A DNA stretch of 64,000 nt from Affinundibacterium amnicola (GTDB taxonomy: Bacteria > Pseudomonadota > Gammaproteobacteria > Burkholderiales > Burkholderiaceae_D): contig NZ_JACOFU010000002.1 of NCBI RefSeq assembly GCF_014284275.1, positions 356,623-420,622 on the forward strand, given 5' to 3'. Each line of letters opens with the position of its first letter. Within the stretch, counting starts at the first letter, position 1. The translations under genes were made by a program, and so were the position numbers. This document shows, one piece after another, positions 1-64,000 of the stretch. The notes under the pieces are model-generated. The model did no database searches. It was not told the origin of the DNA and saw only the letters and a list, made by a program, of their open reading frames with translations.

Positions 1-2
1 AT

Positions 3-323
3 TATATGGTGGGTGATGTTTATGGCACCCTCCCCACTTTTGACCACCGTCGCTTGGTGCTTAAAGGGTTGATCACCCCAAATCAACAAATCGACTCTTA
101 TGGCGTTGGATTGGGCTATCGATTACCAGGATTGTTTTCCACTTCCAAAATTGATAGCGAAGAACACAGCGGCTTGGTTGTTTTCGTCGGCAGATTTTGG
201 ACTCGTCCAGCGAAATCACCGCTAGATATTCCAAATACCGATAGCAGAAGAATTGCCAGTACCAGTGTTGGTATTAGCTATAGCTTAGGTGCAGCTTTAG
301 ATTGGCTAGTGCCGAAAAAATAG
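3..323 (+). CDS. C-terminal part of an unidentified protein (5' end outside window)
   Basis: The reading frame is open to the left edge of the window, so this is probably the last 106 or so residues of a longer protein; an ATG at position 6 exists, but no ribosome site can be seen before it. The residues alternate polar and hydrophobic with many Gly and Ser, and the end contains a strand-like Gly/Ser/Tyr segment followed by a basic tail, which would suit a beta-rich envelope protein. It lacks the terminal Phe of typical outer-membrane barrels. I do not recognise the family. A hairpin follows 23 bases after the stop. Confidence 0.5.
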   Translation, partial: YMVGDVYGTLPTFDHRRLVLKGLITPNQQIDSYGVGLGYRLPGLFSTSKIDSEEHSGLVVFVGRFWTRPAKSPLDIPNTDSRRIASTSVGISYSLGAALDWLVPKK

Positions 324-346
324 GAAGACCTGCGTACTTTTGATCA

Positions 347-381
347 GCGCTTTTCCGCAACTTAGGTTTGTGGAAAAGCGC
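347..381 (+). terminator. Perfect 10-bp hairpin after the first gene
   Basis: The arms gcgcttttcc (347-356) and ggaaaagcgc (372-381) are perfect inverted repeats around a 15-base loop, just downstream of the plus-strand stop codon. There is no U-run after the stem, so it may be a weak terminator or an mRNA-stabilising hairpin. The remaining bases to 573 are AT-rich and show nothing else I recognise. Confidence 0.45.
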
Positions 382-573
382 AATGAACGACTAAACATAT
401 AATTTCAATTCCAGTCTGCCAGATTAAATTAAAGTGAATTTCCAGTTAATTTCCCATGCTGAATCTCTCTTATTCTGAGTGTCGACATAGCCAAATTCAA
501 ATATGAAGGCAAGATTTCACGAACTTTGGTTTTCTAAAATTTCGTAAATTATCGCCTTTCAATCGAAAAAATT

Positions 574-1497
574 TTACTTCACCACTCGCACAGGAATCGG
601 CACATTACACAACTCAATATGATTCGCAGCGAATTTATACCAATCACCACCGCGATTTCTCTGTGCTTCTACCAAAGCTTTAAAATTAGCAGTATCTGTG
701 CGGAGGACTTCTAATTTAATCCGCTCAGCCTCTGGCACATCGGCTGCTATGCGTACCGATTTAATCAGTGTGCGTTCTTCTGGCTTTTCATAAAAACCTA
801 AAGCGCCAGTGCCGCGTGGCAGGCTGGAGAGTAATTCTATACCGTACATAACGCGACCGACTACGGTGATATTACGATCGAGATTACGTGGTGCGTGACC
901 AGTAACGGCGTAGAGAGAACTTCCGTTACCGCTGTCGGTTTCATTGCCACGGGCAACGCCGATTGCACCGTAACAGTGGGTGAGCCAAGTCGTTTGTGTT
1001 TTGGGGTCGCGAGCTGCTGCGAAGCTATTCACGTGTCCGACTTGTGGCGCATAGCCGTCGACATCAGGCAATCGGGTGAACGGTGCATCGTTCTTGTATT
1101 TCACTGTAAATTCGCCTTCGACTTTTTTCGCCGCATTTTTAAATTCACGCTTCTCACCTGGGTCTCCCCACTGTGCAACGTAATTATCATGCGAACGTAT
1201 CATTGCTAGTCCGTCAAAATAGCCCTCTTTGACTAATGCTTTGATATTCGCCACATTTTTTGGCGCAAACTCAGGCGCAAGCTCAATCACCACACGACCT
1301 TTTTCCATTTCTAAATACAAGGTATTGTCAGGATTGAGGACGCGCCAGTCACTTGCTTGAGATGACTTCAAGATATCGGCCATGCTCAATTTTGGCAAGG
1401 ATACCTTTGATGCTTTTTGCTGAGCTGACACCGAACTCGCCAGCAAAGAGAATATTGCTGCCAAAGCGATCTTTGTATAAGTAAAATTTGTCCTCAT
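574..1497 (-). CDS. Periplasmic cyclophilin-type peptidyl-prolyl isomerase, divergent
   Basis: 307 residues with a Sec signal peptide (basic start, hydrophobic core, cleavage near SAQQ at residues 24-27). The cyclophilin core begins around residue 60 with LYLEMEKGRVVIELAPEFAP, followed by the strand region holding Arg and the AQWGDP motif that corresponds to the usual Q-GGDP active-site stretch. The usual FHR is replaced by MIRSHD, and the second half (GVARGNETDSGNGSS) only loosely matches the consensus MANxGxNTNGSQF. It would help fold envelope proteins if active. Cyclophilins of this family are normally shorter, near 165-190 residues; here there are extra segments at both ends. It lies downstream of and in the same direction as an M16 peptidase, with a 107-base gap. 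Confidence 0.8.
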   Translation of the reverse strand: MRTNFTYTKIALAAIFSLLASSVSAQQKASKVSLPKLSMADILKSSQASDWRVLNPDNTLYLEMEKGRVVIELAPEFAPKNVANIKALVKEGYFDGLAMIRSHDNYVAQWGDPGEKREFKNAAKKVEGEFTVKYKNDAPFTRLPDVDGYAPQVGHVNSFAAARDPKTQTTWLTHCYGAIGVARGNETDSGNGSSLYAVTGHAPRNLDRNITVVGRVMYGIELLSSLPRGTGALGFYEKPEERTLIKSVRIAADVPEAERIKLEVLRTDTANFKALVEAQRNRGGDWYKFAANHIELCNVPIPVRVVK

Positions 1498-1604
1498 GGT
1501 CTCTTCCTTTATTTTTTATTTGGACGGCATTTTCAGTGTGAATATCAATATTCTTGAGAATAGTTTGCGAGCTAAAAGTTCCCTGCCTGCTTAGTTAGTT
1601 TCAG

Positions 1605-4469
1605 CTAATTTGGTTTCATTTGCTCTGGATACATAACGACCTGAATATAATTGTCCATATTCAAGTAGATCTTTGCTGCGTCTTGGACTTCCCTCGTTTG
1701 CAATTGTTTTACTCTGTCATTGAATGTAAATACGTGCATAGGGTTTTCATTATCCTCTTTCATCTCATTGAATATTGCCATCCAAAATTCATTGGTTTTC
1801 ATTTGCTCTTGACGATTTTTCAGCCAATTCTCTTTCACTTTTTTCAGTTCATCCTCGGTCACAGGATTTTTTTTCATGTCTTCAATCAAGGTAAAACTAC
1901 TGCGCAATAATTGGTCCACATGCTCAGGTCCACTAGGTAAGTAAAGCTCGACCATATATCCCTGATAAGGATTTAAGATTGTTCTGTATGAGACTTGCGG
2001 GCTATAGACAGCGCCAAGCTCTTCACGCATTTTCGCGGTCAATCGCAATTGCAATACTTCCATGACCGCAGAAAATCGCATACGATCCGCGATACTCATC
2101 TTACGTTCGCCATGCATCTGCAAAGTCACCAAGCTTTGAGATTCTTTACCGACATACACATTTTTCTTCACGATACCAGGCACAGGTCGCAATCCATGAT
2201 CTTTGATACCGACCTCAACATCGTGTGCAGGTAATCCAGCGAGATAACTCAAGACTAAAGATTTCACTTTTTCAATGTCGAAACTTCCCACCAAAAAGAA
2301 AGTGAAACCTTTTGCACTCGAAAAACGGGCCTGATAAATTGCCATCAAACGATCAAGATCAAGTGCGGCAATATGCTCTGGTGTACTTAACACCGGTAAA
2401 CGCGGATGGGCAGGGTACATTGTGTGTATCAATTGATCTTGAAACACGGCGAAAGGCGATGCCATTTGATTGCGTAAAGCGTCTTGCTGCTTACCAACAA
2501 AGGATTGGAATAATGCAGGATCTCGACGTGGTGCAGTCATTGCAAGATAAATCACTTGCAGCATTGTCTCCAAATCTCTTTTACTTGAGGAGCCAGAAAT
2601 TCCTTCAAAGTTTTCACCAAACTTGGTCGAGACACTGACATTTTTTCCGGCCAAAAACTTCCCTAGCTCCAGTGGTGCTATGTCCTTCATCCCCATCACA
2701 CCAACAATGGTGGTGGCATAACGTGCTTGCAAAAAATCGGTGTCGGCCACCATCGACATGCCGCCCGCCCTACTAGCACCAAGCAAGATTTGATCATTCT
2801 TAAAGTCGCTTGGTTTCATGACGAGCGTGACGGCATTACTGAGCGTCCAAGTTGTCGTACCCAACTTCGAATCTTTAACTTCATTGATAATGCTGCCAGC
2901 TTGCGGTGGTGCATCCATCAATGTGGCGACTGTCTTCTTTTCGGTATAAGCAGTTACCGCTACTTGCTCGGCACGCTTCACCATTTCCATTAATTGTTGA
3001 GAATCAGGAATGGCGTGATCTGGTTTATCATTTCCTTGATAGACGATAAGTTTTGGTTCTTGATTCACTAAAATCGTACGTGCAAATTGATTCACATCAT
3101 CGAGCGAAATTTGTTTCATGATCACTTGGTGAAATGCGTACTCTGCTTCAATTCCTGGTATTGCTTCGCCAACTAAGAAGTTACGTATAAACTCAGATGC
3201 TAATTCTGCAGACTGACTTTTTTCTCGCTCCTTGTATGCATCTTCCATATTGCGCAAAGCATTTGATTTTGCACGTTCAAATTCAGCTGCGCTAAAACCA
3301 AACTGCGCCACCCGCTTATTTTCTTGCATCAAAGCCTCAATCGCTGTTTGAACTCCCGCTTTGCCAATTGCGGCAAGAGAATTAAATTCTTGGTATTGCG
3401 CCACCAAATTTTTTACACCACTACTTGCGCCAAGAAAAGGTGGTTGCGGTAGCTGCGCCAATTCACGTAAGCGATTACTCAACATCACATTAAAGAAACT
3501 TTGAATACGACGTTCGCGATAGCTGCCAAACTTTCCGTCATTTTTATTGAGATAACGGCCTTGTGAAATACTGACAGTGGCGATGTTTGCTTCTTTATCT
3601 ATCGCAACCACCGCGTCATTGATATTTTTTATCGGCACTTGAGAAATTACACGAGTGCGAGGTTTTTGAGGATTTTTTAAAGCAGAAAAATTCTTTTCTA
3701 TCAAACGTTTTGCCTGAGCCAAATCAATATCACCTACCACGACGACGGCCATCAAATCTGGACGATACCAATCACGATAAAATCGTTTTAATGCATCGTA
3801 CTGAAAGTTCTTCAATACATCTTCTTTGCCAATCGGTAGACGTTCGGCATACTTTGAACCATGCAAGATCTTTGGTAGAACTTGTTTATTTAAGCGATCT
3901 TCTGCGCCCTTACCTAAACGTGCTTCTTCAAGAACAATTCCACGTTCTCTGTCGATTTCGGTGTGATCAAATGCTAAGCCATGTGCCCAATCTGCCAACA
4001 CCATGATCGCCTTATCCAGATTTGCCGGTTTATCAGTGGGAATAGGTAGAATGTAAACGGTCTCATCGAAACTGGTATAGGCATTTAAATCAGCACCAAA
4101 CTTCACACCCATCGATTCTAAAAAAGATACCAAGTCATTTTTCTTAAAATGCTTACTGCCATTAAAGGCCATATGTTCAGTGAAATGCGCGAGACCTTGT
4201 TGATCCTCGTCTTCTAAAATTGAACCGGCTTTGATCACCAAGCGCAATTCAGCTTTTTTCTCAGGCTTTGCGTTTTTCTGCAAATAGTAAGTCAGTCCAT
4301 TATTCAACCTCGCTTTAATCAATTGAGAAGAATAAGGAATCGATTTGTGCGCGGCAAAAGGACTATTTGACGATTGCGCCGAGGAGGAAATAGGAAGAAC
4401 AAGCAACAATGCTAAAGAAAAAGCCGACAGTCGTAGCGATCCTAGCAATAGTAGAATAAATGCACGCAT
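1605..4469 (-). CDS. M16 family zinc metallopeptidase (pitrilysin/insulinase type)
   Basis: 954 residues with an N-terminal signal sequence (hydrophobic residues 3-30, SSAQ cleavage site), so likely periplasmic. The inverted zinc motif HxxEH is present as H95-F-T-E98-H99, and a downstream VLEEARLG segment supplies the distal glutamate ligand. Two M16 halves follow one another: the active N-terminal half (about 45-490) and an inactive C-terminal half (about 530-950) that together form the clam-shell chamber. Length fits the large periplasmic M16B/PqqL-like peptidases. Probable role is degradation of peptides in the periplasm; the substrate cannot be told. The gene has its own 130-base upstream gap. 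Confidence 0.9.
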   Translation of the reverse strand: MRAFILLLLGSLRLSAFSLALLLVLPISSSAQSSNSPFAAHKSIPYSSQLIKARLNNGLTYYLQKNAKPEKKAELRLVIKAGSILEDEDQQGLAHFTEHMAFNGSKHFKKNDLVSFLESMGVKFGADLNAYTSFDETVYILPIPTDKPANLDKAIMVLADWAHGLAFDHTEIDRERGIVLEEARLGKGAEDRLNKQVLPKILHGSKYAERLPIGKEDVLKNFQYDALKRFYRDWYRPDLMAVVVVGDIDLAQAKRLIEKNFSALKNPQKPRTRVISQVPIKNINDAVVAIDKEANIATVSISQGRYLNKNDGKFGSYRERRIQSFFNVMLSNRLRELAQLPQPPFLGASSGVKNLVAQYQEFNSLAAIGKAGVQTAIEALMQENKRVAQFGFSAAEFERAKSNALRNMEDAYKEREKSQSAELASEFIRNFLVGEAIPGIEAEYAFHQVIMKQISLDDVNQFARTILVNQEPKLIVYQGNDKPDHAIPDSQQLMEMVKRAEQVAVTAYTEKKTVATLMDAPPQAGSIINEVKDSKLGTTTWTLSNAVTLVMKPSDFKNDQILLGASRAGGMSMVADTDFLQARYATTIVGVMGMKDIAPLELGKFLAGKNVSVSTKFGENFEGISGSSSKRDLETMLQVIYLAMTAPRRDPALFQSFVGKQQDALRNQMASPFAVFQDQLIHTMYPAHPRLPVLSTPEHIAALDLDRLMAIYQARFSSAKGFTFFLVGSFDIEKVKSLVLSYLAGLPAHDVEVGIKDHGLRPVPGIVKKNVYVGKESQSLVTLQMHGERKMSIADRMRFSAVMEVLQLRLTAKMREELGAVYSPQVSYRTILNPYQGYMVELYLPSGPEHVDQLLRSSFTLIEDMKKNPVTEDELKKVKENWLKNRQEQMKTNEFWMAIFNEMKEDNENPMHVFTFNDRVKQLQTREVQDAAKIYLNMDNYIQVVMYPEQMKPN

Positions 4470-4601
4470 AAATTAAGCACCAAAGACAGTATGAGCTGGC
4501 AACTTACTCTAAATTTACAAGAAAAACAATTCAATCATTCTTCGACAGCTAGAGGGATACCGGCCTTATTCAGACACTGATAACTTGTGCGTCAACTTAC
4601 G

Positions 4602-5078
4602 TCAACTTTTGCGTTCGCTAAATGAGTAGCATAGTAGGACAGCTGATAACACCGAGAAAGTCCAGTAATCCGTAGGCAATCCCCACCACCAATGCTTATG
4701 CCAGAAGACATCGACTGGATTAAATCGGACTAAACCGAACGCAGAGTTAAGCACAAACCAGAGAAAATCTTCCACTATCCAAAAAACCATAATGCATGCA
4801 AACGCACGCGCTTGCAGTTTCCATGACCAAATTTGTAGAAAGAAAAATGGCAAATGAAAGATCATCGCGACAAATGGAAATACCCAAGCGTGATAACCGG
4901 TCATCGCTCGCCCGCCCCAAAAAATATCTAGCAACCAATGCTGCTCTATACGCCAAGTCGGTAAACTGGTCGCCCATCCAGCGCCACCTTCAATCTGAAT
5001 TTCTACCTCGGCGAAAAAAAAGGCCATCAAACTGACCCAGAATAAAGTGAGCAACAATCCCTTCCACTGTATGCGCAT
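4602..5078 (-). CDS. Four-helix hypothetical membrane protein
   Basis: About 158 residues with four hydrophobic spans and many Trp and Phe. I chose the ATG at 5078 because TCCTT (5086-5090), i.e. AAGGA on the coding strand, lies seven bases before it; an earlier in-frame start at 5138 would add 20 residues. It begins 62 bases after the stop of the glycosyltransferase at 5141 and is transcribed in the same direction, so the two probably form an operon. I do not recognise the family. Given its neighbour, a part in membrane-lipid handling is possible but is only a guess. Confidence 0.7.
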   Translation of the reverse strand: MRIQWKGLLLTLFWVSLMAFFFAEVEIQIEGGAGWATSLPTWRIEQHWLLDIFWGGRAMTGYHAWVFPFVAMIFHLPFFFLQIWSWKLQARAFACIMVFWIVEDFLWFVLNSAFGLVRFNPVDVFWHKHWWWGLPTDYWTFSVLSAVLLCYSFSERKS

Positions 5079-5140
5079 AAGAATGTCCTTCAATAATTTT
5101 CTTTGGATTGATAAGTTAGGGAATGTAGGTGACTTCATAT

Positions 5141-6310
5141 TTAGATCAAGCTACTGAGTACATGTTCAAACACAGTTTTTGCGGCGTTTGGTTTACCAAG
5201 CGATTTCGCTCGTGCCGCCATATTCGAGAGTTTGTCTGGTTGTGCAATGAGCTCTTGCACGCGATACGCAAGTGCGAGTGCATCGACGGCTTTGAGTGCA
5301 ACGCCCTGCTCCATCACAAAATCCGCGTTGCGTTCTTCTTGTCCAGGTATCGGCGCATTGACGATCATCGGCAATCCCATTGCCAAACACTCTGAAGTGG
5401 TGAGTCCACCAGGTTTGGTAACGACCAAATCAGCACAAGCCATCAATCGTTCAACCTGGGAAGTAAATCCAAAAGGAAAAAGTCGTTTTGGATAAAATTG
5501 TGCGAGGCTTTGTAAAGCCTGCAAGCTCTTCAAGTTTTTCCCGGCTAGTACCACCAATTGGCATTGAGAGCAGGTATTCTCCAAGTCTATGCGTAACTCC
5601 AACAAGCGCGCTGCAAGCTCATCTAAGTTACCAAGGCCAGCACCACCGCCCATCAAGAGAATGGTTAACCGAGATGGATCTAAACCAAATTCTTGCGCAC
5701 ATACGGCTCTTGACAAGGTCTGTGCGAATGCAGGCATGATAGGAATTCCTGTCACATGAATGGCATTGGCCGCAATCCCATGTGCTCGCAAACGAAATGC
5801 AACCTCCTGATTCGCGGCAAAGTAACCAGCAATTCCCGCATGTACCCACATGCGATGCAAATCAAAATCGGTTACTTGTACCCAAACTGGACAATGCAAC
5901 TCTCGCCTTGCGATCAATCTTGCCAGCATTTCTGCCGGTAAAAAATGGGTGCAAATAATGGCATCAGGATGTAAGTTGGCAATCTCACGCAATAAGGCTT
6001 TTGCATTCCAGCGTTCCAAACTACGCCTTAGTTTTTCCATCGAGCTATCGGATCTGGCATCGTTGGAATAGTTATACAAATAGCCCCACAAGGTCGGTGC
6101 ACGATTGACCAAGCGCATATAAAAATCGGTATAAATCTTACGAAAGCCAGTCGTAACGTAATCCATCACATCGAGATGAATCACCCTACAACTTGGATCA
6201 GCTAATTCAGCATAGGCGCGTATTGCTTCAGCAGCGCGCGCATGTCCGGCACCGGCAGAGACACTGAGTAATAGAATTGTTTTCTCAGATTTTTTTGCGT
6301 TTTCTGTCAT
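5141..6310 (-). CDS. MGDG-synthase/MurG-like glycosyltransferase
   Basis: 389 residues, no signal peptide, GT-B fold. The N-terminal domain opens with the glycine-rich loop SVSAGAGHARAAEAIRAY typical of monogalactosyldiacylglycerol synthases (acceptor-binding domain about 12-180). The C-terminal nucleotide-sugar domain contains LLMGGGAGLGN (about 218-228) and the family signature KPGGLTTSECLAMGLP (about 307-322). Relatives add glucose or galactose from a UDP-sugar to diacylglycerol at the cytoplasmic face of the inner membrane. The sugar and acceptor cannot be read from the sequence. It is not MurG, since it carries the longer MGDG-type N-terminus and is outside any division cluster. A small membrane protein follows it. 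Confidence 0.85.
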   Translation of the reverse strand: MTENAKKSEKTILLLSVSAGAGHARAAEAIRAYAELADPSCRVIHLDVMDYVTTGFRKIYTDFYMRLVNRAPTLWGYLYNYSNDARSDSSMEKLRRSLERWNAKALLREIANLHPDAIICTHFLPAEMLARLIARRELHCPVWVQVTDFDLHRMWVHAGIAGYFAANQEVAFRLRAHGIAANAIHVTGIPIMPAFAQTLSRAVCAQEFGLDPSRLTILLMGGGAGLGNLDELAARLLELRIDLENTCSQCQLVVLAGKNLKSLQALQSLAQFYPKRLFPFGFTSQVERLMACADLVVTKPGGLTTSECLAMGLPMIVNAPIPGQEERNADFVMEQGVALKAVDALALAYRVQELIAQPDKLSNMAARAKSLGKPNAAKTVFEHVLSSLI

Positions 6311-6389
6311 AGACGACAGATTGTAGAGAGGCTTAGTGACAAGTAGATGACAGCTAGATCACAGGTAGATCGCAGCATAGGACGAAAAA

Positions 6390-6417
6390 AAACGCAGCCC
6401 GCTTACAGGCTGCGTTT
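6390..6417 (-). terminator. Rho-independent terminator after trmB
   Basis: Perfect 10-bp stem (aaacgcagcc at 6390-6399 with ggctgcgttt at 6408-6417) around an 8-base loop. On the minus strand the stem runs into eight consecutive U residues, so it ends the trmB transcript. Confidence 0.85.
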
Positions 6418-6470
6418 ATTCGAAGAATGATCTTGCAAACTCAACGAAGTAGGCTCAAGCACACTTCTCG

Positions 6471-7220
6471 TTAAACTGATTTTTTCTCAAACACCAAATC
6501 CCACACCCCGTGTCCCAACTTCAAACCACGATTCTCAAACTTGGTGACAGGACGATAATCAGGACGTGGCGCGTAAGCATCGGCAGTATTTTTCAAACTT
6601 GGCTCAGCGCTCAGCACTTTTAACATTTGCACCGCATATTCTTCCCAATCGGTGGCGCAATGAATATAGCCACCAGACTTAATACGGGATGCCAGTAAGG
6701 CAACCATCGGCCCTTGAATTAAACGGCGTTTATTGTGCCTAGCTTTATGCCAAGGATCAGGGAAAAACACATGCACGCCAGCCAAAGATTCTGGCGCGAT
6801 CATATTCATTAATACTTCATAGGCATCGTGTTGGATGATGCGTTGATTTTGTAATCCAGCCGCTTCGGTCAACTTCAATAAATTGCCCACGCCAGGCGTA
6901 TGCACTTCAACTCCAATAAAATTCTTTTCTGGCATTAAGGCAGAAATTTTGGCACTGGTTTCCCCCATACCAAATCCAATTTCAAATATGGTCGGCGCTT
7001 GGCGTCCGAACGCTGCATCGACATCTAACAAAGCTTTTTCATACGCGATCATATACTTGGCACCCAAGCTTTCAATCGCCTTTGATTGCGCGTCTGACAA
7101 ACGTCCTGCCCGCGTCACAAAACTACGAATTCGATATTCAGTTGGGTCATAAAAAAGCGACTTACGAGGCTCTTCAATTGGTGCAGATTCGTCGCCTGCT
7201 TTAGGATTTTCTGTAGACAT
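6471..7220 (-). CDS. trmB: tRNA (guanine-N7-)-methyltransferase
   Basis: Makes m7G46 in tRNA variable loops using S-adenosylmethionine. The SAM site reads [10 protein letters not shown], and the family signature [16 protein letters not shown] is complete; a THFEXRG-like element appears near the end as [17 protein letters not shown] chose the ATG at 7220 (about 249 residues, usual family length) beginning MSTENPKAG; the frame stays open for 41 further residues to 7343 but that part is unlike the family. No strong ribosome site is visible at either start. Cytoplasmic, single-gene unit closed by the terminator at 6390-6417. Confidence 0.95.
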
Positions 7221-7374
7221 GGATGCATTAAGGAGAGGGAAATTAGAAGCAAAAATCACAACGGGCTCAATACCCTGCGCGAATATGCTTAAAGAAGGCG
7301 CTATTTTACGTGGCTTAGCAGCGGCTTGGCAAACGCTCCCCAAAAAAATGGCGAATCAAGAGTCGCAAAGAAAA

Positions 7375-7400
7375 AAGCTAATCCAGAATTGGATTAGCTT
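7375..7400 (-). terminator. Rho-independent terminator after the DUF3016 gene
   Basis: 11-bp perfect stem (aagctaatcca 7375-7385, tggattagctt 7390-7400) with a 4-base loop; on the minus strand it is followed by a U-run (7371-7376). It lies 100 bases beyond the DUF3016 stop. Nothing else is recognised in 7221-7499. Confidence 0.8.
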
Positions 7401-7499
7401 TTCATCTCTCAGTATCTTGACCTACTGCGTCAGTACAAACTTAGCGATTTTAAAAAAATGACAGTAACAATAAAAAAGTAAAGATAAATCACTCACAGA

Positions 7500-8036
7500 C
7501 TACTTCGTTGCAGTGACCGCTTTCAAATCCTGTGATGGAAATGCACCTGACACGACTTGTTGTTTAAACCAATCCTGTAACATTTTCTCTTCGAATTCGA
7601 AGGATGTTCTGCCAGATGGAATACGGAATCGACGCAAATAATCCATGTCACGTAATTCTTCTTTGCCGCTGGCGACCACTTCTTGCTGGGTATTTTTCAA
7701 CTCATAAGTGAATTGAATACGTGGCCAATCGATTTGCTTCATCAAACGTACCTGATCGTAATAAATCACCATGCCAGGGCGGATATCGCCAGCCAGATCG
7801 ATATCGGTAACATTAATTATTAATTGATAACCTTCAGGCAGTTTTTCTGCGAAAACAGAAAATACGGAGGTAAACTCTTCGGTCAATCGTTCCCGAAAAC
7901 GTTCCTTACTTTCATTCCCAGCTTTGATGTCAGAAAAATCATCGAGCTTAGTAAAACTGACTTTCGCTTCCCCTGCCAACACGGCGCCAGAACTCAAACT
8001 CAACGCGAATGCAGCAAATAATAATGTCTTCATCAT
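7500..8036 (-). CDS. DUF3016 family secreted protein
   Basis: About 178 residues after the start at 8036, where GAGAGGTGAA precedes tandem ATG codons; the frame is open to 8102 but that extension lacks a ribosome site. A signal peptide is clear (MKTLLFAAFALSLSSGAVLAG). The mature part follows the DUF3016 pattern closely: a VTDIDLAGDIRPG segment, DQVRLM, the strand pair around RIQFTYEL, then ELRDMDYLRRF and a C-terminal EKMLQDWF helix. No biochemical role is known for the family; it is probably periplasmic. It is a single-gene unit between two terminators. Confidence 0.85.
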   Translation of the reverse strand: MMKTLLFAAFALSLSSGAVLAGEAKVSFTKLDDFSDIKAGNESKERFRERLTEEFTSVFSVFAEKLPEGYQLIINVTDIDLAGDIRPGMVIYYDQVRLMKQIDWPRIQFTYELKNTQQEVVASGKEELRDMDYLRRFRIPSGRTSFEFEEKMLQDWFKQQVVSGAFPSQDLKAVTATK

Positions 8037-8147
8037 TTCACCTCTCCAATACAAATTAACCAATGGACTGCTGCATTGTAGTCCAAATAGGAAGAGGAAC
8101 AAGGCTTATTACACTTACTTAAAAAATCTATACAAATCCTTACAAAA

Positions 8148-8171
8148 AAAGCTGCCATCGCTGGCAGCTTT
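8148..8171 (-). terminator. Rho-independent terminator after the porin gene
   Basis: Stem aaagctgcca / tggcagcttt with loop tcgc, 30 bases beyond the porin stop; on the minus strand it ends in seven U residues. Confidence 0.85.
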
Positions 8172-8201
8172 TTTGAGCATCAGTAGAAACTGATCAAATC
8201 A

Positions 8202-9215
8202 TTAGAACTTGTGGCGGATACCGAAGTTAAACAAAGTTGCTGTCGCACCGTTCGCGTCTGCCAAAGTCTTCACAGACTTTTCGTTATCTACACGTGCCAT
8301 CGATGCATACAAGTTTGTACGCTTAGACAAATCGTAGGTGTAACCCAAAGCGATACGATTGGAGTTTGCGTTTGTGCTAGTTTTAACATTGGAATCTGTG
8401 TAGCTCAGGATGAAAGTGCTTGCACCTTCTTTGATCGAGCCACCAACCATGTACAACTGCTCTTTCGTTTCTTTCAAAACGGTCAAGCTTGTTGAGCCTT
8501 TGATTTCTTCGTACATGGCATTCAATTTCACGCCGAAAAAATCTTTGCCGAGGTCATAAGATACGCCAGCCAACAATTTTTCGCCACCAACAGCTAAATT
8601 ACCATTCGTGTCTTTTACTTGATCCCAAACGATGTTTGCCATCAAAGGACCGTTTGCGTAAGCAGCTGCAACGCTAGTGACGCTGTTTGCTTTTGCATCG
8701 CCAGCTTTTTCGCCAAAACCATATTGCGCAGCAACAGTAAAACCACCACCGAATTTATTCGATGTGTAAGTAATAGAGTTATCGCGAACTGCATTGATCT
8801 TGAACATCAAGTCTGTCTTACCCAACAAACCATCCATGAAAGGATCGATTTGTGCACCGTAGATATAAGTCAAAGATCTGTGGCGACCTAAGTTCACAGA
8901 ACCGAAGTCATCACTAGACAAACCAACCCAAGCACCACGCGCAAAAAGTGCGGAATCATTTGCACCAGTATCTGCTTTCAAACCCATTTCCAAATTGAAA
9001 TTTGCTTTCAAGCCACCACTCAGAGCTTCTGTACCTCTGAAACCTAAGCGAGATGTAGAATTCAAGCCACTATCTAAAGAAGAAACCGTACCTGCACCGG
9101 CTTTCTTATAAGCAACGCCCGCGTCGACGATACCATAGATAGTAACTGAGGATTGCGCCATAGCGGCACCAGAAAATGCACTCAAAGCGGCCAGTGCAAG
9201 AATTGATTTTTTCAT
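8202..9215 (-). CDS. General outer-membrane porin (Gram-negative porin, OmpC/PorB type)
   Basis: 337 residues. Signal peptide MKKSILALAALSAFSGAAMA followed by QSSVTIYGIVDAGVAY, the standard first strand of betaproteobacterial trimeric porins. The chain is rich in alternating strands, includes the RLGFRGTEALSGGLKANFNLE segment typical of the family, and ends in the required C-terminal aromatic (FGIRHKF) for BAM-dependent insertion. It forms a 16-strand diffusion pore. Gene has a long upstream region, its own terminator and no operon partners, as expected for an abundant protein. Confidence 0.95.
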   Translation of the reverse strand: MKKSILALAALSAFSGAAMAQSSVTIYGIVDAGVAYKKAGAGTVSSLDSGLNSTSRLGFRGTEALSGGLKANFNLEMGLKADTGANDSALFARGAWVGLSSDDFGSVNLGRHRSLTYIYGAQIDPFMDGLLGKTDLMFKINAVRDNSITYTSNKFGGGFTVAAQYGFGEKAGDAKANSVTSVAAAYANGPLMANIVWDQVKDTNGNLAVGGEKLLAGVSYDLGKDFFGVKLNAMYEEIKGSTSLTVLKETKEQLYMVGGSIKEGASTFILSYTDSNVKTSTNANSNRIALGYTYDLSKRTNLYASMARVDNEKSVKTLADANGATATLFNFGIRHKF

Positions 9216-9516
9216 AGCTAAAGTTCCAGAAAATTAAAAAATAGTTTTTTTACAGCCTGCCAAAACAGCGCAGCAAAAAGCGGATTACAAGTCTAAGTAA
9301 AAGCCTTGAACCAGTTCAGCGATCCAACGACAGGCGCAAGTATAGAGAGCAACAATGACATGTATGTGACACGGTCATGACGGCTAGATGACATGACAAC
9401 AAAGACGGATATGTCGACAGAAATAAAAAAAGCCGCGTATCAAAACGCGGCTCTTAATTGAAATCAATGGCTCAGCTTAACTTGCAGCCTTTGTGATGGG
9501 AACTTATCAAGCCAAA
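9216..9516. promoter_or_regulatory. 301-base region upstream of porin gene
   Basis: On the minus strand a possible -10 box TATACT lies at 9339-9344, about 125 bases before the porin start, which would give a long leader; no good -35 box is seen at normal spacing, so an activator (OmpR-like) could be involved. This is a weak inference. The left half is AT-rich leader. The right end holds the terminator of the exporter gene at 9431-9452. Confidence 0.3.
9431..9452 (-). terminator. Rho-independent terminator after the MFS exporter gene
   Basis: 8-bp stem agccgcgt / acgcggct with a 6-base loop; on the minus strand it runs into a U-run (9424-9430). Confidence 0.8.
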
Positions 9517-10734
9517 TCAATGCCGATCATTAACTGGGTATGAACGTGCATACACACGACCTGCCGACCAAAGACACAAACCAAGCAAGGCGAAGCCTAA
9601 TTGCCCCAGTGCCAAGGACAACACAGAATGATCGAGCGCTGGTGCCATCACGCCAGCAACAAAGGCACTCAATAAAGTAACCGACGCCGATTGGCAAGAT
9701 GCAACGATGCCGCGAATATGTGGAAATAATTCAAGCACCATCAAGGTCGCTCCTGGAAACACCACCGACATACCAAAGGCATAAAAAAACAAAGGAATGA
9801 CCGACCAAGGCAACATTGGCATCGCAAAGAAATGGAATACCACATTTGCTACAGCCGCACTCAACAAGAACATAAAGCCAATACTGACTTGGCGCGCAAT
9901 CGTCAAACGTCCAGCCAAACGATTCGCCGCCAGCGAGCCTAAGAAAATGCCACCGACCATAGGTACAAATTGCCAGCCAAAACTTTGCGCATCTAACTTC
10001 AAATGTTGCGTAACGAAAGCTGGTGCTGAAGAAATAAACAAAAATATGCCCGCAAAATTACAAGCGATCGTGCCCGCCATGAAATGAAAACCAGGCGATT
10101 TAAAAACATCGCGATAACTTTCCCACAAAAAATTCACGTTAAACGGTTGGCGTTTCTCAACCGGTAAGGATTCAGGCAAATATTTGTAACAGGCGATCAA
10201 CAACAAAACCGTATAGACAAATAAGAATAAAAAGATCGTACGCCAATCCGAATGCGACACCACCCAACCACCAATAATCGGCGCAATCGCTGGCGCAATC
10301 GAAAAAATCATCGTCACCAACGACAACAAACGCTCTGCTGGAGCGCCTTCATACAAATCCCGCACAATCGCGCGACCAATCACCATCCCCGCACCAGCTG
10401 CCACGCCTTGCATGATGCGGAACACCCACAAATAATGCACAGTATGCGCAGACGCACAGCCGAACGAGCCTATCGCAAAAACCACCAGCGCGACCAACAC
10501 CACATTACGTCGCCCAAAAGAATCCGACAAAGCGCCGTGCCACAAAGTCATCGCGGCAAACGACAACATATAAGCCGTCAAAGTCTGTTGCACCTCAATG
10601 GAGGACGCGTTTAGGCTAGTCTGAATCGAAGAAAACGCTGGCAAATAAGCGTCAATCGAGAAAGGGCCCAGCATCGACAAGGCTGCGAGTAAAGTTGCCA
10701 GTCCCGCGTTGCTGAGTTTAATTTTGGAATGCAT
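9517..10734 (-). CDS. MFS multidrug exporter, Bcr/CflA family
   Basis: 405 residues with 12 predicted membrane helices. The opening LGPFSIDAYLPAFSSI segment is characteristic of Bcr/CflA (DHA1) drug:H+ antiporters, followed by helix 2 and the loop signature GALSDSFGRRNVVL (motif A of the superfamily). Helix 5 region includes the proline/glycine-rich motif C (SIAPAIAPIIGGWV). Probable inner-membrane exporter of drugs such as bicyclomycin, chloramphenicol or sulphonamides, or of cysteine; the substrate cannot be read. Single gene, with the palindromic repeat cluster just upstream. Confidence 0.9.
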   Translation of the reverse strand: MHSKIKLSNAGLATLLAALSMLGPFSIDAYLPAFSSIQTSLNASSIEVQQTLTAYMLSFAAMTLWHGALSDSFGRRNVVLVALVVFAIGSFGCASAHTVHYLWVFRIMQGVAAGAGMVIGRAIVRDLYEGAPAERLLSLVTMIFSIAPAIAPIIGGWVVSHSDWRTIFLFLFVYTVLLLIACYKYLPESLPVEKRQPFNVNFLWESYRDVFKSPGFHFMAGTIACNFAGIFLFISSAPAFVTQHLKLDAQSFGWQFVPMVGGIFLGSLAANRLAGRLTIARQVSIGFMFLLSAAVANVVFHFFAMPMLPWSVIPLFFYAFGMSVVFPGATLMVLELFPHIRGIVASCQSASVTLLSAFVAGVMAPALDHSVLSLALGQLGFALLGLCLWSAGRVYARSYPVNDRH

Positions 10735-10773
10735 GAACTTCCTTCATTGACTTACAAACTAATTTAAAGCGTA

Positions 10774-11090
10774 GTGTGCACGACACATCAACCGCCAATC
10801 ATCAAAACGGTGCGCATGGCGCACCCTACCAACACCTACTGTTTCAAGCATTAACCACAAAATCAAAAGTATCGCTAAAACAAAACAGACTTTTAAACGC
10901 CCGTAGGGTGCGCCGTGCGCACCACACATCGACCGCCAATCATCAAAACGGTGCGCATGGCGCACCCTACCGACACATACTGTTTCAAGCATTACCCACA
11001 AAACCACAAGTATCGCTAAAACAAAACAGACTTTTAAAAACCCGTAGGGTGCGCCGTGCGCACCACAAATCGACCACCAAACATCACAAC
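10774..11090. repeat. 141-bp direct repeat, two full copies plus a partial third, carrying paired palindromes
   Basis: Copies begin at 10774, 10915 and 11056, exactly 141 bases apart; the third stops near 11090. Each unit carries a palindrome ggtgcgcatggcgcacc continued by ctac (10809-10829, 10950-10970) and, about 74 bases on, an inverted version gtagggtgcgccgtgcgcac (from 10903 and from 11044). The layout is that of REP/BIME-type intergenic palindromes. It fills most of the 399-base gap between the exporter (promoter side) and the aldehyde dehydrogenase (3' side). Short frames inside it are repeat shadows. Confidence 0.9.
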
Positions 11091-11133
11091 AAGGGATTAA
11101 AAATTTAAACGCCCGCGATCGGCATTCAACATG

Positions 11134-12606
11134 CTACATCCCACCGAGACATACATATTTCATTTCTAAGTATTCATCCATCCCGTACTTAGATCCCTCG
11201 CGTCCCAAACCCGATTGCTTCACACCACCAAATGGCGTCACTTCATTGGCGATCAAACCGGTATTCACGCCAACCATCCCGTACTCTAATTTCTCCGCGA
11301 CACGCCACACCCTACCAATATCACGTGAATAAAAATAAGCAGCCAATCCAAAATCCGTCTCATTTGCGGCGGCGATCACTTCTTCTTCGCTGCTAAAACG
11401 CGTAACCGCGGCTAAAGGGCCAAAGGTTTCTTCACGCATTACAAGCATCTGATGATTGACGTCAGCAATGATGGTTGGTTCAAAAAATAATCCACCTTTT
11501 TCATGTAACTTTCCGCCTGCCATGACACGAGCCCCTTGTGCGACCGCATCGGCCACATGCGCTTGTACTTTTTCCAAAGCCTGTTGATCAATCAAAGGAC
11601 CTTGTTTCACACCCAATTGCGTCCCTTCACCCACCACGACTTTTTTACTAGCGAGAGCAAATTTCTCCAAAAATTCTTCATACAAGGAATCATGCACATA
11701 AAAGCGATTCGTGCACACGCAGGTCTGCCCGGCATTACGGAACTTTGATTGCAATGCTCCTTCCACCGCAGCATCAACATCCGCATCTTCAAACACAATA
11801 AACGGTGCATGACCACCCAACTCCAAAGCCAGTTTCTTCAAAGTCGGCGCGCATTGCTGCATCAAGATACGACCCACTGGCGTCGAGCCAGTAAACGACA
11901 AATGCCGCACCACCGAACTACCGCATAATACGCGCCCAATTGCAATCGACTGCTCGGCATCTGCTGTTAGCACATTCAACACGCCAGCGGGCATACCAGC
12001 ACGCAAAGCCAAATCCGCCAAAGCCAACGCACACAAAGGCGTTTGTTCAGCAGGCTTAATCACGATGGTACAACCAGCCGCCAAAGCCGGCGCCACCTTA
12101 CGCGTAATCATCGCCAAAGGAAAATTCCAAGGCGTAATCGCTGCGCACACACCAATAGGCTGTTTCAACACCAAAGTACGCTTATCCGCCCAAGTCGATG
12201 CCAACACATCACCAGAAACCCGCTTCGCCTCTTCAGCAAACCATTCCACAAAACTCGCCCCATACAAAACCTCGCCCTTCGCTTCTGCCAAAGGCTTACC
12301 CTGCTCCGCCGTCATGATGGCAGCGAGATCATCTGCATTCGCCACGATCAAATCAAACCATTTACGCAAAATGTTTGCGCGCTCTTTGCCTGTTAAGCCT
12401 GACCAAGCTGGCAAAGCGGTTTGTGCGGCGTGGATCGCGTCTTGTGCATGTGAGATGTCTAGATTCGCTACTTCGGCGATTAGGACACCAGTTGCTGGGT
12501 TGTGGACGGTGAATTTTGCGGTGGTTTCTATCCAGTTGTTTTGGATGAAGGCTTGGTCATGGATTAACTTGTTATCGATGAGTTGCGGACGAATGAAGGT
12601 AGTCAT
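11134..12606 (-). CDS. gabD: NAD(P)-dependent succinate-semialdehyde-type aldehyde dehydrogenase
   Basis: 490 residues, full length for the ALDH superfamily. Shows the Asn and Lys of the catalytic fold (TPWNFPLAM; TIVIKPAEQTP), the cofactor loop FTGSTPVGRIL, the catalytic glutamate in LELGGHAPFIVF and the catalytic cysteine in NAGQTCVCTNRFY. The double Cys in QTCVC and overall pattern match GabD-type succinate-semialdehyde dehydrogenases, which finish the GABA shunt by making succinate. Glutarate-semialdehyde dehydrogenase is the main alternative. No gabT or permease is beside it. Cytoplasmic. Confidence 0.85.
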   Translation of the reverse strand: MTTFIRPQLIDNKLIHDQAFIQNNWIETTAKFTVHNPATGVLIAEVANLDISHAQDAIHAAQTALPAWSGLTGKERANILRKWFDLIVANADDLAAIMTAEQGKPLAEAKGEVLYGASFVEWFAEEAKRVSGDVLASTWADKRTLVLKQPIGVCAAITPWNFPLAMITRKVAPALAAGCTIVIKPAEQTPLCALALADLALRAGMPAGVLNVLTADAEQSIAIGRVLCGSSVVRHLSFTGSTPVGRILMQQCAPTLKKLALELGGHAPFIVFEDADVDAAVEGALQSKFRNAGQTCVCTNRFYVHDSLYEEFLEKFALASKKVVVGEGTQLGVKQGPLIDQQALEKVQAHVADAVAQGARVMAGGKLHEKGGLFFEPTIIADVNHQMLVMREETFGPLAAVTRFSSEEEVIAAANETDFGLAAYFYSRDIGRVWRVAEKLEYGMVGVNTGLIANEVTPFGGVKQSGLGREGSKYGMDEYLEMKYVCLGGM

Positions 12607-12896
12607 TTTTTTGTGTTCGGAAAATTTACCTAGTAAGAGGAATTTGCAGCGATTAAATACTTAATACAACTGCATGAATGATGTCGACAAAGATGCTTTA
12701 TGGGAATGTATGTGTAAGGATACGCCAAAAAACTGACGCAGCCAAAATTGAAACTCTTAACAGGGAAATCTATCTTGATTAAAAAAACACTTATCAACAT
12801 TCAGTAAGATATTGTTAATATCTCATTTTCTGTACTCAAAATCTTAACTGGGCTATTACTTGAAAAAATAGCATTTGAATATTCACTCACAACAAA
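12607..12896. other. AT-rich divergent intergenic region
   Basis: 290 bases between the starts of two divergent genes. It is strongly AT-rich and must hold both promoters, but I see no clear -35/-10 pair, palindrome or small gene. Confidence 0.3.
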
Positions 12897-13490
12897 ATGA
12901 TATTTAGCCAAACCATTTCACTCAAAAAATCCAAATCAAAGATTCTCGCAGTCTGTGCACTGATCTTAGTTTTTTGTATCTTTATGGCTGGTTTTTTCTT
13001 AAATATCGCACTAGAGGAGCATTTTTTCTTTGCATCTACAATTCCAATTGCATCGACTTCGTTTTGGGTATTCCTCGCCTTGGTTCCATGCTTCACCGTA
13101 TTGCTTCTCAAAGCTAATTTTGACAAGCAGCATAGCGATTATTATCCAACTTGGTGGGTACGCCGTCTCATCATGTTCCCACTATTTGTCCTATTCCCTG
13201 CTGTCTTGGTAGCAACGGCACCGCTTGGTTGGCTCATCACCTATACATGGCTAGGAGAACACCCAAACACACAAGTCTCAGCAAGAATAATAACGACTGA
13301 AAAATATGGTCAAAAGACACGGAGCTGCGATCAACAAGGCGAGGTCGTAGTCGGAGCAAGACAAATTAGGATTTGTTTTGAGGGATTGATCGACTTACCT
13401 GTCAAGCATAAGGGTGATATCAAACTGTTAGGAAAACAATCATCATTTGGTTTTATGATCGAACGCATCCAGTACAATGAAACAGAATAA
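12897..13490 (+). CDS. Hypothetical three-helix membrane protein
   Basis: 197 residues with a basic N-terminus and three hydrophobic spans (about 17-45, 48-72 and 90-120), followed by a soluble C-terminal domain of about 80 residues containing three Cys. No family recognised. It is alone on the plus strand between minus-strand genes, with low GC, which could mean recent acquisition. Start is the first ATG in frame; the upstream context has no strong ribosome site. Confidence 0.6.
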   Translation: MIFSQTISLKKSKSKILAVCALILVFCIFMAGFFLNIALEEHFFFASTIPIASTSFWVFLALVPCFTVLLLKANFDKQHSDYYPTWWVRRLIMFPLFVLFPAVLVATAPLGWLITYTWLGEHPNTQVSARIITTEKYGQKTRSCDQQGEVVVGARQIRICFEGLIDLPVKHKGDIKLLGKQSSFGFMIERIQYNETE

Positions 13491-13576
13491 AAATGTGGCT
13501 AACAACTATATTCAGTCATACTTTTTATTATTCAAAACGATAAGTAGTCGTTCGCCACATCTTGATATGAAACACT

Positions 13577-13698
13577 GTAGGTGCGAGTAGTGAAACGTAA
13601 TCGCATGTATTGTCCGTATTGATCAAAGCGCAGACACCTCGACACGACGCATTTCGCGGAAACTATACGTGCAAATAAATTACTCTATTCGCACCTAC
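13577..13698. repeat. Short element with 10-bp terminal inverted repeats
   Basis: gtaggtgcga at 13577-13586 and its exact complement tcgcacctac at 13689-13698 bracket 102 bases of non-coding sequence in the gap after the membrane-protein gene. It may be a small mobile-like intergenic element; one copy is not enough to prove this. Confidence 0.35.
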
Positions 13699-13711
13699 GG
13701 AAAATCAAAAA

Positions 13712-14932
13712 TTACTCAGCGTCTTTCGGCTTAGCCGCTTCTCTACGATTAAACCCAGCCACCATATCAAAGCGAAACAAACGGCACTCCAATGCACCAT
13801 TAAAGAATGGTGTTTTGCGTGACTCTTTTAACCGCAAAAGTTTTGGCAAACCTAAGTCTGCAGTGAACAGAAACACGCTCCATCCTGAGAAACGTTGCTT
13901 AAGTGTGCTGCTGAAAGCTGCGAAAAATTCGCGTGCTAAATCGTCGGGTTCGAAACTTTGATCACCGCGCACGCCGATACGTTCGCCGTAGGGTGGATTG
14001 GTTAAAAGAATACCTGGTGTCTCAGTTGGTGCTTTGATTTCTTGCGCTTCAATTTGCTTTAAGGGCACTTCAAATTTGATACCAGCTTTATTCAAGTTAT
14101 TGCGCGTCATGATGACCATGTCGCCGGAAATATCGCTGCCGAAAATTGTTGGCTCAGTTGGTAACGGATTGGCGCGTATGCTGTTTTTGATGTCTTGCCA
14201 TTCTTCTTCAACAAAGCTGCCGAATTTTTCAAAAGCAAATTCGCGACGCATGCCAGGCGGAATGCCCGCGACCATTTGTGCTGCTTCGATCAAGATAGTG
14301 CCAGAGCCGCACATAGGATCGAACAATGGTATACCGGGTTTCCAACCAGAAGTACGCAGCAAACCTGCAGCTAAATTTTCGCGTAGTGGAGCATCACCTG
14401 TTTCTAAACGCCAGCCGCGCTTGAATAGCGCTTCGCCTGAGGTATCGAGATAAACTGTGAAGTTGTGCGCGTCTAAAAAGCCAACGATACGCATGTCCGG
14501 TTGTTTGGTATCGACCGATGGGCGTTGAGTGAACTGATCGCGGAAACGGTCGCAGATCGCATCTTTAATTTTGAGCGTAGTGAATTCTAAACTCTTGAGT
14601 GGAGATTTCACTGCAGTGACATCAACGCGAATGGTGTGGTGATAGCCAAACCAATCTTCCCACGGTTGTTCTAGCGTCATATCGTAGATATCGTTCTCGT
14701 TGGCGTAACCGCCATGCGCCATACGCAACAGCACGCGGGAAGCGATACGAGAATGCAAATTGACGCGATAGGCATCCGTGATTTCGCCAGAAAAATGCAC
14801 ACCGCCCGGCACTTGCGTATGCACGTGGATAGTCTTAGGTGATTTGAGATCGGCGATCTCATTGAGTTCTTCTGCTAAGGCAGTTTCCAAGCCGCGTGGG
14901 CATGGGCAAAAATAGGAGTAACGTGTTTTCAT
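13712..14932 (-). CDS. rlmL: THUMP-domain class I RNA methyltransferase (RlmL N-terminal type)
   Basis: About 406 residues from the ATG at 14932 (MKTRYSYFCPCPRGLE), the usual start of this family; the frame extends 14 more residues. An N-terminal ferredoxin-like plus THUMP region (about 1-165) leads to the methyltransferase domain with the SAM loop LFDPMCGSGTILIEAA and the catalytic motif NPPYGERIG. Homologues make m2G2445 in 23S rRNA. The E. coli enzyme is a fusion with RlmK; here only the RlmL half is present, as usual in betaproteobacteria. Substrate assignment is by family. Confidence 0.85.
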   Translation of the reverse strand: MKTRYSYFCPCPRGLETALAEELNEIADLKSPKTIHVHTQVPGGVHFSGEITDAYRVNLHSRIASRVLLRMAHGGYANENDIYDMTLEQPWEDWFGYHHTIRVDVTAVKSPLKSLEFTTLKIKDAICDRFRDQFTQRPSVDTKQPDMRIVGFLDAHNFTVYLDTSGEALFKRGWRLETGDAPLRENLAAGLLRTSGWKPGIPLFDPMCGSGTILIEAAQMVAGIPPGMRREFAFEKFGSFVEEEWQDIKNSIRANPLPTEPTIFGSDISGDMVIMTRNNLNKAGIKFEVPLKQIEAQEIKAPTETPGILLTNPPYGERIGVRGDQSFEPDDLAREFFAAFSSTLKQRFSGWSVFLFTADLGLPKLLRLKESRKTPFFNGALECRLFRFDMVAGFNRREAAKPKDAE

Positions 14933-15055
14933 GGGGGACCTTTTTTCCGTCATGGTTTTAAAAACTCTGAGCACGCTTCGTGTCCAGAGGGCTTGCTAAA
15001 AATTACTACAAAATCTTTTTTTGACACAGATCACATAGAAATCAATTTGATCCCA

Positions 15056-15143
15056 TAGGGTGCGCCATGCGCACCGATTTTATGTTTAAACGTTTAAAAC
15101 ATACAGTGATCTGCAACGATTTGGTGCGCATGGCGCACCCTAC
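15056..15143. repeat. Inverted pair of REP-like palindromes
   Basis: tagggtgcgccatgcgcacc at 15056-15075 and, inverted, ggtgcgcatggcgcaccctac from 15123 to 15143. These are the same palindromes as in the 141-bp repeat near 10.8-11.1 kb, but the pair here has a different spacer and the tails point outward. The element lies in the 256-base gap between the rRNA methyltransferase start and the isomerase-like stop. Confidence 0.8.
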
Positions 15144-15188
15144 TAGTGATCTGCACACTTTGCCACAATGCGGCAAATATCTGTCAAT

Positions 15189-15791
15189 CTATCGAGCGAA
15201 CTCTCGTTCTAAAAAATCTAAACGATCTTGCCCCCAAAAGCCTTCACCCTTATAAACATACCAAGGCGCACCGAAGACATTGGCGGCTATCGCGTCATTC
15301 GTATTGCTATCGTAGTCGGCTTGCACGGCAGAAGTCTCTGCCGACTTCACTAATTGTTTTCCATCTAAATCGGCATCACAAGCGATACCAATCAGTGTTG
15401 CTTCATCCGCGATATTTTTTTGTTCTGACCACATCGCGCGCATAATCGCTGTCGATAAATGTAAGGCGACTTCATTACCGTGCGCTATTTGTGCTGCAAT
15501 AATCAAACGCGCCGCTGGATCGGGCGTTACTGGAAAAAACTGTGGTTGCACATGCATGGGCACTTGCAAAAAATCACTCCAGCGTTGCAGCTCAATCAAG
15601 CGATATGCCTGTCTTTGTGGTGCACGTTTGGCTAATGGCAAACCACCTGATGCCGCAAAAACCCTACTGAGATCACAGGGTTTTATCGCTACTTTAACTT
15701 TATGTTTTGTTGCGATGTCGATGAAGCGTTGATGTCCTAAATAAGACCAAGGTGAATGTGGGGCGAAATAGTAATCACAAACTTTGCTCAT
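15189..15791 (-). CDS. 2-hydroxychromene-2-carboxylate isomerase-like (DsbA-fold, kappa GST class)
   Basis: About 200 residues from the ATG at 15791, which has GGAG eight bases upstream; a GTG start at 15818 would add nine residues. The sequence DYYFAPHSPWSYLG places the family's active-site serine at the tip of the thioredoxin fold, followed by an all-helical insertion and the conserved VFGAPWYVYKGEGFWGQDRLDFLE ending (seen in pieces: VFGAPW, FWGQDRLDFLE). Family members isomerise chromene carboxylates in naphthalene breakdown with glutathione, but most chromosomal copies have unknown substrates, and no aromatic-degradation genes are nearby. Confidence 0.85.
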   Translation of the reverse strand: MSKVCDYYFAPHSPWSYLGHQRFIDIATKHKVKVAIKPCDLSRVFAASGGLPLAKRAPQRQAYRLIELQRWSDFLQVPMHVQPQFFPVTPDPAARLIIAAQIAHGNEVALHLSTAIMRAMWSEQKNIADEATLIGIACDADLDGKQLVKSAETSAVQADYDSNTNDAIAANVFGAPWYVYKGEGFWGQDRLDFLEREFAR

Positions 15792-15866
15792 GCAAGATAC
15801 TCCAATTAATTTGTTCACCTAACAGCAATCGCCAGTTACAACCGTCCCGCCTTCAAACTACGCGTT

Positions 15867-16289
15867 TCAGAACGGCTTCACCACCACCAAAATCACGGCA
15901 GCAATCATCATCAACACGGGCACTTCATTAAACACGCGAAACCACTTGTGACTACGTTTGTTTTGACCATGTTCAAACTTCTTCAAAATGCTTCCGCAAG
16001 CGTGATGGTAGCCGACCAGCAAAATGACTATCGCCAGTTTTGCATGCATCCAGCCATTGCCGGGACCTTTTCCTATGCCGTAGCCCAGCCACAACCAAAT
16101 TCCTAAGACTAATGCCGGAATCATCAGTATCGTCATGAATCGGTATAACTTGCGCCCCATTAGCAATAGACGCTCTACACTGGGTTGATGCGTTTCCATC
16201 GCCAAATTCACGAAGATGCGCGGCAAATAAAATAAGCCTGCAAACCAAGAGGCGATAAAAACGATGTGAAATGCTTTAACGTATAACAT
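15867..16289 (-). CDS. hemJ: Protoporphyrinogen IX oxidase, HemJ type
   Basis: 140 residues, four membrane helices. The opening LYVKAFHIVFIASWFAGLFYLPRIFV carries the conserved His and Arg of HemJ; later the RLLLMGRKLYRFM segment and the Lys/His-containing WMHAKLAIV and GYHHA segments follow. HemJ oxidises protoporphyrinogen to protoporphyrin in the inner membrane in bacteria lacking HemG/HemY. The start lies two bases after the stop of the DUF4276-like gene, so it is translated from the same message as proA and the inserted pair. Its ribosome site would overlap the last codons of that gene. Confidence 0.9.
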   Translation of the reverse strand: MLYVKAFHIVFIASWFAGLFYLPRIFVNLAMETHQPSVERLLLMGRKLYRFMTILMIPALVLGIWLWLGYGIGKGPGNGWMHAKLAIVILLVGYHHACGSILKKFEHGQNKRSHKWFRVFNEVPVLMMIAAVILVVVKPF

Positions 16290-16291
16290 AA

Positions 16292-16900
16292 TTAAATCTT
16301 CTTAAAAACTTCAACAAACCGACTTTCAAATCTATCGAATGATTCAAGTCCACGCAAATTTGAAAAATTCTCAGTCAATTCAGATACACGAATTCGATGT
16401 CGATTCGGATTGAATTTTTCAAGCGCTCTTCCAGATTTTTCTGTTGCCTTCGTCATCGCCTCAAAAAGAACTCGTTTTGGATCCGGTAATTTTTCCCACT
16501 CTTTTTTTGCTGGTAAGCTCAAATTGATCTTTCCATTCCTATTCCCAACAGCCTCACGTATCGCCTTTTCATCCGACAACAACCAGGCTTCACTCATTCG
16601 AATTGGAATCACAGGAATAACATTACTCAAAGATTCAGTCGCATCATTAATCTCTTTTAGACGTACATTCATCGGTTCTTTCTCTGAGTCACGATGAATA
16701 AATAGAACATCGGAAGGAAATAAATTTAAAGATACTCTGACTCTCGTGTCTAAATCAAAACCAATTTCACCTAAATTTCTTGCAAATTGATGTTCGTAAT
16801 TGATATGAGGGTAATGCACACCAATCAACCAATTGATAATCGGTATCAAGCATGTGTCTGAACTTCCATCGGTAAGTAATGTATAACGAAGAATATTCAT
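16292..16900 (-). CDS. DUF4276/TOPRIM-like protein, partner of the AAA ATPase
   Basis: 202 residues, no membrane segment. The start has the LLTDGSSD pattern, comparable to the first TOPRIM motif (usually VEGxTE, here Asp in place of Glu). The second acidic strand is DVLFIHRDSE (DxD-like), and the SEAWLLSDEKAI motif is the most typical DUF4276 signature. The C-terminal third is basic. TOPRIM proteins of this kind are metal-dependent nucleases or effectors linked to SMC-like ATPases. It starts one base after the ATPase stop, indicating coupled translation. Family call is by eye; nuclease activity is inferred only. Confidence 0.7.
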   Translation of the reverse strand: MNILRYTLLTDGSSDTCLIPIINWLIGVHYPHINYEHQFARNLGEIGFDLDTRVRVSLNLFPSDVLFIHRDSEKEPMNVRLKEINDATESLSNVIPVIPIRMSEAWLLSDEKAIREAVGNRNGKINLSLPAKKEWEKLPDPKRVLFEAMTKATEKSGRALEKFNPNRHRIRVSELTENFSNLRGLESFDRFESRFVEVFKKI

Positions 16901-16901
16901 C

Positions 16902-18287
16902 TTATTTACTCAACAAGTCCATTTGATGCTTGTACATTTGGGACAAACCAGGCTTACCATGTGCGCTTTCAACCATCGAGTTGTCAGTTTGCAAGTAGTC
17001 AACGAGCGTTCCAATTGCAACAGTCGAATTACCGCTTTTACACCGCCAAGTGTTTTCAATAGGTCTAAAAACTGAAAGTGATGCACCATCCCGTTTATAT
17101 GATTGGGACACAACAATATCTTCCGCAGCAATATGCTGAACCACAAGAGGAGAATGCGTATTGATGATAATTTGACGTAACGGATTATCATCTCCAACGG
17201 CATATTTGGGATCCACTGCCATCTGATAAAGCAAGGTCACGATAGCTTGTATTCGTGCTGGATGTATTCCATTTTCTGGTTCCTCTAAACAAATTAAACC
17301 ACCCGATTCGTCGTCCGCCGCAATAATCGCGAGCGCTAAAAATCTTAAAGTCCCATCAGATAGCGCACGTGCCTCATGCTTAATATGGTTAATAGTTTCC
17401 AAATACAGTGTCTTAAGTTGACGCTTTTCATCTACATCCACGAAAACATTCTTCACTTCAGGCAAAAGATTGGCCAATTGATTTGCAATTTCTTGATTCT
17501 TTCCAAGGCGATCTAATGTTGCAGGCAAATGTTCACCATGCTCTGAAACTGTGCTTTTGGATAAAAAATCATCCGGACGTCTTAAAGAACTTGACTCCAA
17601 CTGCAATAAAGTCCATGACTGCATTTCACGTCTCGCAGCAAGTGCCGTCGGACGATCAATCGTATTGATATTACTTAAAATCGTTCTATCTGCTTTCGAA
17701 ATTGGAATACTTATGGGTGCTCCACTTGTCTGATCCTGACGAATTTTAACGACATTCGACTCTTTCTCTGTATAAATAAAGTCAATTTTGCTACTACCAA
17801 CATAGGCAGAATCAAAAAATTCTTTGTCCACAAAAAAACCTAGTTCTTCTTTGGCAGATCCTTTTTGAATGAAATTCAACGACTCGTGAACAAGTTCAAT
17901 TCCTTCTGGGCTACTAGCGGTTGATCTAACATATTTAAAAGCTAATCTATACTGCAAATAGGTCACTTTGGGTTTTGCGTCTCGACTAAAATCGTCAGTC
18001 ACGCTATTACCAACTAACATATCAACTTCAAATTCCATAACACTGGCTTGCGACGAAACAGTCTGAGTAAAGAGAGAAGCGATACTTGTTCGTTGCTTTC
18101 CACTATTGCGAATACTATTTGCAGCTTCAATAATTGGTGTATTTGATAAATTTTTTAGGAAAAGTATTGCGTCAAATAAATTCGACTTACCAACACCATT
18201 TGCACCTGCAATGCACGTGAACGGGCCAAAACGAACTTCTACGTCTTCGAGACTTTTAAAACCTTTAACACGTAATCTTGTTAGCAT
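16902..18287 (-). CDS. SMC/RecF-like AAA ATPase (COG4637/AAA_21 type), putative defence ATPase
   Basis: 461 residues, cytoplasmic. Begins MLTRLRVKGFKSLEDVEVRFGPF and has Walker A GANGVGKSN at about residues 29-37, a long middle insertion (about 60-280), an ABC-like signature ALSDGTLRFLALA, Walker B GLICLEEPENGIHP and the switch histidine in INTHSPLVV. This is the layout of overcoming-lysogenization (OLD)-like and PARIS AriA-like ATPases, but with no fused TOPRIM; that domain is supplied by the next gene. GAGG lies seven bases before the start, eleven bases after the proA stop. Lower GC than its neighbours is suggested by eye, in keeping with transfer. Confidence 0.85.
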   Translation of the reverse strand: MLTRLRVKGFKSLEDVEVRFGPFTCIAGANGVGKSNLFDAILFLKNLSNTPIIEAANSIRNSGKQRTSIASLFTQTVSSQASVMEFEVDMLVGNSVTDDFSRDAKPKVTYLQYRLAFKYVRSTASSPEGIELVHESLNFIQKGSAKEELGFFVDKEFFDSAYVGSSKIDFIYTEKESNVVKIRQDQTSGAPISIPISKADRTILSNINTIDRPTALAARREMQSWTLLQLESSSLRRPDDFLSKSTVSEHGEHLPATLDRLGKNQEIANQLANLLPEVKNVFVDVDEKRQLKTLYLETINHIKHEARALSDGTLRFLALAIIAADDESGGLICLEEPENGIHPARIQAIVTLLYQMAVDPKYAVGDDNPLRQIIINTHSPLVVQHIAAEDIVVSQSYKRDGASLSVFRPIENTWRCKSGNSTVAIGTLVDYLQTDNSMVESAHGKPGLSQMYKHQMDLLSK

Positions 18288-18298
18288 AAATTCCTCAG

Positions 18299-19585
18299 CT
18301 ATTTTCGAACTTCGCCATGACCGAACACCACATACTTCAGTGAAGTCAAACCCTCCAACCCAACCGGTCCACGTGCGTGCAGTTTATCATTAGAAATGCC
18401 AATCTCCGCACCGAGGCCGTATTCGAAGCCATCGGCAAAGCGGGTTGAAGCGTTGACCATGACCGATGCTGAATCGACTTCGCGCAAAAATGCCATGGCG
18501 CGGCTGTAGTCTTCGGTGATGATAGATTCTGTATGTTTTGAGGAATAATGATTGATATGCTCTATCGCTGCAGTCATGTCCGCAACCACTTTTATCGACA
18601 AAATCGGCGCTAGGTATTCGGTAGACCAATCTGTCTCTTGCGCAGTTGCTAAATGCGGATATGCGTGCAAGATTTGTGCGGCTTGCGTATCACAACGTAA
18701 TTCGACTTTTTCACTCAAATAACGTTCTGCGAGTTTAGGTAAGACTTGCGCCGCGATGCCTTCTGCTACCAGTAAAGTTTCCATGGTATTGCAAGTACCG
18801 TAGCGATGGCATTTGGCATTGAATCCTATATCGACAGCTTTTTGCATATCCGCTTTATCATCAATGTAGACGTGGCAAATGCCATCTAGATGTTTGATCA
18901 TCGGTACTGTCGCCTCACGCATCAAGCGTTCAATCAAACCCTTGCCACCGCGCGGCACGATCACATCGACGTATTCGGGCATGGTAATCAAAGCACCGAC
19001 GGCTGCACGATCTGTCGTATCTACCACCTGTACCGCTTGCTCAGGTAAACCGGCTGTGCGTAAACCCTCTTTAACCAAATCGGCTAAGGCACGATTGCAA
19101 TTAATCGCCTCAGAACCACCACGCAAGATGGTTGCATTACCGCTCTTGATGCACAATCCCGCCGCATCGACTGTCACGTTCGGACGTGCTTCATAGATGA
19201 TACCAATCACACCAAGCGGTACGCGCATTTGCCCCACTTGTATACCGGATGGACGATATTTCATGTTTGAAATTTCACCGATAGGATCAGATAAGCGTGC
19301 GATTTGTTCTAAGCCTTCTGCCATCGTGGCGATCGCTTTATCGCTGAGCGCCAAACGATCTAACATCGCCGCTTCCATACCCGCAGCTTTGGCGGCAGCT
19401 AAGTCTAATTCATTCGCTGCACGCAGAGCTGGTGCTTCACGACGTATCGCTGTTGCTATTGCTAGCAAGGCTTGATTCTTAGTCGCTGTGTCTGCTTTCG
19501 CCATGGTGCGCGATGCTAGACGCGCTTGCTGACCTAGGATTTGGATGTAGTTGGCGATGTCGCCGGTGTTTTTATCAACGCTCAT
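18299..19585 (-). CDS. proA: Gamma-glutamyl phosphate reductase
   Basis: 428 residues, close to family length. Second step of proline synthesis: NADPH-dependent reduction of gamma-glutamyl phosphate to glutamate semialdehyde. The aldehyde-dehydrogenase-like fold is shown by [21 protein letters not shown], the LRGGSEA loop and the catalytic cysteine in [13 protein letters not shown]. The conserved C-terminal [15 protein letters not shown] is intact, so the inserted pair downstream has not cut the gene. No proB nearby. Lies in the leuS-lptE-holA-proA run. Confidence 0.95.
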
Positions 19586-19631
19586 GTTCAGAACACTTTA
19601 ATTCTATTTATTTGAATGACCCACTGTCGTC

Positions 19632-19750
19632 AAGCTTCGCAAAATTGCTTAGTTGGGATGCAGCGCTAGGCGCTCAGCGCAGCAATATGTCGATATTGCG
19701 AGCATGAGCAACAACGCGATGCGCCCAAATAAGCGATTTGGCGAAGCGTT
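19632..19750. repeat. Long imperfect inverted repeat between holA and proA
   Basis: A left arm starting aagcttcgcaaaattgctta (19632 on) pairs imperfectly with a right arm ending taagcgatttggcgaagcgt (to 19749), about 35 bases each, roughly 80 percent complementary by eye. The centre holds further palindromes (gcgctaggcgctcagcgc; gcaatatgtcgatattgc). The whole 163-base gap would fold into one large cruciform/hairpin. It looks like a MITE-like or REP-family insertion that overlaps the holA stop region. Confidence 0.7.
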
Positions 19751-20768
19751 AATTTGCTTTAGCTACGCGCAACCCCAAATGCAACAACGCATCCCAAGCA
19801 TCTCCGGCAAACTTCGGTGCGCGTAAGCCTTTGACCATTTTGTCGATTTGCGCAGCGTCTTGTAGTGCTGCTTGCAGAGTCGCTAAACTGACGCGACGTA
19901 GTGCTGGTTCCATGAGTTTTTCTCTTGGCCCCCAGATACGGTACTCTTTTAAGAGTACCCCTAATGGGCGTCCTTGTGCGACGCCGGATTTTAATTTGAG
20001 TAGTGTGCGCAGCTCCTCTGCCATCGCCCACAAGACTAAAGGCAGAGCTTCGCCCTCACCTTTGAGTCCATCTAACATTCTGACTAGACGTGCCACATCG
20101 CCGACTAACATTGCTTCATTTAATTTGAAGACATCGTAACGAGCGACATTTAAGACGGCATCATGGATCACTTCAAAACTGAGCTTGCCTTGTGGATGCA
20201 GTAGGCCTAATTTTTGTATTTCTTGATGTGCTGCCAGTAAATTGCCTTCGACACGATCCGCGATAAATTCCAGACTTTGACGATCGGCGCTTTGTCCTTG
20301 CGCTGCTAGTCGTTGCCCTATCCAATTTGGTAAAGCGACGCGCTCGATCAAGGGGATGTCGATATACACCGCCGCTTGTTGCAGCATCGTGACCCAAGCC
20401 GCTTTTTGCGTCGCCCAATCGAGTTTAGGTAAGGTAATTAAGGTGATATTGTCCGGCGAAAGATCACGTACATATTCTTGTAAAGCCGCGCCGCCGTCTT
20501 TGCCTGGCTTGCCCGTTGGGATGCGCAGGTCTATCAGTTTTTTATCGCCAAATAAGGATTGCGATTGATTCGCTGCCAGTAATTCGCCCCATTTAAAGTA
20601 GCGTTCAACTGTCAGTATTTCGCGCTCTAAAAAACCCTGAGCCTTGGTGATTTTACGTATCTTATCGGCAGTCTCTTGCACCAACAAATGCTCGTCGCTA
20701 GAGATGACATAAATCGCTGCCAAACCTTTGGCAAGATGAGCATCAATAGCGTCGTAGCGTAATTGCAT
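19749..20768 (-). CDS. holA: DNA polymerase III subunit delta
   Basis: About 339 residues from the ATG at 20768 (MQLRYDAIDAHL), 13 bases after the lptE stop; the open frame begins at 20822 but that would overlap lptE. Delta opens the beta clamp in the clamp-loader complex. The N-terminal domain (about 1-140) with YVISSDEHLLVQETADKIR is the typical nucleotide-site remnant, followed by the LPKLD strand, the EGNLLAAHQEIQKLGLL helix and the C-terminal collar domain. The stop lies in the edge of the inverted repeat described separately. Confidence 0.95.
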   Translation of the reverse strand: MQLRYDAIDAHLAKGLAAIYVISSDEHLLVQETADKIRKITKAQGFLEREILTVERYFKWGELLAANQSQSLFGDKKLIDLRIPTGKPGKDGGAALQEYVRDLSPDNITLITLPKLDWATQKAAWVTMLQQAAVYIDIPLIERVALPNWIGQRLAAQGQSADRQSLEFIADRVEGNLLAAHQEIQKLGLLHPQGKLSFEVIHDAVLNVARYDVFKLNEAMLVGDVARLVRMLDGLKGEGEALPLVLWAMAEELRTLLKLKSGVAQGRPLGVLLKEYRIWGPREKLMEPALRRVSLATLQAALQDAAQIDKMVKGLRAPKFAGDAWDALLHLGLRVAKAN

Positions 20769-20781
20769 ATTCTGTTTGACC

Positions 20782-21300
20782 TTAATCTGACTTAGCTGGC
20801 GCTTCCATCCTAACGACGGCAAGACGACGCATAATTTGCTGCACCAATTCGGATTGCATATCGCGATAGAGCAAGGCTTCTTCCGCTTCTTTCGCCAAGA
20901 CTTCGTTTTCTTTAAAGCTGAGATTACGCTTTAAACTAATTGTGGTTGGCTCTAAGACTTCGCGTCCAGTCTTATCACGCAAACGGAATTTTAAGTTATA
21001 GATCAAATTAAACTCACGGACACGACCTTGGCTGTTCAAGGACAAAATCACTTTGTCGCGCGTCTCGCCAAGCACATCCAAAACCACTTCTGCATTGGTG
21101 GCTTGTGCCGTCACTTCAGTTTTTCCGTTAGCGCGCAGATTGCGTTTGAGCTCACCACCTAAAGCTGAGCTTTCTGGTAGGCCTACGTAAATACTCTGGA
21201 AAGGAAACGCTACCGCGCCGCGCAGAGCGAAGCCACAAGCGCTGATGCTCGTGATGAGAACGAGGTAAGTAGCTATTTTCAAAAAACGATTCAGGCTCAT
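20782..21300 (-). CDS. lptE: LPS-assembly lipoprotein LptE (RlpB)
   Basis: 172 residues with a lipoprotein signal ending in the lipobox ISAC, cysteine at residue 22, followed by GFALRG, a standard LptE start. The mature part has the two-strand/two-helix arrangement and the RDMQSELVQQIMRRL helix near the C-terminus. LptE plugs the LptD barrel in the outer membrane and helps insert lipopolysaccharide. Located between leuS and holA, the usual neighbours in proteobacteria. Confidence 0.93.
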   Translation of the reverse strand: MSLNRFLKIATYLVLITSISACGFALRGAVAFPFQSIYVGLPESSALGGELKRNLRANGKTEVTAQATNAEVVLDVLGETRDKVILSLNSQGRVREFNLIYNLKFRLRDKTGREVLEPTTISLKRNLSFKENEVLAKEAEEALLYRDMQSELVQQIMRRLAVVRMEAPAKSD

Positions 21301-21335
21301 TGGGTTTTCACTCTTTCAACAACTGAAATTTCAAA

Positions 21336-21512
21336 CTCCCTTCTTCCGTAAGCGGGAGAAGGGTCGGGGATGAGGGAGAATCAGCTTCGGGTAAAATTAC
21401 TGAAGGCGACAGGCGGTATTGCACACTGTTTTTCGCCTCTGAATAATTTCGTCGTTTCTGAACTACCCTCACCCTAGCCCTCTCCCGCTAGCGGGAGAGG
21501 GGACAATTCTCA
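21336..21512. repeat. Two REP-like palindromes (ccctctcccgc-gcgggagaggg type)
   Basis: A first palindrome cttcttccgtaagcgggaga (21342 on) is followed by ggggatgaggg, and a second, ccctctcccgctagcgggag (21478 on), is preceded by ccctcacccta. The two are in opposite orientation and about 130 bases apart, the arrangement of a BIME. They fill the 231-base gap between leuS and lptE. Confidence 0.8.
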
Positions 21513-21531
21513 GCGACGAAGCCGCTTAAAC

Positions 21532-24213
21532 TCAAACAACAATATTCACCAACTTACCCGGCACAACAATGATCTTCTTCGGCGCACCTTCGATAAAGCG
21601 TGCCGCACTTTCGTTTGCCACCGCCGCCGCTTCGATAGTCGCTTTGTCAGCATCTTTCGCCACCTTGATACTACCGCGCAATTTGCCGTTAACCTGCACC
21701 ATCAATTCGATTTCATCTTGCACTAAAGCTGCAGCATCGACTTGTGGCCAAGGTGCATCGATGATGCCGCCTAAGTCTTGTACGTAGCCAAGTTCATTCC
21801 ACAAAGCATGCGTAATATGCGGGCAGACTGGATACAAACCGCGTAACAAAATACCGAAGGCTTCGCGTACCGCTGCGGCAGAACCTTCTGCTTCGGATTT
21901 GAACGATTCAATGGTGTTCAACAATTTCATCGCACCAGATACCACGGTGTTGTACTGCAAACGGTCATAATCGCTATCGATTTGTTTCAAGGTGCTATGT
22001 ACTTCAAAGCGCAGAGCTTTCACATCCGCCGCATAATTCGCTGCTGGAGTTACACCTGCTGCAATAATTGGTGAAAATTTCAAGGCTGTCGCCCACAGAC
22101 GGCGCAAGTAACGTGATGCACCTTCCACACCACTGCTGCTCCACGCAGCACTTTGATCTGGCGGACCTGCGAACATCGTGAACAGGCGTGCCGTATCTGC
22201 ACCAAACTGGCTGATGATGTCTTTTGGTTCAACCACGTTATTTTTGGACTTGGACATTTTCTCAATGCCACCCATTTGCACAGGCTGACCATCGCTCTTC
22301 AAACTGGCAGAAATTGGACGGCCTTTTTCATCGTGTTGCACTTCAACTTCATTTGGATAGAACCAAAGCTTTTTACCGCTCGCTTCTTCGCGATAATAAG
22401 ACTCGTTGAGCAACATACCTTGCGTGAATAAGTTTTTAAATGGCTCATCAATTTTCACCAAGCCCATATCGCGCATCGCCTTGGTCCAGAAACGCGCATA
22501 CAGCAAATGCAGAACCGCATGTTCTACACCGCCGATGTATTGATCCATCGCCATCCAATAGTCATTGCGCTCGTCGACCATCGTCGTTGCATCTGGGCAG
22601 GTATAGCGCATGAAGTACCAGCTGGAATCGACGAAGGTATCCATGGTGTCAGTTTCACGGTGTGCTGGCTTACCGCATTTCGGGCAAGGTACGTTCAAGA
22701 AAGCCGCATGCGTTTTCAATGGATTACCTGAACCATCAGGGATACATTCAGTCGGCAATACCACTGGCAAATCTTCGTAAGGTACAGGCACATCACCGCA
22801 ATCATCGCAATGGATAATAGGGATAGGTGTGCCCCAATAACGTTGACGAGAAATACCCCAATCGCGCAAACGCCAGGTGGTTTTCTTTTCACCTACGCCT
22901 TTGGCGACGAGGTCGGCGGCGACAGCTTCAAAAGCGTCTTTGAATGTCAAATCGTCGTATTTACCGCTATTAAAAGTAGATAAGGAAAGATCGTACTTAT
23001 CACCATACCAATCGTGCCAATTACTAGAATCAAATTCAACTGAAGCATCGTCAACAGTTTGTCTCTCACCTCGGTTCTTATCTTTAAGGATGATGCTGCG
23101 ATAAACAGGTTTAATTTCAATTTTATACTTGTTCGCAAACGCAAAATCACGTTCATCATGCGCAGGCACACCCATCACTGCGCCGTCGCCATACGTCATC
23201 AAGACATAATTGCCGACCCAAACTTCAACCTGTTCGCCCGTCAAAGGATGGGTAACGAATAAACCTGTAGGCAATCCTTCTTTTTCTTTGGTCGCCATTT
23301 CAGCTTCGGTCGTACCACCAGCTTTGCATTCTTCAATGAATGCGGCTAACTTAGAATTGTTTTTTGCAGCGACTGTGGCGAGTGGATGTTCTGCCGCGAC
23401 TGCGCAGAAAGTGACGCCCATAATCGTGTCAGGACGCGTAGTGAAGACATACATTTTGCCGTCTTGTACCAAGGCACCAGATTCGTCTTTGATCTCATGG
23501 CTAAACGCAAAACGCACGCCTTCGCTTTTACCGATCCAGTTACGCTGCATGGTGCGCACCTGATCTGGCCAGCCATCGAGTTGATCGATGCTGGACAAAA
23601 GCTCTTCTGCGTATTGCGTAATACCGAAGTAATAGCCCGGAATTTCGCGTTTTTCAACCACGGCGCCTGAACGCCAACCTTTGCCATCAATCACCTGCTC
23701 ATTCGCCAATACAGTTTGATCAACCGGGTCCCAGTTCACCACTTGCGTTTTTTTGTAGGCAACGCCTTTTTCCAGCATCTTTAAGAACAACCACTGATTC
23801 CAACGATAGTAATCTGGATCACAAGTCGCGACTTCGCGTGACCAGTCAAATGCCAAACCCAAAGGCTGCATTTGTGATTTCATATCTTCGATATTCGCGT
23901 AAGTCCATTCCGCTGGCGATTTTTTGTAGGCAATCGCTGCATTTTCTGCTGGTAAACCAAACGCATCCCAGCCCATAGGCATTAGAACGTTATAACCCTT
24001 CATACGTAATTGACGCGCCAGCATGTCGTTGATGGTGTAGTTACGCACATGCCCCATATGCAGCTTGCCAGATGGGTATGGCAACATAGAACAGGCGTAG
24101 TATTTACCTTTTGGAAAACGTGGATCATTTTCCACGGTTTTAAACGCGTTTGATTCGGTCCAATGTGACTGGGCGGCTTGTTCAACTTCTGCTGGGCTAT
24201 ATTTTTCTTGCAT
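21532..24213 (-). CDS. leuS: Leucyl-tRNA synthetase
   Basis: 893 residues, class I synthetase of expected length. HIGH motif appears as HMGH (residues 52-55) and KMSKS as KMSKSKNN (about residue 656). The editing domain (CP1) in between has the [12 protein letters not shown] threonine-rich signature and [16 protein letters not shown]. The zinc-type segment [10 protein letters not shown]...CPKCGKP shows four cysteines. The C-terminal ends in the usual KLVNIVV. Heads the leuS-lptE-holA-proA cluster. Confidence 0.98.
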
Positions 24214-24333
24214 GACGATTCTATTGAAGAAATAAATGAAATTTGGGGAAAGGCGATGCTTACTTGAACCTTAGATTATAAGGCTAAAGCATGCTTATTT
24301 GAGGGAATACGCCGAGAAAAAGCCCGCTTGATC

Positions 24334-24819
24334 TTACTTTTTAAGCAGATTTGACGAGATAGGCGAGGAAGATTTGGAGGCTGAGCTTGCTGACTTTGAT
24401 TCAGTGGCAAAACCTATTTTATTCAAGCCATGACTTTGTGCTGCGGACATCACTTGCGCAATCAACTCAAAACGCGTCGATTTATCGGCGCGTAATAAAA
24501 TTTCCGGTTGTGGTTTTTGCTTTGCACTTAAGGCAAATCGTTGACCGACGTCATCGATCAAGACTTGTTCTGTATCCCAAAATAATTTGCCATCCGCATT
24601 AAAAGACAAAGTAATCGTCTTGACATCTTGCGGTATCGCTTGCGCTTCTGCTTGAGGCAAATCTAAACGTATCGCGTGATTCAGTAAGGGCGCCGCGATA
24701 ATAAAAATTACGAGCAGAACCAACATCACATCGACCATAGGAGTAACGTTGATATCCGACATCGCCACCAAAGGTTTGCCAGATCGTCCGCCTAAGCTTT
24801 TAAATTGACCAAATCCCAT
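24334..24819 (-). CDS. exbD: ExbD/TolR family biopolymer transport protein
   Basis: 161 residues with one N-terminal membrane helix after MSDINVTPMVDVMLVLLVIFII; the Asp in MVDVMLVL is the conserved proton-path residue. A periplasmic domain follows (about 45-135), then a Ser/Lys-rich tail. With the adjacent ExbB-like protein it forms the proton-driven motor. TolR and ExbD cannot be separated with certainty: no tolA, tolB or tonB is next to it. Its start lies nine bases after the stop of exbB. Confidence 0.9.
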   Translation of the reverse strand: MGFGQFKSLGGRSGKPLVAMSDINVTPMVDVMLVLLVIFIIAAPLLNHAIRLDLPQAEAQAIPQDVKTITLSFNADGKLFWDTEQVLIDDVGQRFALSAKQKPQPEILLRADKSTRFELIAQVMSAAQSHGLNKIGFATESKSASSASKSSSPISSNLLKK

Positions 24820-24828
24820 AAGATTAGC

Positions 24829-25488
24829 TTAATTGGTTTTGGTTAAATGGGCATGCAAATCAAAAGCGAAGCCATCTAACTCGGCAAACGTGATGCGATT
24901 GATACGATTGAAGGCATTGTAAGCAAGCACTGCTGGAATCGCGACGATCAAACCCAAGCCCGTCATCACCAGCGCCTCACCCACAGGTCCGGCAACCAGA
25001 TCAATTTGTATCGCGGTCGAACCTGAGACTGCGGTCAGCGCATGATAAATGCCCCACACAGTTCCCAGCAATCCAACAAAAGGCGCAGTCGCACCAACCG
25101 ATGCAAGCAAGGTTAAGCCCGATTCCAAACGTACCGTCACGCGATTCAGCTCTTCTCGCAATACGCGCGTCATCACATCGGTGGCATCGGTTTTTGCCAT
25201 AATCGATTTCGCCCTGCTTTGTGGATTGGCTGCAATCAAGCCTTGTTTGGCCAAGGGCGTATAAATATTTTCAACATCAAGCGCATCAAGCAAAGTGACC
25301 GCATCTTCTATCGTTGGCGCATTCCAAAATACATGTAGCGCATTCGTGCTGCGGCGGATACGCCAGAAAGACCAGGACTTAGAAAAAATCGTGAACCAGC
25401 TCACTAGCGACATTAGAATCAGAAACACGGCAACTGCACGACCTAAATCGTCTAATTGCATCCAATATTGGCTAAGCGTAATCGGCAT
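24829..25488 (-). CDS. exbB: ExbB/TolQ family proton-channel protein
   Basis: 219 residues with three membrane helices (about 15-40, 125-150, 170-195). The last two include ATAPFVGLLGTVWGIYHAL and GEALVMTGLGLIVAIPAVLAYNAF, the most conserved part of the MotA/TolQ/ExbB family. With ExbD it energises TonB or TolA across the inner membrane. Position next to dapB and leuS is usual in Burkholderiales. Confidence 0.9.
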   Translation of the reverse strand: MPITLSQYWMQLDDLGRAVAVFLILMSLVSWFTIFSKSWSFWRIRRSTNALHVFWNAPTIEDAVTLLDALDVENIYTPLAKQGLIAANPQSRAKSIMAKTDATDVMTRVLREELNRVTVRLESGLTLLASVGATAPFVGLLGTVWGIYHALTAVSGSTAIQIDLVAGPVGEALVMTGLGLIVAIPAVLAYNAFNRINRITFAELDGFAFDLHAHLTKTN

Positions 25489-25514
25489 AAGCGAATCTCT
25501 ATCCCAGACTTAAT

Positions 25515-26321
25515 TTAATTCAAACCCAGCACGTCGTACATATCAAACAAACCGGTTTGCTTATCCGCCAAGAAGCGTACAGCACGCAAGCTACCATGCG
25601 CATAAGTGACGCGGCTTGATGATTTGTGCGTGATTTCAACACGTTCACCAATGCCTGCAAACAAGACTGTGTGATCACCAACAATATCACCCCCGCGTAT
25701 GGTCGCAAAACCAATGGAAGATGGATCACGCTCACCGGTCACGCCTTCACGTGAAAACACGCCAACTTCTTTCAAATCACGACCTAAAGTATCGGCAATG
25801 ACTTCGCCCATTTTAAGTGCCGTACCTGATGGCGCATCGATTTTATGACGATGATGGGCTTCGATGATTTCGATATCGTAACCATGCGAAAAACTCTTGG
25901 CTGCCATTTCTAGCAATTTCATCGTTACATTCACGCCAACACTCATGTTTGGCGCAAACATAATGGCGGTTTTCTTCGCTGCATCAGCAATCGCTGCCTT
26001 ACCTGCATCATCAAATCCGGTGGTACCAATGATCATCTTGATGCCGTGCTCGGCACAATATTTCAGATGCTCTAAGGTGCCTTCAGGACGTGTAAAGTCA
26101 ATCAAAAATTCGGCATCGGCCAGTGCTTTTGCAAAATCAGATTCAATTTGAACCCCCGTCACTTTACCCAATGACAAACCAGCATCTGTACCCAAAAACG
26201 CGGATTGCGGAATATCCAAAGCACCTGTCAAGCGTGCATCATCAGCTGCCGCTATCGTTTCAATCAACATTTTACCCATGCGACCAGAAGCACCGGCCAC
26301 AGCGATTTTCATACTAGACAT
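25515..26321 (-). CDS. dapB: 4-hydroxy-tetrahydrodipicolinate reductase
   Basis: 268 residues. Lysine and meso-diaminopimelate synthesis. The N-terminal NAD(P) site is [18 protein letters not shown]; the substrate site [20 protein letters not shown] carries the catalytic His and Lys; [19 protein letters not shown] and the C-terminal [12 protein letters not shown] are also typical. Starts 13 bases after the bamE stop, so the two are co-transcribed. Confidence 0.97.
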
Positions 26322-26334
26322 AATTTAACTCGAC

Positions 26335-26862
26335 TTATTTTTTCTTAGGAGCTTCTTCAGTTGGCATCGATTCGTTGCGCGAGGTAATCGCAGAACTGGT
26401 GATATGCGCAAGATATTCTTTCTCGGTTGGCAAATTGCCACCTTCGAAGCGCGCCACAGTATTATCTTTAAAGAAAATTGCCAAGCGGCTTGAAATCACT
26501 TCACCGTCTGGCTTTAACATACGGAAAGGATAATCCCAACGATCTTCGTGAAACATATCGGTCAATAGCGCAGTGCCCAATAAGAATCGCACCTGCTCAC
26601 GCGTCATGCCTTCTTTTAATTGAGAAACCATCTCTTGCGAAACAAAATTACCCTGCTGAATGGAGATACGATAAGGTGAAATCAAACCAAATAGTTTTCC
26701 AACACCTGTTGGCTTAACGATTTGTGTTCCCTTAACCGCGTTCGCATCCGCTTCTGCGATTTCTGTTTTTTGAGTTGCACAACCAGATAGCAACACCAAC
26801 AACGATGTCACAGATAACAAGGCAAATTGACTAGGACTTTTTGTAAACCGGGTGAATCGCAT
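26335..26862 (-). CDS. bamE: Outer-membrane assembly lipoprotein BamE (SmpA/OmlA)
   Basis: 175 residues. Lipoprotein signal with lipobox LSGC (Cys about residue 28). The SmpA/OmlA domain (about 60-150) contains PYRISIQQGNFVSQEMVSQLKEGMTREQVRFLLGTALLTDMFHEDRWDYPF in outline, i.e. the conserved GMTREQV and DPFH/WDYPF-type motifs. It stabilises the BamABCDE complex. The C-terminal 30 residues are Glu/Lys-rich, an addition common in betaproteobacteria. Divergent from fur, as in other Burkholderiales. Confidence 0.93.
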   Translation of the reverse strand: MRFTRFTKSPSQFALLSVTSLLVLLSGCATQKTEIAEADANAVKGTQIVKPTGVGKLFGLISPYRISIQQGNFVSQEMVSQLKEGMTREQVRFLLGTALLTDMFHEDRWDYPFRMLKPDGEVISSRLAIFFKDNTVARFEGGNLPTEKEYLAHITSSAITSRNESMPTEEAPKKK

Positions 26863-26986
26863 AAACTACCTCAAATTTTCAAGCAAAAATGTCGAACCAA
26901 GAAACTTCAGATAAGATAACAGAAATTTCTTACTAAGCTCCAAAACCCGATATCATAAAGCACTTAGCCTTCTTTTGAATGAAAAC

Positions 26987-27415
26987 ATGACAAATAACAC
27001 GCCTGACCTCAAAGCGAGCGGATTAAAAGCGACTCTGCCACGTTTGAAAATCTTAGAAATCTTTCAAAGTAGCACCGTGCGTCACTTAACTGCTGAAGAT
27101 GTTTATAAAATCTTATTGACTGAAAATATGGATGTCGGGCTGGCGACGGTGTATCGCGTATTAACCCAGTTCGAGCAAGCGGGGTTATTGCATCGCAATC
27201 ACTTCGAATCAGGCAAAGCGATTTTTGAATTGAATGAAGGTTCGCATCACGACCATTTAGTCTGTTTGGATTGCGGTCGCGTGGAAGAATTTTTTGATGA
27301 TCAAATCGAAAAACGCCAACATGCAATCGCTGAGGAGCGTGGTTTTGCAATTGCAGAGCATTCTCTTGCTCTGTATGGCAACTGCACCAAAGTGAATTGC
27401 GCGAATAAGAAATAG
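26987..27415 (+). CDS. fur: Ferric uptake regulator
   Basis: 142 residues from the ATG at 26987; a TTG at 26975 would add four. Winged-helix domain (about 1-82) with the recognition helix [18 protein letters not shown], then the metal-binding dimer domain with [16 protein letters not shown] (regulatory site and CxxC). The second Cys pair is partly replaced near the C-terminus (GNCTKVNC). Fe2+-dependent repressor of iron-uptake genes. Divergent from bamE with 124 bases between, which must hold both promoters. Confidence 0.95.
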
Positions 27416-27460
27416 TCACTACAAATTTAAAAAATTCCCAATTGCCAGCGCAAAAATACA

Positions 27461-27487
27461 AAAAGCGGGTTAGATGCCCGCTTTTTT
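27461..27487 (+). terminator. Bidirectional terminator between fur and the response regulator
   Basis: Stem aaaagcggg (27461-27469) with cccgctttt (27477-27485), 7-base loop, and U-runs usable from both strands. It lies between convergent genes. Confidence 0.85.
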
Positions 27488-27543
27488 ATATTACTAAATT
27501 CATTACGCAAAAATATTCGCGTTCACGAAACCACTTTTGTGGA

Positions 27544-27966
27544 TCAATTCACACCAGAATTTGCTGCCTTCTGCTTGCGATTAGCGCGGACTTTATCTAC
27601 CACTTTTTCCACGGTATCCAATACTTTTTTAGCGTTAAATGGCTTAATAATATAGCCACTAATTCCACTCTTAACCGCTTCCGCCACGACTTCTTGATCG
27701 GTATTTGCAGTGACCATCAACACAAATACATCGTGCATTACCATGCGTATGCTTTTCAATGCCTCAATTCCGCTGACTTTAGGCATGACAACATCTAGCA
27801 GAATAACATCCGGCTTCAGTCGCGTTGCCATTTCTAGTGCGCTATCGCCATCCAAGGCTTCACCAACCACGTTATAGCCATCATGGCGCAAAATAACACG
27901 TAGAGTTTCACGTGTCATATCATTGTCGTCGACAATCAATACGGAAATATCTTTATAGTCTGCCAT
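27544..27966 (-). CDS. Stand-alone CheY-like response regulator
   Basis: 140 residues: one receiver domain and a basic tail (KVRANRKQKAANSG). Acidic pocket DD in VLIVDDND, phospho-acceptor Asp in VILLDVVMPKVSG, Thr in MVTANTD and Lys in IIKPFNAKK are all present, so it should be phosphorylated. No kinase or output domain is next to it. Partner is unknown; the Pil-Chp ChpA 16 kb away is one possibility but pilG and pilH already serve it. Confidence 0.85.
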   Translation of the reverse strand: MADYKDISVLIVDDNDMTRETLRVILRHDGYNVVGEALDGDSALEMATRLKPDVILLDVVMPKVSGIEALKSIRMVMHDVFVLMVTANTDQEVVAEAVKSGISGYIIKPFNAKKVLDTVEKVVDKVRANRKQKAANSGVN

Positions 27967-28053
27967 TTTTTATACGAAAAATTATTTTATACCTAGTGAA
28001 TTCATTGCGTCTCCAAACTCACCAAGCAATTAATGAAGCAATTGAAGGGACAA

Positions 28054-29085
28054 TCAATGATTCAACGCATTTGACAAGAGTTTAGCGGTAATATCAACAA
28101 TTGGTATCACTCTTTCATAAGCCATACGCGTAGGACCGATCACCCCCAACGTCCCAACAATTTTACCATTGACCTCATAGGGTGCGGTAACAACGCTCAT
28201 CTCTTCCATTGGAACCAGTTGAGATTCGCCGCCGATAAAAATACGCACGCCAGAAGCATTACTAGAGACATCCAATAACTGCATTAAACCACTCTTTTGT
28301 TCAAACAAATCAAACAAACGACGTAAAGAAGTCATATTCGATGATAAATCACTGACATTGAGCAAATTACGCTCACCTGAAATGACCATATCCTCGCTAC
28401 TCTCGGCCATCGCTTCGCTACCAGCTTGCAAGGCCGCGTGCATCAAACGATTCATATCGCCTTGCAGCTCACGCAGCTCGCGTTTGATATTCACACGTGC
28501 CTGATCAAAACTTTGCCCACCAAAATTTTGATTCAAATAATTAGCGGCTTGAATTAATTGCGACGGTGTGTAGTCGACATCAGTTAACAATAAGCGGTTG
28601 TGCACTTCATCATTCGGTGCAACGACCACGAGTAAGATACGCTTTTCTGACAAGCGTAAAAATTCAACCTGTTTAAATACCGACTCTTGCCGGGCTGTCA
28701 TGACCACACCAGCAAATTGCGACAATGACGACAACACTTGCGCTGCATTAGCAATGATCTTTTGTGGTGACCCAGCAATGATCGACGATGGCATTCGTGC
28801 ACCTAAAGCACTTTCAAGCACAGACTCATCAAGCTCTTGCACCGTCAATAGCTGATCCACAAACACGCGATAACCACGCGGAGTGGGGATGCGACCAGAT
28901 GAGGTATGCGGACTGGTGACAAATCCCATTTCCTCCAGATCGGACATCACATTACGAATGGTTGCCGGTGACAATTCCAAACCAGATATCTTGGAAAGTT
29001 CACGTGAACCAACTGGCTGGCCGTCGGCAATATACCGTTCCACCAGGGCTTTTAAGAGAGTTTGAGCGCGATTATCGAGTTGCAT
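28054..29085 (-). CDS. hrcA: Heat-inducible transcription repressor HrcA
   Basis: 343 residues. Winged-helix N-terminus ([44 protein letters not shown] in outline) followed by [20 protein letters not shown], the family signature, and a GAF-like domain ending [20 protein letters not shown]. Binds CIRCE elements ahead of groESL and sometimes dnaK, with activity tuned by GroEL. No CIRCE is seen in the window. Divergent from nothing; the HAD gene follows on the upstream side. Confidence 0.95.
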
Positions 29086-29143
29086 AGTTTTATTTTAGGC
29101 TAGCTGTCGCAGAAACGCATTGTTTTTTGCAATATGCCAACAA

Positions 29144-29848
29144 TCATCGAACACTTAGATTGAGTTCGCGCAACAGTTCTTGCAAGTCTTTTACGATAAA
29201 GTCGGGCTGAACATCAGCATGTTCTGTCTCTGCCAATGTCATACCGCGACGATTGACCCAAGTTGCCCGCATACCGACTTGCTGTGCTCCAGCGACATCC
29301 AGGCGCAAATCGTCCCCCAGATACATCACTTCACTTGGTGCTAATTGCAAGTGCTCTAACATGGCCAAAAATATGCGGGGATCAGGTTTTGCACAACCAA
29401 AAGTGTGTGCGGCCAAAGATACAGAAAAATGATTACCCAAACCTATCGCCTCAATATCTGCAAACCCATTAGAAATTGAGCCCAGCTGGTAGCTGTCTTT
29501 CAACACGCCAAGAGCGGGCATGACATCGGCAAAAAAAGTGACTTGATTACGTGCATGGGCAAACACTTGCATCGCTTGATCTGCCAGATCAGGCGATGCA
29601 TTATGTTCTGCAAAGACCTGTTTTAACAAAGTATGGCGTAAAGCCCACAAATCATAGCTAAATCGCGCATCTGTCTTTACCAAAGCCTGCCGCCGCTCAC
29701 GTAAAGCATCGATCGAATACGTCGAAGCAAGTGCTGGAAGCTGTTGGGCAATCCATGCATGCAAAGTTGCTTCGGCTTGTTGAATCACCGGTGCCACAGG
29801 CCACAATGTATCGTCCAGGTCGAAAATCAGCGCTTTGATAGTCATCAT
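29144..29848 (-). CDS. HAD-superfamily hydrolase (subfamily IA)
   Basis: 234 residues. Motif I DLDDTLWPV with the nucleophile Asp, motif II serine in GSISNGF, motif III Lys in CAKPDPRIF, motif IV GDDLRLDVAGAQQVGM. The cap is a helical C1 type, as in YjjG-type pyrimidine nucleotidases and phosphoglycolate phosphatases. The exact substrate cannot be given. Between hrcA and an FAD monooxygenase, all on the minus strand. Confidence 0.88.
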   Translation of the reverse strand: MMTIKALIFDLDDTLWPVAPVIQQAEATLHAWIAQQLPALASTYSIDALRERRQALVKTDARFSYDLWALRHTLLKQVFAEHNASPDLADQAMQVFAHARNQVTFFADVMPALGVLKDSYQLGSISNGFADIEAIGLGNHFSVSLAAHTFGCAKPDPRIFLAMLEHLQLAPSEVMYLGDDLRLDVAGAQQVGMRATWVNRRGMTLAETEHADVQPDFIVKDLQELLRELNLSVR

Positions 29849-29910
29849 AAAATTGTGTCAAATAGGTGCTGCAGTGTAATCAAAAATGCGCTTCTAATTT
29901 TCCCAATACC

Positions 29911-31128
29911 TTACAAGTTGGCATTCAATGCGCGCAAGTCCCAAACCGACTGTTTCGCGCCACATAAAGTCAACATATATTGGCGATACACTGCAGGCAG
30001 ATGACGCCCCGCAACTGTCCCTATATCACGCAACCAGCCTACCGGATAATGCGATTGATATAAGGGTGTCATGATGCGACTCGCCATTTGATAATAAGCG
30101 ATGTGTCGACGACGACGTGTCGAAAATTGCGCGAAAGCTTCGTGAATTTGGGAAGGCCCAACATCATGACGCCCACCGGTAGATTGTTCTAGACACTGCG
30201 CCAACACCGTAGCGTCAATCAAAGCCATATTTGCACCCTGCCCCAACTGTGGACTCATCGCGTGCGCGGCATCTCCCAAGACAACCACCGCTTGTTGATG
30301 ATAGGACGACAGCCTGACATCGGCATATTCCGCTACCGCTACTGTCGTCTGCGTTGAATTGGCCAGCCAATCCGCAACTTCAGGCCAAATTTCAGCAATA
30401 CGCGTGACCAATCCAACCATACCGGCTTGCTGATAGGCATCCAACGATGATTTAGGCAAACTCCAAAACAAGGAATAGCAAGTTTTCTGTGTAAGAGGGT
30501 TCAACCCAGTTGGCAAGATTCCCAGCATAACTCGGGCACCACGATAGCGTTGCATCAATATGTGTGGAAATGGCCAGTCTTCTTTATCTAATACGGCCCA
30601 ATAAGCTCCCCAAGGATACGGTCGGTGCCTCTGCTTTAGTTGCAAACGATCTCGCAAAGACGAACGCGTTCCATTTGCAACGATCAAACCATCTGCCACC
30701 AATTCCCCAAGTTGATGATGCACTAGAACTTGACCGGAATGCAGCTCAAAATCAGAGACACCATTTCCCAAATGCATAGTGACACCCAAATCACGTGCAC
30801 AATTCCATAAAATTTGATGCAAATGCGCTCGATGTATACCCAAGCCATGCCAGTCTTGTTGCACCGACGCGTAGTGTAGATCTAGTGTCTTCCAAGAACC
30901 AGAGTATCCTTCCAAACTATGTACCACAGCAGCCTTCTCACGAACTTCACCGAGCAAGCCTAAGTTGTCCAACATCGCTTGCCCGCTAGGCTGCAACAAC
31001 AGACCTGCACCTACCGGGATGGGGTCAGCAACTTGTTCAAAGATACTTACCTTTTGTCCTTGGCGGGTCAGTAAAATAGCGCTAGCAAGTCCGGCGATTC
31101 CAGCACCTGCAATAACAAAATGTGCCAT
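29911..31128 (-). CDS. FAD-dependent monooxygenase (UbiH/salicylate-hydroxylase-like)
   Basis: 405 residues. FAD Rossmann motif IAGAGIAGLASAILLTRQG at the start, the middle DG motif in LVADGLIVANGTRSSLR, and the second FAD motif VVLGDAAHAMSPQLGQGANMALIDA are complete. This is the flavoprotein aromatic hydroxylase group (PF01494). Members hydroxylate salicylate, 6-hydroxynicotinate or similar; in this position the substrate is unknown and no degradation operon is near. Soluble, possibly membrane-associated. Confidence 0.88.
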   Translation of the reverse strand: MAHFVIAGAGIAGLASAILLTRQGQKVSIFEQVADPIPVGAGLLLQPSGQAMLDNLGLLGEVREKAAVVHSLEGYSGSWKTLDLHYASVQQDWHGLGIHRAHLHQILWNCARDLGVTMHLGNGVSDFELHSGQVLVHHQLGELVADGLIVANGTRSSLRDRLQLKQRHRPYPWGAYWAVLDKEDWPFPHILMQRYRGARVMLGILPTGLNPLTQKTCYSLFWSLPKSSLDAYQQAGMVGLVTRIAEIWPEVADWLANSTQTTVAVAEYADVRLSSYHQQAVVVLGDAAHAMSPQLGQGANMALIDATVLAQCLEQSTGGRHDVGPSQIHEAFAQFSTRRRRHIAYYQMASRIMTPLYQSHYPVGWLRDIGTVAGRHLPAVYRQYMLTLCGAKQSVWDLRALNANL

Positions 31129-31271
31129 AAAAAAATAATGAATTTAAGTTGTGTTCATTATACGATTAGCGGCAGATAGATTAGTTTGTTAATTTAAGCT
31201 GGAAATTCATCGGCCAATGATTTCGCAAATCCGCCATTCCCATATCCAATCAAAATCAACTTGAAAAATTT

Positions 31272-31751
31272 ATGATGCCTTTCACCATACAACAAGCCAG
31301 CGTGCATGACGTCGACTTGATCGCTCCCCTGTTTGATGCCTATCGTGTGTTCTACCAACAAGCAAGTGATCTACACTTAGCTAAAAAATTTTTGCATGAA
31401 CGATTGCAGCAACAACAATCAAACATTTTCTTTGCAATTGACCAGACAAATCAAGGGCTAGGATTTGTCCAACTCTACCCTAGCTTCTCATCTGTTTCTG
31501 CTAAACGCCTTTGGATCTTAAATGACTTATATGTCGCCGAATCGGCCAGACGCTTAGGTGTTGCAAGACAACTCATGTTGCGTGCCAGGGCATTCGCGAT
31601 ACAGACAGGCGCCAAGGGCTTGTTTCTCGAAACCACGCACGACAATCACCAAGGACAAAGTTTGTATGAATCACTGGGCTACCTGAGGAATAGCGAATAT
31701 TATTATTTCCTTGACTTACAAGATCAGCTGGTTTCACCGACTGATGCATGA
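31272..31751 (+). CDS. GNAT family N-acetyltransferase
   Basis: 159 residues. The acetyl-CoA loop appears as DLYVAESARRLGVARQLMLRARAFA (motif A, R/Q-x-x-G-x-A form), and the following strand plus ETTHDNHQGQSLYESLGY is motif B. Tandem ATG codons at the start. Acceptor is unknown. Single gene just ahead of nadK but with a 142-base gap. Confidence 0.85.
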   Translation: MMPFTIQQASVHDVDLIAPLFDAYRVFYQQASDLHLAKKFLHERLQQQQSNIFFAIDQTNQGLGFVQLYPSFSSVSAKRLWILNDLYVAESARRLGVARQLMLRARAFAIQTGAKGLFLETTHDNHQGQSLYESLGYLRNSEYYYFLDLQDQLVSPTDA

Positions 31752-31893
31752 GGATCGACCATGCTCGCAAATGGCTAGCCAATGCTTAGTCACAACAAAG
31801 CGCATTCTTTAAGATCACTTTAATCATTGGACACATCCAATTGGCGAAGAATAGTGTAATCTAAAGCCTTCTCCCTATCTTCACATATGCCCT

Positions 31894-32787
31894 ATGACAA
31901 CAACACCCAAAACCATTGCCTTGATCGGAAAATACAATGCACTTGGCATGGGTGAATCTTTAAATGAATTAGCGCACTCCCTCAGTGCTGCTGGTCACAC
32001 GGCTTTGTTTGATCATGATTCAGCACACAATTTAGCCTTAAATGATTTTCCAGCGCTATCCGTCGCAGACATTGGGCGTACTGCAGACATTGCCATCGTA
32101 CTTGGTGGCGATGGCACTATGTTGGGAATTGCGCGTCAATTGGCGCCTTACGACGTACCATTGATCGGAATTAATCAAGGACGCCTCGGCTTCATTACCG
32201 ATATTCCGCGCGACCAAATGATTCCTGCCGTGATGAAAATTTTGAATGGTGAGCACATCGCAGAACAGCGTTGCATGCTAGAAGCCATCGTGGTTCGCGA
32301 TGGTGAACAGATTTTTAGTGGGGTCGCTTTTAACGATATCGTTTTATCCCGGGGTGCAGGCTCAGGCATGATTGAATTGCGAGTCGAGGTCGATCAACAT
32401 TTTATGTACAACCAACGCTCTGATGGTTTGATTGTATCAACACCGACCGGCTCTACCGCTTACGCGCTTTCAGCTGGCGGTCCCTTGCTTCATCCAAGTT
32501 TGGGTGGCATCGTAATGGTGCCAATTGCACCACATGCTTTATCCAATCGTCCGATTGTTTTACCAGAAACCAGTGTCATCAGCGTTGAAATCGTAGCAGG
32601 ACGTGATGCTAGTGTGAACTTTGATATGCAATCTTTTGCCAATCTCAATCATAAAGATAAAATTATTATCAGTCGATCTACCCACCACATCACCTTCTTG
32701 CATCCAGAGGATTGGAACTACTACCATACTCTGCGCGAAAAACTCCACTGGAATGAATACCCGTCAGTGGAAGGTGCATTGAACTAA
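31894..32787 (+). CDS. nadK: NAD kinase
   Basis: 297 residues. ATP-dependent phosphorylation of NAD to NADP. The GGDGTMLGIAR motif with the catalytic Asp, the GINQGRLGFITDI segment, NDIVLSRG and the SDGLIVSTPTGSTAYALSAGGPLLHP signature are all present. Followed by recN on the same strand, which is the usual order in betaproteobacteria. Confidence 0.97.
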   Translation: MTTTPKTIALIGKYNALGMGESLNELAHSLSAAGHTALFDHDSAHNLALNDFPALSVADIGRTADIAIVLGGDGTMLGIARQLAPYDVPLIGINQGRLGFITDIPRDQMIPAVMKILNGEHIAEQRCMLEAIVVRDGEQIFSGVAFNDIVLSRGAGSGMIELRVEVDQHFMYNQRSDGLIVSTPTGSTAYALSAGGPLLHPSLGGIVMVPIAPHALSNRPIVLPETSVISVEIVAGRDASVNFDMQSFANLNHKDKIIISRSTHHITFLHPEDWNYYHTLREKLHWNEYPSVEGALN

Positions 32788-32906
32788 ATTTGTCCCGCAA
32801 AGTCCTGTGAATAAATACAGTATTTTGTCGCACTGCACTCGATACCCTGAGGTAAAATACGCGCAATTGCGCCCTCACCTCAACTCACTCATACAGATGA
32901 AAACCT

Positions 32907-34553
32907 ATGCTGCGTACGCTTGCGATTCGTGATTTTGTTATCGTTGATGCGATAGAACTAGAATTTTCTGCTGGCTTTACCGTATTTACCGGTGAAACTG
33001 GTGCTGGCAAATCCATTTTGATCGATGCGCTTGCATTAACTTTGGGCGGGCGTGGTGATGCCAGCATGGTTCGAGAAGGTGCACAAAAGGCCGATATCAG
33101 CGCCGAGTTTTCTTGCAACTCCGCCACCTCGACTTGGCTACTAGAACATGACTTCAATGCCGAAGACGGACAACTTTTGATACGTCGAGTGATCGACAAT
33201 GCTGGGCGCTCTAAAGCTTATATCAACGGTATCAGTGCAACCGCAGCCCAACTACGTGAACTCGGTGAATATCTGGTGGACATTCATGGCCAACACGCGC
33301 ATCAATCATTACTAAAAAGTGAAGCGCAGCGGAATTTACTCGACATGCAGGCTGGCTTACAAAGCCAGACCAGTAAGGTCGGTAGCTTATACAAGCACTG
33401 GCGTAATTTGGCGAAGCAACGCGAAGAATTCGAACAGAACGCGAAAAACATCCTGCAAGAACGTCAGCGCCTGGAATGGCAAGTTGGCGAGCTCGACAAA
33501 CTGCAACTCAAAAAAGGGGAATGGGATGAAATCACACAAGAACATAGCCGTTTAGCGCATGCCGCCAGCTTATTAGAGGGCGCACAAGAAGCGGCGGATA
33601 CGATTTCTGAATCGGATCACCCTGTCCTTTCGCAAGTATCTGCATTACTACAAAAACTCGGCAGATTAGAAGAGTATGACAATAAACTCAAACCCATTCT
33701 AGAATCACTCGAATCAGCGCGCATCAATCTTCAAGAATGTGCCTACGCATTAAACGACTATCTCAACCGTGTCGAACTTGATCCGGCTAGATTGCGACAA
33801 GTTGAACAGCGGGTAGAAAACCTACACAGCACCGCGAGACGCTTTCACGTCGAACCAGAAGGTTTGATCTATGAGCTAGAAAATTTGCGGCAGCAATTAG
33901 CGCAACTATCGGGTGCGTCTGACATCGAATCATTGAAACAACAGGAAGAGCTGGCCTTTCAAGCTTACCTGAAAGAGGCAAAAATGCTCAGCGAAAAACG
34001 ACAAGTTATCGCAGGTGATTTAGGGCTAGCAGTCACCAATGCGATGCAAGACTTGAGCATGGCGGGTGGTCGTTTCGCGGTTGACCTGGTCGCCTGCGAA
34101 CCAAGTGCCAGCGGCTTGGAAAATATTGAGTTCATGGTCGCCGGGCACGCTGGTGTGCAATTACGGCCACTTGCAAAAGTCGCCTCCGGAGGTGAGTTAG
34201 CCCGCATTTCTTTAGCAATCTCGGTGATTACATCTTGTGCTACGGCCACGCCTACACTCATCTTCGACGAAGTGGATAGCGGTATCGGTGGTGCTGTTGC
34301 AGAAGTCGTCGGGCGTTTATTGAAACGTCTAGGTCAAGACAGACAAGTATTGTGTGTGACCCATTTGCCGCAAGTTGCCAGCCAGGGCAATCAGCACTTT
34401 GAAGTCAGCAAAACGCAAGAAAATAATAAAACCTTTTCGCAAATTCATGCACTGGATAATAAACAACGCGTGGAAGAAATCGCACGCATGTTGGGTGGCT
34501 TAGAGATTACCGCAACCACGCGCAAACATGCTCGCGAACTACTCGCTTTATAA
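32907..34553 (+). CDS. recN: DNA repair protein RecN
   Basis: 548 residues, SMC-like. Walker A TGETGAGKSIL (about 30-40), coiled-coil region (about 150-370), ABC signature KVASGGELARISLAI, Walker B TLIFDEVDSGIGG and the ending VTHLPQVASQG. It supports recombinational double-strand-break repair. Separate from the AAA ATPase at 16.9 kb: RecN has long coiled coils and a C-terminal head, the other does not. Confidence 0.97.
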   Translation: MLRTLAIRDFVIVDAIELEFSAGFTVFTGETGAGKSILIDALALTLGGRGDASMVREGAQKADISAEFSCNSATSTWLLEHDFNAEDGQLLIRRVIDNAGRSKAYINGISATAAQLRELGEYLVDIHGQHAHQSLLKSEAQRNLLDMQAGLQSQTSKVGSLYKHWRNLAKQREEFEQNAKNILQERQRLEWQVGELDKLQLKKGEWDEITQEHSRLAHAASLLEGAQEAADTISESDHPVLSQVSALLQKLGRLEEYDNKLKPILESLESARINLQECAYALNDYLNRVELDPARLRQVEQRVENLHSTARRFHVEPEGLIYELENLRQQLAQLSGASDIESLKQQEELAFQAYLKEAKMLSEKRQVIAGDLGLAVTNAMQDLSMAGGRFAVDLVACEPSASGLENIEFMVAGHAGVQLRPLAKVASGGELARISLAISVITSCATATPTLIFDEVDSGIGGAVAEVVGRLLKRLGQDRQVLCVTHLPQVASQGNQHFEVSKTQENNKTFSQIHALDNKQRVEEIARMLGGLEITATTRKHARELLAL

Positions 34554-34624
34554 AACTTAACGACTTCGATAGCGCTAACTTTTCGCACAAAAAATCAACG
34601 CACTCAAATCAATGAAAGTTCGCC

Positions 34625-35731
34625 ATGACATTCCTCAAAGAACCTGATTACGCACACGGAAAGCTCGTAAAGACGGCCGTCGTCTTAATTAATCTCGGTA
34701 CACCAGATGCACCAACGCCCAATGCGGTCAAACGTTATTTGAAACAATTCTTGTGGGACCAACGTGTCGTTGAAATTCCGCGCGCTGTTTGGTGGATGAT
34801 TTTAAACTTCATCATATTGCCTTTCCGCTCCAAAAAATCAGCAGAAAAATATGCTTCCATCTGGACGAATGAAGGCTCGCCTTTACTCGTTCATACACGC
34901 AAACAAGCAGTGCTACTCAAAGGCTATCTGGGTGAACGTGGACATGAAGTAAACGTCGTCCACGCGATGCGTTATGGTTCGCCGTCTATCCCAGAAGTGC
35001 TAGCCCAACTGAAGACAGAGGGCTATGAACGCATCTTAATTTTACCTGCCTACCCACAATATTCAGCGACTACCACAGCCTCGAATTTTGACGCTATCAC
35101 ACAACATTATCAACAAACCAGAAATGTACCTGAGCTACGATTCATTAAGCATTATCACGATCACCCCAGCTACATCCATGCATTAAAAAATTCTATTCTG
35201 CGCGCGTGGGAACAAAATGGAAAACCAGAAAAACTCGTCATGAGTTTTCATGGATTACCGAAAGCATTTTTATTGCGTGGCGATCCGTATCACTGTGAAT
35301 GCTATAAAACTGCACGCCTGTTAGCCGAACAATTAGGATTGAGTAAGGAAGATTATGTCGTCACTTTTCAATCACGCTTAGGGCGTGCCGAATGGCTGCA
35401 ACCGTACACCGAACCAACCGTGCAAGCACTAGCTAAGCAGGGCATCAAGCGCATCGACGTCGTTTGCCCTGGCTTTTTAGCAGATTGTTTAGAGACATTG
35501 GAAGAAATTGCCATTGAAGTACGTCAGGCTTTCTTAACTGCTGGCGGTCAAACCTTCAATTACATTCCTTGTTTAAATGAATCGCCTGACGCCTTACGTG
35601 CCTTAGCAGAAATCAGCGAACAACATTTAATTGGTTGGCCAACGATGGTCACGACCAGTATGCGCGAACAAGAAAAACAAAATGCATTAATTAGCCGTAG
35701 CGAAGCAAAACGATTCGGTGCCGATCACTGA
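34625..35731 (+). CDS. hemH: Ferrochelatase
   Basis: 368 residues. Inserts Fe2+ into protoporphyrin IX at the end of haem synthesis. [24 protein letters not shown] opens the family fold; the metal-site histidine is in [25 protein letters not shown], followed by [17 protein letters not shown] and the C-terminal [15 protein letters not shown]. Its TGA stop overlaps the ATG of apaH by one base (TGATG), so the two are translationally coupled. Confidence 0.97.
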
Positions 35732-36567
35732 TGTCCACAAAGATGTCCACCAGCACTTATGTCATTGGCGATGTACAAGGCTGCTACGATCAGCTAGTTG
35801 AATTACTAGCCAAAATCGATGCAATAACACCGCAAGCACGTTTACTGTTTGCTGGCGATCTGATCAATCGCGGACCAAAATCACTCGACACCTTGCGTTT
35901 GATCAAAGGCTTAGGGGCGCGTGCAGAATCAGTATTAGGCAACCATGATTTGCACCTGCTTGCAGTCGCATGCGGTGCTCGGCAATTACATCGTAGCGAT
36001 ACGCTAGGCGCGATACTCGCAGCAGACGATAGGGAAGAGTTATTAGATTGGCTGCGCCATCGACCGATGGCATTAGACATCGGCGAACATCTTCTAGTAC
36101 ATGCTGGCGTTTTCGCCAATTGGGATAAAGTAAAAACACTCAAACTAGCGCAAGAAATCGAAATCGAATTGCGTAGCGAAAGATGGCAAGACTTGCTACG
36201 CAATATGTACGGCAACACGCCAGTCATTTGGCACGATCAGCTTCAAGGTACAGAACGTCAACGTTGCATCATCAACGCCCTCACTCGGATGCGTTTTTGT
36301 CATGCGGATGGCAGTATGGACTTTGATCTCAAAGAAGGCACCGCCAAAGCACCCGAACATTTACTTCCGTGGTTCGATTTGCCAGAACGCTTAAGCCAAG
36401 ACTGCACAGTCGTTTTCGGGCACTGGTCAACGCTGGGATTAGTTTTGCGCGACAATCTTATTAGTCTCGACACGGGCTGCGTGTGGGGCGGTCCATTGAC
36501 TGCTGTACGATTATCTGATCGACTGGTTTTACAGGTGCAAGGTCCACAGCATCAGGTGCCGTTTTAA
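35731..36567 (+). CDS. apaH: Bis(5'-nucleosyl)-tetraphosphatase, symmetrical
   Basis: 278 residues. Splits Ap4A to two ADP. Metallophosphoesterase motifs are all seen: [29 protein letters not shown], then the HAGV and late VVFGHWS histidines. Begins at the last base of the hemH stop codon. Cytoplasmic. Confidence 0.96.
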
Positions 36568-36607
36568 GTCATCCCTTGCCATCTTCAGCCATACCGATAA
36601 GAAAAAA

Positions 36608-37525
36608 ATGACGCCAAACCCAATATCAAATTTCACATTTAAAATAATATCGCTCATTTCGCAAATTCGATGGAGTAGTTATTTCAAGTTGTTAGGCTTT
36701 GCACTACTAACATCACTATTTGCCAGCAAGTTCATTACAAACGTTTCGTTACGACACAATGTCAGAGATGGTTTATTACTTATTTTTTTATTGGCGTGCT
36801 CCGCCAAAGAATTGATCGACACACCAGCCAACTGGACAAGAGCAAAAAATAGTTATCGTTTGTCAAAAAAATTTTGGTTAGCCAGCTACGAACTGTTCCC
36901 CGCTGAATTCCGTGGATGGATACGTAGCTTTTTACAAATACAAAAAGCCTGTTGGCGCAATTCAAGTATTACCTTAGAAACAACAAAAACAAACGAATTC
37001 ACTTATTTAAAAAACGGCATGTATTCCAGCCTTTTTGCCATCGCTGTGGTTTCATGTCTTGGCGAAATTCCATTTTCTTTATTGCTCGTAAATTTACTTA
37101 AACTGAATCCTAGCACTAGCAACATCATTCATCTAGTAACGATACTTGCCGCCATATTGACGATCACCAGCCTAATCGGCGACAAACGTCTAATGGGAAA
37201 AGCGGTGCACACGATAGAAAATAACATCTTAGTTCTCCAACTTGGTGCACGAGCAAAAGCAAAAATACCACTTTGTGCAATCGCTCAAGTTGCACTGTTC
37301 GACCCAAGAAATATGCCCCTTCTTGGATCCAATATTGGTTCTATCAAAATCACACCGTTTGATAGCCCCAATATAATTCTTCAACTTAAACCTACGATTG
37401 ACCAAGGGAATCAAATCTACTTTGAAGAATTTAGCTCAATTCGTCCAGATATTCGTACAGTTTATTTGTATGTGGATTCACCTGCGAAGCTGCTCAATGC
37501 ATTGGCAGCAATAGAATCAGCTTAA
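36608..37525 (+). CDS. Hypothetical four-helix membrane protein
   Basis: 305 residues. Hydrophobic spans at about 23-45, 52-68, 140-160 and 170-198; the C-terminal 100 residues are soluble. No family recognised. It starts 40 bases after the apaH stop, in the same direction, so it is likely at the end of the hemH-apaH unit. The AT-rich, Asn/Lys/Ser-rich composition differs from its neighbours, hinting at recent arrival. Confidence 0.65.
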   Translation: MTPNPISNFTFKIISLISQIRWSSYFKLLGFALLTSLFASKFITNVSLRHNVRDGLLLIFLLACSAKELIDTPANWTRAKNSYRLSKKFWLASYELFPAEFRGWIRSFLQIQKACWRNSSITLETTKTNEFTYLKNGMYSSLFAIAVVSCLGEIPFSLLLVNLLKLNPSTSNIIHLVTILAAILTITSLIGDKRLMGKAVHTIENNILVLQLGARAKAKIPLCAIAQVALFDPRNMPLLGSNIGSIKITPFDSPNIILQLKPTIDQGNQIYFEEFSSIRPDIRTVYLYVDSPAKLLNALAAIESA

Positions 37526-37537
37526 TTATTTGTGCAT

Positions 37538-38281
37538 TTACAGCGTTTCAATGTTCACGCCCAACGCATCCGCAACCACTTGACGTGATGCCAGTGCAAG
37601 CTCACGACGATGCGCGCCTTCGGTTGGTATACTTGGTAATTGAATCAATTCAGCAGTGATTTCACCTGCTGCCAGAATCAATTTCATACTCTCGGCAAAA
37701 GTCATTTCGCCTATAAAATCCGCCGCGGAATGTAGCTGTCCTTGCGCATCAACATAACGCACTGCAAAAGGCAAAACTGGCACCTTAGCTTCAATCGCAG
37801 CTTCAAATAAATTCGCGTGAAAAGGTAAGAGACCACCTTGTGCCCCGGTCGTGCCTTCAGGGAAAAAAGCGATGCGTTTGTTTTGTTCTAATTGATGTAC
37901 TAAGCCTTCGTAAATGCGGCGCACTTCACGTTGCTTGCCTCGCGCTAAAAAGATCGTGCCTGCTTGTGCACTTAACCAACCTGCGATCGGCCAACTGCGA
38001 ATATCGGCTTTTGCCACGAAGTGACAAGCTTGCCAGGAATTGATCACAAAAATATCTAACCACGACACATGATTGGCGATAATCAAAGCGTGATCGGCAA
38101 GCTGTCCGCCACTTTGATCAATGAACTTAACGCGGACTTTACATAGACTGAGTAATTGATGCGACCATCGACGCACTAAGGCGTCACGTTTTGGTGCAGA
38201 GATCCAAGGAAAGATAAAAGCACAAGTGCATACGCCAGTCAGAACGTGCAATAAGACGCGGGCGAAACGCAATTTAGGCAT
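37538..38281 (-). CDS. plsC: 1-acyl-sn-glycerol-3-phosphate acyltransferase (PlsC family)
   Basis: 247 residues. An N-terminal membrane helix (about 8-26) precedes the acyltransferase domain. The catalytic HX4D box is NHVSWLD, and the phosphate-binding box is FFPEGTTGAQGG. Makes phosphatidic acid from lysophosphatidic acid at the inner membrane; a lyso-ornithine-lipid acyltransferase is the alternative. Last gene in the yqgE-ruvX-pyrB-pyrC'-plsC run. Confidence 0.9.
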   Translation of the reverse strand: MPKLRFARVLLHVLTGVCTCAFIFPWISAPKRDALVRRWSHQLLSLCKVRVKFIDQSGGQLADHALIIANHVSWLDIFVINSWQACHFVAKADIRSWPIAGWLSAQAGTIFLARGKQREVRRIYEGLVHQLEQNKRIAFFPEGTTGAQGGLLPFHANLFEAAIEAKVPVLPFAVRYVDAQGQLHSAADFIGEMTFAESMKLILAAGEITAELIQLPSIPTEGAHRRELALASRQVVADALGVNIETL

Positions 38282-38369
38282 GGATCACCAAGTAGAAATA
38301 AATTTAAAAAAGAAATGCAGACAGTGCGAAAAAGACGAAAGCGTGATTTTGTATTACTTTCAGTTTTTA

Positions 38370-38401
38370 AAATTCCCTCAATTTTATTTTTAAGGGAATT
38401 T
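38370..38401 (-). terminator. Hairpin after pyrC'
   Basis: 9-bp stem aaattccct (38370-38378) with agggaattt (38393-38401), 14-base AT-rich loop; on the minus strand it continues into a U-rich stretch. Suggests that plsC can also be transcribed separately. Confidence 0.6.
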
Positions 38402-38412
38402 CGCTTTCATGC

Positions 38413-39696
38413 TTATAAGGTGCTGTAAGCAACACGGCCATCAACGATCGTCGCCTTCACCAAGGCAGGTAATTCATAACCAATAAATGGCGTATGTTTA
38501 CCTTGACTCACTAGCGCATCCGCCTTTACAGTCCAACGCGCCGCAGGATCGAAGATACAGATATCTGCCGCCGCACCAACTTTCAGCTGACCGCACGCTA
38601 AGCCGACTAAAGCAGCCGGGTCACAAGTGATCTTAGCAATGGCTTGTGCCAAACTAATCGCACCACGGCTATCATCAGACCACTTCACTGCCAAAGACAA
38701 CAATAACTCCAAACCAGTCGCACCTGCTGATGCTTCGGCAAATGGCAATGCTTTTTCATCGTCATCGACTGGCGTATGGTCCGAACAAATCGCATCAATG
38801 GTGCCATCAGCCAATGCCGCTAAAATCGCATCACGATCGCGCTGACTGCGTAACGGCGGCGTTAGCCTTGCATTTGAATCAAAGTAACCAATATCCGTGT
38901 CAGTCAGATGCACATGGTGGATTCCAACATCACAAGTCAATGCCAAACCTTCTTTTTTCGCTTGGCGAATTAATTCTAAACCAGCAGCGGAAGAAATTCT
39001 GCACAAATGCACGCGTGCTCCAGTTGCGCGCATCAATTCAAACAAAGTGTGCATCGCGATCGTTTCTGCCATCACAGGCACACCTGACAGACCAAGACGT
39101 GATGCCAAGGGACCGCTATGCGCAACACCACCTTTACCGACAAAAGCATCTTGTGGACGAAGCCACACCGTGTAAGCAAAAGTCGCTGCGTACGATAAGG
39201 CGCGTTGCAAGACATTGGTATCAACAATGGGTTCTTCTGCTTGCGAAAAACCTACACACCCTGCCTCGGTCAAGGCCGCCATTTCAGTCAGATTTTGTCC
39301 ATGCAATCCAACTGTCAACGCACCAAGTGGGTAAACATGCGCTTTGTGCTGCATCTTGGCACGTTGTTTTAGCATTTCAACCAAACCCGCTTCATCTAAC
39401 ACAGGATCGGTATCTGGCGGGCAGACTAGGCTGGTAACACCACCACGCATAGCTGCTTGCAATTCTGATTCTAAGGTTGCTTTGTATTCGAAACCAGGCT
39501 CACGCAGTCGCGCACTCAAATCCACAAAACCTGCTGTGACAACGTAGCCACCGGCATCGATCGTTTGTGCCGCAACAAAATCAGCGGGAGCAACACCAAC
39601 AGCAACAATTTTACCAGTGCTGATGAAGACATCTTTCACTGCATCCAAACCACTCGCAGGATCGATCACACGACCGTTTTTAATATGAAGATTCAT
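38413..39696 (-). CDS. pyrX: Dihydroorotase-like protein lacking zinc ligands (PyrC'/PyrX)
   Basis: 427 residues with the class I dihydroorotase/amidohydrolase fold. The normal DxHxHLREPG metal motif is here DLSARLREPG, so both His are lost (Ser61 and Arg63 in their place). The next His in the HxED strand reads WLRPQD, and the later CHxST motif is CRISS. The SDHTP aspartate and HHVHLTD His remain. This is the pattern of the inactive PyrC' that builds the dodecamer with PyrB in Pseudomonas, where an unlinked true PyrC does the catalysis. Follows pyrB with a 79-base gap. Confidence 0.85.
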   Translation of the reverse strand: MNLHIKNGRVIDPASGLDAVKDVFISTGKIVAVGVAPADFVAAQTIDAGGYVVTAGFVDLSARLREPGFEYKATLESELQAAMRGGVTSLVCPPDTDPVLDEAGLVEMLKQRAKMQHKAHVYPLGALTVGLHGQNLTEMAALTEAGCVGFSQAEEPIVDTNVLQRALSYAATFAYTVWLRPQDAFVGKGGVAHSGPLASRLGLSGVPVMAETIAMHTLFELMRATGARVHLCRISSAAGLELIRQAKKEGLALTCDVGIHHVHLTDTDIGYFDSNARLTPPLRSQRDRDAILAALADGTIDAICSDHTPVDDDEKALPFAEASAGATGLELLLSLAVKWSDDSRGAISLAQAIAKITCDPAALVGLACGQLKVGAAADICIFDPAARWTVKADALVSQGKHTPFIGYELPALVKATIVDGRVAYSTL

Positions 39697-39719
39697 TTAC
39701 GTTCTTTCCGAAAATTCTT

Positions 39720-39758
39720 GTCTTAACTTGTTGTCTTAGCTTGTTATCTTAACTTGAT
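39720..39758. repeat. 13-nt tandem repeat, three copies, ahead of pyrC'
   Basis: gtcttaacttgtt (39720-39732), gtcttagcttgtt (39733-39745) and atcttaacttgat (39746-39758) lie directly between pyrB and pyrC'. No function is known; slippage could change the spacing between the two genes. Confidence 0.65.
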
Positions 39759-39775
39759 CTGATATGCGGAATATT

Positions 39776-40744
39776 TTAGGCATTGCTACCAGAAACAATA
39801 CTCATCACGGCCATCCGCACCGCGATACCAAAAGTCACTTGCGGCAAGATCACAGCTTGCGGACCATCAGCTACCGCTGAATCAATTTCTACACCGCGAT
39901 TCATCGGACCTGGATGCATCACGATGGCATCTGGCTGCGCCAACGCCAAGCGCTCTGGCGTCAAACCATACTGCTTAAAATATTCTTGGGTCGATGGCAG
40001 TAAAGCGCCATTCATACGTTCATTCTGTAAGCGCAACATGATCACCACATCAACGCCTTGCAAGCCTTCGTTCATGTTAGTAAACACACGCACGCCCATT
40101 TGTTCCAAACCACCAGGCAACAAAGTACGTGGTCCAATCACGCGCACTTCTGCGGCACCCAGGGTAGTCAATGCGTGAATATCAGATCGGGCGACTCGGC
40201 TGTGCAAGACGTCACCGACAATCGCCACGGTCAAATTACTAAAGTCTTTTTTGTAGTGACGGATGGTGTACATGTCCAACAAGCCTTGTGTCGGATGCTC
40301 ATGTCGTCCGTCGCCTGCATTCACCACATGGACGTGATGTTGTTTGGTATCGTTTAAATGCTGTGCAATCAAGAATGGTGCGCCTGAAGTCGCGTGACGT
40401 ACCACAAACATATCCGCGTGCATCGCTGCCAAATTATCGATCGTGTCTAATAAAGATTCACCTTTACTGGCACTGGATGCAGCAATATTTAAATTGATGA
40501 CATCAGCTGACAAACGCTTAGCCGCGATTTCAAATGTCGTACGGGTGCGGGTAGAATTTTCGAAGAATAAATTGAATACACTCTTACCGTGCATCAGCGG
40601 AACCTTCTTCAACTCACGCTCACCGATACTGACAAAAGACGAGGCAGTATCGAGAATGTGATTGATTATCGATTTCGGCAAGCCATCGATGCCCAACAAG
40701 TGTTGTAGTTCGCCATTTTTATTTAACTGTGGATTTTTCATCAT
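39776..40744 (-). CDS. pyrB: Aspartate carbamoyltransferase catalytic subunit
   Basis: 322 residues. First committed step of pyrimidine synthesis. The carbamoyl-phosphate site [19 protein letters not shown] is complete, [12 protein letters not shown] follows, and the aspartate loop MLRLQNERM and [11 protein letters not shown] are present. Next gene is pyrC'. No pyrR or pyrI is beside it. Confidence 0.97.
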
Positions 40745-40860
40745 TGCTCTTCAAATTATTTTAGAGGATACACTGCGTGCTTTACATCTGAAGCTTTGCA
40801 GCTATTCATCATTTTTCATCACAAGACTGCACACAATGGAACGCCATTTTTCCCATTACA

Positions 40861-41292
40861 TTAAGTGCGATTGCCAACACCTTCGGTCTGATCAAAATAT
40901 TGCTGCAATATCACTGCAGCAGCCTGATCATCGATTCTTTCACCCTGCTTCGCCTGCAGAACAGCGGAAGAATATCGCTCATCCACCAAAACGACTTTGA
41001 CGCCATAACGCCCATGCAATTGATTCGCGAATCGCTGACAACGCACCGTCATTTCATGCGCAGCACCATCAGGATGCATAGGCAAACCTACCACACACAA
41101 GGCTGGTTGCCACTCCTGAATGAGCTCAGCAAGTGCCTCAAATTTCGCATCATTACTTGGTGCACTAATAATGGTTAATGCTTGGGCTTGACGGATCAAG
41201 GTATTGCCAACGGCGACACCAATACGTTTCAAACCAAAATCAAACGCTAGGATAACGCCGCTGATGTTGGTCGAATCTAGCGTTGCCATCAA
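40861..41292 (-). CDS. ruvX: Holliday junction resolvase-like RuvX (YqgF)
   Basis: 143 residues. RNase H fold with ILAFDFGLKRIGVAVG holding the first catalytic Asp, then VVGLPMHPDG and the VDERYSS motif. Implicated in 16S rRNA 5'-end maturation. Overlaps the yqgE stop by four bases. Confidence 0.93.
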   Translation of the reverse strand: MMATLDSTNISGVILAFDFGLKRIGVAVGNTLIRQAQALTIISAPSNDAKFEALAELIQEWQPALCVVGLPMHPDGAAHEMTVRCQRFANQLHGRYGVKVVLVDERYSSAVLQAKQGERIDDQAAAVILQQYFDQTEGVGNRT

Positions 41293-41999
41293 GCATGCCC
41301 CGCAACGGAGGCAAGCATGAGCGGATCGAATCCTAGTAATTTCATCGCTGCATCGAAACGCTCTTCCACTGGGGTATCAAACATCACACCCAAATCGGCG
41401 GGCACCGTTAACCAGCCATTCGCTAGTATTTCTTTTTCTAGTTGACCCGCATCCCACCCAGCATAACCGATGCTCAATAGCAAGCGTTGTGGCGCCTCAC
41501 CTGCAGCAAGCGATTCTAAAATATCACGAGATGTGGTGAAGGAAATATCATCACTGACTTTAAGCGAAGATGAAAATTGACCGACATTAGCGTGCAACAC
41601 AAATCCACGGTCACTTTGCACCGGACCACCAAACAGCACAGGCCTTTGTCCTAATGGATGTGAGTTAGGAATAATTTCTAATTGCAAGTCAATACGATCA
41701 AATAATTCGGCAATCGTCATATCTGTAGGACGATTAATCACCATACCCATCGCACCACGCGCATTGTGTTCACACAGATAAATGACAGTGCCACCGAAAA
41801 TCGGATCAAGCATACTAGGCATAGCAATCAAGAAATGATTGCTGAGATTGAGTGCATGGTCTTCAGTGTCTACACTTGAGGTACCCATGTTACGTTGAAT
41901 TGTTTGTTCTAAAGTATCGGAAAAATCATGCGCAAGGAGTTCAATTTCCTCGTCATCAAAGTCCTCAACTGGGGAGTTTATGGGTGTTCGCTTCTTCAT
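41289..41999 (-). CDS. yqgE: YqgE/AlgH family protein (UPF0301)
   Basis: 236 residues. The conserved part starts near residue 52 with LSNHFLIAMPSMLDPIFGGTVIYLCEHN, then GAMGMVINRPTDMTIAELFDRI, the LFGGPVQSDRGFVLH motif, and WDAGQLEKEI. Function is unclear in the family. The first 50 residues are an acidic N-terminal extension not shared by shorter homologues. Coupled to ruvX by overlap, as in many proteobacteria. Confidence 0.92.
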   Translation of the reverse strand: MKKRTPINSPVEDFDDEEIELLAHDFSDTLEQTIQRNMGTSSVDTEDHALNLSNHFLIAMPSMLDPIFGGTVIYLCEHNARGAMGMVINRPTDMTIAELFDRIDLQLEIIPNSHPLGQRPVLFGGPVQSDRGFVLHANVGQFSSSLKVSDDISFTTSRDILESLAAGEAPQRLLLSIGYAGWDAGQLEKEILANGWLTVPADLGVMFDTPVEERFDAAMKLLGFDPLMLASVAGHA

Positions 42000-42145
42000 C
42001 CCTGTATTTTATCAGTTTTAGTCGAGTTTTATGATCTGTGCTATGGTCTCGCTCTGATAGAAAATCCTGAACATACGATCCCAATCGATATCAATATCAT
42101 AAAAAGTGTTCGCATCGCCCTCTAATAAATTAGCTAATTGAAAAT

Positions 42146-43621
42146 ATGACTTACACGAAAAGCTTAGTCTGGTTTCGCCGTGATTTACGCCATTTCGACA
42201 ACGCAGCGCTGTATCAAGCCTTAAAACAATCACCATCTTGTTATTGCGTATTTGTTTTCGACAAGACCATCTTACAAGCATTACCAAAGCGTGATCGCCG
42301 CGTGCAATTTATTCATCAGAGCGTGCAAGAATTACGCGAAGAATTAGCGGCAATAGGCACTCACCTGATTGTATTGTATGGCGATCCAACTGAAGAAATT
42401 CCACGTCTTGCTGCAGAATTAGCGATAGATGCAGTATTCGTCAATCGCGACTACGAACCGGCGGCAATTCAACGTGACCAAGTGGTACAACAAGGTTTAG
42501 CCAGCTTCAATTGCCAGCTCATCGCTTGCAAGGACCAGGTGATTTTTGAAATCGATGAAGTATTAAGCTTGGCAGGCAAACCGTTTTCTGTTTTTACCCC
42601 ATACAAAAATGCTTGGTTAAAGAAATTGGCCTCTGAAACCGATGGCGAACCAGATTTCTATTTCAAGCCTTATCCCATCGCAAAATATGCTGCGCATTTT
42701 GCCAAACACGTCGCAACTGAGATGCCGACACTTTCAGCTATGGGCTTCGAATCGCTTGATGAACAAACATTCAAGCTTCATGGTGGCATGCAAGCTGGCG
42801 CCAAGCTATTAGATGATTTCCTAACGCGAATCGATCAATATGGTGACGCGCGTGATTACCCGGCAATTAAAGGCCCCTCGTATCTTTCTGTTCATTTACG
42901 ATTCGGTACGGTATCCATTCGCTATTTGGTTAGCCAAGCAATACGTCATATTCGTATTGCGAATACTTTAGCAGGTGCAAGCGTCTGGCTCTCCGAACTG
43001 ATCTGGCGCGACTTTTACTTCATGATCTTGCACCACAATCCTCGCGTTGTTGGAAGCGCATTCAAACCAGAATATGATGCAATTCAATGGGAAAGCGGTC
43101 AATCTGCCAAGGATATGTTTCAAGCTTGGTGCGATGGCAAAACTGGCTATCCTTTAGTCGATGCCGCCATGCTACAGTTAAATCAAACTGGCTACATGCA
43201 CAATCGCTTGCGCATGGTCGTTGCAAGTTTCTTGGTCAAAGACCTTGGCATCGACTGGCGCTGGGGGGAGGCTTATTTTGCATTACATTTGAATGATTTC
43301 GACTTGTCTGCCAATAATGGCGGTTGGCAATGGGCAGCATCAACTGGATGCGATGCACAGCCCTACTTCCGTATTTTTAATCCGATTACACAATCAGAAA
43401 AATTTGATCACGAAGGAAAGTTTATACGACGCTATTTACCACAATTAGCCAGCCTCAATCCCAAGCAAATCCATGCACCTTGGAAGCTAAGTCCCATTGA
43501 GTTAACGGCGGCGAATATTCAACTCGGGCTTAATTACCCACATCCGATTGTGGCCCACGATCTTGCCCGTCAAAAGACATTGGAACGATATAGCGTGGTC
43601 AAAAAAATCGCACCAACCTAA
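42146..43621 (+). CDS. phrB: Deoxyribodipyrimidine photolyase
   Basis: 491 residues. N-terminal antenna domain begins SLVWFRRDLRHFDNAALYQAL. The FAD domain has SVHLRFGTVSIR, ELIWRDFYFMIL, the active-site Trp/Glu/Asn region WCDGKTGYPLVDAAMLQLNQTGYMHNRLRMVVASFL in pieces, and the ending ANNGGWQWAASTGCDAQPYFRIFNP. Class I CPD photolyase, light-driven repair of thymine dimers. Diverges from yqgE with 146 bases between. Confidence 0.95.
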   Translation: MTYTKSLVWFRRDLRHFDNAALYQALKQSPSCYCVFVFDKTILQALPKRDRRVQFIHQSVQELREELAAIGTHLIVLYGDPTEEIPRLAAELAIDAVFVNRDYEPAAIQRDQVVQQGLASFNCQLIACKDQVIFEIDEVLSLAGKPFSVFTPYKNAWLKKLASETDGEPDFYFKPYPIAKYAAHFAKHVATEMPTLSAMGFESLDEQTFKLHGGMQAGAKLLDDFLTRIDQYGDARDYPAIKGPSYLSVHLRFGTVSIRYLVSQAIRHIRIANTLAGASVWLSELIWRDFYFMILHHNPRVVGSAFKPEYDAIQWESGQSAKDMFQAWCDGKTGYPLVDAAMLQLNQTGYMHNRLRMVVASFLVKDLGIDWRWGEAYFALHLNDFDLSANNGGWQWAASTGCDAQPYFRIFNPITQSEKFDHEGKFIRRYLPQLASLNPKQIHAPWKLSPIELTAANIQLGLNYPHPIVAHDLARQKTLERYSVVKKIAPT

Positions 43622-43634
43622 TTCATACACAAAT

Positions 43635-43665
43635 AAAAACGCCTCGATATTCTCGAGGCGTTTTT
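43635..43665 (+). terminator. Bidirectional terminator between phrB and chpA
   Basis: 13-bp perfect stem aaaaacgcctcga (43635-43647) with tcgaggcgttttt (43653-43665), loop tattc. Serves both convergent genes. Confidence 0.9.
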
Positions 43666-43707
43666 ACGATCACTAGCTATACAAAACTAACTTGACCACA
43701 CACTAAC

Positions 43708-46700
43708 TTAAGAAACTACTTCAGCCTGTTTATTGACAAATCCACTAATCGCAGCAAGTAAATCATCTTCACGATATGGCTTACCGAAGTACTCATTAAC
43801 ACCAAGTTCAGCAGCATAGTTACGGTGTTTATCCGCAGTACGCGAAGTAATCATGATGATAGGAATGTGGTGAGTTCTTGAATCACTACGCACGTTACGG
43901 GTCAAATCGAAACCATCCATACGCGGCATTTCAATATCTACCAACATCACGTCGGGTGTAATCGATTGCAATTGTTCCAGCGCATCAATACCATCTTTTG
44001 CCAATACCACCTGATAACCCTCACGCACCAACAAACGTTGCGTTACACGACGCACTGTCAGGGAATCGTCAACCACCATCACAATATGATGCGAACGCAG
44101 ACCTTGAACTGGTTCAACTTGAGCTGGCACGGTTTGCTTCTCAACCATTTCAGCAACAGCACCCATTTCTGGAGAGCCGCTATCGATATGCGATTCTGGT
44201 AACTTAGCACGTTCATGCTCAATCTTCTGCGCCAGTGGGACTGGATTCAGAATCAAAACGATATTGCCAGAACCGAGCACCGTCGCACCAGCGATACCAA
44301 TCATACGTGCCAATTGTGGTCCAACGTTTTTAACAACCACCTCACGATTACCAATAATTTGATCGACGTGAATTGCTACACGTTCGTTATCGCTCTTCAT
44401 AATCAAAATCGGCGTGTACTGTTGCGTGTCTGGCGTTGCATCACGTTCACCCAGCATACTTGGTAAATAGTGCAAAGCAACGCGATTGCCTTGCCACATA
44501 ATGGCGCCATCATTGTACGCAGTTGCCAATGCTGCTGATTTCAATTGCTGTACTTGTTCAACTAGGACGGAAGGCACGGCAAAAGTTTTACCGCCTGCAT
44601 TCAAAATAACGACTTGCGTCACCGCCAATGTCAAAGGCAAATGAATTGTAAAATGCGCGCCTTTTCCTTCAACGGTGCTGACCGATACGCGACCACCCAA
44701 AGACGATGCTTCTGAACGAACCACGTCCATACCGACACCACGTCCGGCTAATTCAGTAACCACGTTTGCAGTCGAGAAGCCAGGTTCAAAAATCAAATTA
44801 ACGACGTCAGATTCATTCACAAAACTATCGTCCGTTAACAACCCCACGTTCTTCGCTTTTTCGCGGATGCGATCAAGGTTCAAACCCTGTCCGTCATCAG
44901 TGAAATGAATAACGACTTCGTTACCTTCTTGGCGAATCTCAATCAATAATTCACCAACTTCATTTTTGCCACGCGCAACACGATCATGACGCGCTTCGAT
45001 ACCGTGCACAATCGCATTCCTTAGCATGTGCTCAAATGGACCCACCATTTTTTCCAAAACGCTACGGTCAATTTCTACAGAAGTACCGCGAATATCTAAG
45101 TTGACCCGCTTATCCATTTCCTTCGCGGTCTGACGTGCAATACGATACAGACGTTCAGAAACGCTGGAGAAAGGAATCATGCGTACCCGCATTAAATCTT
45201 GCTGCAATTCACGCGTTAACCGTGCTTGTGCATTCAAGTCAATCGTTGCACCTTCGATTGTACGGTTCAAGGCTGTCTGTACGGTTGCGACGTCGCTTAC
45301 GCTCTCGGCCATCATCCGTGTCAATTCTTGCAAACGAGTGAAGCGATCAAACTCCAAAGGATCAAATTCGCGATCGCCCGAAAATGCCATGCGCGAGGTG
45401 ATCTGCGTTTCCGCTTGAATTTCGACTTCACGTAACTGGTCACGCAAACGACTGACGTTTTCAGTTAATTCTGATAAGGACGCCTTTAAAGTATCTACCT
45501 CATTCTCTAATTTAGAACGGGAAATAGAAACTTCACCAGCTTGATTGACTAAACGATCCAAGATGTCGGCACGCACACGCACTAAAGGAACAGGAGCGGC
45601 ATTGGTTGGTGCGACGACTTGAGGTGCTGCCTGTCTCAAAGCACGTGACACAATTGCTGGCTTCACCAAATTGGCTGACGCATCTGCAACTGGCTGCACC
45701 AAAGCTGATGATGTCACCGGTGCAGGAACAAGGCTTGCTGCTAAAGCATTCTGACCAAGTTCTGCCCCTGCGAGTTGATCTGTGATTGGCGATGAAGATT
45801 CAGTAGCAGGTATCGCTGGTTGCTGTAAGGCTTCCTCAAACTGATTCATTTCTTCAGTTGCGGACAACTCGCTCAAATCTGCGTCAGGAGCAACCTGCAT
45901 CGCCAACTCAGGATTTTGCAAACGCTCAAACAAGTGCATTGCATAATCGTGGCGAGACAGCAAATCTTCCAAAAGTGGCTGACGAATCGTACTACCGGTG
46001 TGCATCAAGTTTTCGATACGGGTTTCCATATCATGCGTATGCTGGCCAAGCTGCATAGCACCTGCCATCCTCGCACTACCTTTTACCGTATGCATCAGAC
46101 GCAAAATGGATTGTGGGATTGCGCCATCTTCAGGACTTTGCTGCCATGAACGTAACAATTGACCGATCATCGGCAATAAATCATTACCTTCTTCCAAAAA
46201 GACAGGAAGTAAATCATGATCGATTTCATCGCTGATCTTAAGTTCAATTTCTGAACTAGAACGATCAATGACACTTTCTTGTTCACGTTCTTGCACAGCC
46301 GCTATTTCAGCTGGTTGCTCAGTTTTTTCTTCAAACAACATTGATTCAGCAACTGGGGACGCGAACACTGGCTCTTCAACAGCAGGGGCAATTTCCGCAA
46401 CACTATCAAGCACAAGAGCATCCGTCTGATCCACATCCGGCACTAACGCAGAAACAGTCACATCGTGTTCTGGCGCGTTGACATTCAATGCCGCTGCGGT
46501 TTCATGCTCAGCTGTTTCCGCAGCGAGTTCTTCCGCTGCCGCTTCTATCGTCACCAATTCAGATTGAGCTTCAGATCCGACATCGTGCGCCAAATCCGAA
46601 ACTTCTACTTTGCCTTCTGCATCTTGTTCAGAATCGCTAAATTCAACATCGGCAACTTGTGTTGTCGGAACAGTTAATGTTTCCGCAATATCGGAGAGCT

Positions 46701-49700
46701 CAGGAATAGTGTCTTCGACGGATAAGTTAATTTCCAACGCATCTACAGTAGGCTCTGAATCGAGTGTGGCAGCATCAACAGAAAAATCTTCTACTTGGGA
46801 ATCGAGTAAAACTGGATCTAATCGCTCGTTCGTCGAGGTAATGAACTCGCCATCATCACCAACATTTGAGCGTGCAATCACATTTTCCAATAGTTGCGCT
46901 AATTGCAGATTTTCGTGCTGAACACGTTCGGCCATCTCTGATAAAGCAAATTTCTGCAACATCGACTTGACGCAATTAACCGTATGATCCAATAAATCAA
47001 ATTCAGATTCTTCAAGATTGACTGGATGCCGTTCTAAGCGCTGCAATACGTTTTCTAAGCTATGCGCCAGTTCTTGTGCCGCGTACAGACCGACAGTTGC
47101 AGAACTACCGGCTAAAGAATGTGCCGCATGAACTGCGTGACGCGATACAGGACGCCTTGGTTCATGTCGCCATTCAGAAAAATCTTGCGCCAAGAAACGC
47201 ACGATCTCGTCGGTTTCCGCCATATAAATCGTGTGCAGTGGCAAACTAATCTCAATATCGCCAATACGTTTTGTATTATCGGTATCCTTCGCTACTGGCA
47301 TCGAGAAATCAGGGAACTCAATGATCTTTGCTGTTTGCTGAACCTCAATAATTGGCTCTACAGCTAATTGTGCGGTAAGCTCTTCAGCCGTCTCAATTTC
47401 GGCATTGATGTCGAGATCATTAACTTCAGTCGAGTAAGACGCTTGCATGCCAACTTCTGGAACCAAATCAGGATTGATTTTTTGTTCAAAATACTCGATT
47501 GGCGGCTCATCCAATTCCTGTACTTCAAATTCAGAATCAAGCAAATGCGCATCATCGACATCAGCAACTAGTTCAGTAACTGCGTCAGTAACTGCGTCAG
47601 ACTTGTTGATCAATAAGTCTTCACCAAGATCATCGGCGGAGATGAATACTTCAGCGTCCTCATCTTTAGCAATCGTCAGAGTTTCTCCAACCAACTCAAG
47701 AGAAGGTGAATCTAGCTCGAACGCTGGAACATTTAGCGTTAATTCTTCATTAGCTTCCGTCTCAACAGGCAACAACGGAACCGCAGTTATTTCGTTCGCT
47801 TCTTCGGTCGTTTCTTCGGTTAGATCTTCGATTGGATCTTCTACGCGAATCACGTCAGTAATAGCATCTGCACTTACTCGATGTTCAGTTGTTTCCGCGA
47901 TCGCTGGCGCTGATAAGGCTGGCTCATCAATTCCGAATTCCAGACCATCTTTCACGCGCAAAGCGGCCGCTATAATCGCATCGGAATTTCTGCTTGAGCT
48001 ACCTTTACTTTTCAGCTCTTCAACCCAGTTAAACATTTCATCAGTCGCATATTCCAGCAATTGATAAAGCGCCTCAGTACCGGCACGGGACTCAGACAGC
48101 CACAAGTTCATCACTTGCTCAATATTCCAAGCACCTTCACCGAACACCATCAAGCCAACCATACGTCCACTACCTTTTAAGGTATGGAAAGAGCGGCGCA
48201 AGCGAATCAGGTATTCTTGGTTACTCGTATCATGTCTGGACAGAGGGATATTCTCACGCACAGCACCAAGCACTTCATCTGCTTCCATCAAGAATATTTC
48301 TAGAAGCTCGGCATCAATTTCCGCTTCAGTTTCTGGCAATTCATGACTTAATTGGATGTCTGGCGCAGCTTCGACATGAGAAGTAGCTGCAACGATTTCA
48401 TCAAGTGCCGCAGCCTGCGTCAAATCTGCATGCGCCAGTAAATCAATCGCTGTTTTTGCTCGTGCACTGGCATCGCTATCGTCCAGCAAAGCTGCATAAG
48501 AGCGCTCATGATCCAATGAATCTTTTAACTTCGCTTGCAGATCTGAGTCTTCGGGCGCATCCACTAAGGATGCCAGTAAACGTTCTGATTCTTTTTGTTG
48601 GTCAATTAAATCCTGCTCTGCAGTTGCCTGAACTATTACAGGATTCGCTTCTAACTGAATCGAAGGCAATAGTTCTTTCTCTGGTGCTTTTTCTAATAAT
48701 TTAGACTGAAATGATCCCGTTGTTGGATCATAGGTAAAGCGCTTCTTCGCCAATTCTGGCTGATTCTGCAAAGTCTCAATAAAGAACGAAAGCGCGCCAA
48801 CGTTTTGCGCCACTTTTTGGTGTAAAGCATCCACCTCTGAAGTCGTTAAGTTCTCAACGCCATTAACAAAGGAACTTACAAGTTCACGTGTATGGTTAAC
48901 AGCAGCCAAGGCATCGTCTTGATCCAATATCGCTAACGCCCCACCGAGCTGTGCAAGAACACCATCAACTGGTGCCAAAATCGCGGTATTAGAAACATCA
49001 CGGAAATGCTCGTCTAAAGCTTTCTCTGCATGTTTCAAACTTTGCTGCATTTCGTTGACCAACACACCCATCGTTTGACGCTGCTGCGCCTCACGTGAGA
49101 TCTCACCTATCCATGTGACATGGCCGTCTGGAATTTCGCCACTAACGACGGACAAAAGACGTCCTGATATTTCATCTGCGCGGGCTGAAAAATTAGCGGG
49201 TAAATGCGTAATTTGTTCTAAGGAATTCTCAAGAAATAGCAAGCATGTGGCTAACTCCAAGCCCATTCGTTCTTTGTCTTGAGCGCGAACGGCATGGCTT
49301 GCAATACCATTTAATTCCTTCAGCAATTTGCTTAATGGCGGAGATTGCAAACCTGTTCCTAGGTCTGCAAGTTCTTTCATCTTCTGAAAAAACTTGTCTG
49401 ACAAGGCCATATCTCCATTGGAAATACGTCCCCACAAATTCTTAATATTGACAACCAATTCCTTAGCATTTGCCAGCACCGCAGGCGCAATCAAGCCGTA
49501 TCGTTTTTGATCGTAATCAGCAGGTACGTGGCGATCTAATTGATAAGCTTTGCGAATTTGTGCAACGAATGCAGATGGTTCACGAACTTGTGCAATAAAA
49601 AATAAAGCATCACGCAATAAGCGCTCAGGGATACTGGTGTTTCCCTCGACTAAACGACGGATTTGCAAATTAATGCGTCCCCAGATTTGCTTAATGTGCC

Positions 49701-50433
49701 GTTCATCTCGCGCATCAATCGATGCGGTAGACTCAGCAAATGCGCGCATCACCAACCAAAATGCTTTTGATTGCGATGTTGTTTGTGCTTGTTCAATTTC
49801 TCGAATCAACATACTCATTTGATTCGATGCTTCAAGCTTGGCGTCGAGATTCTTACTCGTTAAAACCGTTAACAATAATTTTTCAAAGCGCAAACGAATC
49901 GCACCATAATTCACATCAGTTGCACCGCCGGAAAGCGTCAACTCTGGGATCTTCTCTTGAACGGATAATGAAGGGAAAAATAAATCTGCTGGATGAATGC
50001 GCTCAGCTCCTTTCAATTCCAGCAAAGCACGATACTCTGGAAACAAGCGCACTGGCTGTTGCGGATTTCCCGCCAACAAATCCTCTAGATAACGTAAAAC
50101 CGCATAAAACGCATCTGTCATATGCTGTACTGCTATCGCAGATACTTCCAACTTACCTGACTGCATGCGTTCAATTAATTCTTCGACAGTCTCGGTAACA
50201 ATTGAAACGCCTTCAACTTCGACAATCTGCAAAGCGCCATGTGCCTGGTGCAAATAGCTTTTAGCTTGCAACAAAGCCGTCGACTGAGCATCAGTCTCTT
50301 GACTAACCGCATCACTCAACAACTTACCCGCACTAGAAAGTGCTTCCCGTAATTCCGTCATGACCCAAGACAAAGGGGCAATATCAAATTGCTCCTGAGT
50401 GGCGTCGAACGTTTTAGAAGAACCAGATGTCAT
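43708..50433 (-). CDS. chpA: Hybrid chemotaxis kinase ChpA/PilL with several HPt domains
   Basis: About 2241 residues from the ATG at 50433; a TTG five codons earlier is less likely. Order: a degenerate HPt/FimL-like N-terminus (to about 600), HPt with HTLKG (about residue 750), HPt with HSLAG (about 1103), HPt with HTVKG (about 1448), long acidic linkers between, a dimerisation helix (about 1600-1660), HATPase with HMLRNAIVHGIEARHDR (about 1804) and GRGVGMDVVR, a CheW domain (about 1930-2070) and a C-terminal receiver with VVDDS and DIEMPRMDG (about 2110-2235). It is the sensor kinase for type IV pilus twitching and surface responses. Signals come from PilJ, outputs go to PilG and PilH. Confidence 0.95.
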   Translation of the reverse strand: MTSGSSKTFDATQEQFDIAPLSWVMTELREALSSAGKLLSDAVSQETDAQSTALLQAKSYLHQAHGALQIVEVEGVSIVTETVEELIERMQSGKLEVSAIAVQHMTDAFYAVLRYLEDLLAGNPQQPVRLFPEYRALLELKGAERIHPADLFFPSLSVQEKIPELTLSGGATDVNYGAIRLRFEKLLLTVLTSKNLDAKLEASNQMSMLIREIEQAQTTSQSKAFWLVMRAFAESTASIDARDERHIKQIWGRINLQIRRLVEGNTSIPERLLRDALFFIAQVREPSAFVAQIRKAYQLDRHVPADYDQKRYGLIAPAVLANAKELVVNIKNLWGRISNGDMALSDKFFQKMKELADLGTGLQSPPLSKLLKELNGIASHAVRAQDKERMGLELATCLLFLENSLEQITHLPANFSARADEISGRLLSVVSGEIPDGHVTWIGEISREAQQRQTMGVLVNEMQQSLKHAEKALDEHFRDVSNTAILAPVDGVLAQLGGALAILDQDDALAAVNHTRELVSSFVNGVENLTTSEVDALHQKVAQNVGALSFFIETLQNQPELAKKRFTYDPTTGSFQSKLLEKAPEKELLPSIQLEANPVIVQATAEQDLIDQQKESERLLASLVDAPEDSDLQAKLKDSLDHERSYAALLDDSDASARAKTAIDLLAHADLTQAAALDEIVAATSHVEAAPDIQLSHELPETEAEIDAELLEIFLMEADEVLGAVRENIPLSRHDTSNQEYLIRLRRSFHTLKGSGRMVGLMVFGEGAWNIEQVMNLWLSESRAGTEALYQLLEYATDEMFNWVEELKSKGSSSRNSDAIIAAALRVKDGLEFGIDEPALSAPAIAETTEHRVSADAITDVIRVEDPIEDLTEETTEEANEITAVPLLPVETEANEELTLNVPAFELDSPSLELVGETLTIAKDEDAEVFISADDLGEDLLINKSDAVTDAVTELVADVDDAHLLDSEFEVQELDEPPIEYFEQKINPDLVPEVGMQASYSTEVNDLDINAEIETAEELTAQLAVEPIIEVQQTAKIIEFPDFSMPVAKDTDNTKRIGDIEISLPLHTIYMAETDEIVRFLAQDFSEWRHEPRRPVSRHAVHAAHSLAGSSATVGLYAAQELAHSLENVLQRLERHPVNLEESEFDLLDHTVNCVKSMLQKFALSEMAERVQHENLQLAQLLENVIARSNVGDDGEFITSTNERLDPVLLDSQVEDFSVDAATLDSEPTVDALEINLSVEDTIPELSDIAETLTVPTTQVADVEFSDSEQDAEGKVEVSDLAHDVGSEAQSELVTIEAAAEELAAETAEHETAAALNVNAPEHDVTVSALVPDVDQTDALVLDSVAEIAPAVEEPVFASPVAESMLFEEKTEQPAEIAAVQEREQESVIDRSSSEIELKISDEIDHDLLPVFLEEGNDLLPMIGQLLRSWQQSPEDGAIPQSILRLMHTVKGSARMAGAMQLGQHTHDMETRIENLMHTGSTIRQPLLEDLLSRHDYAMHLFERLQNPELAMQVAPDADLSELSATEEMNQFEEALQQPAIPATESSSPITDQLAGAELGQNALAASLVPAPVTSSALVQPVADASANLVKPAIVSRALRQAAPQVVAPTNAAPVPLVRVRADILDRLVNQAGEVSISRSKLENEVDTLKASLSELTENVSRLRDQLREVEIQAETQITSRMAFSGDREFDPLEFDRFTRLQELTRMMAESVSDVATVQTALNRTIEGATIDLNAQARLTRELQQDLMRVRMIPFSSVSERLYRIARQTAKEMDKRVNLDIRGTSVEIDRSVLEKMVGPFEHMLRNAIVHGIEARHDRVARGKNEVGELLIEIRQEGNEVVIHFTDDGQGLNLDRIREKAKNVGLLTDDSFVNESDVVNLIFEPGFSTANVVTELAGRGVGMDVVRSEASSLGGRVSVSTVEGKGAHFTIHLPLTLAVTQVVILNAGGKTFAVPSVLVEQVQQLKSAALATAYNDGAIMWQGNRVALHYLPSMLGERDATPDTQQYTPILIMKSDNERVAIHVDQIIGNREVVVKNVGPQLARMIGIAGATVLGSGNIVLILNPVPLAQKIEHERAKLPESHIDSGSPEMGAVAEMVEKQTVPAQVEPVQGLRSHHIVMVVDDSLTVRRVTQRLLVREGYQVVLAKDGIDALEQLQSITPDVMLVDIEMPRMDGFDLTRNVRSDSRTHHIPIIMITSRTADKHRNYAAELGVNEYFGKPYREDDLLAAISGFVNKQAEVVS

Positions 50434-50525
50434 TCTTAAACCCCGCAAACTCTATGGGCGGAAAATCAAATTTTCCGCGTTGCATACATAATCAAGCTAA
50501 CTGATTGCTAGCTTGCAGTCGAAAA

Positions 50526-52910
50526 TCAGGCGGTAACCCGGAATCGAGATACTGAGTTTTTCAACTCTTCCGCTAACATCGACAAGTCTTTAATAGAGAG
50601 AGAAGTTTGTTGCGTACCGTTTTGTGTTTTCTCGGTAATCGTCAAAATGTGTTGAATGTTTTGCGCAACGCCATTCGCGGAAGTTGCTTGCTGCTCTGTT
50701 GAAAGAGAAATACCCTGAATCAGTTCCGCCAAACGGTTTGAAACGCTACGGATCTCAGACAAAGCGGTACCCGCCGCATCAGACAGTTTTGCTCCCTCAA
50801 CCACACCCTGTGTTGACTTTTCCATCGCGGCAACCGCATCGTGGGTATCGGTTTGAATCGTACGAACCAGAGCACCAATCTGCTTAGCAGCTTCTGCTGA
50901 ACGTTCCGCCAAACGCTGAACCTCTTCCGCAACAACTGAGAATCCTCGACCAGCTTCACCCGCAGAAGCTGCCTGAATCGCCGCGTTCAACGCCAAAACG
51001 TTGGTCTGTTCGGTAATATCAGAAATCAATTCAGTGATTTCACCAATCTCTTGTGAAGATTCACCGAGACGTTTAATACGTTTCGAAGTTTCTTGGATCT
51101 GCTCGCGAATCTCGTTCATGCCCTTAATCGTGTTTTCCACCGCCAAAGCACCTTGCTCCGCAGCAGCAACCGATTGACGCGCAACCTCTGCAGATTCATT
51201 CGCAGAACGAGAGACTTCCGTAATATCGTTCGCCATCGTGGTAATAGCTTTACCTGCATCCACGATCTCACGTGCTTGTTGATGAGACGCTTCCAACAAT
51301 TCATCGGAAATATTCTGTGCTTGAGAAGATGCCGTTGTAACTTGCACCGCAGTGTTGGTAACGCGACCAACCAGACCACGCAACTCTTCCACCGTATAAT
51401 TAACAGAGTCAGCAATCGCGCCAGTAATATCTTCAGAAACCGTTGCCTGAACCGTCAAGTCACCATCCGCAACCTCTTGCAATTCATTCATTAAGCGCAA
51501 AATCGCTGCCTGATTCTGTTCATTAACCGCATTTGCTTGCTCCTCTTGCTTCTGAGCCAATTGCATTTGTGAATCGGCCTCAACGCGACGTTGATTCGCC
51601 TCTTTAGCGCGGTTACGACTATCTTGCAACAACACGACCGCAATACCGGCAGCAGATACCAGAGCCAGCGCCGCAGACAACATCAGGAACCAGAAGGATA
51701 AGTTGGTTGAATCTTGTTGCGTGGTATAAGTTTTTTCAAGCGTTGAAATTTTTTGCTTGAGATCTTCATTTTCATTAAAGATCAACTGTTCGGATTTTTT
51801 CGCTTCAATAAATTCGTTATTTTTCGCCAAAATACTATCGACGTTTTTTCGGTAATCAGCAAATGTCTTCTGCAGTTCCACTAACAATGCGCGAATTGAT
51901 GGGTCCTTAACTGCCGCTAATTTATTAATTTCACTACCATTCAAGAAACCTTCTACCAATTCGTAGAAAGTGTTGGCATCTTTACCCAACAAGAATGCTT
52001 TTTCTGGATTAATACCTTCTGGCGTCATGAATTCACTGGCGCTTCGAGCCAAACGCTGAGTCAACATAACTAATTGACCGGACGCGAAAATCGCCTGTGG
52101 TGATGCGCCGCCCTGCACTTCTTTGGTTGAAATATCACTGGTTAAACTTTCCAAAGTCGGAGAAAGCAAGTTCATACTTTCCAAGTCTTCACGGAATCCA
52201 GCTAACTCTTTCTTAGTTTTGGCAATCGTCGTTGCGGCTTTATTTGAGTTAGCCCAAGCAACTTTAGTCGATTTTAGAATTGGTTCAACATCAGAACTTG
52301 GCTTGGCGATCGAACGACCTTTATAGTCACCACCGTTTAGCAAAATATTTAAGTTCGCATTGATCGTTTTTTGACTCTCATCCAATTGAGAAAACGCAGC
52401 AGGTTTACCGTAAATCGCATTCGGTGCAGCTTTACCGATACGCTGAGAGTGCATCAAAATTTCACCTGAGATCTGTGCCTGGGTAGAAATCAGCGTAGAT
52501 TGACTCGCATTGAGGTAAACGAAAAGTGCACTCAAGGTCAATGAAATCGCCATCGCGCCAAGCAAGTAACGAACCTGTTTCTGCAGCGGCAAATGTCCGA
52601 TCAGCGGCAAACGAATGTCGCGACCTTTCTCTAGGGCGTCGCCAATGATGGTTGCATCAACGCGATTAATTGTGCTGTCAAAATTAGTTTCTTTTTCCTG
52701 ATGTTCCTGAGTTCCCTGATTTAGGCGAATCTCTGGTTCACTTATTTCTTGCTCAGTTAACATACGAACATTGTGAGCTTCTTCGATCGTTTCTACAGGC
52801 ACAATCTCATTCTCAATCGATGCAACCGATGTTTCTGAAGCTTGATTCGCAAAGTCTAGATCTTGGACTTCTTGATCTTCAGTCGAATGTGGTTGGTTAT
52901 TTAATGCCAT
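50526..52910 (-). CDS. pilJ: Methyl-accepting chemotaxis protein PilJ
   Basis: 794 residues. A cytoplasmic acidic N-terminal stretch of about 100 residues precedes the first membrane helix (about 115-140). The periplasmic sensor (about 140-400) has PilJ-type repeats with QRIGKAA and TQRLARSA helices; the second helix is about 403-425, then HAMP and the signalling domain, whose tip [22 protein letters not shown] is intact. It senses pilus retraction and surface contact and drives ChpA. No penta-peptide tether is seen. The N-terminal extension is longer than I know from Pseudomonas. Confidence 0.93.
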
Positions 52911-53048
52911 TACAAAATCTCCTAAACGATTGAAAAGCTAGGCTTTTTCTATTTCACTAATCCATCAAATACTTAAATACTTATTTATTTGTTTTCTACT
53001 CGTTGACCACTTACTAACATTAACTTGTTCTTTGCATGATGATGACCA

Positions 53049-53648
53049 TCACAGTCCAATGTGTAAAAACTCTTGATCCTGTACTAATAATGAAAGGCTT
53101 AACTGCGACCAAATATGCCCATCAGCATCCAAAAATCTGTTCAAAATCCAAGTCTTGTTCTGAGCGTGATCGTCGGTCGACTCCGATGCCTGTTCATCGA
53201 TCAAATCCATTTCATCGGCATTACGCAGGCCTAAAACCTTAGAGACCAACAAACCACTATTAAATGAAAGGGAATTTGAAAATGCCAGAATTCGACAAGA
53301 TGAATCAACGAAAGTAGGCTCACCCCGAGCAAAGAGTGAGTAATCAATGACGCTGGTGAGGCTACCGCGAACATTAGACAAACCCAAGTACCAAGACTTG
53401 GTCAGTGGCACTTTTGTTAGATTTCCTGCAGAGACGATTTCGCCAGCTTCCCGCAAATCGACCAGATAACGAGCTTTACCAATCTGAACACCAAGTTGAT
53501 TTGCACGAACTTGCGTACCAGCCTTGGCGGCTTGCATACGCTCCATCAACTGAGCTTGGAAATCACGCAAACGAGCGCGCCGACTTACCGAAGGAGAAAC
53601 GACAACCTCTGGTTCAACTGCGATCTTTTCACTTGAGTTTTCTGTCAT
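53049..53648 (-). CDS. pilI: CheW-like adaptor PilI
   Basis: 199 residues. A basic N-terminal part (LRDFQAQLMERMQAAK) precedes a CheW domain (about 45-190) with LVDLREAGEIV, YLGLSNVRGSLTSVIDYSLFARG and the LRNADEMDLI region. Links PilJ to ChpA. Lies between pilH and pilJ in the usual order. The start at 53648 is 12 bases after the pilH stop. Confidence 0.9.
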   Translation of the reverse strand: MTENSSEKIAVEPEVVVSPSVSRRARLRDFQAQLMERMQAAKAGTQVRANQLGVQIGKARYLVDLREAGEIVSAGNLTKVPLTKSWYLGLSNVRGSLTSVIDYSLFARGEPTFVDSSCRILAFSNSLSFNSGLLVSKVLGLRNADEMDLIDEQASESTDDHAQNKTWILNRFLDADGHIWSQLSLSLLVQDQEFLHIGL

Positions 53649-53660
53649 AGAATCACTCGC

Positions 53661-54026
53661 TTAACCGAGCGCTGCAATTTTTGCGAGTAACTCTTGCGGA
53701 TCAATTGGTTTGACCAGGTAATCCCTAGCACCTTGACGCAAACCCCAAATTCTGTCGGTTTCCTGATTTTTACTGGTGCAAATAATCACCGGCACATCTT
53801 GCGTATCAGGATCACGGGAAATTGCACGTGTAATTTGGAAACCATTTTGACCAGGCATCACAACATCCATCAAGATGAGTTGTGGCTTGTCTGCTTTTAT
53901 TTTTGCTAAGGCATCTTCGCCATTTTCGGCGGTGGATACAGAAAAACCATTTTTCACTAAAATATCAGTCAAAAAATAGCGTTCCGTAGGGGAGTCATCA
54001 ACAATTAAAATTTTCTGTATTGCCAT
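53661..54026 (-). CDS. pilH: Response regulator PilH
   Basis: 121 residues from ATG at 54026 (GAGG six bases before it). Receiver domain only: ILIVDDSPTERYFLTDIL, phospho-acceptor Asp in LILMDVVMPGQNGFQ, Thr/Ser in ICTSKNQE, Lys in YLVKPID. Matches PilH by the QNGFQ and DSPTERYF signatures. In Pseudomonas it acts against PilG. Confidence 0.93.
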   Translation of the reverse strand: MAIQKILIVDDSPTERYFLTDILVKNGFSVSTAENGEDALAKIKADKPQLILMDVVMPGQNGFQITRAISRDPDTQDVPVIICTSKNQETDRIWGLRQGARDYLVKPIDPQELLAKIAALG

Positions 54027-54052
54027 ATTCAACCTCAAAATGTTTTTTGAAT

Positions 54053-54454
54053 TTAACTAGAAATCGTCTCGGAAGTGTATTTTCGTACTGTTTTAAGGAG
54101 ACTATCTTTGGTAAAGGGTTTTGTCAGATATTCCTCGGAGCCGACCATCGCACCACGCGCACGATCAAATAATCCATCCTTGGAGGACAGCATAATAACC
54201 GGGGTATCTCTGAATTTCGCACTCTTCTTAATTAAAGCACAAGTTTGATAGCCATCTAAACGCGGCATCAAGATATCGCAAAAAATAAGATGCGGATGGG
54301 TGTCGTTTATTTTGGCGAGTGCATCAAAACCATCTTCCGCCAAAATCACCTTATAACCAACTTGCCCCAAAAAAATCTCGGCAGATCGACGGATAGTACT
54401 ACTATCATCAATCACCATAATTCTTAAATTTTCATTACTAATGGATGTTGACAT
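54053..54454 (-). CDS. pilG: Response regulator PilG
   Basis: 133 residues from the ATG at 54454; the frame is open for 16 more residues. Receiver-only, with VIDDSSTIRRSAEIFLGQVGY, LIFCDILMPRLDGYQTC, MLSSKDGLFDRARG and YLTKPFTKDSLL, which are PilG signatures. It promotes pilus extension. First gene of the pil-chp unit after the rubredoxin gene. Confidence 0.93.
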   Translation of the reverse strand: MSTSISNENLRIMVIDDSSTIRRSAEIFLGQVGYKVILAEDGFDALAKINDTHPHLIFCDILMPRLDGYQTCALIKKSAKFRDTPVIMLSSKDGLFDRARGAMVGSEEYLTKPFTKDSLLKTVRKYTSETISS

Positions 54455-54600
54455 GCGGCTATCTCGGAGTGGAGGAGTTTTTACTACACAGCACTTTATC
54501 AAAGTTTATCAAGCTTGCACCAATTTTTACGTATTTCTTCACGATGAAACAACAATTCAGAGTGATCATGCCCATAAAATAGAAGTAAGCACCTAACTAT

Positions 54601-54628
54601 TGCTTGATATTGCTTGATATTGCTTGAA
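54601..54628. repeat. 10-nt tandem repeat (tgcttgatat)
   Basis: Two full copies plus eight bases of a third, at the 3' side of the rubredoxin stop codon and ahead of pilG. No function suggested. Confidence 0.6.
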
Positions 54629-54652
54629 AAAACTTATTTAAGTTTAAAACAA

Positions 54653-54823
54653 TTAGAGCGGAACCATATCGAAATCATCTTTTCGCGCTCCACATTCTGG
54701 ACAAGTCCAATTTAAAGGCACATCTTCCCACTTCGTTCCTGGCGCGATCCCATCTTCAGGCATTCCTGCCGCCTCATCATAAATCCAGCCACAAATCAGA
54801 CACATCATTGTTTTATATTCCAC
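54653..54823 (-). CDS. rubA: Rubredoxin
   Basis: 56 residues, translated directly from the sequence: start GTG at 54823 with AAGGA nine bases before it, stop TAA at 54653. Two CxxC knuckles, MMCLICGWIYDEA (Cys8 and Cys11) and NWTCPECGARKDDF (Cys41 and Cys44), bind one iron; EDGIAPGTKWEDVP between them is the standard rubredoxin loop. Soluble electron carrier. It sits ahead of pilG, a placing also known from pseudomonads and other betaproteobacteria. Divergent from hemL. Confidence 0.95.
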   Translation of the reverse strand: MEYKTMMCLICGWIYDEAAGMPEDGIAPGTKWEDVPLNWTCPECGARKDDFDMVPL

Positions 54824-55101
54824 GAAATAGATTCCTTTTAATTAACGACATTCAATAGGTGTTGAGGTAACATCATCATTCTAATTTTTCCGAGATATAT
54901 TTAAAAGCAAGAATCACCGAATTAGAGAAAAAAGTATTCAAATTTGGTTCTTACATCAACTTCTCTCAAAGATGATGTTAATCATTTATTTCTTTATTGC
55001 TATTTCTCCGCATCAAAAAATTAAAATAATAAGAACCAACACAACAAATCAAATCAACAGTCCATCTCCCAATTTAATCATCTTGTAACGAGAATAATCT
55101 T
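54824..55101. other. AT-rich divergent region between rubA and hemL
   Basis: 278 bases with long A/T runs that must contain two promoters. No clear palindrome, riboswitch or small gene is seen. Confidence 0.3.
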
Positions 55102-56385
55102 ATGTCAGTTAATGAAACCCTCTTTCAAAGAGCGCAAATCACCACTCCTGGCGGTGTCAACTCTCCTGTTCGCGCATTTCGCTCTGTAGGCGGAACTCCA
55201 CGCTTTATCAAAAAAGCACTGGGGCCACATTTTTGGGATGCTGATGATAAACAGTATATTGATTACATCGGCTCGTGGGGACCTGCAATTTTGGGCCATG
55301 CGCATCCAGAGGTGATTGCAGCAGTTCAATACGCAGCAACGCAAGGCCTCAGCTTCGGTGCCCCCACAGAAGCTGAGATTTTGATGGCGGAAGAAATCTG
55401 CAAGTTAGTTCCCTCCATTGAGCAGGTGCGACTAGTCTCTAGTGGTACAGAGGCAACTATGAGTGCTTTACGCTTAGCTCGTGGCGCGACCAAACGTGAC
55501 AAAATTATCAAATTCGAAGGTTGTTATCATGGACACGCTGATTCACTCTTGGTCAAAGCAGGCAGCGGTTTACTAACCTTTGGCAATCCAACTTCTTCTG
55601 GTGTTCCAGCTGACTTCACCAAGCACACGTTGGTCCTCAACTACAATGACTGTGAACAATTAGAGAACGCGTTTGAAGAATTTGGCGATGAAATTGCCTG
55701 CGTCATTGTTGAGCCAGTTGCTGGCAATATGAATCTAATCAAGGCCACAGAAGAATTCCTTCATAGCATGCGTCGCTTGTGTACCGCACATGGCAGCATT
55801 CTCATTTTCGATGAAGTGATGTGTGGATTTCGCGTTGCCCTTGGCGGTGCGCAATCTATTTACAATATCACGCCAGATTTAACCGCGCTGGGTAAAGTTA
55901 TCGGTGGCGGTCTTCCTGTTGCCGCATTTGGTGGCAAAGCTGAGATCATGGCGCATCTCGCACCTTTGGGTGGTGTCTATCAAGCTGGCACTCTGTCAGG
56001 AAATCCTGTTGCCGTCGCAGCAGGCCTCACCACATTAAAACTCATTCAAGCACCAGACTTCTACTCGCATTTAAGCAAACAAACTCAAAAGCTAGTGGAT
56101 GGACTCAACAATCTAGCCAAAGAATTACAAATCGACTTTTGTGCGGATGCGATAGGCGGCATGTTTGGCATCTACTTCTGTAAAGAGGTGCCTGTCAGTT
56201 TCGACCAAGTGATGCGCGCAGATGCAGATATGTTTAAACGATTCTTCCACGAAATGCTCGAACTTGGCATATATCTTGCTCCTTCTGCGTTCGAGGCAGG
56301 ATTCGTGTCAGCGCAGCACTCTGATAGCGTGATTGAAACAACAATTAATGCTGCACGCGTCGCTTTAAGAAAAATTAACATGTAA
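55102..56385 (+). CDS. hemL: Glutamate-1-semialdehyde 2,1-aminomutase
   Basis: 427 residues. PLP enzyme forming 5-aminolevulinate by the C5 pathway. [25 protein letters not shown] opens the family, [15 protein letters not shown] and [19 protein letters not shown] follow, and the PLP lysine is in [18 protein letters not shown]. Start ATG has GAGAA upstream. Single gene. Confidence 0.97.
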
Positions 56386-56534
56386 ATAGCATTTATGGAA
56401 AAGTTTCCCTACGTTACCGTATGTGTTAATTTTTGAAAAATATAGATAAAACACTTTAGAACCTTGTATGTTTGACGATAATTTTCTGCTATCTTTCGCT
56501 CCAACATCAGTTTGACCTTTTTTCGAGAAAAAAC

Positions 56535-58403
56535 ATGCTACTAAATCTAAAAACTATTAGTTTTGCCATTAGCTTACTTTCTATAACAATATGGGCACCA
56601 GCTCAAGCACAAACGCAGACATTAAAAGACTCAGCACAAAAAGCCTTATTAACGAATCCAGAAGTGCAAGCTAAATGGCATAGCTTTCAGGCAACCAACT
56701 CAAGCCGACAAGCTGCATTTGGTGCCTATCTCCCCAATGTCACTTTGAGTGCAGATGCGGGACGAGACAGCCGCGATAATCGCATTGGCAAATCGGAACT
56801 CAATCGCAGCGCTACCGCACTGAGTCTAAATCAAATGATTTATGACGGTTTCCTTACTAGTAATCAAGTGAAGCAACTTGATCACCTAAAACGTGTTCGC
56901 TTCTTTGAACTGCAAGACACATCTGAAATCATTACATTAGAAGTCGTCAGAGCTTATGCTGATGTAATTCGTTTTCGTAAACTAGTCAGTCTCGCTGAAG
57001 AAAATTACGTTAGGCATCGTGCCGTCTTTGAACAAATTCAGGCAAAGTCAAAAGCCGGTGTTAGTCGCAGAGTTGATCTGGAACAAATTTCTGGCCGCTT
57101 GGCTTTAGCCGAGGCAAACTTGGTAACCGAAACCTCGAATTTGCATGATGTTAGCGCACGCTTCCAACGTTTGGTCGGCTCTATGCCTGCGGCTGATTTG
57201 CAAAACTTAAGTAGCCTCACAAACGGCATCCCAACGAATATTTCTGGCGCCCTTAATACTGCCTTCACCAGCCACCCTGGGCTCATGGCGAGTATTGAAA
57301 ATATTGAATCAGTCAATAGTGGCTTACAGTCTCGTCGTGCGGCTTACCAACCTCGCTTAGATTTCAAAGCAAGAGCCGAACGTGGCAACAATATTGACTT
57401 TGTTTCTGGCCGCACGAATAATAATTCGGCAGAATTTGTGATGTCTTGGAATTTATTTAACGGCGGCAGTGACAAAGCCCGCGTCCAAGAAGCGGCAGAT
57501 CAATTAAATCTGGCACGCGACCTGCGCGATAAGACTTGCCGAGATATACGTCAGACACTAGCAATTGCTTACAATGACACCCGCAAATTGACTGATCAAC
57601 TAAATTTTCTCGATCAGCATCAATTATCAATAGAAAAAGCACGTGACGCATATCGCCAGCAATTTGATATTGGACAACGCTCACTACTCGACTTGCTAGA
57701 CACCGAAAACGAACTCTATCAAGCAAAACGTACGTTCTCGAATGCTGAAGTTGACTTATTTTTAGCCTATGCAAGAACTCAAGCGGGCATGGGCAAGCTC
57801 TTTTCTGCACTTGGCTTGGCGCGTCGCGATGATGGAAGCGACACTTTAAAAAATCTCGATGCCAATACCAATGCGAGTTCTGCAAATTGCCCGATAGAAG
57901 CGCCGGAAGTTTACGTTGCGAATAAAGCGCAATTAGATAAGCGCGCAATTGAGAGCTTAGTCAACTTAGAACCAATCAAGCCACAAGCCAATGCGAATGT
58001 TGAAGCGGCAATCCCAGCAACAAAGGGAGCTGAAGTGAATCAAGATGTCGTCGCGAACGCCCGCAGTAGTGTGTTGAATGCATTGAAAGGATGGCGTGAG
58101 GCTTGGGTGAATATGAATCCCGATGCCTATTTTGGTTTCTATGCACAAAAATACACTTCCAGAGAATCGTGGAAAGCCGCTCGTCGCGCGCGCTTAATGA
58201 ATGCACAAAAAATCAACTTAGATTTATCTGACATCAAGTTCACGATGCAAGACAGCAAACATGCCACCACCAATTTCCAACAAGACTACCGTTCCAGCAG
58301 CTATCAAGACACCTTGCAAAAAACTTTGTACTGGGAAGAGATCAACGGAAAATGGCAAATCGTCAATGAAGTCGTATCTGGTCCTCAAGCTAAGCAGTGG
58401 TAA
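56535..58403 (+). CDS. lapE: TolC-family outer-membrane pore (LapE-like) fused to an NTF2-like domain
   Basis: About 622 residues from the ATG at 56535, where a signal peptide begins (MLLNLKTISFAISLLS to AQAQ); the frame starts 21 codons earlier. Residues about 30-440 form two TolC repeats (AEENYVRHRAVFEQIQAKSKAGVSRRVDLEQ; QQFDIGQRSLLDLLDTENELYQAKR in pieces). A linker of about 60 follows, then a C-terminal domain of about 115 residues with FYAQKYTSRESWKAARRARL and YWEEINGKWQIVNE, the pattern of NTF2-like domains in Cds6/L,D-transpeptidase proteins. First gene of a lapE-lapG-lapD set; exports the adhesin in the type I secretion scheme. Confidence 0.85.
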   Translation: MLLNLKTISFAISLLSITIWAPAQAQTQTLKDSAQKALLTNPEVQAKWHSFQATNSSRQAAFGAYLPNVTLSADAGRDSRDNRIGKSELNRSATALSLNQMIYDGFLTSNQVKQLDHLKRVRFFELQDTSEIITLEVVRAYADVIRFRKLVSLAEENYVRHRAVFEQIQAKSKAGVSRRVDLEQISGRLALAEANLVTETSNLHDVSARFQRLVGSMPAADLQNLSSLTNGIPTNISGALNTAFTSHPGLMASIENIESVNSGLQSRRAAYQPRLDFKARAERGNNIDFVSGRTNNNSAEFVMSWNLFNGGSDKARVQEAADQLNLARDLRDKTCRDIRQTLAIAYNDTRKLTDQLNFLDQHQLSIEKARDAYRQQFDIGQRSLLDLLDTENELYQAKRTFSNAEVDLFLAYARTQAGMGKLFSALGLARRDDGSDTLKNLDANTNASSANCPIEAPEVYVANKAQLDKRAIESLVNLEPIKPQANANVEAAIPATKGAEVNQDVVANARSSVLNALKGWREAWVNMNPDAYFGFYAQKYTSRESWKAARRARLMNAQKINLDLSDIKFTMQDSKHATTNFQQDYRSSSYQDTLQKTLYWEEINGKWQIVNEVVSGPQAKQW

Positions 58404-58430
58404 TCTGAGTTCCGTTTTTCGATAATGAAG

Positions 58431-58463
58431 AAACCCGCATAGTTTTCTCATGCGGGTTTTTTT
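58431..58463 (+). terminator. Terminator after lapE
   Basis: 10-bp stem aaacccgcat (58431-58440) and atgcgggttt (58450-58459) with a U-run to 58463. Separates lapE from lapG transcription in part. Confidence 0.85.
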
Positions 58464-58606
58464 ATAAGCTAGAAGTAAAAGGTGTTCGATAATTACCAAT
58501 GTTTCCTGAAGGAAGTATTTTTTCTTGTAAAATGGAAGTTACACTATGGTTAAGTTAGTCTGCACCATACAAAACACTTTCACCAATCCATCTGGGCGAG
58601 TTCAAA

Positions 58607-59296
58607 TTGCACCCTGCATATCCGGCATTACGGCGTCGAACTCAGTTTGTGGCGATAACTATCTTTATCGTCACAAGCTTGCTTTCGCTCGCTTCTTACG
58701 GAGTTAACTGGGATCGCTTACGGACGAGCATGCGCACGCTGGGCGGAGACGAACAACTGTTTAATGAATGGTCTAACTTAATCTCTAATAATCCAGAAAA
58801 TAGCAATGAATTAAAACTGCAGAAAGTTAATAATTTCTTTAATCGTAAGCTAATCTATACCGAAGATATTGAGTTATGGGGACAGTCAGATTATTGGGCA
58901 ACGCCACTTGAAAGCTTAACCAGAAAAAAAGCGGACTGCGAAGATTTCGTTATCGCCAAATATTTTAGCTTACGCAACTTAAACATACCTGATGCGCAAT
59001 TACGTTTAGTGTATGTCAAAGCCCGTATAGGTGGCGTCAACAGCAGTATTACGCAAGCGCATATGGTACTTGCTTACTATCCGTCTAGCGATGCTGAACC
59101 ATTAATTCTAGACAATCTGATTTCAGATATACGGCCAGCTTCACGGCGCAACGATTTGTCACCCATCTTTAGTTTTAATGGACAAGGAATATTTGCCGGT
59201 GCAGCGAGTAACGCAACATTAGGACCCGGCGGCACAAGCCGCTTGTCACGCTGGCAGGATCTACTTGAACGGGCAAGAAAAGAAGGATTTGAGTAA
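58607..59296 (+). CDS. lapG: LapG-type periplasmic cysteine protease (BTLCP family)
   Basis: 229 residues from a TTG start; a GTG at residue 15 is an alternative, and neither has a clear ribosome site. N-terminal membrane/signal segment (about 14-35). The transglutaminase-like triad is seen: Cys111 in KKADCEDFVIAKY, His152 in QAHMVL and Asp169 in LILDNL. The preceding GQSDYWATPLESL and acidic residues next to Cys fit the calcium-binding BTLCP family. LapG cleaves the N-terminal anchor of the giant adhesin, releasing cells; LapD blocks it. Confidence 0.9.
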   Translation: MHPAYPALRRRTQFVAITIFIVTSLLSLASYGVNWDRLRTSMRTLGGDEQLFNEWSNLISNNPENSNELKLQKVNNFFNRKLIYTEDIELWGQSDYWATPLESLTRKKADCEDFVIAKYFSLRNLNIPDAQLRLVYVKARIGGVNSSITQAHMVLAYYPSSDAEPLILDNLISDIRPASRRNDLSPIFSFNGQGIFAGAASNATLGPGGTSRLSRWQDLLERARKEGFE

Positions 59297-59382
59297 TACA
59301 GATTAATGCAGATGTTCAAAGCATGATCATCATACCTCACTAAAAAATTAACAGAAAACGCTAAATAAGCAAAGGAAATACC

Positions 59383-61302
59383 ATGTCGATGTACCGCCAA
59401 CTTTGGTTTGCCATCATCCTCAGCACCTTAATAGCTCTGGTTGGTAGCTTGTTCGCATCCACGATGAGTTCTCGTGCGTATTTGAACGAGCAATTAAGGA
59501 TGAAGAACTCGGATAACGCGACCGTGTTAGCCCTCTCTTTGAGCCAAAAGAGTGTTGATCCTGTAGAGCTTGAACTCATCATCGCCTCACTTTTCGATAA
59601 TGGACACTACGCATCGATCAAAGTCATCGATCCGAATGGAAAAACCTTGGTTGAGCGACTCGCAAGCGATGAGCAATCGAACGTACCTGGGTGGTTTAAG
59701 CAGTGGTTCCCAATTCAATCCGTTCCAGGGCAAGCGCAAATTTCAAATGGTTGGAAACAGCTAGGCACAATCCACTTAGTCAGTCGTAGTGGTGGTGCCT
59801 ATGAAACGCTGTGGAAATCGGTTAAAGATATGTTTATAACCTTGGCTCTGTCTGGCTTAATCGCTTGTTATCTGGGCGCACTGATTCTGCGTCGTATCAA
59901 GCAACCATTGAAGCAAGTGATCGATCAGGCAAAAGGTATGACTGAGCGACGTTTCATTATCACACCGGAATCTAGTGTGCCAGAGTTAAAACAACTATCA
60001 AATGCCATGAACTCGACAGTCGTTTTACTCAAATCCATGTTCACAGAAGAAGCCGAACGACTCGAAGCAATGAGGATACGTGCCAATTCAGATGCCACGA
60101 CTGGACTAGCAAATCGTGCTCATTTCATCAGCCAATTGCAAGCCAGCGTTGAAGAAGAAAATGCCCCTTCAGGTAGTCTGGTGTTGATTCGCTTAGCTGG
60201 CCTCGCTGCCATTAACAAAACACTAGGAAGAAATAAAACAGATGAGTTACTCAAGCGGATCGGTCAATTACTTTTAACGCATCAAGCAAAACTACCAGAT
60301 GGCTTTGCCGCACGATTAAATGGTACTGACTTCGCCCTATTATTCCGACGTGAAGATGCGTTACCAGTAACCCAAACTTTGTTAGCGGAAATACGCCATA
60401 TCTTTGCTGATGTGGCAGACAATTTTATGGTGTCAATTGGCTTTGGCGATTACGAATATGGCATTAGTTCTGGCACTCTACTCGCCCAGGTTGATGCTGC
60501 ACTCGCCAGTGCAGAAGCTATTGGCAGCAGTGAGGTGCGTCAGTCTGCGCCATTAAATATTGAACACGCACCACGTAGTGCAGAAGAGTGGTCAAAATTA
60601 ATCCTGCGCGCAATCGAACAAAACTGGGTCAAGCTTGCATATTTCCCGGTGACCAAATCTAACGGGGAATTAGTTCACAAAGAATCCGCATTACGTTTAA
60701 TGTTTGGTGGAGAATGGTTTCCTGCTGCAAGATTTTTACCGATTGCAGAACGCTTAGGTCTTACTGAAAAATTAGACTTGATAGCGATTAAACTCGCCTT
60801 AGAAGAACTCAACAAAACCAATTCTGCAGTTGATATTGCGGTTAACCTTTCGGCACAGTCAATACAAGGAACTGAGTTCAGAGCGCAACTAAAAGCGATC
60901 TTGCAAAGTAAACCCGCTGCAGCAAAACACTTATGGTTGGAAGTTCCGGAAAACGGTGTATTTGCGAACATTGATGCATTCCGCATGTTCCACACTGATA
61001 TCGCACCAACTGGTTGCAAACTTGGTCTCGAGCATTTTGGACGCCAGTTCGACAAAATTAATTTACTACATGATCTCAAGCTTAGTTACGTCAAAATTGA
61101 TGGTGGCTTTATCAGAAACATCGAGGATAACGAAGGTAATCAGGCATTCATTAAAGGTGTCTGCACTATCGTGCACAGACTAGCGCTGCTTAGTTTTGCC
61201 GAGAGTGTCACGAGTAACGCTGAATTTATAAGTCTGAAACAACTAGGCTTAGACGGTGCAACGGGCCCTGAAATTGGCCGAATGTTTCCATTAAATGACT
61301 AA
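59383..61302 (+). CDS. lapD: LapD-like c-di-GMP receptor with degenerate GGDEF and EAL domains
   Basis: 639 residues. MSMYRQLWFAIILSTLIALVGSLFAS is the LapD N-terminal helix, then the LapD/MoxY periplasmic domain (about 30-150), second helix (about 150-172), HAMP, GGDEF domain with RLNGTDFALLF (about 306-316, active GGDEF replaced) and EAL domain with KESALRLM near 432 (consensus EAL changed) and no evident catalytic acid set. It should bind c-di-GMP but not make or degrade it, and hold LapG when bound. Follows lapG by 86 bases. Confidence 0.9.
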   Translation: MSMYRQLWFAIILSTLIALVGSLFASTMSSRAYLNEQLRMKNSDNATVLALSLSQKSVDPVELELIIASLFDNGHYASIKVIDPNGKTLVERLASDEQSNVPGWFKQWFPIQSVPGQAQISNGWKQLGTIHLVSRSGGAYETLWKSVKDMFITLALSGLIACYLGALILRRIKQPLKQVIDQAKGMTERRFIITPESSVPELKQLSNAMNSTVVLLKSMFTEEAERLEAMRIRANSDATTGLANRAHFISQLQASVEEENAPSGSLVLIRLAGLAAINKTLGRNKTDELLKRIGQLLLTHQAKLPDGFAARLNGTDFALLFRREDALPVTQTLLAEIRHIFADVADNFMVSIGFGDYEYGISSGTLLAQVDAALASAEAIGSSEVRQSAPLNIEHAPRSAEEWSKLILRAIEQNWVKLAYFPVTKSNGELVHKESALRLMFGGEWFPAARFLPIAERLGLTEKLDLIAIKLALEELNKTNSAVDIAVNLSAQSIQGTEFRAQLKAILQSKPAAAKHLWLEVPENGVFANIDAFRMFHTDIAPTGCKLGLEHFGRQFDKINLLHDLKLSYVKIDGGFIRNIEDNEGNQAFIKGVCTIVHRLALLSFAESVTSNAEFISLKQLGLDGATGPEIGRMFPLND

Positions 61303-61374
61303 ACTTTTCAACAAGTAATTTAAGCTGCCACGTAACTAAGCTATGAATCACTAGTCGGCATCACAATTACAAAC

Positions 61375-61418
61375 CACATCGTTGATTTGATCGTTCATAC
61401 GAATGAATCAACGATGTG
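61375..61418 (+). terminator. Hairpin between lapD and the repeat protein
   Basis: 13-bp perfect stem cacatcgttgatt (61375-61387) with aatcaacgatgtg (61406-61418), 18-base loop. No strong U-run, but it lies between convergent genes and may terminate both. Confidence 0.55.
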
Positions 61419-61439
61419 AGCTACCACTCAAATCACAAT

Positions 61440-62498
61440 TTATCGTGGCAGACGCAACCAGTCACGCTCTTGTACTCGCACCGTTTGTGCGCGTCCATCA
61501 TTCACTGAATAATTCACCCACAAAGTTTTTACCACGCCAGGAGCTGGATCAACCTGCCCCACAGTATCATTCTCAACACGCATTTCCAGTCTGCCATCGC
61601 GAACAATCATACGCAGCGCAGCGGTGACATCGACTTTACGCGACTCCGTGCCATATTGCGCACTAAGGATGTTTATTCTCGCGCTTACTTGCTGATCACT
61701 GTAACGTGATTGTGAGCGTTTTTCTCTACGTTCTTCCTGCTCCGAGGCGCCATAGTTCCAATCAGTTTTTTCATTCCGATTACCCCAACTGCCACGTGAC
61801 CATCCTTTAAACAAAGTACCATCAACAACACTGCCTTCACTATATTCAAAAGTACGCATTTCGCCGCGTGGCCCGCGTGTAAAGATTTTCAGCATCTTAA
61901 TTCGATTTGGGTGCGGATCAATTCCAAATGTACGATTTCCCATACGAAAATGTCGATCGCTACGCGCCAACTCTTTCAATCTATCGGTGACATCAACATT
62001 ACTTTCAGCTGTTCCATAACGTGCTTTAAGAATCAAGAATTCACCATCATCAGCGCGATTATTTTTGTCATCGAGTCTGTCACCATATTTGTCACTATCT
62101 CGCTCATGCCGCTGGTCCCAAGCACCACTGTAATCCCCATCGCGCCCCCAATTACCACCACGCCAGCCTCTGAACAAATTGCCATCAACCAAACTACCTT
62201 CACGATATTCAAACACACGCGTCTCACCACGTTGACCTTTGGCATAGATGCGTAGAGTTTTCACACGATTTGGATGAGGATCAATACCGAAGCTACGATT
62301 ACCCATGCGAAAAGTAACATCACGTCTTGCCAGATCTTTCAGCGTCTGGGTGACATCAACGTTACTTTCAGCTGTACCATACCGCGCCTGCAAAATAAGA
62401 TAGTCACCATCGTCACGCTGTGCCAAGACGGGATTTATCACACCGCACAACAAAGCCAGCGTAAGACAAGCTTTGATACATAGTTTGAATAGATTCAT
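61440..62498 (-). CDS. Secreted protein with three DUF3395-like repeats
   Basis: About 352 residues from the ATG at 62498; the frame extends nine residues. Signal peptide MNLFKLCIKACLTLALLCGVINPVLA, then three units: repeat 1 (about 28-125) and 2 (about 140-240) are close copies with LILxARYGTAESNVDVT, RMGNRxFGIDPHPNR and FxGWxxGxWG; repeat 3 (about 270-352) is more distant (ISAQYGTESRKVDVT). The pattern resembles DUF3395, known from the C-terminus of DNAJC11-like proteins. Role unknown; a periplasmic or surface binding role is a guess. Charged linkers separate repeats. Confidence 0.8.
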   Translation of the reverse strand: MNLFKLCIKACLTLALLCGVINPVLAQRDDGDYLILQARYGTAESNVDVTQTLKDLARRDVTFRMGNRSFGIDPHPNRVKTLRIYAKGQRGETRVFEYREGSLVDGNLFRGWRGGNWGRDGDYSGAWDQRHERDSDKYGDRLDDKNNRADDGEFLILKARYGTAESNVDVTDRLKELARSDRHFRMGNRTFGIDPHPNRIKMLKIFTRGPRGEMRTFEYSEGSVVDGTLFKGWSRGSWGNRNEKTDWNYGASEQEERREKRSQSRYSDQQVSARINILSAQYGTESRKVDVTAALRMIVRDGRLEMRVENDTVGQVDPAPGVVKTLWVNYSVNDGRAQTVRVQERDWLRLPR

Positions 62499-62576
62499 TG
62501 TTAGCTCGTAAAAGGATTTGAACAATTCGATAACGAGTCAGAACGGCAATCGGTGCACCATGGACGAAAAAGAAAC

Positions 62577-63038
62577 TTAGTAATAGAAGCGATCAAATAA
62601 AATCACGGACCAGGTCGCCACAGCAAGCAGAAAAGTTAACAGCACAGCAGCACTTCCAAAGTCTTTCGCATTTTTAGAAAGCGCATGCCGCTCCAAAGAG
62701 ACACGATCCACTACCGCTTCAATCGCCGAGTTTAGTAATTCCACAATTAACATCAACACCAAAACCGCAATCATCATCAATTTTTCAAAAGCCGATACGG
62801 GCAATATTAAAGCGATAGCAGAACCAATGATGACCAAAACCAACTCTTGGCGAAATGCATGCTCTTGCCGCCAAGCAGCTTGTAAGCCATCCAGTGAATA
62901 AAAGAATGCAGAGAAAATTCGCTTCATACCACTTTTACTTTTAAATGCACTGATTTCCTGATGCACTGGCGCATCCTTTAGTTTTTCTGATTGTTTATTT
63001 GCATCCAAGTGCTCAGGTTGCTGCTGCGATGTGCTCAT
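62577..63038 (-). CDS. dgkA: Diacylglycerol kinase (prokaryotic DgkA type)
   Basis: 153 residues. About 35 polar residues, then the small trimeric kinase with three helices: FFYSLDGLQAAWRQEHAFRQEL, IALILPVSAFEKLMMIAVLVLMLIVELLNSAIEAVVDRVS in pieces, with the conserved ELLNSAIE acidic motif, and a C-terminal helix after KDFGSAAVLL. Returns diacylglycerol to phosphatidic acid. The polar N-terminal stretch is longer than in E. coli. Confidence 0.95.
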   Translation of the reverse strand: MSTSQQQPEHLDANKQSEKLKDAPVHQEISAFKSKSGMKRIFSAFFYSLDGLQAAWRQEHAFRQELVLVIIGSAIALILPVSAFEKLMMIAVLVLMLIVELLNSAIEAVVDRVSLERHALSKNAKDFGSAAVLLTFLLAVATWSVILFDRFYY

Positions 63039-63242
63039 GCGAAATCCTTAATGCGGTGAAAATAATAGCCTCGCCAGATTCTAACAGCTACGTATGACAT
63101 TATGAATAATTGATCTAAGAACAAAGCATCAAATCAAGGACAGCAACTTATCCCAAAACCCACAGAATAATTTCATTTCAAACCAATTTCGTCTAAGCTT
63201 ATTTCACCTAAAAAAATTGCCACATCAAATAAGGACAATTGG

Positions 63243-64000
63243 ATGAAAAGCCGCCTGCAACGACTTGAAGCTGTACAAGCGATGGTATTGGAAATCGGGA
63301 AAATTTCAGCCGATACCAATGAGCTGCGCGAGTTCTTACACGCGATTCATCTTGCATTAAGCAAAATCATGTATGCAAAGAATTTCTACATCGCACTTTA
63401 TAATCCCGATGACGAATCCATTCAATTTGCCTATTTTTTGGATGAGGTAGATCCTCCGCCAGATCCAGGTAAACGCTTCAAATTAGAAGCACCGGGCTCT
63501 GCGTTAACAAAATGGGTGATCGTCAATCAAAAGCCGCTGACGGCTGGCAGTGCAGAAATGACGCGAATTACGGCAGAAGAAGCAAACACCATCACAGGTG
63601 CACCATCAGAGCATTGGATGGGTTATCCACTGATCGATCATCAAAGGCGCACACTAGGTGCAATGGTGGTACAAAGTTATGATAAAAACGTACTTTACTC
63701 AGATGAAGACCAAGCACTCTTTGAGTTAATCGCGCGCCACATTTCGAATGCATTAGAAGCCTTTCAAAGCGTCGACAAACTCGAACGTGCGGTACAAGAG
63801 AGAACAGCATTGCTCGCACATGAAATTACCGAACGACGTCGTTCAGAAAAAATTCAAAGTGCCTTGTATGCGATTGCAGAATTATCCTTTTCCACAGAAG
63901 ACGCCAGCTATCTTTATCGCAAACTACATCACATCGTAGAAAACCTGATCGTGGCAAAAAATTTTGCAGTTGCACTTTATCATGCAGACACTGAAGAGAT
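63243..64000 (+). CDS. Tandem GAF-domain signalling protein (cut at window end)
   Basis: At least 252 residues, open at the right edge. Start ATG has AAGGA nine bases ahead. First GAF domain (about 15-175) with FYIALYNPDDESIQFAYFLDE, GSALTKWVIVNQKPL and MGYPLIDHQRRTLGAMVVQSYD; a coiled-coil linker (about 180-205, TALLAHEITERRRSE); then a second GAF beginning SALYAIAELSFS and NFAVALYHADTEE. This arrangement usually leads to a histidine kinase or GGDEF/EAL output, which lies outside the window. Confidence 0.85.
   Translation, partial: MKSRLQRLEAVQAMVLEIGKISADTNELREFLHAIHLALSKIMYAKNFYIALYNPDDESIQFAYFLDEVDPPPDPGKRFKLEAPGSALTKWVIVNQKPLTAGSAEMTRITAEEANTITGAPSEHWMGYPLIDHQRRTLGAMVVQSYDKNVLYSDEDQALFELIARHISNALEAFQSVDKLERAVQERTALLAHEITERRRSEKIQSALYAIAELSFSTEDASYLYRKLHHIVENLIVAKNFAVALYHADTEE

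Follow-up and report, generated by a model that had tools for sequence, protein, structure and literature searches.

The systems closest to the locus described here combine an ABC ATPase with a TOPRIM protein. In PARIS the ATPase and the TOPRIM effector are encoded by separate genes, and the effector, AriB, belongs to the DUF4435 family. AriB is reported to be a tRNase (PMC12409363). An ABC ATPase with a TOPRIM nuclease is also found in the OLD family (class 1, Gabija GajA and retron-Eco8), and in OLD classes 1 to 3 both domains are fused in one protein (PMC10568477). The nearest catalogued system is HEC-01 (PADLOC-DB 2.0), a pair of an ATPase and a DUF4276-like protein. HEC reportedly stands for "Hma-embedded candidate," a term from a 2024 preprint by Payne et al. 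According to two papers, embedding in Hma loci is the source of the class name, phage protection is known for several HECs, and HEC-04 is a fusion protein of an ABC ATPase and TOPRIM (PMC12988326, PMC12111858); a third lists HEC-01 among the systems annotated in Desulfovibrio piger (PMC12724379). Within the literature searched, we found no experimental tests of HEC-01; no mention of DUF4276 was found in the literature searched.

The locus lies in a stretch of 64,000 nucleotides, the whole of which we call the window. The two open reading frames of the original prediction are intact and stand one base apart (16901), both on the minus strand: a 461-amino-acid ATPase of the OLD/SMC/Rad50 type (16902 to 18287) and a 202-amino-acid TOPRIM-like protein of a divergent DUF4276 type (16292 to 16900), here called the small protein. 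The kinship in kind with PARIS and OLD proposed at that stage was supported; the view that the pair was uncatalogued was not, as the two proteins match the PADLOC models HEC-01A and HEC-01B, respectively. The pair falls among the ATPase-TOPRIM systems already known, under the catalogue name HEC-01, and its new sides are a reciprocal catalytic exchange and a life in core operons. Eleven bases before the ATPase gene lies an aldehyde dehydrogenase gene that is presumably proA (18299 to 19585, minus strand), a name based on its Pfam Aldedh match, and 2 bases past the small-protein gene starts a gene with a Pfam UPF0093 match of 152.7 bits, which we take to be hemJ (15867 to 16289, minus strand). 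By Pfam, the neighbors of the pair in the window are proA, holA, hemJ, dsbA, and rlmL, and the pair is therefore not in an Hma locus; compared with MADS and with OLD classes 1 to 3, the window has no other MADS genes alongside and no helicase or reverse transcriptase neighbor, and the pair is two genes rather than one. A scan of the locus for promoters and terminators gave no excess over shuffled sequence. Elsewhere in the window, a minus-strand open reading frame of 2246 amino acids occupies positions 43708 to 50448.

The ATPase matches Pfam AAA_21 (100.8 bits) and AAA_15 (69.7 bits), the AAA_21/AriA models related to PARIS (97.2 bits), and, most strongly, the HEC-01A model PDLC04184 (311.7 bits, residues 1 to 389 against positions 1 to 397 of the 464 in the profile). 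It also matches MAD3 of MADS (Mad3/Mad4) at 145.6 bits, far below the NCBIfam cutoff of 420. Its N-terminal region matched the OLD protein of T. scotoductus in a sequence search (E value, 8.7e-11). All of the motifs quoted in the original prediction were present on the minus strand and are conserved among the 79 pairs compared (78 loci plus the window). In the Walker A motif GANGVGKSN (18180 to 18206, residues 28 to 36), G28, N30, G33, K34, S35, and N36 are kept in 78 of 79 pairs, with one gapped, while E335, E336, P337, E338, N339, and G340 of the Walker B motif GLICLEEPENG (17268 to 17300, residues 330 to 340) are kept in all 79. The switch motif INTHSP (17148 to 17165, residues 375 to 380) retains N376 and P380 in 79/79 pairs and H378 in 78/79. 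S310 and G312 are likewise present in 79/79 pairs within LSDGT (17349 to 17363, minus strand, residues 309 to 313), which resembles the signature motif of ABC ATPases.

For the small protein, described at the outset as DUF4276-like, the HEC-01B model PDLC04210 gives 73.2 bits (E value, 6.2e-21), although over residues 64 to 199 only, and there is a match to DUF4276 (PF14103) at residues 81 to 123 whose 22.8 bits lie below the Pfam cutoff of 30.2. PF14103 is present in the precomputed annotation of some clade members, and HEC-01B models match all 60 of the 60 members scanned; these HEC-01 assignments are model matches, judged by score and not by the coverage and synteny criteria of PADLOC itself. 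The predicted order of secondary structure elements fits the TOPRIM arrangement beta1-alpha1-beta2-alpha2-beta3-alpha3-beta4, with AriB and the OLD TOPRIM domain as the best matches, at weak scores. AriB was the top-ranked solved structure and gave the longest structural alignment, and the OLD TOPRIM domain was at Foldseek rank 2. The resemblance to AriB is structural only: the Pfam and PADLOC lists for the small protein contained no DUF4435 and no AriB match, and sequence searches of solved-structure chains, run with its sequence and with a profile built from it, gave no match above chance. AriB, with a chain of 306 residues, is also the larger protein and comes from a different sequence family. 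In a viral fold library the best rows were weak, with an RloB-like phage protein at rank 6.

To define the distribution of the pair, we scanned one genome per species for 84,980 species, which gave 350 relatives of the small protein, and 80 loci were kept. The pairing is obligate: the ATPase gene lies directly upstream of the small gene in 78/80 loci, with gaps of -8 to +27 bases; the two exceptions are cut short by contig ends, which lie 276 and 252 bases from where they begin. The homologues are spread over many phyla, and together with the 78/80 adjacency this shows that the pairing is not due to chance. Additionally, the identities of the ATPase and the small protein correlate (r = 0.81, 79 pairs). 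An ATPase was also found alongside in 19 of 20 loci of remote DUF4276 proteins of the order, so the unit is an ATPase-DUF4276 pair in general. Within the window's bacterial family, the small protein occurs in 15/392 genomes and 8/44 genera; in other sets it was found in 2/118 relatives, 2/300 genomes for the order (including a remote one), and 3/398 for the phylum (including two remote ones). Between the window and another Undibacterium-like copy (L003), the small proteins are 57% identical and the ATPases 83%; the small protein thus diverges much faster than the ATPase, the reverse of what is expected for a fast-evolving sensor.

In the putative active site, motif 1, TDGSSD (16856 to 16873, minus strand, residues 10 to 15), has D11 where Glu is usual; motif 2, HRDSE (16682 to 16696, minus strand, residues 69 to 73), has D71-x-E73 instead of DxD; and a third conserved block, RMSEAW (16583 to 16600, minus strand, residues 101 to 106), includes E104. 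Set against the classical TOPRIM pattern, in which motif 1 has Glu and motif 2 is DxD, the two acids are reciprocally changed and acidity is kept. Residues H69, R70, D71, R80, M102, E104, W106, K142, S14, and D15 are invariant over the 79 pairs, and the invariant HRD and the D11...D71-x-E73 arrangement set the clade apart from HEC-01 as catalogued. Asp in place of the first-motif Glu, originally taken as the mark of a variant, is indeed true of the small protein, but it is a rule of the clade: residue 11 is Asp in 76/79 pairs and Glu in 3/79, residue 73 is Glu in 76/79 and Asp in 3/79, and the two are fully coupled, with D11 alongside E73 in 76 pairs, E11 alongside D73 in 3 (L004, Oxalobacteraceae-like, and L026 and L057, Chloroflexi), and no mixed pair. 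A wider set of 296 sequences, which overlaps the first (the window, 217 database proteins, and the 78 loci), contained 291 D11/E73 and 3 E11/D73 proteins, one with N71, and one with D11 and K73. The last, a metagenomic protein (P0316), is the sole break in the coupling among the 296 and could reflect a loss of activity or an error in the sequence. The deeper relatives L121 and L152 have E11/D73, bringing the distinct members or close relatives with E/DxD to five, and the still deeper L153 has E11 with a nonacidic residue at position 73. On a FastTree ATPase tree (83 rows, L154 being a duplicate of L004), this amounts to three Glu/Asp switches without L153 and four if L153 is scored as E/D. The coupling is most simply explained by a metal site shared by residues 11 and 73, which would need one Glu and one Asp between the two positions. 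Among 26 remote DUF4276 proteins, E11, D71, and E104 were each present in 26/26, while position 73 was varied (Asp in 13, Tyr in 8, Glu in 2, Val in 2, and Cys in 1). The alignment register is thus secure, and the coupling is confined to the HRD clade and its neighbors; we rejected it as a rule across all DUF4276 proteins. E26 of AriB (PMC12409363) would correspond to the Asp of the small protein.

In the scan, hemJ comes right after the pair in 16 loci (L003 to L016, L028 from Burkholderia guangdongensis, and L033 from Paraburkholderia saeva), and proA precedes the pair in 15 of these, the remaining one (L010) starting at a contig end. With the window and L163 added, and L002 being contained in L003, there are 18 distinct Oxalobacteraceae/Burkholderia loci, of which hemJ adjoins the pair in 18/18 and proA in 17/18. 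Genomes without the pair show the empty site: proA was next to hemJ in 28/30 fetched loci of the genus (the best 30 of 42 genomes with hemJ) and in 26/26 from the rest of the family (best-scoring, up to 30, of 104 genomes with hemJ), and overall proA adjoins hemJ in 54/54 fetched relatives without the pair, with no other cargo and with gaps of 9 to 245 bases free of insertions. We rejected the idea that proA-hemJ is a defense hot spot, because none of the 54 best-scoring fetched loci that lack the pair carries any other cargo. The residence is scarless: compared with the nearest empty site (L083), which has an identical HemJ protein and flanks about 92% identical, the cassette stands in place of a 22-base spacer, with no repeats and no mobility genes.

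The pair does not share the history of this site. A tree of the pair and a tree of proA, hemJ, holA, lptE, and leuS rejected each other (AU test, P = 2e-51 and 1e-39; 16 loci, two topologies compared), and plain vertical descent within the order was rejected on these tests in both directions. In five related loci the flanking segments are 67 to 94% identical and the ATPase and small-protein genes 52 to 71%, identity falling and recovering at the gene borders. In 15/15 proA-hemJ loci the pair is also lower in G+C than its flanks, the difference being 3 to 22 points; the same holds for 48/59 other loci, with 6 of the 80 dropped because of a short flank or a missing ATPase. The tree conflict, the drop in identity, and the low G+C together show that alleles were exchanged and that foreign ones filled the same site more than once. 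Two Duganella/Rugamonas loci (L009 and L011) carry a divergent, less AT-rich allele at this site. The simplest route for the exchange would be recombination within the core genes on either side. No clear co-conversion tracts were seen in the flanks of the five compared loci.

Other lineages have other operon sites. In Methylococcales-like genomes the pair lies between guaB (IMPDH) and guaA (GMP synthase) (L017) or between the T2SSE and T2SSF genes of type IV pilus type (pilB-pilC; L018 and L025); it is upstream of dapB in L027 and between the RNase HII and ThiI genes in L041. A codirectional gene was found within 150 bases upstream in 26/55 loci and downstream in 17/60. In one case, from Pseudanabaena (L022, 8440 to 15527), pglZ and brxL follow the pair directly and a long open reading frame containing an NPPY motif (2373 to 6266) stands further upstream, so this copy is inside a BREX locus. 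Prophage or plasmid cargo was rejected on the near absence of the pair from plasmid and phage collections: 1 of 72,556 plasmid records matched, 50,697 phage records gave one weak partial match, and 0 of 17 candidate stretches in viral contigs were confirmed, in searches run with no known phage-borne system as a positive control. Defense-model matches near the pair are sparse for the clade and dense for the remote DUF4276 pairs, which is another difference from HEC-01: 63 + 20 PADLOC families were found in the neighbors of the clade (191 of 192 selected genes at 63 loci outside Oxalobacteraceae/Burkholderia, E value ≤ 1e-15) and 184 in 70 neighbors of the 20 remote loci, with up to 25 families listed per answer. 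This is a rough contrast rather than a gene count, as one gene can match dozens of models and the control is limited to a single order, against a test set drawn from across phyla.

From these data, a two-gene, ATPase-gated TOPRIM nuclease on the PARIS plan, most likely an abortive-infection antiviral system, is in our judgment the probable identity of the pair, if by a modest measure. The SMC/Rad50-like ATPase would dimerize or oligomerize on ATP and keep the small protein inactive until it is freed or activated by an infection cue. Through a two-metal TOPRIM center formed by D11, D71, E73, and E104, the small protein would then cut its target, be it tRNA, other RNA, or DNA, and cleavage would stop the cell or the phage. 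The gating, the trigger, the substrate, and defense itself we infer. Defense is the best-supported candidate function because of the kinship, the patchy presence, and the exchange of the pair, to which the BREX-embedded relative can be added. The lack of defense neighbors in the window's own family counts against it. The original prediction had set residence of the homologues always in the same core operon, away from mobile and defense genes, against an antiphage role; this residence is what we found in the window's family and in Burkholderia, but the patchy presence, the incongruent trees, and the AT-rich DNA are unlike what a core function would show.

With the same architecture, the small protein could instead be a DNA nuclease acting on invading DNA, by OLD/Gabija-like restriction or plasmid exclusion, rather than an abortive RNase. 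The ATPase folds like the heads of SMC, Rad50, and PtuA, which act on DNA; the OLD TOPRIM domain ranks second for the small protein; and remote DUF4276 pairs lie near restriction-modification genes. Because AriB, a tRNase (PMC12409363), gives the longest structural alignment, we regard this substrate as possible but unlikely. A nondefense accessory role, such as DNA/RNA repair or stress-dependent RNA processing, kept in few lineages beside housekeeping genes, would suit the residence in the proA-hemJ, guaB-guaA, and pilB-pilC operons and upstream of dapB, the near absence from mobile elements, and the slow evolution of the ATPase; presence in so few of the family's genomes, the horizontal exchange with AT-rich DNA, and the BREX-embedded copy make it improbable. 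In the boldest extension of the antiviral reading, which we rate as a long shot, the pair would be a selfish or self-preserving immune cassette with one private core-operon site per lineage, exchanged via flanking genes and not by plasmids or phages, its TOPRIM acids reciprocally swapped several times and, at the extreme, its nuclease aiding homing into the empty site. A purely selfish homing-like cassette, whose nuclease would cut the empty proA-hemJ junction so that repair via the flanking core genes copies the pair in, fits the single private site with no other cargo in the 54 fetched empty loci, the scarless junctions, the divergent alleles with a sharp drop in identity at both ends, and the separate operon sites of other lineages, but it is the least probable reading of all, given the lack of a clear co-conversion tract in the five compared loci, the remote kin near defense genes, the clade member in BREX, and the fact that we know of no sequence-specific TOPRIM nuclease of this kind.

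The coupled Glu/Asp exchange makes the TOPRIM assignment directly testable, along with the tolerance of the two-metal center, and the proA-hemJ sites, 54 of them empty and 18 filled, are natural pairs for a deletion test. If the ATPase-gated antiviral reading is right, ATPase-TOPRIM immunity would extend beyond defense islands and mobile elements, in the form of an AT-rich, patchily distributed clade that sits in core operons, outside the reach of island-based surveys.
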